Source: Gamsiella multidivaricata
Taxonomy: Eukaryota > Mortierellomycota > Mortierellomycetes > Mortierellales > Mortierellaceae
Reading direction: 5' to 3'
Length of the DNA: 64,000 bases
NCBI RefSeq assembly: GCF_025024155.1
Contig: NW_026251765.1
Span: forward strand, 1-64,000
Shown here: piece by piece, positions 1-64,000 of the stretch
How the letters are laid out: each line of letters begins with the position of its first letter
Numbering within the stretch: the first letter of the stretch is position 1
Program-made: the position numbers and the translations under genes
Notes under the pieces: model-generated
Seen by the model: the letters and a program-made list of their open reading frames with translations, nothing else
What the model was told of the DNA's origin: nothing
Database searches by the model: none

Positions 1-2766
1 AAAGCAAATCGACGCGAGATATATCTTGTTCCGGACAGTGGAAATGTTACCTTGTTCACAATGAACTTGGGCAGTCTCTGGAAATGCTCCCGAACCGCGG
101 TCCGGACCTCCACCGCCAGTTCCGCCTGGATGACGCTCAGGGGTATATCTTGGCAGTCCTTTGTCGGTGCGCAATCTGAAAGAACGCTCAGGAAATCGTC
201 ATAAATCGAGCGCGCAATTGTTTTCGCCTGAATTGCCGCCGAGTCTTTAGGTGGTCTCCCGCGGGGCGCTACTGGACCATTCAGAATCAAAGAGATCAGA
301 TTTTTGATGATAGTTTCTCCATGTGCCTTGTGCAGAATGAGATCAAGTGTGTCCGCGTCCTTTTCCTCCTTGTGCTGGACTTTCGGAGCACTCGCTTGAT
401 TGACATCAGTGCCCAAGTTCTGGTCTGGTGCCGGGCGCGCTTGATCTGAATTGGATATGGTGGTAGTGCTGAACTCCTTGTAGAGAAAAAGTTCGAGCGC
501 TTTAAACACGAGAATACGAGTTTGGCTCATGATGCGGACCGCCTCGCTGATGCGTTCCGCGACGATCTTGGTCTGGACTACGTTCAGCTTCGTGGAGCGG
601 TGCAGGCACCCTGTAATCGACCCTGCAGTCATTGTGGCAGTCTTGAAAGCCTCCCCGAACAGGTGCTTAGTCAGGTTAGCTCCAGCTTGCCTCTCCACTT
701 TTTCACCATTCTCCTCGTCCACCTTGGGCTTCGTCTTGGTTTCACTCGCGGCCTTAGGATTGTCATCTATGCTCCCGTCCTTCTTCTTCCGCGGGCGCGG
801 TTCCTCGATGGACATCTTTTCCAATGCGATCTTGTCGACCGGGCATGACTGGCTGACGTCCATGACAACATGAGGGGAATAACGAGGGTTGGCATCTCCG
901 TCCCTGCTCTTGTACCTAAGGGACAATCCCAAAAATTAAAAAAAAAAAAAAAAAAAAAAATATCAATAAGATGATTGTACCAAAGCGACAAAGCTGTAAA
1001 AGGTCGTAATGAATTTGAACTCACTAACAAAGTCATACGATAATCATACCTGCTTCGTCTCCATTTTGCCTCCCGGACTTTCTTACGTCTTTCTTTGCCT
1101 TTGGAACGTCGCTTTCTCCGTTGCTGGGCGTTCTCTTTCTTGTGTCTGCGGCGACGGCGTCGGGCCTGAAGAATCGTCTGCTGTCCAGGCGTCTGCAGGC
1201 TGTATTGGATAGGGGAAGAAAACACCACGCCTGCAGAAGTGTCGCTGGCGAGTGTGTCGGCTGGAGGATTTGTCCGCGAGGCTCGAGTCATATTTCTCCT
1301 TTGCAGCTTGCACTTCTCGAGCTTCTGGAGTATGCCCCGTATTTCCTCGTGGGTCGCGCACGATGGCGTAGCGGAGTCAAGATAGTCCTCACGCACTTGA
1401 ACGAAAGCCGAAATGGCGTGGGTGTAGTCGTCCACACTCTTGTTTTGTCCTCCTCTCGCCCGTTGTAAATACTCCTGGATCAGCTCCTTGATAATACCAG
1501 CCTCAGTCGTCTTGGATCCTGGCGCGTCCATGGTCGATCCATCGCCTGCTCTGGTCTCGATCCTCATCTCTTGGATGATCTTGATATTTCTTTGGAAGCC
1601 GTGCCACGGGAGTGCCTTGGAGTAGTCGTTCTTAGTAATGATTGATGCCAGCAACAGCTCACGGTCACATACGAGGTCTAGAGACTCGAGCAGGTCAGCC
1701 TTCTTGTACGTGGTGAACGCTCGGTACTTTCCGACGGGTATAGTGATTTCTCTAACGTCTTGATATACCATCATATCACTGTCGGCGGTAATGATTGCGA
1801 GGTCGTCTTTGTTGTTATCAGCTTGATACAACTCAGCAATGTGCGTGTCTGCTTGGAAGGGACATTCGCAGGTGTGCCACTCCAAGGTCTCCAGCCCATT
1901 TCTTATGTCTGCCAACGCTGCCTTGGATGTCTTGTACGCGTTTCGACATTGCTTGTATAGGGGGCCCAAAGAGCCGCTGTTTCTTCCTATGGCGTTGTCA
2001 ACTCGCACCTCCAGAGTCTTGATCCGGTTGCTGAGGGATATGGCCCGATCTTGTAGCTCCTGGGACTTTTGTATCGAGGCCTTTCCGTCAAAGTGTAGAG
2101 CCGTGGTTGATTTGCTAAAGTGCTTTGACATAATTTTGTTGAGGTCGTGCGCTATATAGCCGTAATTCTGTGACTAGAGATGAGGCAGGATCGAAGGATG
2201 AAACAACAGAACATGTGTCAGCACTTGGTTGCTATGCTGCGCAAGCTGATACGAAACCATTGGGACATTTAATTACCTGCTCTGTTATTCCAAGTCGGTC
2301 TGGTGTCAATCGTCCGTTAAGGCCAATGAACAGCGCAGGATGTTGCGTCCCGGCAGCCTATATCTCGCTCGCATAACTAGGGCATGCCTTTCCTCGCTTG
2401 GATGGAGCCTCGGAGAAACTCAGGGCGCGCTTCTTAATGTTGCTTCTCCTGCTAGTGCCGGCGTCTGCAGCAGAAGGCGTGTTTTGCGGTGTTGAGGCTG
2501 TGGAGACTGCGGGGGGCTGTGGGCATTGCGAGAAAGGTCGTCGTTTCTGTTAGAACGGAAGCCGCTGATGCGCTGGTAGTTGTCGTAGCCGTTGCCTCAG
2601 CTCTCGCTTCCTTGGCGAGTCTTTTACACGTCACTTTGAAGGTCCTTGTTTGCAAGAATCCAAAGTACAGACTCAAGACATCGACATGAACTTTCTTGCT
2701 CTGCAGATCATAAGCTAGCGTTCCTTCGGTGTCTTTTATAGCTTTGGGTAGTCCAGTGACTCCCAT
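1..2766 (-). CDS. XPG/FEN1-like nuclease domain joined to Fanzor-like N-terminal region (partial)
   Basis: The 5' part of a minus-strand gene whose 3' end lies beyond base 1. Tentative exons are 2635-2766, 2378-2546, 1050-2151 and 51-915; the donor near 2377 is weak. The start at 2766 gives MGVTGL, the classic FEN1/XPG N-terminus, then VHVDVLSLYF (first metal Asp). Exon 3 holds LHFDGKASIQKSQE (the FDGK motif) and ITADSDMMVY (XPG-I paired Asp). The usual Glu pair of XPG-I appears as Gln and Asp in PFQADTH. A very basic linker (about 1060-1190), probably a nuclear localisation signal, follows. The last exon has RILVFKALELFLYKEF and EVRTAVREHFQRLPKFIVNK, which resemble the N-terminal helical part of Fanzor/TnpB proteins. 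The XPG assignment is firm; the Fanzor assignment is inferred from remembered family patterns. No RuvC motif is visible because the gene leaves the window. All visible exons are open. Confidence 0.65.
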
Positions 2767-3531
2767 CTGGTACGATAAAGGCCAAGTCAAAGTAGACAGT
2801 TAATGAGGATCAAATTTGGTACATGTATCCATTTGCAGAAACATTCAAGACTCACGTTAAGAATATGCGACAGTGCTTGAGGGCTGATAGGGGAGTGGAT
2901 GAGGAAAGGAGTGGGGTCAAGGATGTGCGGAATGATGTTTCTTTTAAGGCCCCGAAATCTACGTCCAAAATGTGTGTATGTTCATGCACTATGCTATAGA
3001 AATTGCAGTGTTCACATTCACTATTGATTATTTCATTCGTATCTTGCAGTGATTGATCAGTGTTCTCATAAACCACCTAGACTGGGGCGGCGAAAAACTG
3101 CTGTAAGATAATGTATTTCGCGTCAGGAGTGGGCCGACGAGAAAATAATGGCGCCATAGGCTTCTGGACTGTAATGAAGGCCTTATTCAGTCGAGAGGAA
3201 TCTGCTAAATCACATGATTTAGCCCAAAAGTAAGGCTGCTCTCTTCAACTGCTTGCGAAAGGGGGGAGTAAGCATACCAGTTGCTCAATTACAGTTGCGC
3301 GCTTTCTTTCCCCACAAACAAGTCTCCTTTTCCCTCTCTCTCTTTTCCTCTCTCCTTCCTTTTCTATTCACCCGCCTTCTCACAACTGCAGATTACAAAT
3401 GGCCCATCATTCCAGATACATATGCGCCTGTGTATACTAAAAGAACGCACATAGTATCTAACACGTATGGCATGGCATTGACTCTGGTGAACATACGACA
3501 CGCAATAAAATTATTTTACCAAACTGTGAAC
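2767..3531. other. Intergenic, 5' flank of the XPG-Fanzor gene
   Basis: About 760 bp between the start of the XPG-Fanzor-type gene and the left end of the piggyBac element. Only short shadow reading frames are present, without recognisable domains. No RNA gene was seen. The promoter of the minus-strand gene should lie at its left side. Confidence 0.5.
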
Positions 3532-3570
3532 TATCCCTTACTCTGACGACGTGGCGGGCAAATTTGCCCG
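3532..3570 (+). repeat. Left terminal inverted repeat of piggyBac element with 16-bp palindrome
   Basis: The terminal 14 bp (3532-3545) match the inverted right end. A self-complementary CGGGCAAATTTGCCCG lies at 3555-3570, about ten bases inside. Palindromic subterminal repeats are plausible transposase-binding sites (inference). Confidence 0.85.
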
Positions 3571-3621
3571 GCAAAAATAAAATTTCCCTGTGCAACAGTC
3601 ATGTAAATTATTCGAAGTTTT

Positions 3622-6230
3622 TTACTCCAGGTCTGTGGATTGTGTGTGATATTCTTTGAAACAAGGTCTGGCGCCATTGCTACACAAGGGAACCTTGCAT
3701 ACTTGGCACCGGATATTGCTTTGGAAGGGGTTCTTCTGGCTCATGTAGATCTGCTTGGTTTGGTATTTCCAAGAACGCAGCATGTAGGTTCCTCGATGCT
3801 TTCGGGTCACTGGAAAGTGGTTGTCATCGGTGAATCGGTCATTGGGGAGTTCAAAGTTCTTTGTTACTCGAGGTCGTTTCCAGACAGTGTCATCCTCGTT
3901 CTCGTCTTCCTTCTCCACAGCATTGTGGCGCCATGCCTTGCTTGAGGTATGGGCCGAATCGATTAACCCCCAGATAAGAGAGCTGGAAACTCTTTGTGCG
4001 TGAGAAGGGATCCTTTTTTCGGGCTATGAGATAGGTGTTGATAATAATCGTATTGTGGTATAGTAAATGAGAATCAATCGGTTGGTCTTACAAAGTTAAT
4101 ACTAGATCGCAGGGAAGAGCACCGCCCCCAGAATAAAAGAATAAACGGTCTGGTACCTGAACCAGAGTCTTTTTTCCACCTAAATCATTTGTATCACACA
4201 TTGTATTCGTCCAGATTGTCCGGATAACACCGCAACAACGACAGGTACTGACTACCACCGTCAGTAACCCATGCAACGAAATACAATCAACAGGGAATGC
4301 CGATCCTGATCATTTGCCACCTTTGCACCGTCAATCGCTCTTATTTAGACATTGTACTTGCCCCGTAGCGCTTCCCCGATCACCGATCGTCTCATTGAGC
4401 ATCCGTCATCGGCCCACCCTCGTGAAACGGCATTATAAAGATACAACGGAGGCCTGATCAGCGACTATTGGCATACAACGACTCCAGAGGGGTGGACTTC
4501 ATTGTCACGACTCCTCACCTCATCGGACATCACAATATGCGAACTCCTTGCAATTACCCCAGTCATTCCCAAAGGAATATAGTCCTAGCTCGTACCATTT
4601 AGCTAAACAGGTCCCATATTTATTCCTTTCCATTTACGTCTAGTCTATTTTACCTTTGTGTTCTTACATTCCGATCTAAAGGAGGACCCTGCACCACGAA
4701 CCAGTAAGTGACCGAAGCACACCCTTGCCGAAGTCCTATTCGCGTGGTAACTCCTGTTGTAAATAGAACTAATGGTAGAAATTATAGAACCCGTTAGTAG
4801 ACCCCCTACACCGCAGTATCCAAGAGCCAGAAAAAAGTTGGCATCCAGTTCCGCCGCGTTGTCTGCTGCGTGCTGTAGTAGGATCGAAGTTGATTGGCAA
4901 TATCAACTCCACCCATATTGTAGTTGTAATCATCGATGACTTTCAGGATCTTGAGTTCCTTCCTGGGAGAGTTGCCAAAAATTGCTCGCACCTTTGCTCC
5001 GTTTGTACTTGTTTCTCGTGGTCGGCGCCGTTCTCGAAGGACCTCCCATTCCGCACCTGCAATCCCGTGAATCGTTGTCATCATCGTCACCGGTCCATTA
5101 TCCTGCCAGAAAACGACCAGTACTCCTCCAACCACAACTCCAGACCGAGTATCCCAATCCAACTTGGTGCCCTTTTCTACCTGAAGCTCCTTCGGAACTC
5201 CTCCTTGCTTCCTTGCTGTCCCACAAGCTCCAATATTTTGGTTCCTGAGGCGCTGAAAAAGATTGACGCTGGTGAAGTAGTTGTCCATGAACACCCGATA
5301 ATGGGAAGCCTTTGGGAGCTGTTGGACGAGATGATTGATTGTGGATCCTGTCTGAATGAGTCCTGGTATCTTCTCGACTCGAGCTGGTGTCATCCTTGAG
5401 GTTGGAACAAAAGCATAGGTGTATCCTGCATCACATAGGGAAAAGATCTTGAATCCCTCGGGTGTTAGCTTGCTCTTCATCCGAACAGTATGTGCGCTCC
5501 GTCCTGAGAACTTAATCGTCATCTCGTCAACAGAGACGTTTGATGCAGGTATACAGTATCGTTTTGAGGCCACGCGGATTTGAGAGAGTAGTGGCTCCAG
5601 CTTGCCACAATACTCCTCTATTACGGCGTCTGGTGCACACACATGGATATATCGCTTGATCTGCTCGTAACGGACTTGATACATGCATCTTGATATGTGG
5701 TGTGTTGGCGCCTCACGGTTGGTATTCCAGATAGCGACGTATGAGCTCAATTGATAAAGCCCAATGTAGATGGTAATCGCGATCCAGGTGACGAGCTCGT
5801 TCATAGTGATGTTTTTCCAGGCGCGACCGGAAGATCCAGCTTGCTTGTTTTCTGCATAGAGATTGGTATTCGTAACGATCGTCTCCAGTGTCTTGTCCGT
5901 GAAGAAGAATCGAAAGAGGGTGATTGGGGGTGGTACTACGCCATCGAATATCCCATCTAGGTTGACGTTGGCACGACGGTATCCTTGAATCAAAGGCTCA
6001 AACTCTGGAGGTACCGGTAGCTCGATCGCCTGCTTCTTTTTCCCTTTTCCTTTTTCCGTCGCAGGCGCTGGCACAGTTTGGCACTCCTCCTCTTGATCCT
6101 GCTCCTCCTGTTCTTGGAAAGACTCGTCTGTCTGCGTTCGTATCTCTAGAATAGGTATAAACTCTTCTTCGTCCACCGTCTCGCGCCCTCCGATCACTGA
6201 CATTTGGCAGAGATGCTCATGACCATTCAT
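3622..6230 (-). CDS. piggyBac transposase (DDE_Tnp_1_7 family)
   Basis: Proposed exons 4810-6230 and 3622-3982 are in phase and give about 593 residues, typical for the family. Start ATG at 6230. The acidic N-terminal region is followed by the DDE catalytic domain. The conserved acidic residues sit in NVSVDEMTIKFSG, YRVFMDNYFTS and DDYNYNMGGVD. Exon 2 contributes LIWGLIDS, then FELPNDRF and a C-terminal cysteine-rich segment ending CQVCKVPLCS and CFKEYH. In relatives this segment starts with a further Cys pair after RG; here it reads RGTYMLRSW, so half of the zinc-binding set seems lost. If the 827-bp intron (donor GTAGGG, acceptor TTTCCAG) is not spliced, a TAG at 4806-4808 ends the protein early. 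Identity as a transposase is secure; activity is uncertain. Confidence 0.85.
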
Positions 6231-6418
6231 AGGTAAACAGAGGGATGATTTAATGATTTAATGCGACGATGACTTAATGCGATTGATGAAAATGAGGATG
6301 ATGTTTCCGCGACATTAACGTAATTTTGTCTGCTCTTTCGATCGAGCTTAAAGACCAGGGAGGGGTGGCTTAACAGGATTTTGAGATAAAACGAAAAAAC
6401 GCTGTCATTTTATTTTAA

Positions 6419-6454
6419 CCGGGCAAATTTGCCCGGTATACAGAGTAAGGGATA
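6419..6454 (-). repeat. Right terminal inverted repeat of piggyBac element with 18-bp palindrome
   Basis: Bases 6441-6454 mirror the left end. Bases 6419-6436 form the perfect palindrome CCGGGCAAATTTGCCCGG, one base pair longer on each side than the left copy. Confidence 0.85.
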
Positions 6455-6529
6455 AAACAGCGGTTCGGGGCGCTTTCGTCTTTCTTATTTCTTCACACGC
6501 TCCACTCGATCTACGAACTATCACACGAT

Positions 6530-8790
6530 ATGCTACTAGCCAATATATTCAACCCAACAAGACTCAGAGCTCCACTGCGCGCAAGTGCAATAGCTCGAGA
6601 GAATGGACGAGGCATTCCGAAACAAGGATGGTCGATTGTCAGCCGACATTCAAGATGCATGTCCTCAGTCATGAATGCCAATGGACAGCCCGAGGTATAT
6701 GAACTTGCCAGTGTGCCATTTTTATTTTTATTTTCTGCACAGCGCCAATTGACGGATATTGATGCTATTATTTCTTTACACGAGTCAGCTCAAGGATCCA
6801 TCTTTAATCATCCATGCTGGCTTTATCGACGGTGAATTCGTCAAGACCGCGTCTTCTGGACGAAAGTTTCCTGTCTATGGTAAACATGCCATGCATCCTC
6901 AATAGTTGTTCCGAAAGTGGCAGGCGGACGTATGATTAATTATCATAAATGATGACTTCTAGATCCTGCACGCGGAACCGAGATTGCGAGCTTCCCAGAT
7001 ATGGGAGTGGAAGACACGGAGAGAGCTATTCAGGCGGCCAAGCGCGCCTTGCCAGAATGGAACCAAAAGACGGCCAAGGTATGTGATATGAAGGAAAAGA
7101 AAAGAATGCTCTCGAGGGAGCTGTTCTAATGAACCATGTATGGTGTGTACATATAGGAGCGCGGTGCAATTCTTCGCAGGTGGTATAATCTGATGATCGA
7201 GAACGAAGAGGATCTAGCAAAGATCATTACATGGGAGAACGGAAAGACGTTGACTGAGGCCGTGGGGGAAGTCCGATACAGGTACTTAAGACTTGAAGTT
7301 AATTATTAAATCGGCTGCGCGGAGAAAGTTCAGGTGCTGAACTGTTTGTCATGATTCGCTTTGATTTGCCGAACAGCGCTAGTTTTTTCGAGTGGTTCTC
7401 CGAGGAGGCTAAGAGGCTGTATGGCGAAGTTATCCCCAGTCCGAGCAAGCAGCAGCGCATGATCGCAATCAGGCAGCCTTTAGGCGTTGTCGGTGTAATT
7501 ACACCTTGGAGTACGTTTGTATTTCTCTACCCTGTTTTCTTTGCTGTCAGCAAAGTGCACTACCTAACCTATGTATATCTCTTTCATACACAGACTTTCC
7601 TTCTGCAATGCTGACACGCAAACTAGGAGCTGCCTTGGCGGTTGGATGCACTGTGGTCGCAAAGCCTGCGTCAGAGACACCCCTGTCAGCGATTGCACTG
7701 TGTGAGCTAGGGAAAAGGGCTGGTCTGCCCAAGGGAGTTGTCAATGTCGTGACAGCCCATACTTGCACCAAGGATGTGGGGAAACACCTCTGTGAGAGTT
7801 TGGACGTTGCAGGCATCTCATTCACGGGATCTACAGCCGTGGGAAAGCATTTATTGAAGCAAAGTGCGGACACCGTCAAGAAAGTCTCGCTGGAGCTTGG
7901 TGGCAACGCTCCATTCATTGTTTTTGAGGATGCGGACATCGACAAGGCTGTCGAAGGTAAGATGCAAATGATATTTGTCGCCAATGTCCTTTTTCATTTT
8001 GTAGGATAGCCCCATTAGCATTTGGCTTACTTTTGATATGAAGGCGCCATTGCTGCCAAGTTCCGTGCTAGCGGGCAGACTTGCATCTGCGTAAACCGGT
8101 TCTACGTCCATTCATCCGTAAAAGATGAGTTCAGTCAGAAGCTGCGCGAAAGGGTTAAAAAGTTCAATGTGGGCTCAGGCTTTGACAAGGATACAACCCA
8201 AGGACCCCTGATCAACGACAAAGCAGTAGAGAAGGTGCGCTCCCATGTTCAAGACGCAGTTGACCACGGAGCCAAGGTGCTTGTCGGAGGCGAGCAAAAG
8301 GAGAAGGCCGAGACCACGCATGGATATTTCTATCCGCCTACGGTGTTAGGGGACATGAAGAACAATATGAGAATTGCTAGCGAAGAAACTTTTGGACCAG
8401 TCGCTGGAATTTTCTCATTCGAGACGGAAGAGGAGGTACTTGAAGCAGCCAACAACACCCGATTCGGTCTCTCGGGCTACTTTTTTAGCAAAGACATTTC
8501 CAGGTGCTGGAGAGTGGCCGAGAGATTGCAGGTCGGCATGGTCGGCGTAAATACGGGAACTATCTCATCTGAGGTGGCACCTTTTGGAGGCGTAAGTAGC
8601 ATGTCGAAGTCTTCATTTGCTTTTGGTGGTACTATATAGCATCAGTGCATCAGGCATGATATTCACGATCTATTTTTTTTCTATTGGTTTTTTGTCTTCA
8701 CAGATTAAAGAATCAGGTATCGGGCGCGAAGGCGCGAGACAAGGACTGGACGAGTACTCGCAGTACAAGTACATCAACATGGGACTTTAG
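6530..8790 (+). CDS. Succinate-semialdehyde dehydrogenase (aldehyde dehydrogenase superfamily)
   Basis: Eight exons (6530-6694, 6789-6879, 6963-7078, 7157-7281, 7377-7510, 7594-7956, 8044-8591, 8704-8790) keep frame and give 542 residues. The enzyme oxidises succinate semialdehyde to succinate with NAD(P)+, the last step of the GABA shunt. The ALDH core is complete: GVVGVITPWNFP, the glycine-rich turn GISFTGSTAVGK, catalytic Glu in SLELGGNAPF, nucleophilic Cys in RASGQTCICVNR, and EETFGPV near the end. GESGIGREG-type ending appears as IKESGIGREG, as in SSADH. The first 50 residues are Arg-rich and poor in acidic residues, suggesting a mitochondrial presequence. The piggyBac element ends about 75 bp upstream, so the promoter is either very short or partly provided by the transposon. 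Another ALDH substrate (e.g. glutarate semialdehyde) cannot be excluded. Confidence 0.92.
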
Positions 8791-9144
8791 CTTACAGAGA
8801 CGACCCATCCTGACGTTTCAAGTTGTCCTCGACGTCCTGTAGTTTTTTGTAAGCGTCGGCACCAATAAAGATATTCTGGCAATACAGACAAAGCGTAGAC
8901 TGTCGTGAAACAAAGAACACCGTAGAATGATGGGGCGCCAGTTACCTCACAACTGGTCCCCAGTCCAGAGGGTGCTACAGCTTTCTGAAGCTACTTGTCT
9001 TTGTGACTCACATTCAGTTTTTGACCTCCACCCAATTGCTTTCGACACTTATTTAAAGACTCTGAGGCCCTGGTGCCTGTCGCTGAAACCCATGCTCACT
9101 GCCCTCTTCGGTCAATCCATCGTTCTCTCGCTCTCTTCGAAAAC

Positions 9145-9834
9145 ATGAGCTGCTCCATTCGACTTGTCATTACTTCAGAGGACATGGCCAAGTGCCATGA
9201 AGGTATGCAGCATGAAAGGATCCGATCAGCATTACTCAGATCAGTTCACCGTGATGATCTGTAAGCACCTACACCACTAACCCCGCTCAATATACTCTCC
9301 TCTCCATTATGCTCATGAAGTTCGTTTGAAGGTTTTTACGGACGAACAAGGATACGATGCAGCCTCGGATGTTGACGAGTATGGAGAGCATAATATGTTA
9401 TTGTGTGCACCATGTAACCACTTGTGATGTTTGCGCTTGATCTAACGGCGGCGGCGCTCTTCTTCCCCTTACTTTGATCATGTCACCGTGTTTATAGGAT
9501 TGACTCCAAGTGCCTCCACTGGCTTGTAGTAGACCAGAACAACCAAGGAGTGGGCACCGCACGTCTCTACAAGTACTCGCCAATCGTTGGAAAAGTTGGG
9601 AGGGTCGCTGTTCTCACAAACATCCGCGGATCTGGACTTGGCCGGTTACTCATGGAAGCCGTGGAGCAGCATGTGCTCGAGAATACACAGTTTGAAACCT
9701 TAGCCTTGTCAAGCCAGTTGCCTCGGAAAGGGTTCTATGAGAAGCTTGGGTATATTGCCGAGGGTGAGGTCTACCTAGACGAAGGTCAACCCCATATTTA
9801 CATGCAGAAGAAGCTGCCCAAAAAGACTTCTTGA
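9145..9834 (+). CDS. GNAT-family N-acetyltransferase
   Basis: Three exons (9145-9202, 9321-9378, 9498-9834) give a 150-residue single-domain GNAT protein. The start region SIRLVITSEDMAKCHEVRLKVF is followed by DEQGYD and DVDEIDSKCLHWLV. This arrangement is common in fungal GNATs related to the YjcF/ElaA-like group. The acetyl-CoA pyrophosphate loop is R(G)SGLGRLLMEAVEQH (about residues 82-98), and GFYEKLGY is the typical C-terminal strand-helix motif. The substrate is unknown. It follows SSADH on the same strand, 354 bp downstream, with no sign of co-function. Confidence 0.85.
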
Positions 9835-10625
9835 AGACCTCCGCGTTGCATCAGAACCGTCCATCTTAACGGCACCGTCACCTCGCTAATAAAAGTTACG
9901 AGTACTCTTTTGTCCATGACTCTTCATCTGTGCTATTGCATGGTCATCGACAGTTAAGATGAAATCTACTGTACATCTTTACTGCTTCGGTATAGAAACG
10001 TAAAAGGAAAACTAGCTGAGCGACAGAGATTCGATCCTCACCCTGAACATGATCCCCCATAACGAAACTGGAATGGTTGGCCCAGAACAACTACCTCCTC
10101 TCTCATGCTGATGCTTGTATAATTGACTAACGTCTGGCAAAACCCATCCGTCGCTCACCAAGCGTCTGAAATAATAGCATCTGCTTTATATGCATTTCAT
10201 TCCATGTTCAGTTCTTTCATCTCTATGTCCTCATCGTTTGGGCCCTTATTCACCTGCTGCCGCCATTATTTTTATCGTTGACCATCTCTGTTTAATATAT
10301 CGACTTCGTTCTTGCGCGGCTAAGCAGGTAAGAATCCACGCCGTCGAAACCTATGGTCATCACGAATACTTTCTCCTGTCTCCTTGAATGAATGTCGTCT
10401 CCACCTCATCTCATTCCACCTTGCTCTGTTCCCTAAATCAGCCAAGACTCACGTATACATTCAATTTGAATGCGCTATTTTTTTTTCCTCTATTCTTCTT
10501 TTCCCATCTTGCGTACCAATCAATGAACGTACAGGCAGCCATAGCAAATAAGCATACACAGTCCCTCAAAAAAGAGCGACATCAGAGGACGCAAGAGAGA
10601 GCACAGCAGAGAGCACAGCAATATC
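9835..10625. other. Intergenic, probable promoter and 5' UTR of ThrE-like gene
   Basis: About 790 bp with only short, domain-free reading frames. The part next to 10626 is rich in CA/AG repeats (GAGCACAGCA repeated), typical of a fungal 5' UTR. No RNA gene or mobile element was seen. Confidence 0.5.
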
Positions 10626-13600
10626 ATGTCCAATAAACACAGCAGCACGGACCACAATCATTGGACATTCTCAGCTGAGACATCGTCGACTCACGAATCA
10701 CCGCAACGCAATCAACCAGAAATTACCCCTGAATATGAAATGGAGTTGACTCTATCAGCAACACACACCGACCAGATCCCAAATGCGGACATAATAGAAC
10801 ATTTACCTGTGAGATACAGAACTCGGGTTGATGATGACAATAACGAACAAGCAGAGGAAGATGGTAAGCAACTTTTTTTTTTTTTTTTTTTTTTCGTTAT
10901 CCGCTGATACTGCCTCCGGATATGATCCCATTTGATACACAGAAACCGTCTTTTTAGGAGTGAACATGAGCGCTCACTTGCAGCCTTTATTTCTCACGGT
11001 TCCATTCTAGATGCTCGCCTAGAAGTACAAGAGGAAGAGTTATGGAGAAATAAGTCACCTCTTGCATTCTATCGTCCTGCAACTCCCGGGAATCTCAACG
11101 ATTGCTTACATGACTTTGGGTATGATCATCATTGTAATCTCAGCAGCTTTAATAATTATTGCGCCAGTACCATCACTGATAGGTCTATCTGCATGAATCA
11201 ATTTAGCTACGTATTGGGAGGCACACATCTGAACGACTTGGCTAACAGTGGTAGCAACAATCCTTTTATCGCGCCAGAGCATTTTACGAGCCTCGCAGAT
11301 GATGCCACATCCTCATTCCCACAGGAGACCTCATCGGCTTATCCACTTTCCTCATTGAGTGCCCCCCAAAACATTGGATATTCTCAATCTACCCCTCGCC
11401 CCAGCTCATTTCGTATCCGGCCACAGAGCGCATCTAGATTTTGTCCACCCATGACTAATGCAGCGTTGTTGCCGCTATCGCGGTCAATAACATCTCCTGC
11501 AGCATTTGAACTACCGAATCGGTTCTCGCAACGGTTGCCTGAACGTCCCACAAGAGACGATACATCGTATTTCGCTTCTATGCGTCCATTACAGCAGCCA
11601 TTGCTTCATTTCGATAGCAACCTTCGACAAGGGTATACTTGCCGGCATTCGGCAATCACGAGTGGCGATCTCTTTGAAGATAACTCCCCCATTATGTCCG
11701 AAGGACCAACAGCTCACAGCTACGAAGAGGGCAGCATGCACCCTAGACTCTCTTCTGCAAACCCTTCACCTTTCGCGATAAAAGACTGTGCGATGCAATT
11801 TCTGCATGCTGATCGAGCCAAGACCCAGCGCCGGTCGGCACCTCAGAATAGTGCCTCAACAGCAAACATCTCCGAGCATTGCCCGGCGCAGGTCGAAATC
11901 GAGATTAACGCGCCTTCAGGATCGCAAAGAAGATCCTATGACATTTGTACGTCTACATTATCTTTAGCAAATATGTTTATTATGTCCTGCAGTGTCTAAC
12001 GTGCTAACTACTCCCTGTTTAGTAGCCATTACTTATGGAGAGAGCTCAATACAAACAGGACCTGCTCAAGTTGATTTAATTCACCCCGATAATTCGATAG
12101 GCGAGCAGAGCGACATTGAGCGGTATATTGGGCTCATCAGGAAGACCTCCCTTTCGAACGGCCAAGGCAATGATGATTGTGGAAGCTATCACCAGACATA
12201 TGTGAGGTGCAGCGCTGACATGGAACGAGATAACTCTTCAAGAGTAGTTCCGAACACATTGGACGATCAGGAGAACCCACATCAGAGTCATGCTCTACAC
12301 TTCAACGAAAAAGTAACAGCTCGTTTACCTGAACCCAAGACCAGCACATTACCAGCACAGACGAATTTCATCTTCAGCTCTTTCAAAAGCAACATTCTGA
12401 GTCGGCTATTTGGATCACAGCGAATCTCTGGAGACGACTCGAGCTCGCGTCGTAGCCCCAATCCTCAGACATCTAACAGGTTTGGTAGCGATGAGCGCCT
12501 AAAAAAAAAAAACTTGCGCAAGGTTGTCGGATCTCCTGATGGACAGTCAACGCTCTATCTTTATCCGGATGAATCGAGCTCCTCACAGACTCCAAATCAT
12601 GAGGAGCAGGCCGAGGATCTGACAAAAAAGATTACCTCGCACAGAGTTCTTCCTTCACGATCTGGAGGAATTCTCTCCAATCTCCTCAAACTGCAGGCGC
12701 TCTCCACGCCGCCATCCTCACGCCAACGTCGGAGACGGCGACACATACACCATTCACATCGGCGGCATAAAAATTTGGACAGAAGACCATCCCTCGCGTC
12801 TGAGTTCGTCGCACGACCCGGCCGAAAAATGGTGCCTAGTCCTACCTCCAGCGTCATATCACTTCCAGGTTTTCTTATGACGGCTCCTACAGGATTCGGA
12901 CGATCACCTAACGTAGCTTTGTCTTTAACGGCTGGCCACAGCCCCAAACCATCCACGTTTTTAAACACACCACTGACCGATAACGGTCCACAATCCTCAA
13001 TAGAAGGCTCTACTTTGAAGGGGTGCAAAGTTATTGAAGGAGTCTACCAGAACGATGTCTCTCTCACCGTATCTAGGGAATGCAGCCCGTTATCAGTAGG
13101 AGGATACTCAACACAATACCTTCAAACAGGGTCAGCATACTCGGCACGAAGCAGTATATCCGAGGACGATGGCACATCCATGTACTCGAGCACGTCGCAG
13201 GACCCGACCGCAGCTGCTATACGACTGAGTCATCAGGCTGAGCTGACAGAGGCACTCGCTGATATCCTTCAACGCCAGGACCTGTTGATTCGACTGTGCA
13301 AGAGTCTTATCCGCTATGGCGCACCCTCCCATAGGATCGAAATGGCGATGGAGGCCATGTGCAAGACGTTCGGGATCGACGGGTCGTTTGCATTCATGCC
13401 AGGTCTGATGATGATCTCCTTTGGAGATTCGGACACGCACACGAGCGAGACGCACCTAATCAAGTGTGCTCAGGGGTTTGATATGGGACGCTTGGCCAGG
13501 GTGCACAAGATTGCTCGTGCGCTTGTAAATGGTGATTTAGATCCTGGAGAAGCACTCGCGACACTCAAGGACATCAACAGCGAGAAACCATTATACAACA

Positions 13601-14696
13601 CTTGGGTGATGCTGGTATCATTTGTTGCTTATAGCGGATTCATCGCACCATTGATATTCAAAGGCAGCTGGAACGACATGCTGGCTAGCATGGCCCTAGG
13701 AGCCGTCGTGGGCTTAACTAATCTCCTGGCGACCCGGTACTCAGTATATTCAAGCGTATTTGAAGTCAGCACTAGCATCTTGATTGCGTTCGTAGCCAAG
13801 GCTCTGAGAGACTATGTTTGCTTCACGGGAGTTGTCCTGAGCGCGATTGTAGTCCTCCTCCCCGGTCTTTCCCTTACAACATCGATCATGGAACTGTCGT
13901 CGCGGTACATTATTTCAGGCTCAGTCCGCATGTTCTACAGTTTGATATATTGTTTGTTCTTAGGCTTTGGTCTATCGATTGGGTCGAACCTATGGGATGC
14001 GTTTAAGGAGCCTCCGCCGGGCGATTTAAGGATGGGGTACTGCCATCCAGCTACAGAGCCCTGGAGGTGGATCCTATTCCCACTGCTGGGGGTCGCGCTG
14101 AGCATTCAGTTGTATGCTAGTCCGAAGCAATGGCCCGTGATACTTATCTGCAGCTCTGTTGGATATGGAATCAGCGAACTGGCAGGACTGTACTGGCCGC
14201 ACACACTGCATATTGCTGCTGCCGTGAGCGCGTTCGTGGTCGGACTCTTAGGAAATATCTATGAAAGGATCACTCATGAACTTGGTAGGTTGGGAACAAC
14301 ACTAAATTATCAGTAATTATCCTGAACATCAGTATAGTTGTGCTTAAAGTTCTTTTTTCTCTTTATTAGCGTTTGTTCCTATCTTGGGGTCTATTTTGCT
14401 TATCGTGCCTGGAGGAATGGGCGTCCGCTCCACACTGCTTCTCTTAGATGAATCTGGGAACGCATCTCAGGGCACGGCGTTTGCGCTGCAAATGATCCTT
14501 GTCGCCCTTGGAATCGCCGTAGGGCTCTTTGCGTCCACTCTCGTGGTTTACCCTCGTAAGTGTCCAGTCGCTTGAGCTCTTGATGTCATCAAACACAGCA
14601 AGCCTTGGTACTCACCACTCTACTAACATAAATATTTACTTCAATGCCGCATGGCACGCAGTTGGGAAGAGGCGAAATGCGCTTTTGACGTTCTAG
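10626..14696 (+). CDS. ThrE/PRM10-type membrane transporter (DUF1212) with long disordered N-terminus
   Basis: Five exons (10626-10863, 11011-11946, 12023-14284, 14370-14555, 14662-14696) are in phase and give 1218 residues. The first 850 or so residues are Ser/Thr/Pro-rich and without recognisable domain, with basic RRRRR-type clusters. Then comes the conserved DUF1212 soluble region (LIRLCKSLIRYGAPSHRIE; FGIDGSFAFMPG, GEALATLKDI), followed by about ten hydrophobic segments, the last ones in the DUF3815/ThrE_2 half (IPGG-like LIVPGGMGVRSTLLLL). Bacterial ThrE exports threonine and serine. The yeast homologue Prm10 is pheromone-regulated and of unknown transport role. Location is probably plasma membrane or vacuole (inference). 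It is convergent with VMP1. Confidence 0.88.
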
Positions 14697-15068
14697 TTAT
14701 TCCAAATAATAGATAATTGCTCGCGCATCGTATTTGGGATACCCATTGCACATTTGTCATTATTGACTAAAACGCCATCTGCGTGTTCCTGTAGTGCTTT
14801 TGTTATATGCAACTTCAGCAATCTTTAGCCAACACATAGTCTTGATATTCCTTCTCGCATTCTAACGCGCTTAGGGCGCGCTGCATCGTAGTTTTATTTG
14901 CAGGTACTCTGCGAAGGAGAAAATGACATTAAGTTGAAATGAGGCGGCATTAAAGTATTGGAGGTGAGTAATATAATGATAGATACAAACGCGATGAAAA
15001 CAAGAATAAAGGACTATGTTACTTTGGGTTTCCTATTTTGACTGTAGCGGAGCAACAGCAACCGATTC

Positions 15069-17306
15069 TCAATTTGACGAAGACGATAGCTTTGAAGACT
15101 CGTTCAGGTCTTCTGAGACGGCAACAAAGAGAGCTTTGGTGTCGCCACTTCGGATCTTTCCCTCCAGCTCGACAAGTTCCTGATCGTGTCTTCTCTTGAT
15201 CTGCGCCAACGCCATTGTCTCGACAATCGACAGGAGGAAGTAGGAGATCATGATAAAGATGATGGTGTTCCAGATTAGGCCCACAAGGCTGGTTGAGTTC
15301 TCCAGATCGTCCTCAGACACCCTGCCCTCTCCACGAAGAGCGCCCTTTTGCGAATTAATTCCGTCAGCGAGATATCCATGAATGAACGGAGCCGATCGCT
15401 CGAGCCAGCTCATGACCGCGGCGAGTGTGTCGGCAGAAAACATCAGGATCACAAAGAGGGTCTGGATCGACGATTTCACGACGGCCTTGCCAAGAAAGGT
15501 GGCGCCAAAGAAGGTCGAGAACGGGATCAAGAAATGCCCGCAGGTGATTCCTGCGAGGTCAAAGAGCGGATTGGGGATCTATCAGCAGGCACGCATACAA
15601 ATATAGCGGGAATAAGTAGCCTGTAATCCACAATAGCAGACGAGGGAAAAAGCAGGTGCATTATTTCTTTGCTCACAGCTCAACAACAAGACTTACAGAG
15701 GCACAAAGGAAAATGCCAAAGAATCCCAGGCGCTTCATGCCCTCGTGCACCATGAGTAGGATGCGTTCCTTGTATGACACCGAATCGGGCTTCTTCTTCA
15801 GCAGATCTTCAATGGCTGCCAGCTCCTCGTTCCTGTTCCCAGACAGTGCAGCTATTGTCCAAGCAAGCCGTTCGATGCCGTTAGCAGCTGTCCAGTAACA
15901 GTCATCGCAAGTCACCCATACTGGTTCCACATCCCATCCAGCACCACTTACCAGCCCTTGCAACAAAGTACGGCGGCAGTTCTCCGATAGCAGTTCCAAA
16001 TCCCCAGAAGAAACTCTCCCATTGCACAGCTTGAAAGACCGTATAGATGCCGATGGGGACGGTGAGCGACTCTGGCGACTTGCAGATATACCTAAGCAAA
16101 AGAGCCATCGGTGCAGATGTTAATCGCCAGGCTTAACTTTGTCATGCAGTATATCAAGATGCAGTAGCGATCGTCAGCGCCCTATTTCCCCTAGTTTCCC
16201 TATTTTTTCTGTGCGCCTGGTGTTCCACGCCACATACCTATGATCGCCTCTGACATCAAAGTCAGTGTTTCCGCACTTGTAGGCTGTGAGCGTGACCTCT
16301 GCGATATGTGGTCCCAGGAAGAGGATGAATGTGTGCAGTCCGGTGCCGAGTCCGACCGAAGATGCAATCCCGAGTAATGTCCAATATCCATACCAGATCA
16401 GTCCTGACTCCGCATGTTTCAGAAGCTATATGGCGAGTTTAAAATAAGGATTAGTCCCGTTGCCAGGTCAGCATGCGTTAGTGTAGTAGCAAACGGGCTG
16501 TGGTAATGACAGTCCTGAAATTCACTCTTCTAAAAATATGATTAACCTTACCGGTTGATGAGCACCATCGGTTTGGTATACAAAGTAGATGACGGCCGTG
16601 AGAAGAGGTAGCACCACCAACAAATATTGCTGGGATACGATCCAGACCAGAAGCATACGGAACTCGTGTAAGAGGTACAAGACAAAGTACGACAGGACAG
16701 TCAGTGGTGAAGTATACACGGAGATCTCGTGTCGCTCGGTCTCGAGGGCAATCCTTCTTCGATTTATAAATTCTATAGTGCGATAATGCATGGGAGGATG
16801 CAGCCATATCAACAACGATGGACCACTTGGACAATGACGACAAAACCACATTGCTCACGAAATGAAGGCGCATGCAGAAAGCTCTTTGGTAGCTCCTCCT
16901 CACCTGTAAAATGCTGAGAAAAGCTGTTGGATCGGGAGGAGATCCTGGATCGCAAGGGATGAGCTGCACTTTTTGCGCGCTTCGACTCGCCATTAGTCGT
17001 TGCGAGCGGTCCTAATACTACAGGTACGTCGGCCTCTTGACCAGGTTGCTGACCAGAGATATTGATTGTCGTTGCTGGTTGGCCAGAAGTCACAGCTTTG
17101 GTACTGCGCTCCAGGTTCTTCAACCGTTTCTTCAGCGCTGCCTTGCTGCCGGTGGTAAGCTGACCGCGCTGTCGGAGCAGCTCTCGAAGCTGCGGCAATG
17201 AATAGTTGCTCCAAGGATACGTTTGGTGTGTGCTAGTCCCGCCTGAACCATGGGACGCAAAATCGGAGTCCTCTTCATCCATGCCCAGGCCTACATCGCT
17301 ATCCAT
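15069..17306 (-). CDS. VMP1: Vacuole membrane protein 1 (VMP1/EPG-3), VTT domain, with N-terminal SAP-like motif
   Basis: Six in-phase exons (16904-17306, 16552-16772, 16238-16425, 15952-16091, 15697-15851, 15069-15578) give 538 residues. VMP1 is an ER membrane protein needed for autophagosome formation and for ER contact sites; VTT-family members scramble lipids. Diagnostic stretches are [48 protein letters not shown] and [16 protein letters not shown], with a final hydrophobic helix near the C-terminus. An upstream in-frame ATG at 17354 would add 16 residues. Unusually, residues about 25-65 read [12 protein letters not shown] then SKAALKKRL, which matches the SAP DNA/RNA-binding helix-hinge-helix pattern. 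Animal VMP1 is not known to carry this. S. cerevisiae lacks VMP1, so the gene supports an early-diverging fungus. Confidence 0.92.
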
Positions 17307-19208
17307 GACGAGAGTTGATTCCAGTTGTGAGGAGTGAAGAATATTAGAACACATGAGGCTTCAGGAGCTCCACTGTGGTATGGCATAATTACTTGATGTG
17401 TTGATGCGGTTACTGTGTTTACCTCTGGATCAGGTGGTTGAACATGTTGTTCTGGTAGTACGCCATCATGAGTCTGATGGCTCCTGATCGGTTTGTGAAT
17501 GTGCACGAATCTCTTGCTCCTGATGCTGCCACTGCTGTGTTATTTGATGAGGGCGAAGCACTGTTTCCTCGCGAGTTCAGGAACGGGGGGGATTTGGCGC
17601 GAGGACCCTTTTTTTTCGCTATCCGTTGGTTTGTAGGGCAGATAGCTTCCGAAGGATACACCAGGGTGTGGTCTGCTGATAGGTGGAGGGAGAAGACCAA
17701 GGGCAGAGCAGAAAGAGGAGAGAGTGTAGTGGAGGTGAAGGATAAAAGTGCGGTGATGTCAAGCCGGAGGAGAAGAAAAGGAAAAAGAACAGGGACAGGG
17801 ACAGGGACAAGAACAGGGACAGAAGCGCAGGTCGGTAATGAGCATGAATTCTCTTTTCACGCTCCGTTTGTGATTCCTTCTCCGTTGATGTATTCGACAA
17901 AAAGACCGACGGTGGACTATCACATTCAAACACGTAGTTCCCTGCTGCTGTTCTGTTCACTCCCTTGTCTTTGCACTCTTCAATCGCATCCACATACACA
18001 TGCCCACATAAATGGACCTGGGATGTTGACAAGGACGGTTCTCAGATCGCAATAATCGGTACACGTTACATACATACGCGGATTGCATGGTGTACATTGC
18101 GCTGAGTGAAATATCTGTACATGTATGGATAAAAAAACATCCCAACAGCCGAATTTGAACTTTCTTGTATCGTAGGGGGAGGGCCATAGTCTTGTAAAGT
18201 GTATGATTTTGCACCACAAAGTCTTGGCTAACCTTATTCAGATGAATATTATCCTGTGGTGCTTATGGTGCCCCTGTTCTTCTCGGCTGTAATAATTCCA
18301 TGGTGTCCTGTTGCACCTTTCTTAATCGCGTGTGTCCTTACTCAGTCAGCTTGTCCCTGAGACGCGGCAGCAGGCATGCAAGACAAAAATTTTAAGGTTC
18401 CGCAACGTGTACCGCCTATGATCAATTGAGTTTTCAACTTCGCGCTATTTTACGTAGGAGACACATGGACGATCGATCGGTATGCCACATATCGCTCCCA
18501 TATATCGCGTTTCAGAAACCAACGACACACACAATACTAATGTGTTTTCCAGTGGATCCGCCGCAATAAAAAAAAAAAAGATGATCCATTATAGATTATC
18601 CCTTTGAACTATGGACAATCTATTTGACAACTCGAAGTCCACGCAAAACACTGGGTGCATTCGCCGAAGATAAAGGCAACCTGAACGTAAACACACACCC
18701 TCTCGTAAACCAGCCGCCGTGTGAACATAGGAAAGGTACTACTTGGTTACTTGGGCCATAGGGCCGATTTTCAGGACATGCGAGTTACATGGATTGTCAA
18801 ATAGACTCACCCTCGTCAAATAGGACAATCTATTTGACAACCCGGGTTGACACTGCTATTTGGCAACCCCTATACTAACTCCATGTAAGGCCAACATTTT
18901 TTAAATGTCGATTATGCCAGTAGTCGTTATGGTACCTGACCCCGGCTCTTTAAGATAGATCGTCATCTGTCTCTTAAAGGACTCCACAATGTAACTGATT
19001 TCCTATTTCGTCATCGCTGAGTCCGTCATCGATAAAATCCTGTTTTCCGTCATGAAGAAAGCTTCTCCCAAGGCCGCAAAAGGTTGCATGGGGTGCCAGG
19101 TGGAGGAAGGAATGGTTCTCAACCTCTTACCGCGTTGTTTCGACTTGAAATTCGCAAAAGATACGAGTCTTGTTTTACATGGACCAACCACGGCAAAAAG
19201 TAAAGAAA
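17307..19208. other. Gene-poor stretch between VMP1 and tRNA-Pro
   Basis: 1.9 kb with no supported gene. Open frames around 17420-18055 overlap on both strands and look like composition effects of the VMP1 upstream region (GGGACA repeats at 17790-17820). At 18613-18634 and 18823-18844 the same 22-bp sequence GGACAATCTATTTGACAAC (then YCG) occurs as a direct repeat. A related inverted copy lies at about 18791-18806. Confidence 0.5.
18613..18844. repeat. Pair of 22-bp direct repeats with an inverted partial copy
   Basis: Bases 18613-18634 and 18823-18844 differ at one position. The core CTATTTGACAA is also present inverted near 18795 and, as CTATTTGGCAA, at about 18854. This could be the footprint of a small non-autonomous element. 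No coding capacity is present. Confidence 0.5.
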
Positions 19209-19280
19209 GGGCCGAACCGGGAATTGAACCCGGGACCTCTCGCACCCTAAGCGAGAATTATACCACTAAACCATCCGGCC
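19209..19280 (-). tRNA. tRNA-Pro(AGG)
   Basis: A 72-nt cloverleaf without intron on the minus strand. Acceptor stem 5' GGCCGGA pairs with 3' TTCGGCC, discriminator C. The anticodon stem TCTCGC/GCGAGA encloses loop TTAGGGT, anticodon AGG, read as proline. The T arm is CCGGG TTCAATT CCCGG. The CCA tail is not encoded, as expected in eukaryotes. Confidence 0.93.
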
Positions 19281-19335
19281 ATCGTATGGCGAATGGAGCG
19301 GCTTATAGATCTATATATTTCTCAAAAAGCTTCCC

Positions 19336-19843
19336 TTCTTTATTTGCATGAATTCTATATTTGCATACATTCCATATCTGCACGGCCCAACTCCATACAA
19401 GGGACCGAGAGGGGACTGGAGTGATGGGTATGGATATATTAGCGACGATGACCAATGTCCGTGTGGTGCATTACTCGCTGACCATGTAAACGGGAGCTGC
19501 CCTGGCCCCGTGCTTGACCCAGACGCAGCGGATCGGACACTGCTGGATTGCCTGCAAGGGAGGAGGCGGTTGACAACTATGGAGGGGATGGGGAAGATAC
19601 CCTTCTTGTAACAAGGTGTTTTCAGCTTTTAACACACTGATGAGGTGTGGCAATTGTTGCGCAGGCCCTAGGGGCAGGCCCGGGGAATGTGACCTGTCTT
19701 TTGGCGACTGTGGATCGGTTCCGCTTTGGTGGTGAGGACAGCGATAGTAGATCTTTGCTAGTTAGTCTGATAGATTCGCAGAGTCAATTGACTCGAGAGA
19801 CAAGTTGTTATAAAAAAAAAAAAAAAAAATTCCATATCTGCAC
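19336..19843 (+). mobile_element. Truncated poly(A)-tailed retroelement (LINE-like) with 17-bp tandem units
   Basis: Begins with three 17-bp units at 19336-19352, 19353-19369 and 19370-19386, consensus TTCYWTATYTGCAYRNA. A short plus-strand frame up to 19611 contains CPCGALLADH and LLDCLQGRRRL, loosely like the C-terminus of a non-LTR reverse transcriptase protein (weak). A 168-bp segment (19645-19812) recurs at 20706-20877. It ends in 18 A residues at 19812-19829, directly followed by another copy of TTCCATATCTGCAC (19830-19843). This can be read as a target duplication or as the head of a following element. The array starts 56 bp upstream of the tRNA-Pro 5' end. Confidence 0.6.
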
Positions 19844-19905
19844 AGGCTGGTCAGGGCACCTCCCTTGTAACGCGAAGGGACCAGGTTCGAGCCCTGGTTA
19901 AAGCA
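19844..19905 (+). other. tRNA-like sequence with box B (pseudo-tRNA or SINE head)
   Basis: Contains a perfect T arm (CCAGG TTCGAGC CCTGG, 19881-19897) that matches a Pol III B box, and CTTGTAA, which resembles a Thr(TGT) anticodon loop. The anticodon stem pairs poorly and there is no matching acceptor stem, so it is not a working tRNA. Its place directly after a poly(A) tract and the TTCCATATCTGCAC unit suggests a tRNA-derived SINE head (inference). Confidence 0.45.
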
Positions 19906-19955
19906 CAGTAATATGTGCTACGCATAGAAATTTATTTGGAGCATGAGTCGGGCGT

Positions 19956-20049
19956 ACTACCCCACTTCAGTTATGTGGGTTTCCTTTCCCCGGCGACCCC
20001 CACATTGAGTGGCACTACCCCATGTAATCGTTGTGGGTTTCCTTTCCCC
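19956..20049 (+). repeat. Two-copy tandem repeat, period 58 bp
   Basis: Bases 19956-19991 and 20014-20049 are near-identical 36-mers that both start ACTACCCCA and end GTGGGTTTCCTTTCCCC. Non-coding, and part of the retroelement-rich patch. Confidence 0.7.
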
Positions 20050-20377
20050 TTCCTTAACGCTTGACAAAATGCTCAGAATAAATTTCGCCCTTGCGCTAGC
20101 CTCCGGACTTCGAGAGGCGCTGGTTCAGAACTTCCCAGCTATACACCAGGGTGTACAAGTTATTCCACTGCACTGGCAGCATGCGTCTTAGCTACCCCTG
20201 CCGGGGTTACAGGTATAAGTTCAAAAGTGAGTAGGCCCACTTTATAATAGGCTAATCTGAGCTCACATCCAGTGACCTCAGGTGGAGGAAAGACGGGACG
20301 AGGAGGAGGAGGAAATGTTACAATAGTAGAGGATTCGGCTCGCAAGCCAGTAGAACGGATTCCGTGCTCTCAAGAAA

Positions 20378-20427
20378 CCAAGACCATCTCCCAGATGTAC
20401 AGGTTACAATTGGAGAGATGGTCTTGG
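20378..20427. repeat. Inverted repeat with 13-bp perfect arms
   Basis: CCAAGACCATCTC at 20378-20390 is exactly complementary to 20415-20427, leaving a 24-nt loop. A long perfect stem in a non-coding, repeat-rich segment suggests part of a small mobile element or a structured transcript. Confidence 0.7.
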
Positions 20428-20628
20428 CAGATTTGCAGGTGAGGAGCCTGCCAGCTAGCCGAGCGGATCGCAGGAGAAAGACCTCGGGACGCTTAGGGAG
20501 ATTACAGTGAAGTTGTCGGAGATGGTGCGACTGCCACACTAGAAGATTTAGGGCCAGATAGACACAAGTCTCAGAGACTATTCACTAGGAAACCAGCACT
20601 GATTGTTCTCTCTCGGAGGCCATGTTGA

Positions 20629-20877
20629 ATAAAAAAAATAAAAAAAAAAAAATAAAAATTCCATATCTGCACGGATTCCTTATTTGCACGAACGCTACTG
20701 GTTTAGTGTGGCAATTGTTACACAGGCCCAAGGGACAGGCCCGGGGAATGTGACCTGCTAACTGGCGACCGTGGATCGGCTCTACTTTGGTGGGAAGGAC
20801 GACTGTTGTGGATCATTGCTAGTTAGGTCTGATAGGTTCGCAGGGTCAATCGACTCGAGAGACAACGTTCTGTTATA
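20629..20877 (+). mobile_element. Second A-tract, 17-bp units and retroelement 3' segment
   Basis: An A-rich tract (20629-20658, with scattered T) is followed by two 17-bp units (20659-20675, 20676-20692) and then by 20706-20877. This last part is a diverged copy of 19645-19812, sharing for example GGCCCGGGGAATGTGACCTG and ACTCGAGAGACAA. No poly(A) follows this copy. Together with 19336-19843 it looks like head-to-tail fragments of one element family. Confidence 0.65.
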
Positions 20878-21605
20878 GATGAGACCTGATGTGATGGAGC
20901 GATTGGGAGGATGTCAACTTCTTAAAATACCAGAGGACCATAGCTAAAGGATGACTTTTACGCGCAACAGGTCGCGTAGGGATCAGGGGCCATAGGCTCA
21001 CCACTCACGCGGTCATTGATTATAAAATATGGATCCGTTGCGACGTAGTTGGAGCGGGCAGCTTGCTTTCTATCCTTCAGACCACAGTTAATAAATCTCA
21101 TGCCTTTGAGGGTTCTCGTTAAAAAAAAAACAATAAAAAAAAAGGATAACGCTCTCGCATAGGTGGCCCAACGCACATGAAAGGTGTGGAAATTCGTGCA
21201 ATTATGCCGTGCACGCGCACTGCCCTGCGAAAAGGAATTGTTCCAGTCGGCTACATCGAAATGATCTTGGATTTTTGTGACCAAGAAATAAAATATTGTA
21301 CATGAACAGCACAGCTGTATGGGTTTATCATGCAGATGCTACAAGCTGCAACAGAGTGTTGATAGCTCTACAGCACCACGTGCCAACTGTGGGAGCCTTG
21401 GGCCCGCGTTTGCCATAGTTCACTGGCGACGAAGTGAAAACCGATGACGCTTTATTTAATGAACCATTATAGGCTACCAGAGAGACTAAAGCTGATCGAG
21501 CAACTTTGCCAAATACTATGCTCCTGGTGAATATATGCCCATCCCCTTAAGGTTCGCGCTTAACTTCATCTGAAGTCGTCTGCAACTCTTTCCTCATTAA
21601 TCATC
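20878..21605. other. Intergenic, upstream of the 21.6 kb gene
   Basis: About 730 bp with no supported gene. It holds an A-rich stretch at 21121-21143. Short frames on both strands show no domain. Confidence 0.5.
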
Positions 21606-23162
21606 ATGGCCTACGAATACATCCTCATCATTGCTGCGATCCTCATCCCTTTGGGACTGTTCGGCATACTCAAAGGCGGGCCTGCGTCTGAATTGCACTT
21701 GAACCAAAAAAAGACAACAACTCCTGGCGCATTTGGAGAATCGACTACTTCCAAATCGAAAAAGAAAAAGTCAAAGAAGAAGACCGGCACTATCAAGGAG
21801 AGTATCATCACGCAGATCTCAGGAAACTCGGCAGAAAAGGAGCAGGACTCTGACGATTCCGGACAGGGGAAGAAAACGACGCCTCAACCAGCCAGGAAGA
21901 CTAATGCTCTGCCAGAAAATGCCACTAAGAACAGCGGTAACAAAGATGTAGCAGCTCAGGCTGCGTCCAGCAGCCCTAAAAGTTTGAAGCCCTTGGACAT
22001 TCAGGACGCGTCTAAGAACGGCACAGAGCAACCGACGGCACCTTCCAGCAGTGGCGCCGGCGCCAGCGTTAGCAAGACTACCAAAGCGATGTCAGTTGAG
22101 AGCTGGAAGAAGGTGAAACAGGAGCAACAAAAGGAGCAGCTTGCCAAACAACAAGAGCAACTTCAATTTGCTTCCGCAGCTGCCAAAAACGCCTCTTGGT
22201 CGCCACTGGACTCATCACTCCATATTGCATCCATTCCTGGACCAGGCGCCATGGGCAACAATAAGAAAAAGAATCGCGGCAATGCAGGATCAGGATTGTC
22301 TCATGCCGACTTCCCCTCTCTCGCGCGCCCACAGCCATCACCTGCGCCCACGCCTAAACAACCCAAACTGCCGAAGCAAAAGAAGGAAGCTGAGAAGAAG
22401 CCAGACCCCTTGGCAGAACTCTTGCCCGAGCCCGAACCCGAGGCAGCCCAAGCCCAAGAGGAGAATGACAGCGAAGAGGAACAACCTGATGATGACGACA
22501 CCGACGCGTCCCAGGATGACAACAAGCAAGAAGAAGACGAGTGGAAAACCGTCAGTTCAACACAAACCAGATCCGGTGGCATCGATTTCAATAAACCCAT
22601 GGATCCATGGGTTGCGCAACAGCAACGACAAAAACTTGAGCGAGTCGCAGTCGCAGATCCGCACGGAGAGCAGACGGAGCGGTTTGCGCGAGTCTTGTCC
22701 ATCAAACCCACTGTGAAGGAGGAGCGCATCCGCGAGGCCATCCCTGACGGATTCACGGCACAAAAGTGTAAGTTTCTAATGACGCTATCATGTTCGCTAG
22801 CCTCTTTACTATGGAAAACTGATTGGCATTCTTTTTACGGTTGAACATTAGCGCGAACTGTGGGCGGCTCATCAGGAGGCGGTGGATCTAGTCAATATCA
22901 ATCTACAGAGCTGACCAAAAAGCAGCGAGAGAATATGGCCAAGGCTGCGAAGAGGAAAGAGGAAAAGGCCGCGGCGGACGCTGCTCAGGAGCAAAGACGG
23001 CAGGAGCATATGCGGCAGGTGAAGGGGGAGAAGATGAAGGAGTTTTACCGTGCGCAAACAAGGAAGCAAACACCTGTGGAGTCCCGATGGGATGTGCCGA
23101 AAGCGTCAGCGCCATCTTCATCAGCGCAGGCCAGCAGTAAGGATCAGCTTATTTGGGACTAA
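21606..23162 (+). CDS. Membrane-anchored, Lys/Gln/Glu-rich protein of unknown function
   Basis: Two exons (21606-22767, 22852-23162) give 490 residues. The N-terminus (about residues 3-24, YILIIAAILIPLGLFGILKG) is a single hydrophobic segment followed by KKKKSKKK, so it is probably an ER signal-anchor. The middle is disordered, with an acidic stretch before EDEWKTVSS. SGLSHADFPSLARP resembles a short conserved patch seen in ribosome- or RNA-associated proteins. The C-terminal part (after about 400) is a likely coiled coil containing TKKQRENMAKAAKRKEEK and ends QLIWD. Many fungi encode similar low-complexity proteins with a conserved basic C-terminus; no specific function is assigned. Confidence 0.8.
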
Positions 23163-23318
23163 GCAGCAGATCAGGGTGCAAAGCGTAGTACCAAAGCACA
23201 ACTGGTCTCTCTCTTTTTTTTTGCAGAAGTAAAAGACACATTTTTTTCTTTTAAAGTTGTCCAGCCTCTTTCACCTGTTTTTGTCTGTCAACACACCAAG
23301 ACCTTGAAACAAAAGCGA

Positions 23319-26300
23319 ATGAGCAACACAGAAACAGACACAGACGAAACTGAGGACACTGTTGAGCTGCTCCGTGAACCGGTATGTGTTTTTCTTTGAG
23401 TTCGGATGTATGGGTGGGGTTCGGATGTATGGGTGAGGTTCAGTCATGGCAATCAACAATCGGACATGTCCTTGCCCTGAGTGACAGAGGCGCGCCACAG
23501 GAGAAGGCCTTTGAAGATGCCGTGAAAAAACAAGAGCTAATCCACGACTTTTCTTCCTTTGCTCCATTCAATGAAGATGGAATCTGTTCACCCCTTCCAA
23601 GGACTTTTGAACTCGAAGTATGTTCAGAAAAATATGAACTGTATAGGTGATCTATAAGTAGGGTAGATGTCTGACAGTGGGGGCAACTTGTTTTCTCCTT
23701 ATCATGGCATAGCAGCAGCGTGCCCAAGAGGCAGGGCATACCTATAGATATCCCAACAACGCAACCCCGATTCTCTCACTTTTCGGTCCAGTCGCCTAAT
23801 TCTGCATTGATGACAGGGTCCAGAGATCGTGGCATACCTAAGCGAAAATCCAGCACATCCTCGCAAGGCCAAGGCCACATGTCGCCGCCCTACAGTGGTC
23901 ACAGCAGTAAGCAAGGCATCTTTACCGTAGGGCCTGCCGATTATTGATACTGTTGGGGTTTGTGATGGACATCTGTTTACCTATCGTCCTCGCAATGCCG
24001 TAGGCGATTTTGATGTTGTAGGCCATGTCGCAGGATACGGAAAGATGCCGAATGAGAAAGGGAAAGTGGTATGTATCAACCTGGCATTTCAACGCGGAAG
24101 CAGCGAGAGCGCCGCAGATGACCTCACATGTTGTTGCTACTTTTCTTTAAACCATAGAGATCCTCCGAGGTTTTGTTACTGAGTGATGAAGACGAAAAAC
24201 GAGGTATAAGGAGGATAAGCATAACCGATACCGGAATCAAGCGTGTTTTTTTGAAGAGCAGCTTTTCTCAACTCTATGAGCGACCTCTCGCCTTTGACCA
24301 TTAGACCCCAAGGCAGTGAAACGGAAAAAGATGGTTCAGCCAGGCAATGTTGTCGGACAATCGTCATCATTGTTCACAGGAAAAGCAGGATCTTTTGTAT
24401 CAAGGATGAAGAAAGATGTAAGCAGAGTAGACAAAACAGCGTAGGTCCATGAACGAGAGACTGGTCTCTTGTTTTAGTATATATTCAATATTGATGATAT
24501 TTAATTTGCGCTCTCAGTCGACAGCATCCGAGCCACTACCCAGAACAAGCATATCATCATCCGTAGTCCACAGCAGTTCCACAGCCTCGGCACTGAATCA
24601 GACAGCAAAACCAAGAGCATTGAACACGACAGAGATATTAGGAACGTCGAATTTGATGATGCACCCAACAGCACCAAATTCGATAGCGAAGCCAACAGTA
24701 TCAAAGCTGCCGATGAGGCCAACAACACCGAACTATATAATGGAGCCAGTGACGCCGAGCTCGATGCCAAAGCCAGCAGCGACGACATTTGCACCGTCTT
24801 CACATCATCCCAAGCACTTGAGCTATACAAACACTCCATTGTCGGGCAAGGCGCCAGCTCTTGGAATGGGCACTTTCCCGCAGGCATCGTTGACATGCGT
24901 GCGCCTTGGATCCAGGGTTGAATTCACGAAACCAAGCATGGCCGTACAATTTGGGCCGGATCGGCTGATTATCACTATCGAAAAAAATGTGACAAAGATC
25001 CCACATGACGAGATTAAGAGCATGGAGGTGGGACAAGGAACAGGCAGAAAAAAAAAAAGAGACGCTGCGGATGGTTGCTAACAGATCGCCCTCGAATGTT
25101 ACGCCGTTATTAGGTGTATACGCACGGAGATCCGACGATACTTATGATCCAAACAGGAGGGCTTTTGCCAGAATCATCCATATTGGCGCCATATTATGAC
25201 CCAACACTCAACTCCGGAAAGGCGAGAAGAATTACGCTTCTCCTCAAGTACGATTCTCCGGATATTGAAGAATGCTTCAAAAAGATCGTCAGAAAAGGAA
25301 TTAAATGTCGTCTTCTCACGTATGTATCATTATTGGAGGCCTGATATTGAGATGAGGACGAGAATGCACGACCATTGCTACGTCCTGTCGACTAATCATC
25401 GCCTAATCTGGATCATTTATTAGATCTGAGGTCGCGGAGAAAATTCTCACCCTGAGCATCAACCGGTAAAGGAGATGTTAAATGAAGTTTTGTGGTGGAC
25501 GTAAACTACGATACTTTACTAAAATAATCATCATTTCTACTGGTAACCATAGTAATGTACCCAGCACTGCAAGTCCCTCCACAGGATCGCGGCAGCTTAT
25601 ACCGCCTGTTTCTGTCAAGCAGGGTGACGACACGTAGGCTGAGCGAGTAACTAAAGTGGCATTTCATTGGATTAACAGCGTCTGTTGGTATAATTAACTG
25701 CATCTCTTATTTCTTCATGCCTTTGCCACAACTAGATTGTTCCTGTTTCCATTCAAGAGTAGCGTGAAAGCAAAATCAATTGCTATTCATCCTGAGGACG
25801 TTTCTCGACTGAACGAAGGCGAATTTCTAAACGATACTTTGATTGAATTCGGCCTCAAGTATGTCTCTTGACAGTGTAGCATTAAGGCTGGCCGCAGCGC
25901 GAATTTTAGCTTATTAATTATTTTCTTCATTTTTTTATATTATCTACAATAGATATATCCTTGCAAATCTGGAAAACAGAGATCCGGAGCTAGCTGATCA
26001 AACGTATATATTCAACTCATTTTTTTACGAGCGGTTGCTCACGAGTCCAGGGTAAAGTCATGCGCTATCAAGGCAACACGGCAGAGAGACTTGGCTCGCG
26101 GAGCTAATCTATTTTCATCATCTGCAATCATTTTAGCAAGGGCATTCGATATGACGCCGTCAAGAGCTGGACCAACAAAATCGACCTGTTTTCCAAGAAG
26201 TACATTATCATCCCTATCCACGAAAAGTAATCCGCGAGTTATTTGGACGTTGCGGAAGCGCTTTGAACGTGCTTACTGGAATTTTGACTAATCTATTTTT

Positions 26301-27518
26301 TTACGGCTATAGCGTGCATTGGTATCTTGCTATCATCACTAACCCAGGACTTCTCTTGAAGGAATCCAGTGATCCTCGCTTGGGACCGAATTCTGCGCCG
26401 GATCCTGGCAGCGATTCCGAAACTAAATCGCCATCCCCAGTCTCGAATGATGTTTTCTCCGAGAATTCAAGTGCCGATAAACATGAAGACATCTCACTAA
26501 AATCTCCTCTCTCAAAGACATTGCGGTCCCTTCAATTGATGCGTGCAACGCAACAGGGTGATGATGATACGGCTCCCTCGAGAAGAGTTTTGCGATCTTC
26601 CCTACAAATTCCTGTGGATGCGGAAGCAAAGTGGGTTCCCGCTTTCAGCAGAAAACACTAATCCTGATTAACGCACACACGCTGACAATATACAAATTTA
26701 CTAATACATCCTTATTGACCTTTCTTTCATGGAGTAGACCCTATATTCTTGTTCTCGATTCACTTGGAGGCATCCATCCTGGGGTTTTCAGGAGCCTGCG
26801 GACATATTTACAGGAGGAGCTGCTGGCTAGGAAGAAAGTTGATAAAATTATTGACGCCAAAGAAATGCCCGGGAAGGTGGCAAAGGTAGCCTTTCAAACG
26901 CGGGCAACATTTTTTTCTTTTTCTTCCCGCCCAAAAAGAATAGCTCGCTAACTTGTCTATCATGTCAATTAAATTGATTGCATAGTGCCCACAGCAGGAA
27001 AACTTTTGCGACTGCGGATTGTTTCTACTACATTATGCTGAAATTTTCTTAAAGCATTCAGGGCCTCTTTTGGATGGCATTGTAGTATGGAGTCATTGGA
27101 TTCTCATCGTTTCGTGCAGAATACCCTATTTTGTTTCGCGTCTCACCGACTCATCATCCTTTTTCTATTACGTTTTTGGAAATAGAACAAAACGGACAAT
27201 ATGAACAAATACTGGAATGTGGGAGACCTAGCGCTTAAACGCCAAAAATACCGGGAGCTCATGGTCGAGCTGACGGAGCAGTACAAGACCTACCTATTTT
27301 CGCAAAAGCAGATCGAGCAGATTAAGGAGGCGAAAGCAGACCAAACGCGCGCGCTACCGCAGGAGAACGACCTACACCGTGAGCAGGACTGGGAAAGGAA
27401 ACAAAATCAGCGCCAGGGTCAGCACCAGGGTCAGCACCAGGGTCAGCACCAGCATCAGCGCCAGCATCAGCACCAGCACCAGCACCACTACCAGCACTAT
27501 CAGTACCAGCAACACTGA
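23319..27518 (+). CDS. Ulp2/SENP6-7-type SUMO protease (C48 family)
   Basis: A multi-exon gene; early exons 23319-23381, 23501-23646, 23713-23906 are in phase. It removes SUMO from proteins in the nucleus. A long Ser/Pro-rich N-terminal region and a segment like the Ulp2 PH-like part (around 25.1-25.3 kb, TLLLKYDSPDIEECF) precede the protease. The catalytic domain is split over exons from about 25.73 kb: LNEGEFLNDTLIEFGLKYI, catalytic His in HWYLAII, Asp in ILVLDSLGGIHPG, Gln and Cys in QQENFCDCGLFLLHY. The insert between His and Asp strands is acidic and Ser-rich, as in Ulp2-type rather than Ulp1-type enzymes. A C-terminal helix (TEQYKTYLFSQKQIEQIKEA) leads into a Gln/His repeat tail encoded by a CAGCACCAGGGT-like minisatellite. 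It is convergent with COG8. Confidence 0.85.
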
Positions 27519-27763
27519 CATCAGCAACAACCACACCTGGAAAGCAGCAGGTCAGACGTTGCGATGGAAGAAGAATAGGGTCTGGGCTATCAACCAGGCT
27601 GAGCGCTGATACCATAGAGGAAGAGTACAGGCAGCCCAGTGCAAATGTACATTATCATAATCATTATTTTTACCATCGCGGGCGTAGCACTTTAATTGGG
27701 GTCCATCTCTTCAAATGAATAATCATAATGAAAATAAAAATAAAAAAAAGCCCTAAGATTATT

Positions 27764-30079
27764 TTATGGCATATTTGCATTCTCCAAGATGGGCGATTGC
27801 TCAGTGGGTTCAAGGGCAGAAGTCGCAGATGATGGTGTTTCTGACAATGAAAACTCCTTTGTTGCTGCATCCTCCTGCTCCGCAGTACCAACTTTGTCCT
27901 TGTCTTCCGCTTGTTCGGTTAGTACTAGTTCCGTTGGGGTTTCCGAGGGCTGGACAGGCGACTCTTCGTCCTCTTGTACCGCCATAGTGATATCGTTGCT
28001 GTCATGGCCCATCTCGACATGTACAAGTCCTCCATAGATGCCCTCGTCGAAGCACTTGAGGATGTAATCCTGCACAGCGCGCTTGTACACGACCACAAAG
28101 CCGTCCATAATCTTTTGTTCGTTCAGCACTGCAGACCCCTCCATCCCTTGCATCCTGAAACCTAATCCACCGTTCTGCCCCGAAGACGACATTGTTGCCG
28201 CTGTTGCTGTTGCTGACGGCGCCTGAGTGGCCGGCAAAAAGCTTGAGCGGAATGCAGAGGCCCGCTCTCCAAAGACGAATCGATCGTACTCTTCCAGCGA
28301 CAGGTCCATACGCATCAAACTGTCTGCCAGGATCTCGCGCAAGGGTATGGCCAACGACAAGGGTGCCAACAGACGTAGCGAATTGAGTGCCGTGAGGTAG
28401 GAGTTAGCGAGATAGGCGAGTGGGGGATAATCCATCAGGCAGGTCTGGGGCGACATGGATAAAGCCGATAGTGATGAGCCGCTCGCAATGTCCGCTGAAC
28501 TCACGGTCCTACCCAATAAGGGCGAAGCGGTGGCACTGGATGAAGCGGACGAGAGAGTCCTTCCTGTTCCACCCAGCATCCACTGACTTGGGAGTAGCCA
28601 CTCTGGATGATTCTTGCCTTCGCCTCCAAGACTATCTAAGAATTCGTCCGCGCCTTTCTGGAATGCTCCGCCCACCACCCGAATCACGGCCTCCTCGAAC
28701 AAGGACGTCACCAGATACCGTAGATCGAAACCAATCTTGCTCATATTGGCCCCGAGATACATGAGCTGGGTCAAGATGGACGACAGGGCAGAGGTATCGT
28801 TAATCTGAGGGATGTGGACCTTGAGTGTATGAAGCAGTGTTTGGGTCCGGTAGGTGACAAAATCTGCCAAGAGATTGTCTGTCGTCCAATAGTGCTGCCT
28901 CTGATGTTGCTGATGTTGCCCGATTGAATCCGCCTCTCCTACAGCCGAGGCTCCTGGGCTCTTGTAGTTCATGGATGACGAGAAAGGAGACGATAGCCCC
29001 ATGTACTGGTCAATGCTGCCAAAGACACTCTTGTAGTAGGTCATGGTGTCAAAGAGACACTCCCGCGTAACATCGATGTATTTCTTTAGAAATCCGAACG
29101 AGTCGCCCCTGTAGTGCACGACTTTGGAGAGCTGCAGGTTCATGTAAAGACCCCTTGATTTCAGGAACAGCATCTTGAGCGGCGTCTCGTCCTCAGATAC
29201 TGTTGTTGCTGAGGCAGATGAAAATGCGGATCCTGCTGCACCCGTCATTTCCTTTGCCGCTCGCGGCGATGATCCTGCTGTTGTCGTGGCAGTTGTTTTG
29301 TCTTGATGCTCGTCCTCCTCCAGCATGTCCAATTGTCCTTTGAACGTCCCAATTCGCCGCAAGAACCCGATGATCCTCAGCGCGACCGGTAACTTGATCG
29401 GCTCTCTTAATTGCGCTAAGAGTTGCACTAACATCATCTCTTTGCCCTGAGCCACCTTGAGATCAATCTCTTGGATGATCCCGATCCCTGGATACCTCGA
29501 TACCAGCCGCTGAACATGACTGGCGAGCTCAAGGGCCTCATTGTAGTAGCCATTCCTGACACATGTATCCATCAAAAGCGGAATCTCGAGTACATCCAGC
29601 AGCTGTGAGTGGGCTGCCAAAATCGATGAGAACACGCGCTGTCGTTCGAGGATAGGGGACACCTTGGTCGAGAACCTCGAGAGCGTCTCGACGAACTGTG
29701 GGATGGTCTCTTGAAAATGGTCGAGATGCTGACCGAGTGTTCCAAAGGTTGACTGGACATCCTGCTTACAGTCCTTGACAAGAATAAAGGCCTTGTAGTC
29801 TCGAAAAGCCAGCTCGGACATGTCCCGTTCCACCTTGAGTTGCTCCTCGCGAAGTTTCTCGGGCTCATTGTGCAGGGCGCGTGCGGGCAAGGACGTGAGT
29901 CGGTTCAGATAATCCTTGGACCAAGACGTCGAGAGCATCTCGTGCTTTTCTGATGGCACCTTCTTAAGAATGAGGTCGAAGAGTTCATCCTGATCTGTGC
30001 TGCCACTGACGGCGTTGGTATTGTTGCTATGGCTATGCGAGACCGGGTCGATGTCACGAGCGGCCAACTCGGTTGCCAT
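27764..30079 (-). CDS. COG8: Conserved oligomeric Golgi complex subunit 8
   Basis: A single open frame of 771 residues from the ATG at 30079 (MATELAARDID). Frame continues upstream to 30190, but that part looks like 5' UTR. COG8 belongs to lobe B of the COG tether, which retrieves Golgi enzymes by capturing intra-Golgi vesicles. The Dor1 family block is clear: KDYLNRLTSLPARALHNEPE, ELAFRDYKAFILVKDC, FSTKVSPILERQRVFSSILA, LEIPLLMDTCVRNGYYNEAL and LQLSKVVHYRGDSFGFLKKY. A fungal extension, rich in Ser, Gln and Glu, fills the C-terminal third. The lack of introns over 2.3 kb is unusual next to its intron-rich neighbours. Confidence 0.92.
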   Translation of the reverse strand: MATELAARDIDPVSHSHSNNTNAVSGSTDQDELFDLILKKVPSEKHEMLSTSWSKDYLNRLTSLPARALHNEPEKLREEQLKVERDMSELAFRDYKAFILVKDCKQDVQSTFGTLGQHLDHFQETIPQFVETLSRFSTKVSPILERQRVFSSILAAHSQLLDVLEIPLLMDTCVRNGYYNEALELASHVQRLVSRYPGIGIIQEIDLKVAQGKEMMLVQLLAQLREPIKLPVALRIIGFLRRIGTFKGQLDMLEEDEHQDKTTATTTAGSSPRAAKEMTGAAGSAFSSASATTVSEDETPLKMLFLKSRGLYMNLQLSKVVHYRGDSFGFLKKYIDVTRECLFDTMTYYKSVFGSIDQYMGLSSPFSSSMNYKSPGASAVGEADSIGQHQQHQRQHYWTTDNLLADFVTYRTQTLLHTLKVHIPQINDTSALSSILTQLMYLGANMSKIGFDLRYLVTSLFEEAVIRVVGGAFQKGADEFLDSLGGEGKNHPEWLLPSQWMLGGTGRTLSSASSSATASPLLGRTVSSADIASGSSLSALSMSPQTCLMDYPPLAYLANSYLTALNSLRLLAPLSLAIPLREILADSLMRMDLSLEEYDRFVFGERASAFRSSFLPATQAPSATATAATMSSSGQNGGLGFRMQGMEGSAVLNEQKIMDGFVVVYKRAVQDYILKCFDEGIYGGLVHVEMGHDSNDITMAVQEDEESPVQPSETPTELVLTEQAEDKDKVGTAEQEDAATKEFSLSETPSSATSALEPTEQSPILENANMP

Positions 30080-30304
30080 GATCGGAATGGGAGATAAAAG
30101 GATAGCGAGCGCGAAAGTGGACAGATGAGATGCAATAGAGAACGCCCAATTTAATTTTCTAGCCCCAGGACAGTTGGAAGTAAAGTGCAAGGGACATAAA
30201 TGGTTTTATTATATGTATTTTACAGGGAAGATGTATTATGAACAAGGTAGGGATTAAGCGAGGAAATAAGGGCGTGTAGGGGTATAAGGTGATCATTCGC
30301 ATCC

Positions 30305-33300
30305 TTATGAGATACGCGAGGATATATGCGCCGCTTTTGGGTACGGCGCATGGCCAGCCTGCAGGTAGCGAAAGCTGGGCGGAGAGCCTCCAGCAGATTG
30401 GTCCCTGAGGACCGACCCGTTGACGCTTCCGTGGTCAGAGATCACAGAGATGGACACGTTCTCGCCATGTTTCTGATAGTCGTTAATGTCAATCGTCGCT
30501 CCAAGACCATGGCCGCTATCGATACCTTCATAGCTCGATGCGCTGTCATCTTCAAAAGGTGATGGTCCATTTGCCGCGCTAGGATGCTCCCTGTCGGGGT
30601 TGGTTTGTTCGGGAGCAGTGTCTCCATGGTCCGATGGGGGATAATGTATGTCCGCGCAATCGCTATAGCGTTGACGTCGAGGTCGATTATAATCCATACG
30701 CCGCGCCAGTTGTCGTGCGTACTGTTGACGGAGGTCATCATCCGTATATCCTTGGTAGTTGCTGAGATTATCTGCAGAAAAGTTTTCGTGCAGTACCCGC
30801 ATCGGCTCATCCACAATCAGACGCGGGTTATTAACCTCAGAGTGGTTCCGTCCATAGAAGACATAGATGAATAATCCGATCGCCATCCAGCCCAGGAGTC
30901 GGTAAATAGCATCTCGCCTGGCGCTTTTAAGCAAGAGTAATGCACTTGCAGCACCAATTCCAGGCAGTAAAAACGGACCTAAAAAAAAAAACGAGCGAAG
31001 GAAGTGTGAACATGAGTTCGTGAAATAGACCGGTGAGGGTTTCGTTATAAATCCGTACATAGCTTCGTATAAGCATACCTCCAGGAACTTTGAACCGCCT
31101 CGGCACCGTCTTCCGAGTGTATCTTAGGATAATGACGCCAATATTGACCACAAAGTACGCAAAGATTGTTCCGACAGAAGAAATATCGCTAAGCACCTGC
31201 ATCGGCAAGAGACCTCCGCAGAGTGAGCAGATGATTCCTGAAATAAGGGTGCTCATATAAGGTGTCTACATGTTGGAAAGTATGGAACGTCCGCAGGAAA
31301 TCAGCAGAAGAACTCATTTAGATCTATAGTATGTCCGCATGAATGACATAGCGCGCGCGTACCTTGTACTTGGGGTGTACCCTGGCAAATACGCGCGGGA
31401 TTAACCCATCATTCGCCATCGAATAAAAGACACGGGGCTGGGCAATCAACAAGACGAGAATAACCGACGTTGTTGCTGCTAGCGCGCCGAGCTCCGTCAA
31501 AACAACCAGCCAATGCATTTTCGTAAGTCGCACAGCATCCACGACCGGTGAACTACCTCCAAGGGTCGTGTAGTGCGCAACCCCGACTGTGACAACACTA
31601 TGGTTATTGCAAAAAAATTCAGAAGTTCCGATCTTTAGTTAATAAAACGGAAGGTCCTCTTATCAACATACATCCGATGGATTGAATGAAGAGAGTGAGA
31701 AAGGAGAACGAGACGTACCTAACGCCAACATAGAGTACCGTGGAAATGACGATGGTTGACATGATGCCTACAGGCAGATTGACCTGCGGTTCCTTGGCCT
31801 CTTGTGCCGTAGTGCTGATGCTGTCGAATCCGATGTAGGCGAAGAACACGGTCGACGCGCCTGATAGCATACCCGAGACACCTCCAAACTCGGGTGGGAG
31901 GTATGGATGGTAGTTCTCTGGCTTGACAAAGGGGATCATGGAGAAGATTACAATGACCAGCGCAATAACTTTGAATACGACAAGGTAGTTATTGATCCTG
32001 GCAGTCATATGAATCCCAAAGTAGATGGTTGTTGAAACAACTGCGGAGATGACGAAGGCAGGGGTATTGAAGTAGTCGCCTGTCATCGTGAAAGTGCCTT
32101 CGTCCCAGGCGATGGGTGTGTTTGTCCACTTTGGTGAGATGTCCCAGTTGAACGCGTCCTTGAGAAAGGCAATCATGTACGATGACCAGCCCACGGACAC
32201 GGTTGCTGCGCCCACGAGATATTCGAGAACGAGATCCCAGCCAATGATCCATGCTGCAAGTTCTCCTATAGAGGCGTACGCATAGGTGTAAGCCGATCCG
32301 GCTATTGGAATCATGGACGCCATTTCTGCATATGATAAGGCCGCAATGCCCGAGACGAAGCCTCCTAGGAGGAGTGACAGAGTTACAGAGGGGCCAGCCT
32401 GGGTTGCAGCAGCCGATCCTACGAAGCATCAAGAAAAACCAACAATAAAAAAGGGTTAGCTGTATTGGTGACACAAGCAGCGACAGACAGATGGATTTCA
32501 TCTTTGCGAGGTGGTGGTTCTGGCCTTCTTCTTACCCATGAGGACAAAGACGCCTGTACCAATGACGCCGCCTAAGCAGAGTAGCACAGTATAAAGGACA
32601 GTTAGTTCAGCATTATCGAAGTCGCTTCTAGGTGCGGTGGTTTGGAAAGGGCCATAACAATAGCAACAACCTATAGCCATGAGGACATATGCTCGCTACT
32701 GTTGCTCGCGTGTGGCGTGTGTGTATGCATGTATGCAATTGAGCGGGTATTGGATATCTGTGTTTGCATGAATGTGGGCGCTTGTGTTTGTCTTTTGTCT
32801 TTGCCTTTGTCAACTGCTTTGTCATTTCTTTTTTCGCACAAGAAAAATAAGGTAGGGTAGAAAACTAAAGGGAAGACAGACATGTGCAAGCTCGTATTTT
32901 TGCGATGGTTGCACGATAGTTTAACCTTGACAAGACTGAGCATTGCAGCAAGGTGAAGTGGTCTAAGTCTGCACCCGGTACATAGCAGTTCACAGCCCAT
33001 CTCTATGTGCACCTCTCATTCTCACTGCCAGCGTATATTAGTAAACAGCTGCCGTAATAAACATATGAGTGAGCACACCTGCGACGAATACCAAAAAAAG
33101 ATAGAAAGGGGTTGTTGAAGGACAAACAAATAAATCCTGGACCATAGAACATCATAGCAATGACCGCCACCACACGAAGAAGTAGAAATGTCCAGATGGA
33201 TGATAGGCATATGTACGTATGTTCAAGTAAAGATGTTGGGTGGAAAGATAAGGTATGTATGTATATGACTATACGAGGCGACCCTAAGACTGTGCTGTAG

Positions 33301-34577
33301 CGATGGCTAATCAACACTGCATGTAATGTACTCGCACTTTGATAGTCTGTATACGGTATGTGTGTATATGTGTGTGTGGTGTTGTGGTGGCGGCTCTGGT
33401 GGCTCTTGCTGCAACCTGACCAACTGACACAGCATGCGTAATTATAATCTTTCGGAGGATCCTTTCTTCCCCCTTTCCCTGCACAAGAGTGAGTCGGAGA
33501 CAGCGATATGGGGTTGCAGCTGAACATATTCGAGGCACGAATGTAGTACCAGCAGCAGTACCAGGGTAGTCGTAGGGTAGCCGTAGGAGCTAGTTGCCAA
33601 GAGTACCGTCTTTGTCGTCTCATCTCTTGTCTAGACCCCATTGACTGAACAACCAATTTAAACACCCCTGGTTTTCATTTCCAGTAAACATCTGAGCTGT
33701 GCGCCAGAGTAGTGAGATCTATTGACCCTCGCTCACCTAACCCATGCACACACCCACACACGCATGCATTGACAGAGATGTATATGTGTCTCTCTCAGCC
33801 CTCCTCTGCTGCCTGCTATGGATCTGTCGGCAACCCAATGGTATTCGTTGCAAATATCTGATTCAATCTGCTTATACAAACAAATGCCAATCAATGAATG
33901 GAGGGGAGAGGGGGGAGTCTATGCTGGGACAATCCTTTCTACACATACAATCTTCCACTACTCCATTTGAGGAAGGTCAAGGGAGGATGGACAGTTGAAG
34001 GCTGCATGCCACGGTTCTAAAATCGATCCTGCAGGCCACAGCCTCTTCAAAAGCCTTCATGACAGTTCACCACCCCTTTGTCTCTCTTTCCCTCTTTGTT
34101 TGGTGACAACCTGCGCGACCAATGGCGTAACATCCCTGATAGTTCTCGAGGGGACAAAAAAGAGAGGGGACAAAAGGAAGTGAGGAGGAGGAGGAGGAGG
34201 AGGGATGGAAGGAGGCCGTTGCGGATGATCCGGACTGGTCCAGGGGAACATGCCAATGGCAGTGTATGGTACCAAGAACGCAGAATAAAAAAACTACTGT
34301 GCACACATTGCGTTTTCATAGAAGAAAGGCGGTGATGCAGGGTATCAACGTCAAAGGTTTATCAAAGCCCAGGCAGCTTACCAAGTCCGACAAAGGTCAG
34401 CTCGACGGGGCCAAGGGCTCGATTGAACTTTGTTTCGGCCTCCTCGACGGTGTACTCGAGGCGGTCCATGGTCTGGATAGAGATCAGTCGCCGGGCATGG
34501 AAGTGCAAGGTTGATTCGTTTGGCTTGCGGAAGGGGGTTTGTCCGGTGTAGTAGTAGCCGTCATCATGATCGTCCAT
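30305..34577 (-). CDS. Cationic amino-acid transporter-like permease (APC/SLC7 family)
   Basis: Six in-phase exons (34382-34577, 32536-32571, 31719-32418, 31363-31597, 31079-31265, 30305-30978) give 675 residues. The N-terminal cytosolic part ends FNRALGPVELTFVGLG, spliced to GVIGTGVFVLMG, the hallmark of APC transporter helix 1; exon 2 is only 36 bp. Further hallmarks are SYAEMASMIPIAGSAYTYAY (helices 2-3), FFAYIGFDSISTTAQEAK (helix 6) and QPRVFYSMANDGLIP. About twelve hydrophobic segments are present, then a hydrophilic C-terminal tail of roughly 170 residues. The family carries arginine, lysine and ornithine across plasma or vacuolar membranes; substrate is inferred. Intron 1 is about 1.8 kb, far longer than other introns here. 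Confidence 0.9.
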
Positions 34578-35324
34578 CTGCTCTTTATGAAAAGAGAGGG
34601 AGTGTTTTGCGGAGGGGGTGTAGGTGAGAATGGTGGTTATCTCCTTGCTGTCTGTCGAGGGAAGGGAGGGTGGTAAGAACGGGATGGGTCCACTCAATTG
34701 GTAGCAGACTATTTGGCGTGCTGGTGTTTAAAAGACCGACCGAGGCGGGAAACGAGAAAGGAAAGGGGTGTGCGTGTGGGTGGTAGTCGTGCAGAGGTAT
34801 CTCGGGGCAGTGTGATCTGTTTCCCCAATGCTATGGAGAGCACAGTTGAGGCATGAGCCGGATTCGAATGGGTGATGATGATGGAGTGTGATGAGTGAGA
34901 TGGAGCCTAAATAAAAACAAAAACAAGCACGGGCAATCTCAATTGCAGTGGTGCTCGTCCGCTGGTCTGTTTGTTGTGTTGTTTGTGTTGTTTGACCTTC
35001 TCTGTTCATTGCCTCGGCTTCCTTCGCTTCTTCGTGCACCAAACCTCGCGGGTGAGCAGGATGGATACACATGCATGTGCGACTGTGCTATCTGTACCCG
35101 AATGCTCACTATCCATTTCAGCCAGCCGTATCATCGAAACAATCAGAACGCGGTTGAAGTAAATGACCTCTCTGAGACCTCCAAGTCAAGAATCCAGTCT
35201 CAATCCCCTCACCTAAGACGCACCGTGTGAAGAGACCGTACTCGAGCAACTGACGGGTCCTGGTCTTGATTTGTTTCCGCATAAATCTATATGAATATTT
35301 TATTTGACTGATGATGAGAATGCA
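34578..35324. other. Intergenic, 5' flank of the transporter gene
   Basis: About 750 bp between the transporter start and an unassigned exon. Only overlapping short frames with low-complexity composition are present. Nothing further is recognised. Confidence 0.45.
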
Positions 35325-35585
35325 TTACCCTTGGAGCGATCGTGAAACGTCCAGTTGGCATGGTGCAGTGCCTTTCGAAAAGATTCTTTGCCTCAACACT
35401 TGGCTTCTTCGCCGCTGATCCCGCTCTTGGTTCAGCTGGATCGTAAGCAGCAGCTTCTGCACACCCTGAGTCATCTCAAGAAGAGGGTTTTTCTTCGGTA
35501 ATACACCATCGCCATGGAATGTAGTTTCACAAAGTTCACGGCATATATACAAACATCGCATCGCAACATCGAATAGCCTTTGAGC
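35325..35585 (-). CDS. Unassigned terminal exon of a small protein
   Basis: An 86-codon exon ending at TAA 35325-35327, opened by the acceptor TTTATAG at 35586-35587. It reads AQRLFDVAMRCLYICREL and ends CQLDVSRSLQG, with a likely helical, charged middle (QLNQERDQRRRSQVLRQR). A possible preceding exon with ATG (MLQRCMLTEQLP) lies near 35665-35700, joined by a GTTGAT donor, which would give a protein of about 100 residues. I do not recognise the family. It lies downstream of SDHAF1 on the same strand. Confidence 0.35.
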   Translation of the reverse strand, partial: AQRLFDVAMRCLYICRELCETTFHGDGVLPKKNPLLEMTQGVQKLLLTIQLNQERDQRRRSQVLRQRIFSKGTAPCQLDVSRSLQG

Positions 35586-36085
35586 CTATAAATTCACAGT
35601 TTCCAATCAGAAGTACGAGTGACATCCTGGGCCGGTATCAACAGGAAGCTGCTCAGTTAGCATGCATCGCTGCAGCATCCCCACAATGGAGCAAGGCAAG
35701 ATCTTTTTCTTGACTTCGTTTCAGCACTGTAAGTCCTCCTAGCCCTGAGCACAGCCCTTGCTGATAGTCCTTTTTGCGTCTGGCGTGCATTGGACAACAT
35801 GGATTTAAAGAGTTACGCTTTCAGATAAGCTCACACATTGCTCTCACTAGGAATGTCGTACAAGTAAGGACGCTGAAGAGCACTATGGTTTGAATAGATT
35901 CAGCATAAAAGATCAACTTTCCTTTGCCCCTCAGTTTTTAGCTTTCCATGAATCTGGATAGTCCCTCCTCTCAAGTTCATTGATTTATTACACATCATGA
36001 ATATAGATCTAGTTCCACATTAGGAAATGAGAGGCGTAGTACCAACGCACAGGGTCGTAGCATACCAGCTATGGTGGTGATCATG

Positions 36086-36419
36086 CTACACGGTAACATC
36101 CTCGATGCTCGGGGCAGAATAGGCCTCCAGCTGTCTCTTGCCCGTGCGAAGAAGGTACTCGATGGTGGAAAAGTCGCGCTGCTTGACCTCAGAGTGCTTT
36201 CGGAACTGCATCCTGATGAATGCATGAAAGTGAGGTCGGTTTGCCTGTGTCGTTCAGGGATCAGCCTCAAGAAACTGATCAAGCGACAGCATGCGGAACA
36301 GAAAAAGCCTCGAAAAACAACTTTACCTCTGGCTTCAGTCTCGCAGCTCGGAAGCATTGGCGGTAGAGGTTCAGAACGTCCTGCTGCAGTCCTGATCGGC
36401 GAACCGGGGCAGTAGACAT
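36086..36419 (-). CDS. SDHAF1: Succinate dehydrogenase assembly factor 1 (LYR-motif protein)
   Basis: Two exons (36327-36419, 36086-36244) encode 83 residues, normal for the family. This matrix protein helps insert iron-sulfur clusters into the SDH iron-sulfur subunit. The LYR motif is in LQQDVLNLYRQCFRAARLKP, and the second half has the conserved FIRMQFRKHSEV, then FSTIEYLLRTGKRQLE. The yeast counterpart is SDH6. Start codons of this gene and the RRN5-like gene are only 108 bp apart and divergent, so they probably share a promoter. The frame seen on the opposite strand here is a shadow. Confidence 0.92.
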
Positions 36420-36527
36420 GATGTTCAAAGGTTGGGCGGTCTTGGAACCGGAGGGGAAGGAGCCTTGAAGTATATGGCCGTCACAGAATCATGATGTTTT
36501 CTTTTTCGGTTTTGCGCTACCCCAGCT

Positions 36528-39046
36528 ATGGCCTTTGGCAATACAACCAACGCTTCTGAAATGGCTACACCTCAACATGAACCAGTGTCGGAACACACCA
36601 ATCAAGAGAGTCGGCTTTTGCACGAATATGAAGAACACCAGATCAGCCCTCTACAGGATGTAGTCTTTTCTCAGCCTCTCAACAGCCAGTCAAAACGTCG
36701 CAGACGGCGGCCTTCGGTACTTGCGGGCATGGAAAGAAACGAATCATCAAGGAACCCTAACAACCTTTACCAGGATACCTCAGACTCTGAGCTGGATGAA
36801 ATAGAGAGCGAGCAGGAGCTTGAGCGGGAGTATTTAGAGTACGTCGAGAGACAGCAGCAACCCAAGCTGCAAGCGCTGCAGGATGGAGATATCTGCTACT
36901 ACTGTGGCTCTATAGCTCCATTCTCGATGCGACACACCACCCCATACATCGATCTGTACCAATGTGCTCTTTGCCGTCAGAATCAAAAACAACTGTTGGG
37001 TTCTTTACCGCCTGAGACGCTGCAAGAGCACAAGGAGGAGCTACAGGAGTTGGTGGAAAATGTAGGCTTGGGCAGCAACAGCTGGTTCGCAATCACACCG
37101 CCTCCTGCCAATCTACAAAACAACTTGCAGACGGCAGGGTCAACACATGCATCAATTCCAGAGGGTGGCAAGGACCCGCAGGCGCGGAGAGCTTTGCCGC
37201 ACTCACAGGAGGTTCAGGCAACAGAATATCGACCAGAGAGTAGGCCGTTGATTGCTGGAGGAATGACATGGACGGTACAGGAGAGTGATTTGTTCTTCCA
37301 CGGCTTGAGGCGTTTCGGAAAGCACAATGTCTGGGCGATTCAGGAGCACATCAAGAGCCGGTCTCTGGCCGAGGTCACAGCCATGATCCAGACTATGGAG
37401 ATGGAGCTAGCGAGGCATACACAGTTTGGTTTCAGGCCAAATCGGTTGAGCGAGATGCCTATGGCGGAGGAGGCGGACGAAAAGCAGATCGAGGTCGAAG
37501 AACTGTGTGCGGCTGTGCTCACCGACATCGAAATGAGAGATACTTGGAGACGGTACAAGGAGGCGCCAGTCAAGACACGCTCAGAGGCCTTGAATAAAAC
37601 AGGACTGTTCAACCTGCGGACACTCACCGACTTGAGCACTCGACTGTACATACAAAACGAGGAAGCAAGCATAGACCGCGATACCGTTGCTATATTATAC
37701 GATGCTCTCAAGGAATGGCTTACGTCCATCATCAAGGAATTGATCATGTTGCATCATGAACGACACCGCATACGCCTCTTGCTAGACAGGGTAAGAGGCT
37801 ATCCCCCCTCTCAACGAATGCATATCAATATGGTGCGCTTCATATCATGCAGTTTTTAATATTTGTTGATTCTTTACACTATGTTATATAGAAAAAACCT
37901 TCAGATATAGTGGGAATCACTGAAGAGGACGTTGTGCGGATACTGTATGCTCAACAAAAGGCATTGGGCCCTGGCCATTTTTTCGCGACTCTTTCAGACC
38001 GACTCCGTTATCTGGTCATTGACGATTCGTCATCTGCAATCGAACTCGAAACTGCTGGACTGAAGACTCTCTCTCCTCTTTGGATCGTGCGAGGACTGGG
38101 GAGGAAATACTACTTAAACGAACAGGTGGATCGGGCTAGGGCGGAGGCTCCGGACTCGGATCAGGACATGGAGACGGATGACGGCGTGTCTGCTGAAGAG
38201 GAGGCAGAGGTTTTGCTGGAGGCCCCATTGCCCGTTGTTGCCGAAACTCCAGGACACGAATCACGTCCAACGGATGCTCGAGAGCGCAAGGCAAGGAGGG
38301 ACTTGAAGGACATATACCCACAACAAGCTGCAGCTCTGGGACAATGGGACAATTTTTGGTCCATCAAGGCTAGAGAGGCGCGTCAAGAAACCCAGGAGAT
38401 GACCCTATTCGACAGATCTACGGCTGCTCCCAGACGAAAGAGATTTAGGGCGGAGTACCCTCTCACGCCGTCATCTATGACGTTCAACGATTGGCGAGAA
38501 GGTGCAGGAAGGCTCGAGGCGAACAGTTTTGCGCTACCGATTAATGTGGAGAATGATGCAGGCGTAATAGCAAAAGACCTCCTCAAGCGTAATCAAGCAG
38601 TGTCAAGTATGAACAAATCTAAGCGAAGCCACGAACAGCTGCTCTACCTGGACCCGCCAAAACAAATCTTTTACGCGGTACCCGGCCGCACTAAGACCCG
38701 CGAAAAGATGAGATTCGAGAGGTTCAACAAAATGAAGAGAGATTTCGACGAGAAAGCACAGCACGCGCCGCGTATACGATTCATTGACATGTATGCACCA
38801 GGATATGGCATCTTGCCCAGGGGCGAGTCGTTCATGTACGATCCGACGCGTCCACCGCCCAAGAATGGATACGGCCTAGGCGAGAGAGACCGTGGAGGAC
38901 TCTGGCTCATGGACAGGAACGCGAAGGACCAGTCCACTGGATACATTACAGTCTCCGATACTGAGGACGAGGAAGAGGAGACGCGCGGTTGGGAACGCCA
39001 GATGAAGGCCGATGATCGGATCGAGCAGCGGTCAAAGCTAAGCTGA
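36528..39046 (+). CDS. SANT-domain protein, RRN5-like (RNA polymerase I upstream factor)
   Basis: Two exons (36528-37790, 37892-39046) give 805 residues. A SANT/Myb-like domain at about residues 245-290 (MTWTVQESDLFFHGLRRFGK, then IQEHIKSRSLAEV) matches Rrn5-type proteins, which in yeast belong to the UAF complex that activates rDNA transcription. A zinc-ribbon-like pair lies earlier (CYYC at 123-126 and CALC at 146-149). After the SANT domain there is a helical region (LTDIEMRDTWRRYKEAP) and a second conserved block, VGITEEDVVRILYAQQK. The C-terminal third is basic and ends with an acidic patch (DTEDEEEETRGWERQ). Assignment to RRN5 rests on the SANT and following helices; the zinc-ribbon is not something I recall for yeast Rrn5. 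Confidence 0.65.
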
Positions 39047-40032
39047 TATCTATGGCGCTCATTTAGGCTACTTCCTGTAGCCCTGCAATCCATAGTTGGG
39101 CCGTACGTATTCCAAAAAAAAGCTTATCACTTTTACTCTTGAAAGGGGACATTTCGCCTTAACGCACGGAAAATAATAACGAAAAACTCATCGCTGATCT
39201 GAATGATATACATTGCTTTGAAATCCGTCTATTTTACACTCCTCATCCCGGAGACATACATCTCTGTAAGCAAACCACCTCTGCCTCATTTTTCTTGCTC
39301 AGCGCCTCTTGTTTCCAGGTCAGTCTCAACTGGTTTTTTCGCAGCCCACTTTTTAAAATTTTCATTCCTAGGTCATCTATCGGAATTGCACCAGTAGACT
39401 AATGAGTGAAATAGAACGTCGTTGTAGCTAATTTAAAAAGGAGCTGACCATATTCCGAGCTGGGCCTTTTATTCAGACCTTGGTGAACAAAAGGAGAAGT
39501 GCACTGGGAAAGAGGATCAGCAGCGATTGCAGGTCCAGTTTTTGGGGTTGTCCGAGGATACTACGAGTGATTTTGAACGACCGAGCGGTAAAGGTTCTCT
39601 CAGTGTCGGTTCTTGATAGGGTATGAGAGAGTCCTCTATTGAAGGGATGTCAATGGAGCGTGCTACATAGCGAAGACATGCATGATGGAGCGTTGGAGGC
39701 GTTCGAGATACCACAGCGCTTGCCAGAACATGGCTAATGCTATTCTTCAATGGGAAAAGGACTTTACGTGGTTCGACGCGCTGAACCTCAACTTGTCTGG
39801 AGGCAAGAGGCCCTCTGAAACGGTGCATAGCAATAACTTGTGAGTCTCCTCTCGTCTTTTGTCGTGCTTGGAAATAAATTAATTTATTCGCGATGACGGT
39901 TGTGAATCCGACTACCAACGCACATCCTTCCGCTCCGACGACCGGCTTGTGTGGACAATTATTCAACTAGGGAGGGCATCATCGATCCCTCTCCACCATC
40001 ACCTTCCTTCCATACTCAACACCAGACACACC
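39047..40032. other. Intergenic between RRN5-like gene and COX4
   Basis: About 1 kb. A minus-strand frame at 39517-39966 is 149 codons long but begins without ATG and shows no domain, so I do not call a gene. The last 100 bp are rich in CTCC/CACC, typical of a strong fungal promoter or 5' leader for COX4. Confidence 0.45.
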
Positions 40033-41239
40033 ATGCTCGCCCTTCGCTCTCTTCGCGCTCCCTTGGCCCGTGCCTCCATCCGCACCGCTCCCGTCGCCCG
40101 CTTCTCTGCTCTGTCTGTCCGCCTCGGTGAGTAGATCCGAACTCGCTCGCTCCCTCCGTTCTGCCCGATTGAATCTGATCCAACCCAGACACACAACAGC
40201 ATACAAACGCCCAACGGCATGTGTCTTGTCCAAGGACCATCAATTCGCTACGCTTCAAAGCGGCAACAGCTGGAATATGCATGCATACAGAATCATTATT
40301 TCAACGGGGACTCGACCAAGATCTCCAGAGTAACTTTAGCAGCAATCACCTGGGCAGCTCCGATAAAGCTGCTACTCATATCCCATCGTTTGCAATATGA
40401 ATCCAGCCTGCAGGATCTCGGCAACTCAACCGTGGCAGTTGTTTCCGAGCAGTATCTCACGATAATGCACTATCTGTGGGGTTTATTCTCTATGAACACA
40501 ACGATGGATGACATCGGAGAGACTTTCCGAGAGACGGGGTTTTTAAAAGAGTCATAAAGCAAGAAACCAGCCTGGCGCACTCTCTAGTCTCGACGACGCG
40601 TCTGCCTTTGTTAAGCATGTCCGTCTGACTCTTTAATTGCTATTATTTGTATATTAGGCGGTCACCATGAGGTCAAGGTGAACCAGGGCCCTGGAGCTGC
40701 CCCCGGAGCCGTCCCCACTGATTTGGATCAGTCGACTGGTCTGGAACGTGCTGAGCTTTTGGGAAAGATGCAGGGCAAGGACATTTTCGATCTCGCTCCC
40801 CTTGAGGTCACTGTCCGTGGCACCAAGACTAACCCCACCATCATTCGCTCTCGCGACCCTGTTCGTTACGTTGGATGCGCCGGTAATGTTGGGATGCTAT
40901 TTTGTCCAGCTTAGTCGTGTTGTGTTCGCATGGGCGTAAATTTTTTGACTCACTTTCTCATCGCGGATACCTTCGTTTTCCGGTGCTGTCTAAAATAGGT
41001 GTTCCCGGTGAGACCCACGAGGTTAACTGGCTCGTTATTGACCAGTACGTATCAGACTCATGCCCGTTCTCAACACATTCGCGCGACCATGACTCTCACA
41101 CTGTAAAATCTCTCAACTGTTTCTTATTTTCTACAGGACACACGAGTTCGACCGTTGCGACCAGTGCGGCAACGTCTACAAGTGGTCTGCCTATGAGCCC
41201 GATGAGAACTTCCCCGCCGAGAAAGGCCACCACCATTAA
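40033..41239 (+). CDS. COX4: Cytochrome c oxidase subunit 4 (mammalian COX5B), mitochondrial
   Basis: Four exons (40033-40126, 40658-40882, 40999-41044, 41137-41239) give 155 residues. The nuclear-encoded, zinc-binding structural subunit of respiratory complex IV lies on the matrix side. The N-terminus (MLALRSLRAPLARASIRTAP) is a clear mitochondrial presequence. Then come GLERAELLGKMQGKDIFDL, NPTIIRSRDPVRYVGCAG, GETHEVNWLVI and the zinc site FDRCDQCGNVYKW. The first intron is 531 bp, long for this window, and begins right after the targeting sequence. Confidence 0.95.
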
Positions 41240-41448
41240 ACGGAAGAGCAGGCTGTTGAACAACTATGGCGCATCGTAGAAAGAAAAAAAGAAACGTAGG
41301 ACATGTTTTTTTGTTCCCAAATATCATTTATTTTATCAGTTGCTGTCGAAGATGATTTAGATGCGCGTTCAGAAACACTATGGCCCGTTGAATGAATGAA
41401 CCTGAAATGTGTTACTGCAGGAGGATTGACTCTATACAGATTGGTGCG

Positions 41449-41476
41449 GTGTGTCGCGTTCTGGCACGCGACACAC
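41449..41476. promoter_or_regulatory. Palindromic site upstream of the pseudouridine enzyme gene
   Basis: GTGTGTCGCG (41449-41458) and its exact complement CGCGACACAC (41467-41476) flank an 8-base spacer, about 80-100 bp before the start codon at 41556. The symmetry suggests a binding site for a dimeric transcription factor, or a small hairpin in the leader; this is inference. Confidence 0.4.
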
Positions 41477-41555
41477 GCAATGCTGTGTAATGAAATATTG
41501 TGTACGTCCTTCTGTCTCTCCTTCTCTTTACGTCTCGCTTCAATCGAAATCAGTC

Positions 41556-44500
41556 ATGTTGTGCATCGCTGCCTCAACTCTTCGCAAATCCATCGCCGAC
41601 AACATGCATCCTCATGTCGCGAGGTTGGCAAGAACGCCGACCCTTTTGCTTCAGTCTTTACCGCGGGCACGTTCCCTTTCTACCCTGACCTCGCTCCGTT
41701 TCTCGGACGAGGTTCGTTTGGCCCTCGACGCGAAGAGGCCCCTTGTCGCCCTGGAGAGTACCATTATCTCCCATGGAATGCCCTACCCTCAGAACTACGA
41801 GACTGCGATCGAGGTTGAACAAGTAGTCCGAGACAATGGCGCTGTTCCCGCTACAATTGCTATCATTGACGGACAGATAAACATCGGACTCTCCCAGGAT
41901 CAGATCCGTACTCTCTCCAAGTTGGGGAGAATGGCTGTCAAAGCCTCGAGACGCGACTTGGCGGTAGTTATGGCCAAGGTAAGGACCACTGGAGGGTGCA
42001 ACGCATACGTGGGTTTGTTACTGAAATAGAGTGGGCATTGCAGGGGCAACTGACTGATTTACAATCGTGATTTGTGATCCAAATGTGTATAGAAGCAAAC
42101 GGGAGCCACTACAGTCTCTGCCACTATGCTTCTTGCCCATCGCGCTGGGATTTCAGTCTTTGCTACAGGAGGCATTGGAGGCGTCCACCGAGGCTATGAG
42201 AACAGTACGTTTCCTTGTTTGACGGGTAGTGCTTACTTTTCCCTGCGCGAAGTATCGAAACTCGCTGACACTCACTTTGGCACTCATTTGAATGCGCTGA
42301 TCAATAGCCATGGACGCCAGTGCCGATCTGACTGAGCTGGGTCGCACTCCTGTCGCCGTCGTTTGTGCGGGAGTGAAATCAATTTTGGACATTGGCAGAA
42401 CGCTTGAGTTCCTAGAGACACAGGGTGTCACCGTGGCGACATTTGGCAGCACTCTAGATTTCCCTGCGTTCTTTACTCGTACCAGTGGCTTCAAAGTATG
42501 TACACATATCATACCCTGTTTACCGGCATTCAGTCAGCTTGGAGTGGTTTGGCAATATGCGGAAATGGCGCTTTGACTGGTCGTCTAATCTGTGACAAAC
42601 CAACAATTATTTGTTTAGAGTATGTTGAACATCGAAACATCGAAGGAAGCAGCCGAAATAATTGGTATGTCAATATCGACTTTCGATCTATGCATGGGAA
42701 ACTGTGGAAATACAGTACTTATGTTTGTGTTTGTGGCCGACAATATTAGCTGCGAACCATGCGATGGATCTTCAGAGTGGAATCGTCATCGGCGTACCTA
42801 TTCCAGAGTCTGATGCTATGGATGATGCCTTGGTGGGCGAAGCTATCAACACAGCTATCAAAGAATCAAAGTGAGTGCGTTGAAAGTGAGGGTCTGCAGG
42901 CGATCTAGTAACCATAGCATCTGATTCTGACTACATTCAATGATTGCTGGGTATAGCGAGCAAAAGATCTTTGGCAAGGAGAGCACCCCATTCCTGCTTA
43001 AACGGGTCAATGAGCTTACAGGGGGAAACTCTCTCAAGTCCAGTAAGCATTACATACGGTGAGCAAATATCTTTTCTATGCATTAAAACATCTCTTGACC
43101 AATATACTATTTGTTGCATATAGATATTTCTCTGGTGAAGCAGAACGCCTCTATCGCTGCCAAGATTGCAAAGGATCTCTCTTCTCTGGTATGCGTCTGT
43201 TGGAGATACTATCAGTCTCTTTTTAATCAAGTATTATTTGGTCCGCTTACTCGATCCATTTGATTCCCCTTGGACTTGACTATAGAATGCGAACCCTGGC
43301 AGTCAAACTAGGTCTTACTCCACATCAGCCCGCCATATGAAGCACCACCACTCTGGTCAGGGCCCTGTAAGTTCATCATAATGGCGTTACCAAAGTCGAG
43401 TCAAGACTACTGAGAGACAATCCGCAGACAGAAAAAAAGGGCAAAGCCGCCAAGGCATGAATCGCGCTGCAAATAAACTACTACTGGAGAGAGGGCATTG
43501 TACATAATGCCATATAGTAACCGAATGTGGATATTCCCAGAAGCGAATTAGAATAGCCGTTCTATGACATTCATGCACACAATCCGATTTCTTCTTATGT
43601 TATTATAGATCATGGTCATTGGCGGAACTGTTGTCGATATTACCGCGACCGCTCATGACACTTCCTCGAAGCTGATGCTCAACAGCTCGTTTCCTGGCAC
43701 AACTCGGATATCGTTGGGCGGTGTGGGGAGGAACGTGGCAGAGGCTGTTTCCAAGCTCAATGCGGACGGGTGTGTCTTTGTGTCCGCCGTCGGTGGAGAG
43801 AGACCAGAACAGAGTATCCTGAACATGGTTGCTGAGGCCGCCACAGGTGATCTCTTTGGTTCATGGCTCATCAGCGAGATCGGACGGAAAGGGATGGTAA
43901 GGAAACGTCGTTCGAAGCATTTCATGTACCTTGTGTTTCTGGTAGAAAGAGTACGGTGCGCTTTATTGAAGCAGACTGTCGTTCCACTCTTGGGGACTGG
44001 ATAGCGAAACCTTGAGATTCATCAAATTTCAGGCGCCCGAACTGCCACGTACACTGCCCTCCATGATGCAGCAGGCAGTTTACTGTCGGCTGTTGCAGAC
44101 ATGGATGTCTCCGAGCTGCTTTCTCCTAGTAAGGTATAAACATTGGGCTGTAGGGGCCGCATCGAAATGCTACTCTCTCAAATGCTAGAGAGGCAGAAAC
44201 AGCTTTAGCATAACGCTTCCTTTCTATACCTCAACAGGTGGAGGACGCGATTATCAAGCATAAGCCGAGTACGATATGTTTCGATGGCAATTTGTCAGTT
44301 GAATGTATACGTACTATTCTGAAAGTCAGCAAGGATTATGGTGTCAAGAGTAAGCAAGCAATGTCCTGTGGTCCACTCTATGCGTGTGTCCTGAACACGA
44401 CGCTGCGCCCAGGTACGCATTATTAACATGCGTAAGCGCGTCAACCCCTAATTAACGACTATAGCATTCTTCGAACCCACATCCGTGGCCAAGTGTACCC

Positions 44501-45300
44501 GGCCCTTAGACGAATCAATGTTAGATGGCTTGCTGTACGATTCCTTGAGTTTTGCAAGCCCGAACGAGTACGAACTTCAAGAGATGGCTGACCGCGCCCG
44601 TCAGCTCATTAGAGATCATAAGGGCCAAGTACACTTGAGAGGTCTTAGGGACAGATCCGTCCAGGAAGATCTCCATGAGCCCAAGGGCGTGTTGACCAAA
44701 TCCAACGAGAATTCAGCGTACAAAGGGCTCCTTTTGGATGCGTTCTCGGTATCACAATTTATTCCAATGCTGTTCATCAAATTGGGACCCAATGGTGTTC
44801 TGGTCTTTCAGAGGATAAGACCCCAATCGGCAGAGGGTCGAGATCAGGAAATCGAGAAGGAGATGGATGTGACCCTTGCTGATATTGAAGATTGGCAACA
44901 GGGAGGTCTTGTAAAATGGCAGCCCTTCCCGGCGCACAAGGTCGATAACATCAAGAGCGTCACTGGTGCGGGTGACAGGTATGTTGAATGCATGTTATGT
45001 GATGAACAGGGACTTGCAAAAATTCCTTGTGAGCGCATTCATTTATACCTCCTCTTGTATATCCGTGCCATTATTGGTAGTTTCGTCGCGTCCGTTGTTA
45101 CAAGTCTGCATAACCTTGACAGAGCTTCAACAGTCCTATCCTCCTGCTCAGAGAGCACAATCCTTTGGCAGCACATGGATAGAATCATCGAGGATGGGCA
45201 GATCGCAGCGACGCTCACCATGCAAACCCACGAAACTGTCAGCTCAGCACTAGTACAGAGTCCTCAAGCAGAACGCATTCGTAGCGTAGCGAAAGAATAA
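41556..45300 (+). CDS. Bifunctional pseudouridine-5'-phosphate glycosidase / pseudouridine kinase
   Basis: A gene of about a dozen short exons. Pseudouridine from RNA turnover is first phosphorylated (PfkB kinase) and then split to uracil and ribose 5-phosphate (PsuG glycosidase); here both activities are fused, glycosidase first. The PsuG half shows [15 protein letters not shown] (catalytic Glu), [20 protein letters not shown], then GVHRG, and [20 protein letters not shown] (Schiff-base Lys). The kinase half starts near 43.61 kb with [11 protein letters not shown], continues with [14 protein letters not shown] and FDGNLS, and after the last splice reads SVTGAGDSFVASVV with the catalytic Asp of PfkB enzymes. 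The start may be ATG 41556 or 41604. The N-terminal 35 residues are Arg/Ser/Leu-rich, so mitochondrial import is possible. The same fusion is known in other fungi. Confidence 0.9.
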
Positions 45301-45409
45301 GCCTGGAATGCATTACAATGCATTCGATGCCTCGTTTAAATAAACATGTATTTGTAACAAATCTTCATAGCTTTGCCTTCATAGAGCAGTTTCTGACGAA
45401 TGGTACTGG

Positions 45410-48148
45410 CTATTGTGCCTGCATATCTGTTTGATGGTTACCGACTAAGGCCCTGTGGATGAATTTTTGTGGGCTTATAACAGCATCAGTGACCCGTGGG
45501 GATAGTTTGCTGTCAGTCCAAGAAAATCTCGTTAGATTTGAGTTGGCCGATGTATTTGAATATATAGTCGAGTCGCTTGAACTCGTCTTTGTCGACGAAG
45601 CAGATGACACAGAAAATGAGCGGGGCCGTCCTGACCCTGATCCTGGCACGGAGAGCATGGTCTGGTTGGATCGGAGTACACCGGGTGTAGAATAAGGCGA
45701 CATGATATACCCTGAAGTGTCTCCAACACCCGAATTCGTCATCGTCAGCTCAGAAGCAGAGCGCGGCAGGTTCGGGTACAGATCACCATATGCCGTACGA
45801 AGCAGCTCATGTGCAGAGACGGTTTGTTCTTGCCTTTGTGACCTGAAGGAGGACTCATTAGAGTCAACTGGAGATGTGATCGAACGAGGGGAGGAGGCCT
45901 CTGAATCGGAAGAGCAGGAAGAAATGGACGACCTATCCGAGCCCCTAGGCAAAGGGACAATAGTGTTCAGGACCGATTTGAAACCCAAGGAAGATCTTCG
46001 CCGGTAGGAGGGCAGGTTCGGCGAAGAGAACGAAGTCCGGAAGGTGCCATGTGGGAGTGTCATGGGCGTAGAGGAGACAGTCGGGGAAAACATGGCGTCT
46101 GTGAGCGAGGTTGGTTCCTGTGGCCTCATAGAAAAAGAGTCGGTCGCCCCATTACCGGGCGAACGGTTCCTAGTCTTGGCAGCAAAAGACCGACGACGAA
46201 CCGACTTCAAGTGCTCATCCATGCTTTGTTCTGCAGCCTCTGCTTCAGCTGGTGTCTGAGGATAGAGGTTTCCTAGGGGACCAGGGCCGAAGAAACTAGA
46301 CATTGAACGGTAGCTCCTTGGAGTTTCTGAGGCATCCATAGACCCCAGCAGAGGCGAGCCGTGTACAGAAGGCGCTGCAGATCCTGCCACGGAGGAGGGC
46401 ATCGTGCTGGTACCGCAGCTCAGGCTATTGAAGGCAGCGATGTGGCCCATTGAAACTGTGCGCGTACCGCCACCACTGTTGAGGGCTTTGATCGTGTGTG
46501 CACCCATGTATCCCATCTCACGGCGCGAAAGAGGCGTCGTAGGTGTTGAGACATTAGGTGAAAAGAGTCTATTGCCATTCAAGCGGCTAAGTGAAGCGGC
46601 CGAGGTTGAGGGGATCATGGGGGTACCACGGCAACTGTGGATGTCGTTAATGCTGCCGCTTCTGGATCGGGGCATACGGAAGATCTTGGCATGGTCGCGC
46701 AACCTGTCGTGGCTGCTGAGAGTCCTTGTGCTATGACCGCTAATACTCTGGTTGCAGCTACTGGAGACGCTATTGCTGCGCCCTCTCTGCTGTGCGCTAT
46801 TTGGTGCGGTGCCGATATCCCTGTCATAGTTGAGGTCGTGAATATCATGAATACTGGCGCTTTTCGGGTGGAGTCTATTGAGGCTACCATGACCGGAGTT
46901 AACATATTTGGAGGGTAGATTGCTAGTACTAGAACTGGCGGTGGGCTGATCGAGGCTTGTGTTACTGGGGTTGAAGCTTCTGTTGTCGCTAGTTCCGTTT
47001 TCTGTGTCCTCTGTCGTGGGGAGAAGCTTGTCGAAGCCTTCCATAAAACTCTTTGTGCAGATATCAATCCCCAATCCAAGAGAGTTGATGCTGGCTGAGT
47101 CCACAGGATCATTGGCGGCTTCTGTAACAGGTCGGCGTTGAGAGTCCTGGGACGACTGTAGCTGAGCTTGCGATGGCGCGCCTTGTTGTACTTGTTGCGG
47201 GGGAAGATGTTCCTGAATCTGGTGCTGACAATGTCGGTTCTGCTCGGTTGGGTGCTGCCTTTGGGATGGAGTCATAGCTACACTAACTTCCGCAATGCCG
47301 GTTCCGACACCTATGTAAGCCTCCTTCATATCGCCATCGCTACGGCTTTCATCGGGCATAGAGATCATGATCTCACTGCGTTGTCCCTCCTCTGTAGTCT
47401 GTGCCTCCACGCGTTCATCCTGTCTGACCTTGTAGATGCATTTATATGACCACCAACCGAGCCAGACCACCCAATTCAATGCTGCCAGATACATCGTCAC
47501 CACCGCGGCCTTGGTCGTGGAGCAGAATTGGCGATACTCTTCAGGTACTGTCGTACAACTGTCAGAATTCCGAATTTTGTATCCCTGCCAGACTGCAGCC
47601 AAAATACAAAGACCCATCAGTGCGCCCTGGATCCCTAAGCGATGTCGAGGCGTAACCATAAACACAGACATGAGCACTGCCCAGGATGCGTGCGCCGGCG
47701 GTGATTTCTCCCTAGTATTTTCTCCATCCAGGCGGTTCCTGACCTGCTCAATGCCACCAGGGGTTCGGGTCCACCATGCCAAAATCATGTATATGGCAGT
47801 TACCACGAACGAAACACCCGAGACCAAAAACAGAAATACTGCCGACAGCGTCGGGTGACCATGGGTGGACTGAAATTGTAGAGTATAGACGATGGAGCCG
47901 AATGCGTAAACGCTCAAAAAGGCGACAGCCCCGTGGGCTGCCAGGTCGACACTGCGACATACACGTGTCGATACATAGACCGGGTCAGTCTGATCTGTGT
48001 CCTGATCAAGTAGGCTGGCGCGATACGACTGATGCTGTTGCTGATGCTGTTGCGGATGGTGCTGTGAGCGATGGAGTGCAGATGGTGGAAGACCTGGAAG
48101 AGGCCGGTTCAGGTATGAGGACGGTCGTGTGGAGTTTCCAAAGGACAT
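45410..48148 (-). CDS. Four-helix membrane protein with long Ser-rich tail, unknown function
   Basis: A single 912-codon frame from ATG 48148 without introns. After a Pro/His/Gln-rich leader, four hydrophobic segments fall at about residues 70-250 (VAFLSVYAFGSIVYTLQF, AVFLFLVSGVSFVVTAIYMI, IQGALMGLCILAAVWQGY, VVTMYLAALNWVVWLGWW). This layout resembles MARVEL-type proteins, with a Cys-containing loop between helices 3 and 4. The remaining 650 residues are disordered and Ser/Thr/Pro-rich with repeated RRRSF/RRRSS kinase-like sites (SVRRRSFAAK, YRRRSSLGF). MARVEL membership is inference; no enzyme motif is seen. It lies tail-to-tail with the pseudouridine enzyme, 110 bp apart. Confidence 0.8.
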   Translation of the reverse strand: MSFGNSTRPSSYLNRPLPGLPPSALHRSQHHPQQHQQQHQSYRASLLDQDTDQTDPVYVSTRVCRSVDLAAHGAVAFLSVYAFGSIVYTLQFQSTHGHPTLSAVFLFLVSGVSFVVTAIYMILAWWTRTPGGIEQVRNRLDGENTREKSPPAHASWAVLMSVFMVTPRHRLGIQGALMGLCILAAVWQGYKIRNSDSCTTVPEEYRQFCSTTKAAVVTMYLAALNWVVWLGWWSYKCIYKVRQDERVEAQTTEEGQRSEIMISMPDESRSDGDMKEAYIGVGTGIAEVSVAMTPSQRQHPTEQNRHCQHQIQEHLPPQQVQQGAPSQAQLQSSQDSQRRPVTEAANDPVDSASINSLGLGIDICTKSFMEGFDKLLPTTEDTENGTSDNRSFNPSNTSLDQPTASSSTSNLPSKYVNSGHGSLNRLHPKSASIHDIHDLNYDRDIGTAPNSAQQRGRSNSVSSSCNQSISGHSTRTLSSHDRLRDHAKIFRMPRSRSGSINDIHSCRGTPMIPSTSAASLSRLNGNRLFSPNVSTPTTPLSRREMGYMGAHTIKALNSGGGTRTVSMGHIAAFNSLSCGTSTMPSSVAGSAAPSVHGSPLLGSMDASETPRSYRSMSSFFGPGPLGNLYPQTPAEAEAAEQSMDEHLKSVRRRSFAAKTRNRSPGNGATDSFSMRPQEPTSLTDAMFSPTVSSTPMTLPHGTFRTSFSSPNLPSYRRRSSLGFKSVLNTIVPLPRGSDRSSISSCSSDSEASSPRSITSPVDSNESSFRSQRQEQTVSAHELLRTAYGDLYPNLPRSASELTMTNSGVGDTSGYIMSPYSTPGVLRSNQTMLSVPGSGSGRPRSFSVSSASSTKTSSSDSTIYSNTSANSNLTRFSWTDSKLSPRVTDAVISPQKFIHRALVGNHQTDMQAQ

Positions 48149-48851
48149 CGACAAAGACCTCTAATTATTATAGTTATTGGTGCTGGTTGAGGATGGTCAT
48201 CCGAATGCTAGACTTAGTGTTTGAGCGTGTCTGGGAGGTTACACAAAATAAATGGAGTGCATGCTGTCGGGGTACTCACCGGTATTAATGGGGAGGGCTA
48301 CGTGTTGTTGACGACTAAACAGGAAGAGGAAGGGATAGGATCGATAGGATAATGCAAAAAGAAGGATCAAGTTAGTGAATATGTGTGTGAGACGTGGATG
48401 GACTTGCAGCAGGTTGAAAAAGTGCAAGTGCCATGAAGTGGAAAAGAGGGTCTAGAAGAGAAAGAAAGAGGCGCACTCATGCATGTTGGCCGTTTTCTGT
48501 CGCTCCTCGCTCGGGATCAAGCTACGCTGGCATCAACCTGAGCACTGCCATATGGTCTACTAAGCTGGAGGGATAAGATAGGAAGAGAGGGTAAGGAAAA
48601 GGTATGTGAGCGCAGGCAAGGATGCCACAGTATGAGTAAGAATGGATTTATATCATTTGCATTCTGGCTAGACCTTTTTGTAAAGCGGCAGTCTGATATG
48701 CATATTCTACTCTCCACCACCCTTATTGTACTCAAAAAATTCATGTCTTTTGAAGCGCGCAGGCACCAATTGGAATAGTATTGCGGTTTAATAAAAAGCA
48801 TGCAAAAAATAGAGAGCTGGTCCTAGAAATTGTTCTTTCGTTCAAAGTCCT
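48149..48851. other. Intergenic, 5' flank of the four-helix protein gene and SmB 3' flank
   Basis: About 700 bp with no supported gene. A few short frames and an A/G-rich stretch near 48450 are present. A 5' UTR intron of the gene to its left could lie here. Confidence 0.45.
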
Positions 48852-49788
48852 TTACTGTGGGGGCCTGAAACCGGGAGGTGGGGGACGGAAACCTGGTGGG
48901 GGACCTTGGAATCTATAGTTACGAAAAAGGGCTATTGTTAAGAGCCGGAACCATGAAATCAACAAGATAACATGCATCTGCAAAGAACAAAGTAACGGCA
49001 CGTACCCTGGAGGAGGGGGGCCAGGGGCAAAGCCTGGAGGGAATCCTGGTGGGGGTGCACCTGGGGGCATCCCAGGACGTGGGCGAAATCCTGGAGGAGC
49101 AACACTACCTGGTTGACCCATGGGTCTAAACCCTGGAGGTGGGGCCATGCCTAGAGGCATGCCGGGAGGTGGGACCATGCCGGGTGCAGGGCGGAACCCT
49201 ATTGGAGGCATGCCAGGCGGAGGAATAGCTCCTGGAGGAGGCATGCCGCGGCCATACGACATCGGGGGCGCGGCAGCGGCAGGGCCACGAGGCAACATCA
49301 TTCCTGGCGCAGGTCCACCAACGCCACGAACGGGTCCTGTCAATCCGGGAGCCGCGCCAGGCACAACAGGCATACCACGGCCAGCAGGTGCTGCCATACC
49401 TGCTCCTGCAGATAGCTACACAAGATTATAATGTTAGATCGACATGGGGAGACGGATCGACATATAAAACAGTTCTAAGGCCAGTCATATTTTCGTATAC
49501 CTGTGAGATGCGCGCCTTTTGGTCTTCAGTGCTTGGTGGAGGGGGCCCGTCAACACTTAGACTTACAATGATCTCACCACGAAGGATGATCAAGCCCAAT
49601 GTCCTCTTTTCCTCGCGCTCAGGCTGTCCCGAAGCAGTTTTACCGCCTGTCTTAGATTTCACCCTTCGAAACTCCTCGCAGTCTGCCAGAACCAAGTTCA
49701 TGTGCTTATCGAAGGCCAGCATCTGACCCGTCAATACGCGAGAGTCCGACAATGTGATCCTTAACCTGAAGTTGATCAGGTTCATCAT
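48852..49788 (-). CDS. SMB1: Small nuclear ribonucleoprotein SmB
   Basis: Three exons (49501-49788, 49006-49415, 48852-48912) encode 252 residues. SmB is part of the heptameric Sm ring around spliceosomal snRNAs. The Sm fold is clear: [52 protein letters not shown] and [12 protein letters not shown]. The tail is a Pro/Gly/Met-rich repeat region (PPGF, PPGMP), as in metazoan and many fungal SmB. The N-terminus ([10 protein letters not shown]) lacks the short basic leader of the human protein, but no upstream in-frame ATG is available. Confidence 0.93.
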
Positions 49789-50564
49789 TTTTGAATTTTT
49801 TGAGATCCTCTAATACGTATCAGATCCGTAATAAATAATGTCGTTAACATGCTATCCAATACGTAAAGCGATATTCCTGGGTCAATCGACTATTCCATGT
49901 TGTATTGCTGCTTAGTGAAATCGTAATATTTCTCCCAAGTAATTGTATGCATTCCAATGTTAATGCTGCTGCTCGTTGAACGCGCTCAAGTTGAATAGAG
50001 TATGAGCTTCACAGGTGTGCTGTCTCTCTTTGAAGAGAGGGTAAAATCCCTGCTCTTCCTTGAATGCACCGGTACCGATGCCGCCCTATTCAGCTCCACT
50101 AATCCATGACCGTGTTCCTGAGGGTTGCATCCTGCTCGACTGTAATGTTTGTCTGATGCGTCCTTATGTTATAGATATCGCTTGTTTCTGGACCATACCA
50201 TCTTGGACGCGAGTATATACGATGTATCGCAGCGCGCACGGTCAGTCGGATGTCAAAGTCGAGGGACCGGATCAGTAATAGAACGGAGCAAGCGAGAAAG
50301 GGCGGATGCAGGTTCAGCTGTCTCGTGATGCAGAGGAGGTTTGAAAACGAAGATGTAGTGTTGCCCCCTACCCACGCGAACGTTCTCTCTTGGAAGGCAA
50401 TACTCCAGCGCTAAGCGTGGCTTGTCTTAATGTGACGCGGATAAACAAACCCAGACGGGTGGGGTGGTACACCGAAAAGGAAATTCAAAGAAAGCGATCT
50501 CCATTTCCGCTCTCGTTTCCTTTGCTCCTCTTCACCTCCTACATTACACACACACATAGCAGCT
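49789..50564. other. Divergent promoter region between SmB and PHB2
   Basis: About 775 bp between two divergent start codons. A frame at 50060-50278 shows no domain. The segment just before 50565 is C/T- and CA-rich, as in leaders of highly expressed fungal genes. Confidence 0.5.
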
Positions 50565-52022
50565 ATGGCACAGGCATTCAATAAGCTCGGCGGTATCTTC
50601 CCCAAGGGTGGCGGCAAGGGTGCTGTCGGCGGCCTCGGCGCCCTGATCGCTCTCGGTGCTGTCGGCTACGGAGTCAATACAGCCCTCTTCAACGGTAAAT
50701 ATCTTGCCACCACTATTCCGGACTCGGCCAAACTGGACTCAACTCTACGCAACTATGCTTAACAAGTAGCACCACACTACGCTGCGCGGCAAGGGATTTG
50801 TTCCGGAGGGGCTTGTCAATTGAGGCAACAATTCTAACCTACATTGCTTTTCTGATCTGCTGGTTATAGTTGATGGTGGTCACCGCGCTGTCAAGTACTC
50901 TCGTGTCTTTGGTGTCCAGAAGGAGGTCTACAATGAAGGAACCCATTTTGTCATTCCTTGGTTTGAGACCCCTATCATCTACGATGTTCGTGCCAAGCCC
51001 AGGAACGTTGCATCCTTGACCGGAACCAAGGGTATGTACAGAAATGCAGGATCATCGGAACTGAGGAGCTGCCATGCCCGAAAGCGAAGTCGGGTTTTAG
51101 GCCGACGAATATCTCTAGATGCAAAAATCTCGGGATTCAGGATGTTTTCAACGAGCAGGGGTGACATTAGATACTAACTGTTGTGCTCTGTCTTCCTTGT
51201 GTTATTTAGATCTGCAGATGGTCAACATTACCGTCCGTGTTTTGTCCAGACCTCGTGTGAACGACTTGGCTGAGATTTATCGCACCTTGGGACAGGATTA
51301 CGATGAGCGTGTTCTGCCTTCGATCATTAATGAGGTTTCCAAGTCGGTTGTCGCCCAATTTAACGCTTCTCAGCTCATCACTCAACGTGACCGTGTCTCT
51401 CGTTTGGTCCGTGAGAATTTGATCAAGCGCGCAGCTCGCTTCAACATTGTCCTCGATGATGTCTCTATCGTCCATATGGCCTTCTCGCCAGAGTTTACTC
51501 AGGCTGTTGAGGCCAAGCAGATTGCCCAACAAGAGGCTCAGCGTGCTGCATTCGTTGTCGACCGCGCCATTCAGGAGAAACAGTCGATCATTGTCAAGGC
51601 TGAGGGAGAGGCCCGTTCTGCCGAACTTATCGGTGAAGGTACGAATCGGACCATCATTCTTTGGTGGTTTTTTTTTTTTTTTTTTTTAGTGTGCCTCTTT
51701 TCTATTTGGTATTTTATGAAGCAGCACCATTAATATCTACTATGGTATCTCATCCTCACTATAGCCATCAAGAATCAGCCTGGTTTCATCCAGCTGAGGA
51801 AGATTGAAGTCGCTCGCGAGATTGCTTCTATCATCTCTCACTCTTCTAACCGTGTCATGCTCGACGCTGATACTTTGTTGTTGAACGTCAACGAACAAAA
51901 GTAAGATACCGCGCTATTACCGCAATACTGTCTTCTGTTCATGGGGTCAAGGGCGATTCTGACAGTACCTTATATTTTTATCTGTTCTGAAACGTTATAG
52001 GAAGGAGGAAGCCAAGAAGTAA
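50565..52022 (+). CDS. PHB2: Prohibitin-2
   Basis: Five exons (50565-50694, 50870-51031, 51210-51638, 51765-51900, 52001-52022) give 292 residues, the usual length. PHB2 forms ring complexes with PHB1 in the mitochondrial inner membrane, stabilising newly made respiratory proteins. An N-terminal transmembrane anchor ([19 protein letters not shown]) is followed by the band-7/SPFH domain: [80 protein letters not shown], and the coiled coil ending [19 protein letters not shown]. The last exon is only 22 bp. Confidence 0.96.
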
Positions 52023-53960
52023 ACGAAGCTTGTGGGGACGAGTCGAGGGAGGAGCATATAACACCGAGCTGTTTTTTAGAACCGCATTAAACGCTGTGAA
52101 ATTGTACATTTATCATGATGTTCGATGACCACCGTCCTTATGAATCTTGAAAAACGGAACCACGACATAAGCGAGCCTGGAACCAACTGCTTTGGGCGCA
52201 AACAATCAGGCTGCAGCCTGCAGCATGTCATCCAGAATGCCGCGGGAATCTTGTCATATTGACCCTTCTGACTAAAGGATGGTCTATTTGGGCGCAGCAT
52301 GTTCGTTCATATTTGAACCGGACAATGAGGGTCCAAACAGGGAGTAGTGACGACTATCTTTTCAAGAGAATTGTTTGTTGAAAACGGTTGAGTTTGAGAG
52401 AGCATGTAGGCTTGGCAGGCTAGTTCGTCTTTTGCTGTCTAGACCTTGGACCTCATGAAATGGACAGTGCCACCATGGTCGGCAGTTCAGGATCAGAAAA
52501 GGAGGGCGAAGAGCGCAAGTCGCCGCGAACCAGGCCATCATTTTCACCTTTTGTTCCAACTGAGCCAGAACCCGAAAGGACTCAATCATGGCACAACGAC
52601 ATCTGCACCTGCGACGCTTCAGGACGGGACCAAGACATCCCGTCGGCGCACAACGTATTCGCAGTTGACGCGGCCCTTGTAGAAGGTACCGCAGCATTTA
52701 CTCGCAGTGCCGAAATCAGCCAACAGCTCGTCCTTCTGTTTTGCGCCATCCACCCAACAATCACTCTTCATGATGCATCCGATACCTTGTTCCCGACTTC
52801 AGCGGAAACCACCAATACGATGCCTTCACTGGCCTCAACAGCGTCCCCTTCGCCCCAAAGGTTGCCCTTGCAACACCGGGTAAGTGTCGCAGGAAGCCGT
52901 AGTATTCGACTAAGCGGACATTAGCGAGCCACTGGCGGTGCCGTTTCGGGAAGGCAACAATCATTCGACAGTTCCAGTCATCCTCTTTTAGGCCCTGTGT
53001 ATTCTCCAGCCAGTCCTGCGTAGTCTGATTCAAGTCACTCGCATTCGGCACAGGGTCTAGGTCGTCCTGGTTCATGAAGTGTCGACATGCAAGAGTGCGT
53101 AGTCGGTCGACTATGGAGGGCTTTGCACGACCGGGTCCTCCGTTGCGCATATTGGATACAGTAACAGTGCCCCGAGCCCATAACGCCTAGAAAAGCAGCG
53201 GCGGCGATGGTAGCCTCGGCAGCCGAGATTGCAGAACTCGAGAGACGGGTGCAGTACTTACATACTTACATGAATTCGATTTCATCTAACACAGTATGTA
53301 AAGGAGGCGGGCGATTCCTGCATGGCTCCCGGCATCGTTGGTCGTAGCGATCTCGATGACGATCGATCTTCTATCTTTTATCCAGCTCGTCATGAGGAAT
53401 GAATGACATGATATTTAAAGAGACTTGGGTTGCTTATTGGTACATCAAACCATACTCATACCTTTTACTATAGTATTAAAGAAAAGAATAGGTACTCGGT
53501 GGTAATAAAACTATGATAACGCATTGTTCGTGTTCTTGCAATGGAGCTCCTTTATTGCGAATATATGAGAATGTTGCACAAGCGTTAAGACCAACGTGTT
53601 ACCATTGAAGTTGTGCACCGCACGGGCCAGATATACGCGTCGATCACTATGTCCCTTTAATGCAGTGTGAGCACCAAGTGCAAGGCCATTATGCTGCTGA
53701 CAAAGGTTTTTCTTGCTATTGCACATATTCATCGTTTGGTTCAATCCTCACTCTTTATTTCGTTTTCACATTGACTTTTGCTGATTCAAAGGTGTCTAAG
53801 GTGTGGGGTTCGAAGCGAGATATACAAAGGAAAGTGGATTGGCTTGCCATCAGTCAGTCTTACTTGGGAAAGTGAAGACTGTGCAGGGTACACCGCGGGC
53901 AGGTTGCAAGCCATGGTACCCCAGAAAAAAACCCACAAGGGAAAAAAAAGTTCGGCTTTT
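52023..53960. other. Gene-poor stretch with one doubtful minus-strand frame
   Basis: 1.9 kb after PHB2. A minus-strand frame at 52761-53150 of 129 codons (MRNGGPGRAK start, SASYWWFPL-like end with WWFP) lacks known domains. It might be a remnant of a mobile or lineage-specific gene, and overlapping plus-strand frames are equally long. No RNA genes were seen. Confidence 0.4.
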
Positions 53961-53969
53961 GTTGACCTT

Positions 53970-54302
53970 CTTATTTTTTTTCCTGATCGTTGTTGCTGTT
54001 GCTGTTGTTGTTGCTGTTGTTGTTGCTGTTGTTGTTGCTGTTGTTGTTGCTGCTGCTGTTCCTGTTCCTGATGGTTTTTTTTTTTTTTTTTTTCTTTTCA
54101 TTTTTTTGTTGTTGTTCCTGTTCGTTTTTTTTTTGTTCTTTTTTTTGTCCCTGCTCCTGATAGTTTTTTTGTTGTTCCTGTTCCTGATTTTTTTTTCTTT
54201 TTTTTTTTGTTGTTGTTCCTGTTCGTTTTCTTTTTCTTTTTCTTTTTCTTTTTCTTTTTCTTTTTCTTTTTCTTTTTCTTTTTCTTTTTCTTTTTCTTTT
54301 TC

Positions 54303-54334
<32 letters not shown>

Positions 54335-54535
54335 TTTCTTTTTCTTTTTCTTTTTTTTTTTCTTTTTTTTTTTCTTTTTCTTTCTTTTTTTCCTGTTCCT
54401 GTTCGTTTTATTATTTTTATTTTTTTGTTCCTGTTCCTGCTCGTTTTCTTTTTGTCCCTGTTCTTGTTCCCGATCGTTTTCTTTTTGTCCCTGTTCCTGT
54501 TCCTGATCGTTTTCTTTTTTTTTAGCTTTTCGCAT
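53970..54535 (+). repeat. Pyrimidine-rich low-complexity tract with (TTTTTC)n microsatellite
   Basis: The plus strand is almost pure T/C/G-poor sequence: TTGTTGTTGCTG repeats (53990-54055), T runs, then TTTTTC repeats from about 54225 to 54395 and CTGTTCCTG blocks. All long frames over it (poly-Phe or poly-Lys) are artefacts of the repeat. Confidence 0.9.
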
Positions 54536-54814
54536 TCAACCGATAAAAAGTGTACGAGAGTGCGTGAGTATGTGTACGTGAGTTTGTGTGCAACTGTGAA
54601 TGTGTGCGCAAAGTGAAGGTCGGTGTACGGAATGATTTCGTGTGACGAGTGAACTGTGATATGAAAGATGGAAGGTGCAGAGCGGAGAGATGTAAGAGCG
54701 GGGAGATGAAAAGGCGGAGAGGGGAGGTAGGTCTTTATTTGTGTCACTTACTTTCTTGGTGGTCCGTTCGCTTGCCGCCATGGATGCGCCCTAGATACAT
54801 TGATGTGCAAGAGA

Positions 54815-55480
54815 AAGAAGAAGAAAAGGCAAAGCAAAAAAAAAAAAAAAAAGCAAAAAGCAAAAGAAAGAAAGAACCAAAAATGAAGTAAAAGAAAGTA
54901 AAAAGAAACAAAAAAACGAAAGAAAAGCCCTCCGAATATCAGACAGTCTTTGTATTCATTGGCGATCTAGAGATGCCTTGAAAAATAGAGCTGTTCATCA
55001 TGTCAAGGAAGGAAAGCAGCTCCATAAGTATAGACAAAACGCGTCTTGGCTGGCCCCCAAGTGCTGGTCAGATAGCCTGTACTCAATAGTGTCTCGAAGG
55101 AGGCTATATGCCAGAGCCGATCATCATGTGTATAAAAGAAGGCAAACAGCAACACAAAGATCCCATCAGCCAAGGAAACAGCTCTAAAGGGAGACAATGC
55201 GCAAAGAAAAAACCACAGAAACGTGGAAAAAGAGAGGCTCAACCCCATTAGCCAACACCCAAAGCTGTCCCCCGGAGCTCTCTCTTTTTTTTTTTACTTC
55301 AGTCGTTGGATCAGACCACATATGGAAGGTCATCATGTCCAATAGAAACGTGGAGCCCTCGTCCCAAAAGAATGCAATCCGTCAACCACTTCCCACTCTC
55401 TAGGGCTCGAACCGCTCATTCTTGTTTATTGGAATCCACCAAAAAAGTAAATAGAAAATAGAAAAATAGAAGCAAAAGCG

Positions 55481-55511
<31 letters not shown>

Positions 55512-56420
55512 AAAAGCAAAAGCAAAAGTATCAACAGAACAGAAAAAGAAAGGGCCAGAGAAAAAGGGCGGCAAATGGTCACAAGCGTGTTTTTACCAAA
55601 TATGGTGGGCAACTGGAAGACAAACTCGTATTTTCATTTACCTCGAGATCCCATTCGCAGTAGGGGAACGCCTGGGTATCAACCGACTGGCACAGGTCTG
55701 CAGCCCTTGAATGGTTGTCTCTTAGAAGAGGAGGCCGGGCACCTAGCGATAGCGAGAGAAACAAATAGAGAAAGAGGAGGATAAGGAGCAGGAGAAGGAG
55801 AAGGAGAAGGAGAAGGAGATATATATATATATATATATACAAGAAGTGCAGAGGAACAAGGCTGAGGCGGACAAAAATGGGAGAGAGTAATGAGGAAGAA
55901 GGGCAAGAGACAGCAGAAGTGAAGGACTGAGAGTGAAAGTGGGAGTAGCTGAAGTAGGGTAAATGTGGAGAAGAAGGAGGGAAAAGAGCTTACCTTGAAG
56001 ACCGGGTGAGAGAAGAGAAGAGAAAGAAGAGAAGGGGGAAAAGAGGAGGGCTTCATATCCCCACCTCGATAGACATTCCTTCCTCGACAAACGGTAAACG
56101 TCATCGCTGCTATCTGCAGTGGGGAGAGAATGTCTTCGGGCAGCCTCCTATCGGTATAGTCTCTTTGGGTCTTTCATTTGAAAGAAAAAGAGATAGTGGG
56201 CGATAGACAGCACGGAGACAGTGGACAGAGACAAGCAAGGAGATAATGATGGCAAAATAAATCTGGCCGGTGACCTATCGGGACATGAAATATACTTTGG
56301 CGGTAAGATAGCCTGGTCTTGGCAGCAAAGGAGCAAAGAGAGAGAGTGAGTGAGTGAGAGAGGATGAGAGAAAGAAGGGGAGAAAGAAAAAGAGAAGGAG
56401 AGGAAGAGAGGTCTACTTTG
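54815..56420 (+). repeat. Purine-rich low-complexity tract with GGAGAA and AT repeats
   Basis: The plus strand is enriched in A/G over more than a kilobase. It includes A runs near 54840, an A run at 55481-55506, GGAGAA repeats at 55786-55818, an AT dinucleotide run at about 55818-55839, and GAGAGAA stretches to 56420. No gene is supported. Confidence 0.8.
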
Positions 56421-57398
56421 ATGAGCATGCAAGCATGGAAAAGATAGAAAGCAATAGACAGAAAAGACATGGCAAAGGTAGTGCCACCATAAGAGTGTCT
56501 TTTGTGAGTGCAGTCAGCACGTCTATCGAAGCAGCCAATGATGTAATGATGTACCTGGGAGTGTGGGAGGGATAAAGACACAGGAACAAGCAGCAAGGAA
56601 AGAGAACGATGATCATATGGGTCACATACAGCGATATTATTCTTTCGCGGCACTATGCGAGCATACAATAGTCATTAAAGACAATACACCGCGAGTATGT
56701 TGGACTCGGACCAAATTGTCTATTCTAGTACAACCACTGCTGGCTGCATCCTTTCCAGCTTTTTTCGTATTTCATCAAGTGCTCACATATGGCTGAGCCG
56801 CATTTATCCCCTCCTAAAGAAAATCAACCTGCTACAGACAACACCACCTAGTCGACACACGTCGTAGCTGCGGATAGCAGCACTGGAAGTGGCAGAAAGG
56901 GCTGTCAGCAATGACACACGCGTCTCTCTCCAAGGATTGTCCGTGTTTATGCGCATACTCCACAGCACTTCATTTTTTCCCTATTAGTATAACCCCACAC
57001 GAGACATCTGCAGTTGTGGTAAAAATGGGCGCAGTCCACAATTTCGAAGAAATCTGAACCCAAACCTTGTTTTAGATGCCGTTGAAGCTTACGACCTTCA
57101 GAAGGATAAGAGAAGGGGGATGATGCCGCTGACGACAGAAATTGCTGTCGCCGGTTTGTTCCTGCCTTCAAGACAAAGAAGAGTGGGCACAATACCGACA
57201 CATCCACAAAGTTTCCTTTGCGCTGTCACGTCCTTAAGAGCTACATCCTCTCCCTCAATCTCCTTGTTTATCTCAGGACCATGAAATTTCTCACTTCAAC
57301 CAAATGGACAAGACACGGCTAAAAGAACCTTTTTGTTTCCTATTTGTTGTCAAACATGCTGCGATACGGGCTAGAAAACATAATTTCGCGCTCTCCCA
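56421..57398. other. Non-coding flank downstream of IRC3
   Basis: About 1 kb to the 3' end of IRC3. A minus-strand frame at 56947-57207 has no domain. Nothing else is recognised. Confidence 0.4.
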
Positions 57399-60300
57399 CT
57401 ACTCTCGCTTCTTGACGCGCCTGATCCTGTCCACACGTTCCTCCCACCGCTCTCCAGCACCATGATTCAGCCTCACGATGATATTTGTCGCCTGCCCCCT
57501 CGTCAATCGCTTATACCTCCCAGTATCAAACCCCAGCTGTCTCAATCTCTGCAGTTGCGCCTCGGTCGCTGTCAAGTATCGCTCACTCACCTCCCTCTGA
57601 ACACTTCCTAGAGATCCCTCGTCCACATTTTCTGTAATCCACCGACTCGCTCCACGCAGACACCCCTCCAACGTATCCGACGTGATCATCGTATCCGTTT
57701 CAGTATATCCTGCATCGCCTGCGTGTACGGTCAACTCACTCTCCCGTACCCTACTCGCTGTTCTGCTGTCGTAGTCCTCATCAGCTCCTGTCAAAGCTGC
57801 TCGAATCAAAGCTCTAATCCATCCCAAAAACGATTCTTCCTCTCCATCGTCTTCGCCCTCAGGCACGAGCTTCTCAAACCGAAAATGACCATCAATATTC
57901 GACTGTTGGACCCTGAACTTGACAAACCCACATGGGAGCAAGTACTCTCCATCCCCATTATTCACCCAAACCAATGGGGTCACCTTTCGTGCGTCAGGTG
58001 GGATACCACTGCCGTCGCCAATGAGCCGATATGGGTTCTCGTAATCACCGTATAGATATGCACGGAGGGCATGTCCTAACGCGGTTGCGCGACCGGTACC
58101 ATCATTTACAGGGGGTGGTATGAAAGCTGGTCCATTCGATTCGTTGTGATCCTCCTCGGCGAGAGCCTGTAGTCGCCCCTGCTCATGGAGCCCACCTGCG
58201 AGTGCGAGTGCCCTGAGCGCTGCCTCATGGCCATCCCAGGACAATGGACCAGTCGGAGCTTGAAGCCCCATAGGGTGCGATGGTGGAGCAAACGCACCGT
58301 CCGGTGGTTGCGACATGGATGCGGCCTTGATACCCTGGGAGATGGTCAAATGAGGGACACGGTTAGAGGTCGCGAGGTTCTCTTTCCTGGCAGAGAGGAA
58401 AGCTGGTTGGAGGACAGGGCCGGCATGCGACTGTTCTCTGTACAGCTCAGTTCGTGGTTCCAGACGGGGGTCAGATCTGGAGGCAGAAGCGGGTGTGGCT
58501 GGCTCAGCTGGATTGTGAGAAATATCTTTTCGCTGATGGTCAGCATAAACGCGTCCCTGGCTTCCGTGCACTCCAGCCTCTAGATCGTGAATGGGCTTAG
58601 AGTGAGAAGTGGGAGTGGATGACGCGGATTTCACTTTCTGTAAATCAAAATCTCTTGATAAGCGGGCATTATCAGTGTCCTGCTGCTTTCCGTTCATCGC
58701 ACTGCTTGAGTCCCAGTGGGCTGCTGAACGTGAGGTCAAAGCCGAAGTTACAGGCCCCTGGTTCTTGGAAAAGAAATCCTCAGGTAAGATGGCAGTGTCG
58801 TTCTTCTTTTGCTTTCGATCCACTGAAACACTCGGCCCCTGTGTTGCACTGAGTTGAGCCTCAGAGCCAAGAGTTGGGGGCTTCATGTCCTCGCTAGTGA
58901 GATTGTTTGGTGGGTTGACAGAGTCGACTTTTTGATAATCCTTAACGATGGCCCCATCAAAGACCCTTCCCAAGAAGCGAGGGGTGGCAACTGCAGTGTC
59001 TTCATGATCCACAATAATGTCCTCCGCTTTGTTCGAATTCCCCTTCGTAGGAAAAGAGGCCCCATAATCTGGCATTTCGATAATGGGATCGGCTTCAATC
59101 TTCCTGGATCTGTCAAAATCTTTCATGTCTTTTTCATCCATCGCTTCTATCACAAGATATAATGATGTGAGTCCACAACCCAGTCGACCCAATGCGCGTA
59201 CGCACGCTACATGACATTCAAAAGACCTACTGCTTAACCCAGTTTTTGGATCCAGCCCCAGTAAAGTGGGTATCGTTCCGACGATTTCGCCTTTGATATT
59301 ATCCACAAAATCCAGGACGAGACAATCCTCCTTGCCTTCATAGAGGCGCATTCCGCGACCCAGCATCTGCATCAAAAGAACTTCTGATTTCGTAGGCTTC
59401 GCCATAAGAATGCAATCGATCGGGGGAATATCTAATCACTCGTCGTCATCCAAGTTTACCGAGTCTTTGTTAGATTCAGATACAGACAAGACATCACTAA
59501 GAGCCTTACTAAAGTCGAATGTTGTCGCTCGGTACCTATTCCTTCGGTCAAGATGGCACAGTTGACGATGATCGGAAGTCTGCGCTCTTTAAACGCTTTC
59601 AAAAGTTCACTACGACCGATATCGCTAGTCTTCCCTGTTATCACTTCCGCATGACAACCGTGCTTGCGAAAGGTCTTGGTGAGTGCTACTGCGTGAGCTA
59701 CATCAGCAGAGAACACGACGGCTGACTGTCGCCCAGCTAGTTCAGGAAACACGCAAAAAGTATATAATATAAATGCATTTATACCCTAGGCGGAGTGCAC
59801 ACACGCTGGATGATGGTTTGCCTTGGTTTCAAAGGGTTATCAATATACCACAATACTGCTTGTAAGCACGCACCACAGCCTCGTTCCGGCTGGGTGTATT
59901 GACCGCCTTGAAGAGATCCTTTTGGATGAAATCATCCTTCTCTGTCCTTACGTTTTGAAGATCGACGCCCGTCTCAATTGACTCTACGCGAGCAGGACAC
60001 AGCCTATATACAAACGCGTCCATCGTTGAATGCCGTTAATCATACAAGGCCTGAAATAAAAACGACCAGTGGACCATCAGGTTATTTCAGTCAGCTTACC
60101 ATGCATTGTCGATCATATATTTCAGTGGCCTGTGGTAGGAGATATGGTCAAACGCACCACCGAGCTTCACTCCATCATGTCGCCTCAGAGTAGCCGAGAA
60201 CCCAACCAAGAAAATCTCCGTTTCCTTTTTGTCCACCCCAAAGTGCTCAAAGATATGTGTGTAGGTCTTTGTGACAGCGTGGTGCGCCTATTAGTCGATC

Positions 60301-61213
60301 ATAGATTTTTTTAGCTCCATGTTGAATTGAGAGAAGACGGCTGCCTAACGCCAGAATCGTGCCTACCTCGTCCACGACAATGCACTTGAAATCTTTAGGG
60401 TCATACGCTGAAAGCCGTGGGGAGCTTGATCGTCCCAAGGTCTGTACGCTAGCCACAATGATATCAGCAGTGAGATCCGCAGGGCGCCCTGCTTGTTCGA
60501 TGCTGACCCTCTTACAAGAACAGAAGGATCGAAAGAGAGAACAAGCATTTTCCTATTTTAGTAGGATAATCGGATATTTCTTCATTGCTGTTTATTCACT
60601 CTTGCAGACATGGAGCAAAACTTGACCTACCAACCTGTCGCTATGCTTGGATATGTATTCGAAGGTTTGGTACAATAGTTCTTGACGCTCATTCAGGACC
60701 AAGACTTTGTTACCGCCATTCTTTCGTGGAGGGACTCGTTTCATCAGATGTGTGAAGATGACCTGACAGGCGAAAACAGCGCAATTAAAAAAAAAAAAAA
60801 AAAAAGTAAGAATACAGTAAGATGTAAGCTCCAACTTTTTTTTTAATCATAACTCAAGCAGTCATTACTGTCTTGCCGGTGCCAACAGGTAGAGAAACGA
60901 CTTGTCTCATAATACCTATCCGTAGCTTTGAAAGGCATTTGTCCACACAGTCCCGCTGATAGTCTCGAAGCACGACCGCATTTGGTCTTGTACCAGACGC
61001 GCCGTCCACCAGTACGAATCCCCTCGAGTCCTCCAGGTTTACCGTTCCTGAGCTCTGAAAGGAACGGGGCGGATTGGTGGTCAAAAGTCTAGCAACCCCT
61101 ACTACTGGCAAATACCTTGCTTGTTGCCCTCGTCCATGATATATTCTTTCCAAGCCGACAAGATCACGAAGATGCGCGCCTCTGCCGCCAGCGAATCGCT
61201 GCAGACACAACAT
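57399..61213 (-). CDS. IRC3: Mitochondrial DEAD/H-box helicase IRC3
   Basis: Start ATG 61213 ([18 protein letters not shown]) opens an Arg-rich mitochondrial presequence. IRC3 is a superfamily-2 branch-migration helicase needed to keep mitochondrial DNA. Exon 1 (60869-61213) ends in Walker [12 protein letters not shown] and joins [11 protein letters not shown] in exon 2 (from 60764). Later exons give [19 protein letters not shown] + [17 protein letters not shown] (DEAH box), [14 protein letters not shown] (motif III), [42 protein letters not shown] + [16 protein letters not shown] and [12 protein letters not shown] (motif VI). The large C-terminal part (57.4-59.1 kb) is a Ser/Gln-rich region, then a conserved tail with [15 protein letters not shown] and ALTRGQ-like [10 protein letters not shown]. 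Several introns lie between 59.1 and 60.9 kb and exact junctions there are approximate. Confidence 0.9.
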
Positions 61214-62559
61214 CGGCCCACACAAAAAAAAAAAGGAAATCCTTATGAACAAGTTACTCTTGTAAATACGTTGCTCCCAACCCGGAAGAGCATATGGATG
61301 TACGAGCGAACCCGAATTCGATGTAAGGATGCAGTAGTTTAAGAAGATATCAGGAAATGGGTTGTGCGAAGCAGAATCCTTAACGGAGCGTGCGTGGCCT
61401 TTGCAACGAAACGTTGATATCCTTCCTTTTGATGGCCCATCGTCATGAACTGATATCAACCCAACCTGATCCTTGAATAAGGTGATCGATCTCATTTGTG
61501 TCTCCCTTATACTTGCCCAAAGTTGATACTTCAAGAACATCGGGTTGTTTACGCTACAAAATGATTGTAAAAGAGCGTTTGAGTCCAAGGGACAATGGGC
61601 TAATGGAAAATAAAAGAAAGAAAAAAAACTTACGGCTGCCCAAAGAAAAAAAGACTTCTGTCCTGCTCGCCCTCAGATCCACTTTGTGAATGTACTCCAA
61701 GCAGCTTCAAGCGACTCCAAGGACAGTGGCAGCACGTTCGATAGCAATGACATCAGCAACAACGCCCTCACTCCCACCATTACCACCTCTCGCTGTTTCC
61801 ACAACTTGCGCAACTCGCACAAGTCTCGTGCCTCTAATCGCATTTCAGTCGCATTCTCACGTCGTAGCGCATCCGATGTACTTGTACAGCCAACTCTCGG
61901 GATCAGAGGCTTCATCCCGTTTGCAGAGAAATATCCGTTGTAAGATCGGAAGGGTTAGGTGAAGAAATCAAGTTCTCTGTTGAGAACTCCTTTAAAAACA
62001 CGCGTTTCCTACTCAACAAAGAAAGACCTATAAGAAAAATGGCCACAGATATTGTCACCAATCTTTCTCGGCCATCAACTAAAATATGGAATAGTAGATG
62101 CTTCCTTGCTTGCACAACCCCATCGACACATCCTTCCAAACTCAAAAGAAGGCTGCACCTTCTACACCGTGAAGCCTTACTCATCTTTTCTCGGTCTAAC
62201 CCTCATAATTGCTTCACAAGCACAAATCTCGTGGCCTTGGACGTGGATACAGTGCATGTCACCTAAAGCCAACACCAAGGATATTTTTTAGGAAGGAAAA
62301 TTTCGAAAAAGACAACGCAAGTCAATAGATTTTGATTCTCTCGACAGAGCAGCGTTGTCCGCATGTCGAAAAGACCAGTGGATCAAAAGTTGTAGGCATT
62401 CATCAACAAGGCCCTTTACTATGAGGAACCTCGTTATTTGACAAAAAATTCGGCGTTCTGATTGGCCAGAAGCTTGTGACTGTTGATTATATGTTCTGAT
62501 TGGTGGCAAAAACTTACTAAGGATAAACGGCACCGTAAAATGGGCTTCAAATCATGAAT
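61214..62559. other. Intergenic between IRC3 and the Fanzor-type gene
   Basis: 1.35 kb with no supported gene. Two copies of TTCTGATTGG (CCAAT box on the minus strand) occur around 62456 and 62494, with a TATA-like ATATAATC between them on the minus strand. A minus-strand frame at 62288-62533 overlaps them and shows no domain. Confidence 0.4.
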
Positions 62560-64000
62560 TTAAAGCGTCGTTATTGTTGATGTTGTTGTTTTGTCGACAA
62601 GCTTGGCCCTTTCATAGTCAAGAGGAGTGGGCCACTGCCCATTGCGGAGAAACTGCAACACAGCGTTGGACATATTCGTGGCAGCGTTGTGGTCCCGGTC
62701 GCGCTCCCACTTGCACTCGTCGCAGATTACCGACCGGCCCCGGACTCTCATCCGAAAGTGGCACGAACAGCAAAAAATCGACGTCCGGAACTCTGGGATC
62801 TTGACCAACTCGATCACCACTGGTGTCTTCTTGTTCCTTGCCAAGTCCTTAACGAGATCCCGAGTCTAGTAATGCCAGGAGAAGCCAAAATATTAGAATC
62901 ATTCAATTGCCACCCGCTTCTCTCAGAAATGTCTTCAATGCTTGCCTGTCGTATTAAGTTCCTGGTAAACTTGCTGCCGCCGTGGCTCTGACCTTTCCAA
63001 CCACGGAAATCACCATCACCTAGCCCGATCACGAGTGGCGACTGCAGAAAGGCATTACGCTTGTCGTCCGGCAGAGTATTCAAATTCAGAAATCCTCATT
63101 CGAAGAGAGATCTGGCGATCTTCTTCCGACGCCTCGTCAACGACTTGGAATTTAGGAGCGTTTTGCGTTCAATCTCCGGTCGCTTATTTACCTCGTCCAT
63201 GAGTCGCAGATATGGCCCCCAATCGTATTCTTTTACATTCGGCAATCCATCGAAAAATGCCATGGAACCCTTGATATCGTCATCAAGATGGTGGAGCACA
63301 TCCGCGAGATCCTTGTCTGATAGTTGCCGCTCGGGGACATGCTTCCGTATCTGTAGGATCGCGGTTGTAGCTTTATCAAGGTCATGCCGCAGGGCCTCTC
63401 TATAGTCGTACTTGTCTTGCTTGAACCTAGCGCCGCCATAAAAGGATCGGAGAGTCGACGCCTTTTTTGCTACATTGACGAGATGGACCTTGACAGCAGA
63501 CTCGTAGTCCTGCATCGCCTTTTCCACGGCCTTGGTAATCGGCGTTATTGTATCTTGGCTGTTGCTGGTGATCACTGAATCACCTTCCATAATAACGTCC
63601 GAGTCACCAACAACCAACTTGGCTTCGACGGGCTTTTGTTGCACGAGCCTATCTTCGATTTCCGTTATCCCCGCATCGATCTTTATACGGCTCTGTTGTT
63701 TGCGGTATCTCCGGTCGATATCATCCCGTGGGCCGCGGGAGATGTTCAGGTTGATATTTTCCTTTTCATAGCTAGAGTGAATAAGGGCAGCAGTGGCGGT
63801 ACTGGCAATCCCGGGGTCTACACAAAGACTCCGTATTCCAACCTCGTCGTTTGTATTTCGGAGGAGACTGTCGACTTTCTCTGGCTGTCAAATTTTTTGG
63901 ATACATACGACCATCCTTGTATCATTGGCACGGTTGACCAGGGGAAGACTGTGTTGAAGACTGTGTTGGATGTTGGTACTGGGGGTGATATTGATGAAGC
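62560..64000 (-). pseudogene. Fanzor (eukaryotic TnpB-like) gene, RuvC and zinc-ribbon half, with in-frame stops
   Basis: A minus-strand gene entering from the right edge. The RuvC-I block reads IRSLCVDPGIASTATAAL (about 63785-63842) and is followed by a helical insert. Then come a glycine-rich VIGLGDGDFRGW (about 62990-63035), the zinc ribbon FCCSCHF and VICDECKW, and RuvC-III DRDHNAATNM (about 62670-62700), ending LVDKTTTSTITTL at 62560. Family members are RNA-guided DNA nucleases related to bacterial TnpB. Two TGA codons interrupt the same frame, at 63888-63890 upstream of RuvC-I and at 63096-63098 before NTLPDD, and the join to the zinc-ribbon part (about 62840-62900) needs a frame change or an intron that I could not phase. 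This points to a decaying copy, although unrecognised introns remain possible. Confidence 0.75.

Follow-up and report, generated by a model that had tools for sequence, protein, structure and literature searches.

The start of contig C134 in the 37.5-Mb genome assembly of Gamsiella multidivaricata raises the question whether a single polypeptide can combine a flap nuclease with a Fanzor-type RNA-guided nuclease, as was proposed for this locus by a model from the letters alone (hereafter the sequence-only reading). The stretch of DNA analyzed (named the window, 64,000 nucleotides) represents the first 64 kb of this contig, which starts at base 1 and thus leaves nothing to extend to the left, and the gene concerned runs from 2766 downward on the - strand until it is cut off by the contig start. 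With high confidence, it is considered a truncated and decayed copy of a multi-copy mobile-element gene, predicted to specify a FEN1/EXO1/XPG-family nuclease, a basic linker and a Fanzor1 within one protein. Gene order, homology, predicted folds and conserved residues were established at the level of sequence and model; from these, we infer a single transcript, an active XPG part and a guide RNA.

Structure and surroundings of the window copy

Exon 1 (2277..2766, - strand) opens with the start ATG of MGVTGL at 2766 and encodes the XPG/FEN1 N-terminus (MGVTGL..KKVHVDVLS), which is decayed in the window copy. It is followed by intron 1 (2174..2276, -; GTAATT..CTCTAG, 103 nt, phase 0) and by exon 2 (1050..2173, -), which completes the XPG N and I regions (FDGK, QADTHIAEL, ITADSD, KNDY) and adds the XPG C-terminal part and basic linker sequence. 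Intron 2 (916..1049, -; GTATGA..CCTTAG, 134 nt, phase 2) then leads to exon 3 (51..915, -), which contains the end of the linker and the Fanzor1 N-terminal (REC/WED side) region, after which the start of intron 3 (1..50, -; GTAACA) reaches the contig end. The RuvC and zinc-ribbon sequences are therefore seen only in paralogues such as L033, since the window copy ends before them. The motifs named in the sequence-only reading, being MGVTGL, VHVD, FDGK and ITADSD as well as RILVFKALELFLYKEF and EVRTAVREHFQ within 51-915, were all retrieved on the - strand, and the strongly basic linker which it had placed between the two parts was located at about 1050-1162 (-), at the 3' end of exon 2, with its remainder in exon 3.

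The same reading had the exons follow one another in frame. This holds for exons 2 and 3, which form one stop-free frame of 663 codons when joined across the GT..AG intron 2, and fails for exon 1, where a run of C's comprises six residues versus five in L033 and L034 (the extra C being aligned at 2516) and where a TAG occurs at 2358-2360 in the frame fitting L033, which has Gln at that place. The extra C and the TAG together indicate that the window copy is decayed as well as truncated. Exon 2 scored 4.3e-81 against the profile built here for its subfamily (xB), and matches residues 156-438 of P0048, a deposited protein of Modicella reniformis (40% identity, 2e-68). Exon 3 matches residues 497-762 of the same protein (32% identity, 1e-42); because the two exons correspond to successive parts of one protein, in the same order, the resemblance goes beyond chance. 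Separate Pfam scans of the window exons gave no match for the exon 1 piece or for exon 3, and the sole match of exon 2 was a sub-threshold 5'-3' exonuclease (0.045).

Upstream of the XPG-Fanzor gene and on the same strand is a piggyBac-type transposase ORF (4809..6257, -; DDE_Tnp_1_7, 8.1e-55), the open frame of which comprises 483 aa versus 623 in C113, its C-terminal end being cut by a repeat of about 760 bp (4054..4815) that is absent at the corresponding place in C113. At least 28 further copies of this repeat were observed (89-96% identity). The inverted-repeat end of the piggyBac-like element at 3532..3583 adjoins the XPG-Fanzor unit and has its partner at 6407..6454 (TATCCCTTACTCTG..), and both this inverted repeat and the XPG-Fanzor unit end in TAAGGGATA. 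It is plausible that the two were mobilised together; the flanks in C108 revealed no clear target-site duplication. A second piggyBac-type transposase (C113:54594-56042), which has the longer frame of 623 aa, is also located beside an XPG-Fanzor unit, and deleted piggyBac-type remnants were observed at C108 and C19. The window furthermore contains a second, different Fanzor-type gene (62563-63887, -, continuing into L069) with VDPG, E-FRTSIF-CCSC and RDHNAATN, near which no XPG profile match (E<=1) was found in the stretch joined up to C134:66800.

Paralogues, deposited relatives and predicted fold

Within the genome, the Fanzor-side exon has at least 32 matches (its own copy included) and the zinc-ribbon family Cas12f1-like_TNB at least 109. 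The paralogue L033 (on C108) goes on from the same exons to GVDPGE and then to DEYLTSSKCPSC and LDRDCVGAQN in further open frames, which supplies the DPG/RuvC block that had been anticipated downstream. A codon/splice script that was given no instruction beyond starting at an ATGGG, and was run with a raised intron penalty, predicted L033 exons at 1268-1756, 1860-2983 and 3116-3980, thus reproducing the borders of introns 1 and 2 of the window copy. At the low intron penalty of its first setting the script over-spliced L033; it also introduced a questionable intron across a stop near L033 4240 and yielded no model for L042. The L033 model, which ends before the zinc ribbon, had no match in a Pfam scan, and the L040 model matched both XPG_I (4.1e-4) and TNB (2.6e-3) below the curated cut-offs. 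L054 can be read as one open frame of 1,136 aa in six predicted exons, beginning at MGIRGL and reaching the zinc ribbon.

A census of XPG parts was compiled from 44 matches, which cluster to 40 loci; additional rows of loci already included had been left out, as had C13:553160, where the match is confined to the end of the XPG part. Being drawn partly with fused-protein queries, the census is biased to relatives of those. In 27 of these 40 loci, a zinc ribbon follows on the same strand at a distance of 2.5-4.4 kb; the control arrangements gave one same-strand pair with the ribbon upstream and two pairs on opposite strands. The 13 unpaired loci comprise the window copy, six with Fanzor-side matches downstream (C1:1021900, C44, C46, C57, C97 and C118+), C113 and C177, whose Fanzor matches are limited to the N-terminal exon, and four retrieved by the Pfam search only (C1:551887, two on C102, and C16), which resemble host XPG-family repair genes; motifs of the FEN1-like and EXO1-like types can be read in L002 and L003. 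Ten further loci picked by their zinc ribbon (L043-L052) included eight with an XPG match, none being found in L046 and L052. In L051 (4722-5072) this match is confined to an N-terminal piece located a few hundred bases ahead of a zinc ribbon, and this locus is perhaps an internally deleted copy.

Assignment by best profile distinguished subfamily A (L038-L042, L053 and L055; P0002 and others), subfamily B (the window copy and L033-L037; P0048 and P0049) and subfamily C (L049 and L054; P0050). The XPG parts of these subfamilies reached 36-154 bits on one another's profiles, whereas the host XPG-type locus L001 obtained at most 29 bits on them and the other three were not listed at E<=10 (all as fragments, scored exon by exon). 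That the fused XPG parts score each other well and host loci poorly suggests that the fusion arose once.

Three protein searches, in each of which the approximately 8,000 candidates having the most words in common with the query were scored, retrieved 46, 2 and 2 relatives, L054 being the query of the third search. Among the matches found, the closest relatives are by source name Mortierella-type fungi, P0002 deriving for instance from Entomortierella parvispora; Modicella belongs to the Mortierellaceae according to a taxonomy look-up. Both parts were detected in 33 of these 50 proteins (13 with the Fanzor part only, four with the XPG part only), as counted with our own profiles, which were built partly from the same proteins and are thus not independent; several of the one-part proteins are named partial by their source. 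The XPG part came first in 33/33, the domain order which the sequence-only reading had suggested looking for in related proteomes. Near full-length fused proteins comprise 1,121-1,358 aa. Precomputed Pfam annotation places XPG_I and TNB together in P0005, P0006 and P0024, and a Pfam scan of 19 of the 50 relatives detected TNB in 16 and XPG_I in 12 (E<=0.01). P0048 had no Pfam match. P0016, labelled Apophysomyces (Mucorales), consists of the Fanzor side only on a 2-kb contig, and may reflect contamination or a wider spread. Viral contigs searched with P0021 gave 551 pattern matches, none of which encodes a relative.

Both ends of the fused proteins have profile matches to solved structures, and the predicted fold of fused relatives consists of a FEN1-family part (for which both the family profile and the fold of FEN1/XPG (Rad2) nucleases were found) together with a Fanzor REC/WED, RuvC and zinc ribbon, the top structural match being PpFz1. 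The TnpB-like fold postulated for 51-915 is borne out in relatives, in which the predicted Fanzor fold extends over the stretch that corresponds to the second half of exon 3; in P0049, residues 376-571, which align to exon 3, are within the part superposing on Fanzors. The subfamily-B model is weak (mean pLDDT 54.8), P0049 is without the N-terminal half of the XPG part, and structure searches with this model had no XPG protein among the best 50 matches listed by either search.

Catalytic residues, element end and candidate roles

To read the active sites, residues were counted in a 19-protein alignment over the rows with a letter at the column in question, FEN1 residue numbers for the seven metal-binding acidic positions being used as we take them to fall on these columns. 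The XPG module might act mainly as a DNA/RNA-binding or scaffold module with a weak or lost nuclease, holding R-loop junctions or recruiting repair factors, an alternative which we regard as rather unlikely. It would fit the Gln at the E158 position of P0048, P0049 and the window copy, the Gly at the D179 position in two of 17 rows (P0013 and P0017, which also have Lys at the RuvC Glu) and the Asn at the D181 position of L054, and is opposed by the retention of acidic residues at the positions of D86 (16/16), E158 (15/17), E160 (as Asp in 17/17), D179 (15/17), D181 (17/17) and D233 (18/18). The D34 position is kept in 10/12 rows, with K in P0048 and P in P0004. Gln at the E158 position, the first Glu of the I region, was observed in each subfamily-B sequence read (window exon 2, L033, P0048 and P0049), across genera.

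A lost XPG nuclease is also at variance with dN/dS values of 0.22-0.29 over the XPG region of subfamily A, obtained in the four computable of 21 pairs, two of these having a dS above 2 and the other 17 being saturated. In subfamily B, with 10 pairs for each exon, the values range from 0.30 to 0.85 for exon 2 and from 0.60 to 1.07 for exon 3, the window copy versus L033 giving 0.85 and 1.07, respectively, from which it follows that selection there is weak. Together, these values suggest that the XPG part was under selection in the past and has drifted recently.

The Fanzor1 C-terminal motif after Bao and Jurka reads D..[TS][TS]-XX-C4 zinc finger-RD, a further mark of Fanzor1 being the RuvC-II Glu relocated to six residues before the first CxxC. 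When this motif was scored by residue columns in the 19 relatives (D-to-TS spacing aside), the RuvC-I Asp was present in 19/19 and the last, RuvC-III Asp in 17/17; the relocated Glu occurs in 14/16 (K in two) with the spacing to the first CxxC as in EYYTSKKC, the T of TS in 16/16, the zinc Cys residues in 16/16, 16/17, 18/18 and 15/17, and the R of RD in 15/17. RuvC-I reads DPG in subfamilies B (L033, P0048, P0049) and C (L054, P0050), and DAG, DGG or DLG rather than DPG in subfamily A.

The predicted stop of L033 is followed by 74 bases ending in TAAGGGATA, an end conserved in the 10 copies read, past which the sequence differs between copies. The last 55 bases of L033 are predicted to fold into a closing stem and a 9-bp hairpin (-19.8 kcal/mol, z -3.58); the hairpin pattern fits nine of the 10 copies, seven of the 10 having the same two-helix minimum-energy fold, and pairing is possible in 98.3% of cells in eight distinct sequences (the tenth copy, L065, being left out). 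Only one-sided changes were seen in these eight sequences, with no two-sided compensatory change, and an Rfam search with the hairpin gave no match. In Fanzor1, guide RNAs are described at element right ends, with terminal repeats within the scaffold (PMC10711439). L055 and its relatives constitute a recently spread subfamily-A element whose copies have one common end (CGTTGGAGCATTAAAAACGCACCAAC..), many of its matches being cut short. Many different 5' end points initially suggested a LINE-like spread of this family, an idea that was dropped because, of three copies inspected, two stop at contig ends (L057 and L058) and one does not (L059).

According to the mechanism proposed here, the Fanzor part would bind a guide RNA from the element 3' end, with flanking DNA as the guide, and would cut a site matching that guide. 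The tethered XPG part would then act at the R-loop or break, where it would resect 5' ends in an EXO1-like manner or trim 5' flaps, and such end processing would steer repair from simple end joining to recombination that copies or restores the element at the cut site. This role of the XPG part at an RNA-guided break is put forward tentatively, its likelihood falling somewhat short of even. Alternatively, the XPG module may act on RNA or RNA-DNA hybrids, either in guide-RNA maturation or in R-loop clearance after cutting. In favor of this alternative, enzymes of the FEN1 family are able to cleave 5' single strands at junctions, and guide-RNA-like 3' ends lie directly after the gene. Against it, the window also contains a Fanzor with no visible XPG module, which suggests that some Fanzors of this genome do without one, and we judge this role to be unlikely.

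If the end-processing mechanism applies and both halves are active, a cutter and an end processor would be present on one guide-directed chain. The system as a whole may then be a natural two-nuclease RNA-guided effector, a homing-like element amplified in Mortierella-type fungi that makes its own break and performs its own end resection, a possibility that we hold with less than even confidence. If true, this bears on the persistence and spread of eukaryotic Fanzor elements, since an RNA-guided break helps the element only if repair copies it back, and offers a natural template for editors biasing repair to recombination. Direct comparison is possible because one genome holds Fanzors with XPG and one without visible XPG.

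One chain or two, and comparison with known systems

Introns separate the XPG and Fanzor parts in the copies read, so that a single mRNA across the border is a prediction from sequence. All joins rest on predicted splicing, and two neighbouring, co-travelling genes (one XPG-like and one Fanzor) could have been wrongly joined by gene prediction, which we consider very unlikely. Fanzor-only models beginning at a linker Met, which the script produced for L038 (at both settings) and for L040 (at one of the two), would suit this explanation. None of the Met residues from which a separate Fanzor might start is common to all 19 aligned proteins; at the best such column, within the linker's MKQ block, 8/19 rows carry Met and 7/19 carry Ala. 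That the border is spanned, in the window copy as well as in L033, by a short GT..AG intron that keeps the frame also argues against two genes. Since the order (identical in the 33 deposited proteins with both parts and in three subfamilies) and the linker blocks, which align between both parts, agree across relatives, a misjoin is not the main reading. That the Fanzor-like region is a chance resemblance within an ordinary XPG-family protein, as the missing Pfam match of exon 3 alone might imply, is extremely improbable given both parts in 33 of 50 deposited proteins and the superposition of the P0049 model on Fanzors. The claim of one polypeptide with an XPG/FEN1-type nuclease preceding a Fanzor is thus supported by paralogues of the same genome, the deposited proteins, solved-structure profile matches and fold.

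In common with FEN1/EXO1/XPG (Rad2) nucleases, the proteins described here have an MG-type N-terminus, N and I acidic residues, an NDY region and the corresponding fold, whereas here these are fused to an RNA-guided nuclease. TnpB of IS605/IS607 is prokaryotic, and to our knowledge has no XPG part. TnpB resembles the present system in that a mobile element encodes an RNA-guided nuclease of RuvC type together with a right-end RNA (PMC10711439). The piggyBac likeness consists of the DDE_Tnp_1_7 transposase, which precedes the gene in the same orientation both in the window and in C113, and of the common TAAGGGATA end. The sequence-only reading was not aware of a described system of this kind, and no description of an XPG/FEN1-type nuclease paired with Fanzor or TnpB was found among the open-licence full texts searched; the words 'flap' and 'Rad2' are absent from PMC10432273, PMC10711439 and PMC3627910, and 'flap' from PMC11423790.

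The closest likeness in fold is to Fanzor1 (SpuFz1, GtFz1, PpFz1), with which the relatives have in common the REC/WED, RuvC and zinc-ribbon fold and, going by the family features given in PMC10711439 and PMC3627910, the RuvC Asp, relocated Glu, TS-xx-C4 zinc finger and RD, as well as a transposon-like carrier and a structured RNA-like 3' end at the element boundary. They differ in having a FEN1-family nuclease and a basic linker in front, in subfamily A with D-A/G/L-G instead of DPG at RuvC-I, and in a length of about 1,120-1,360 aa versus the 600-700 aa stated for most Fz1 in PMC11423790. PpFz1 of Parasitella, with its FRI insertion, likewise represents an early-diverging fungal Fanzor1 with an extra domain; according to the same paper (PMC11423790), FRI is a cyclophilin-binding domain of about 100 residues inside RuvC, whereas the domain added here is an N-terminal nuclease.
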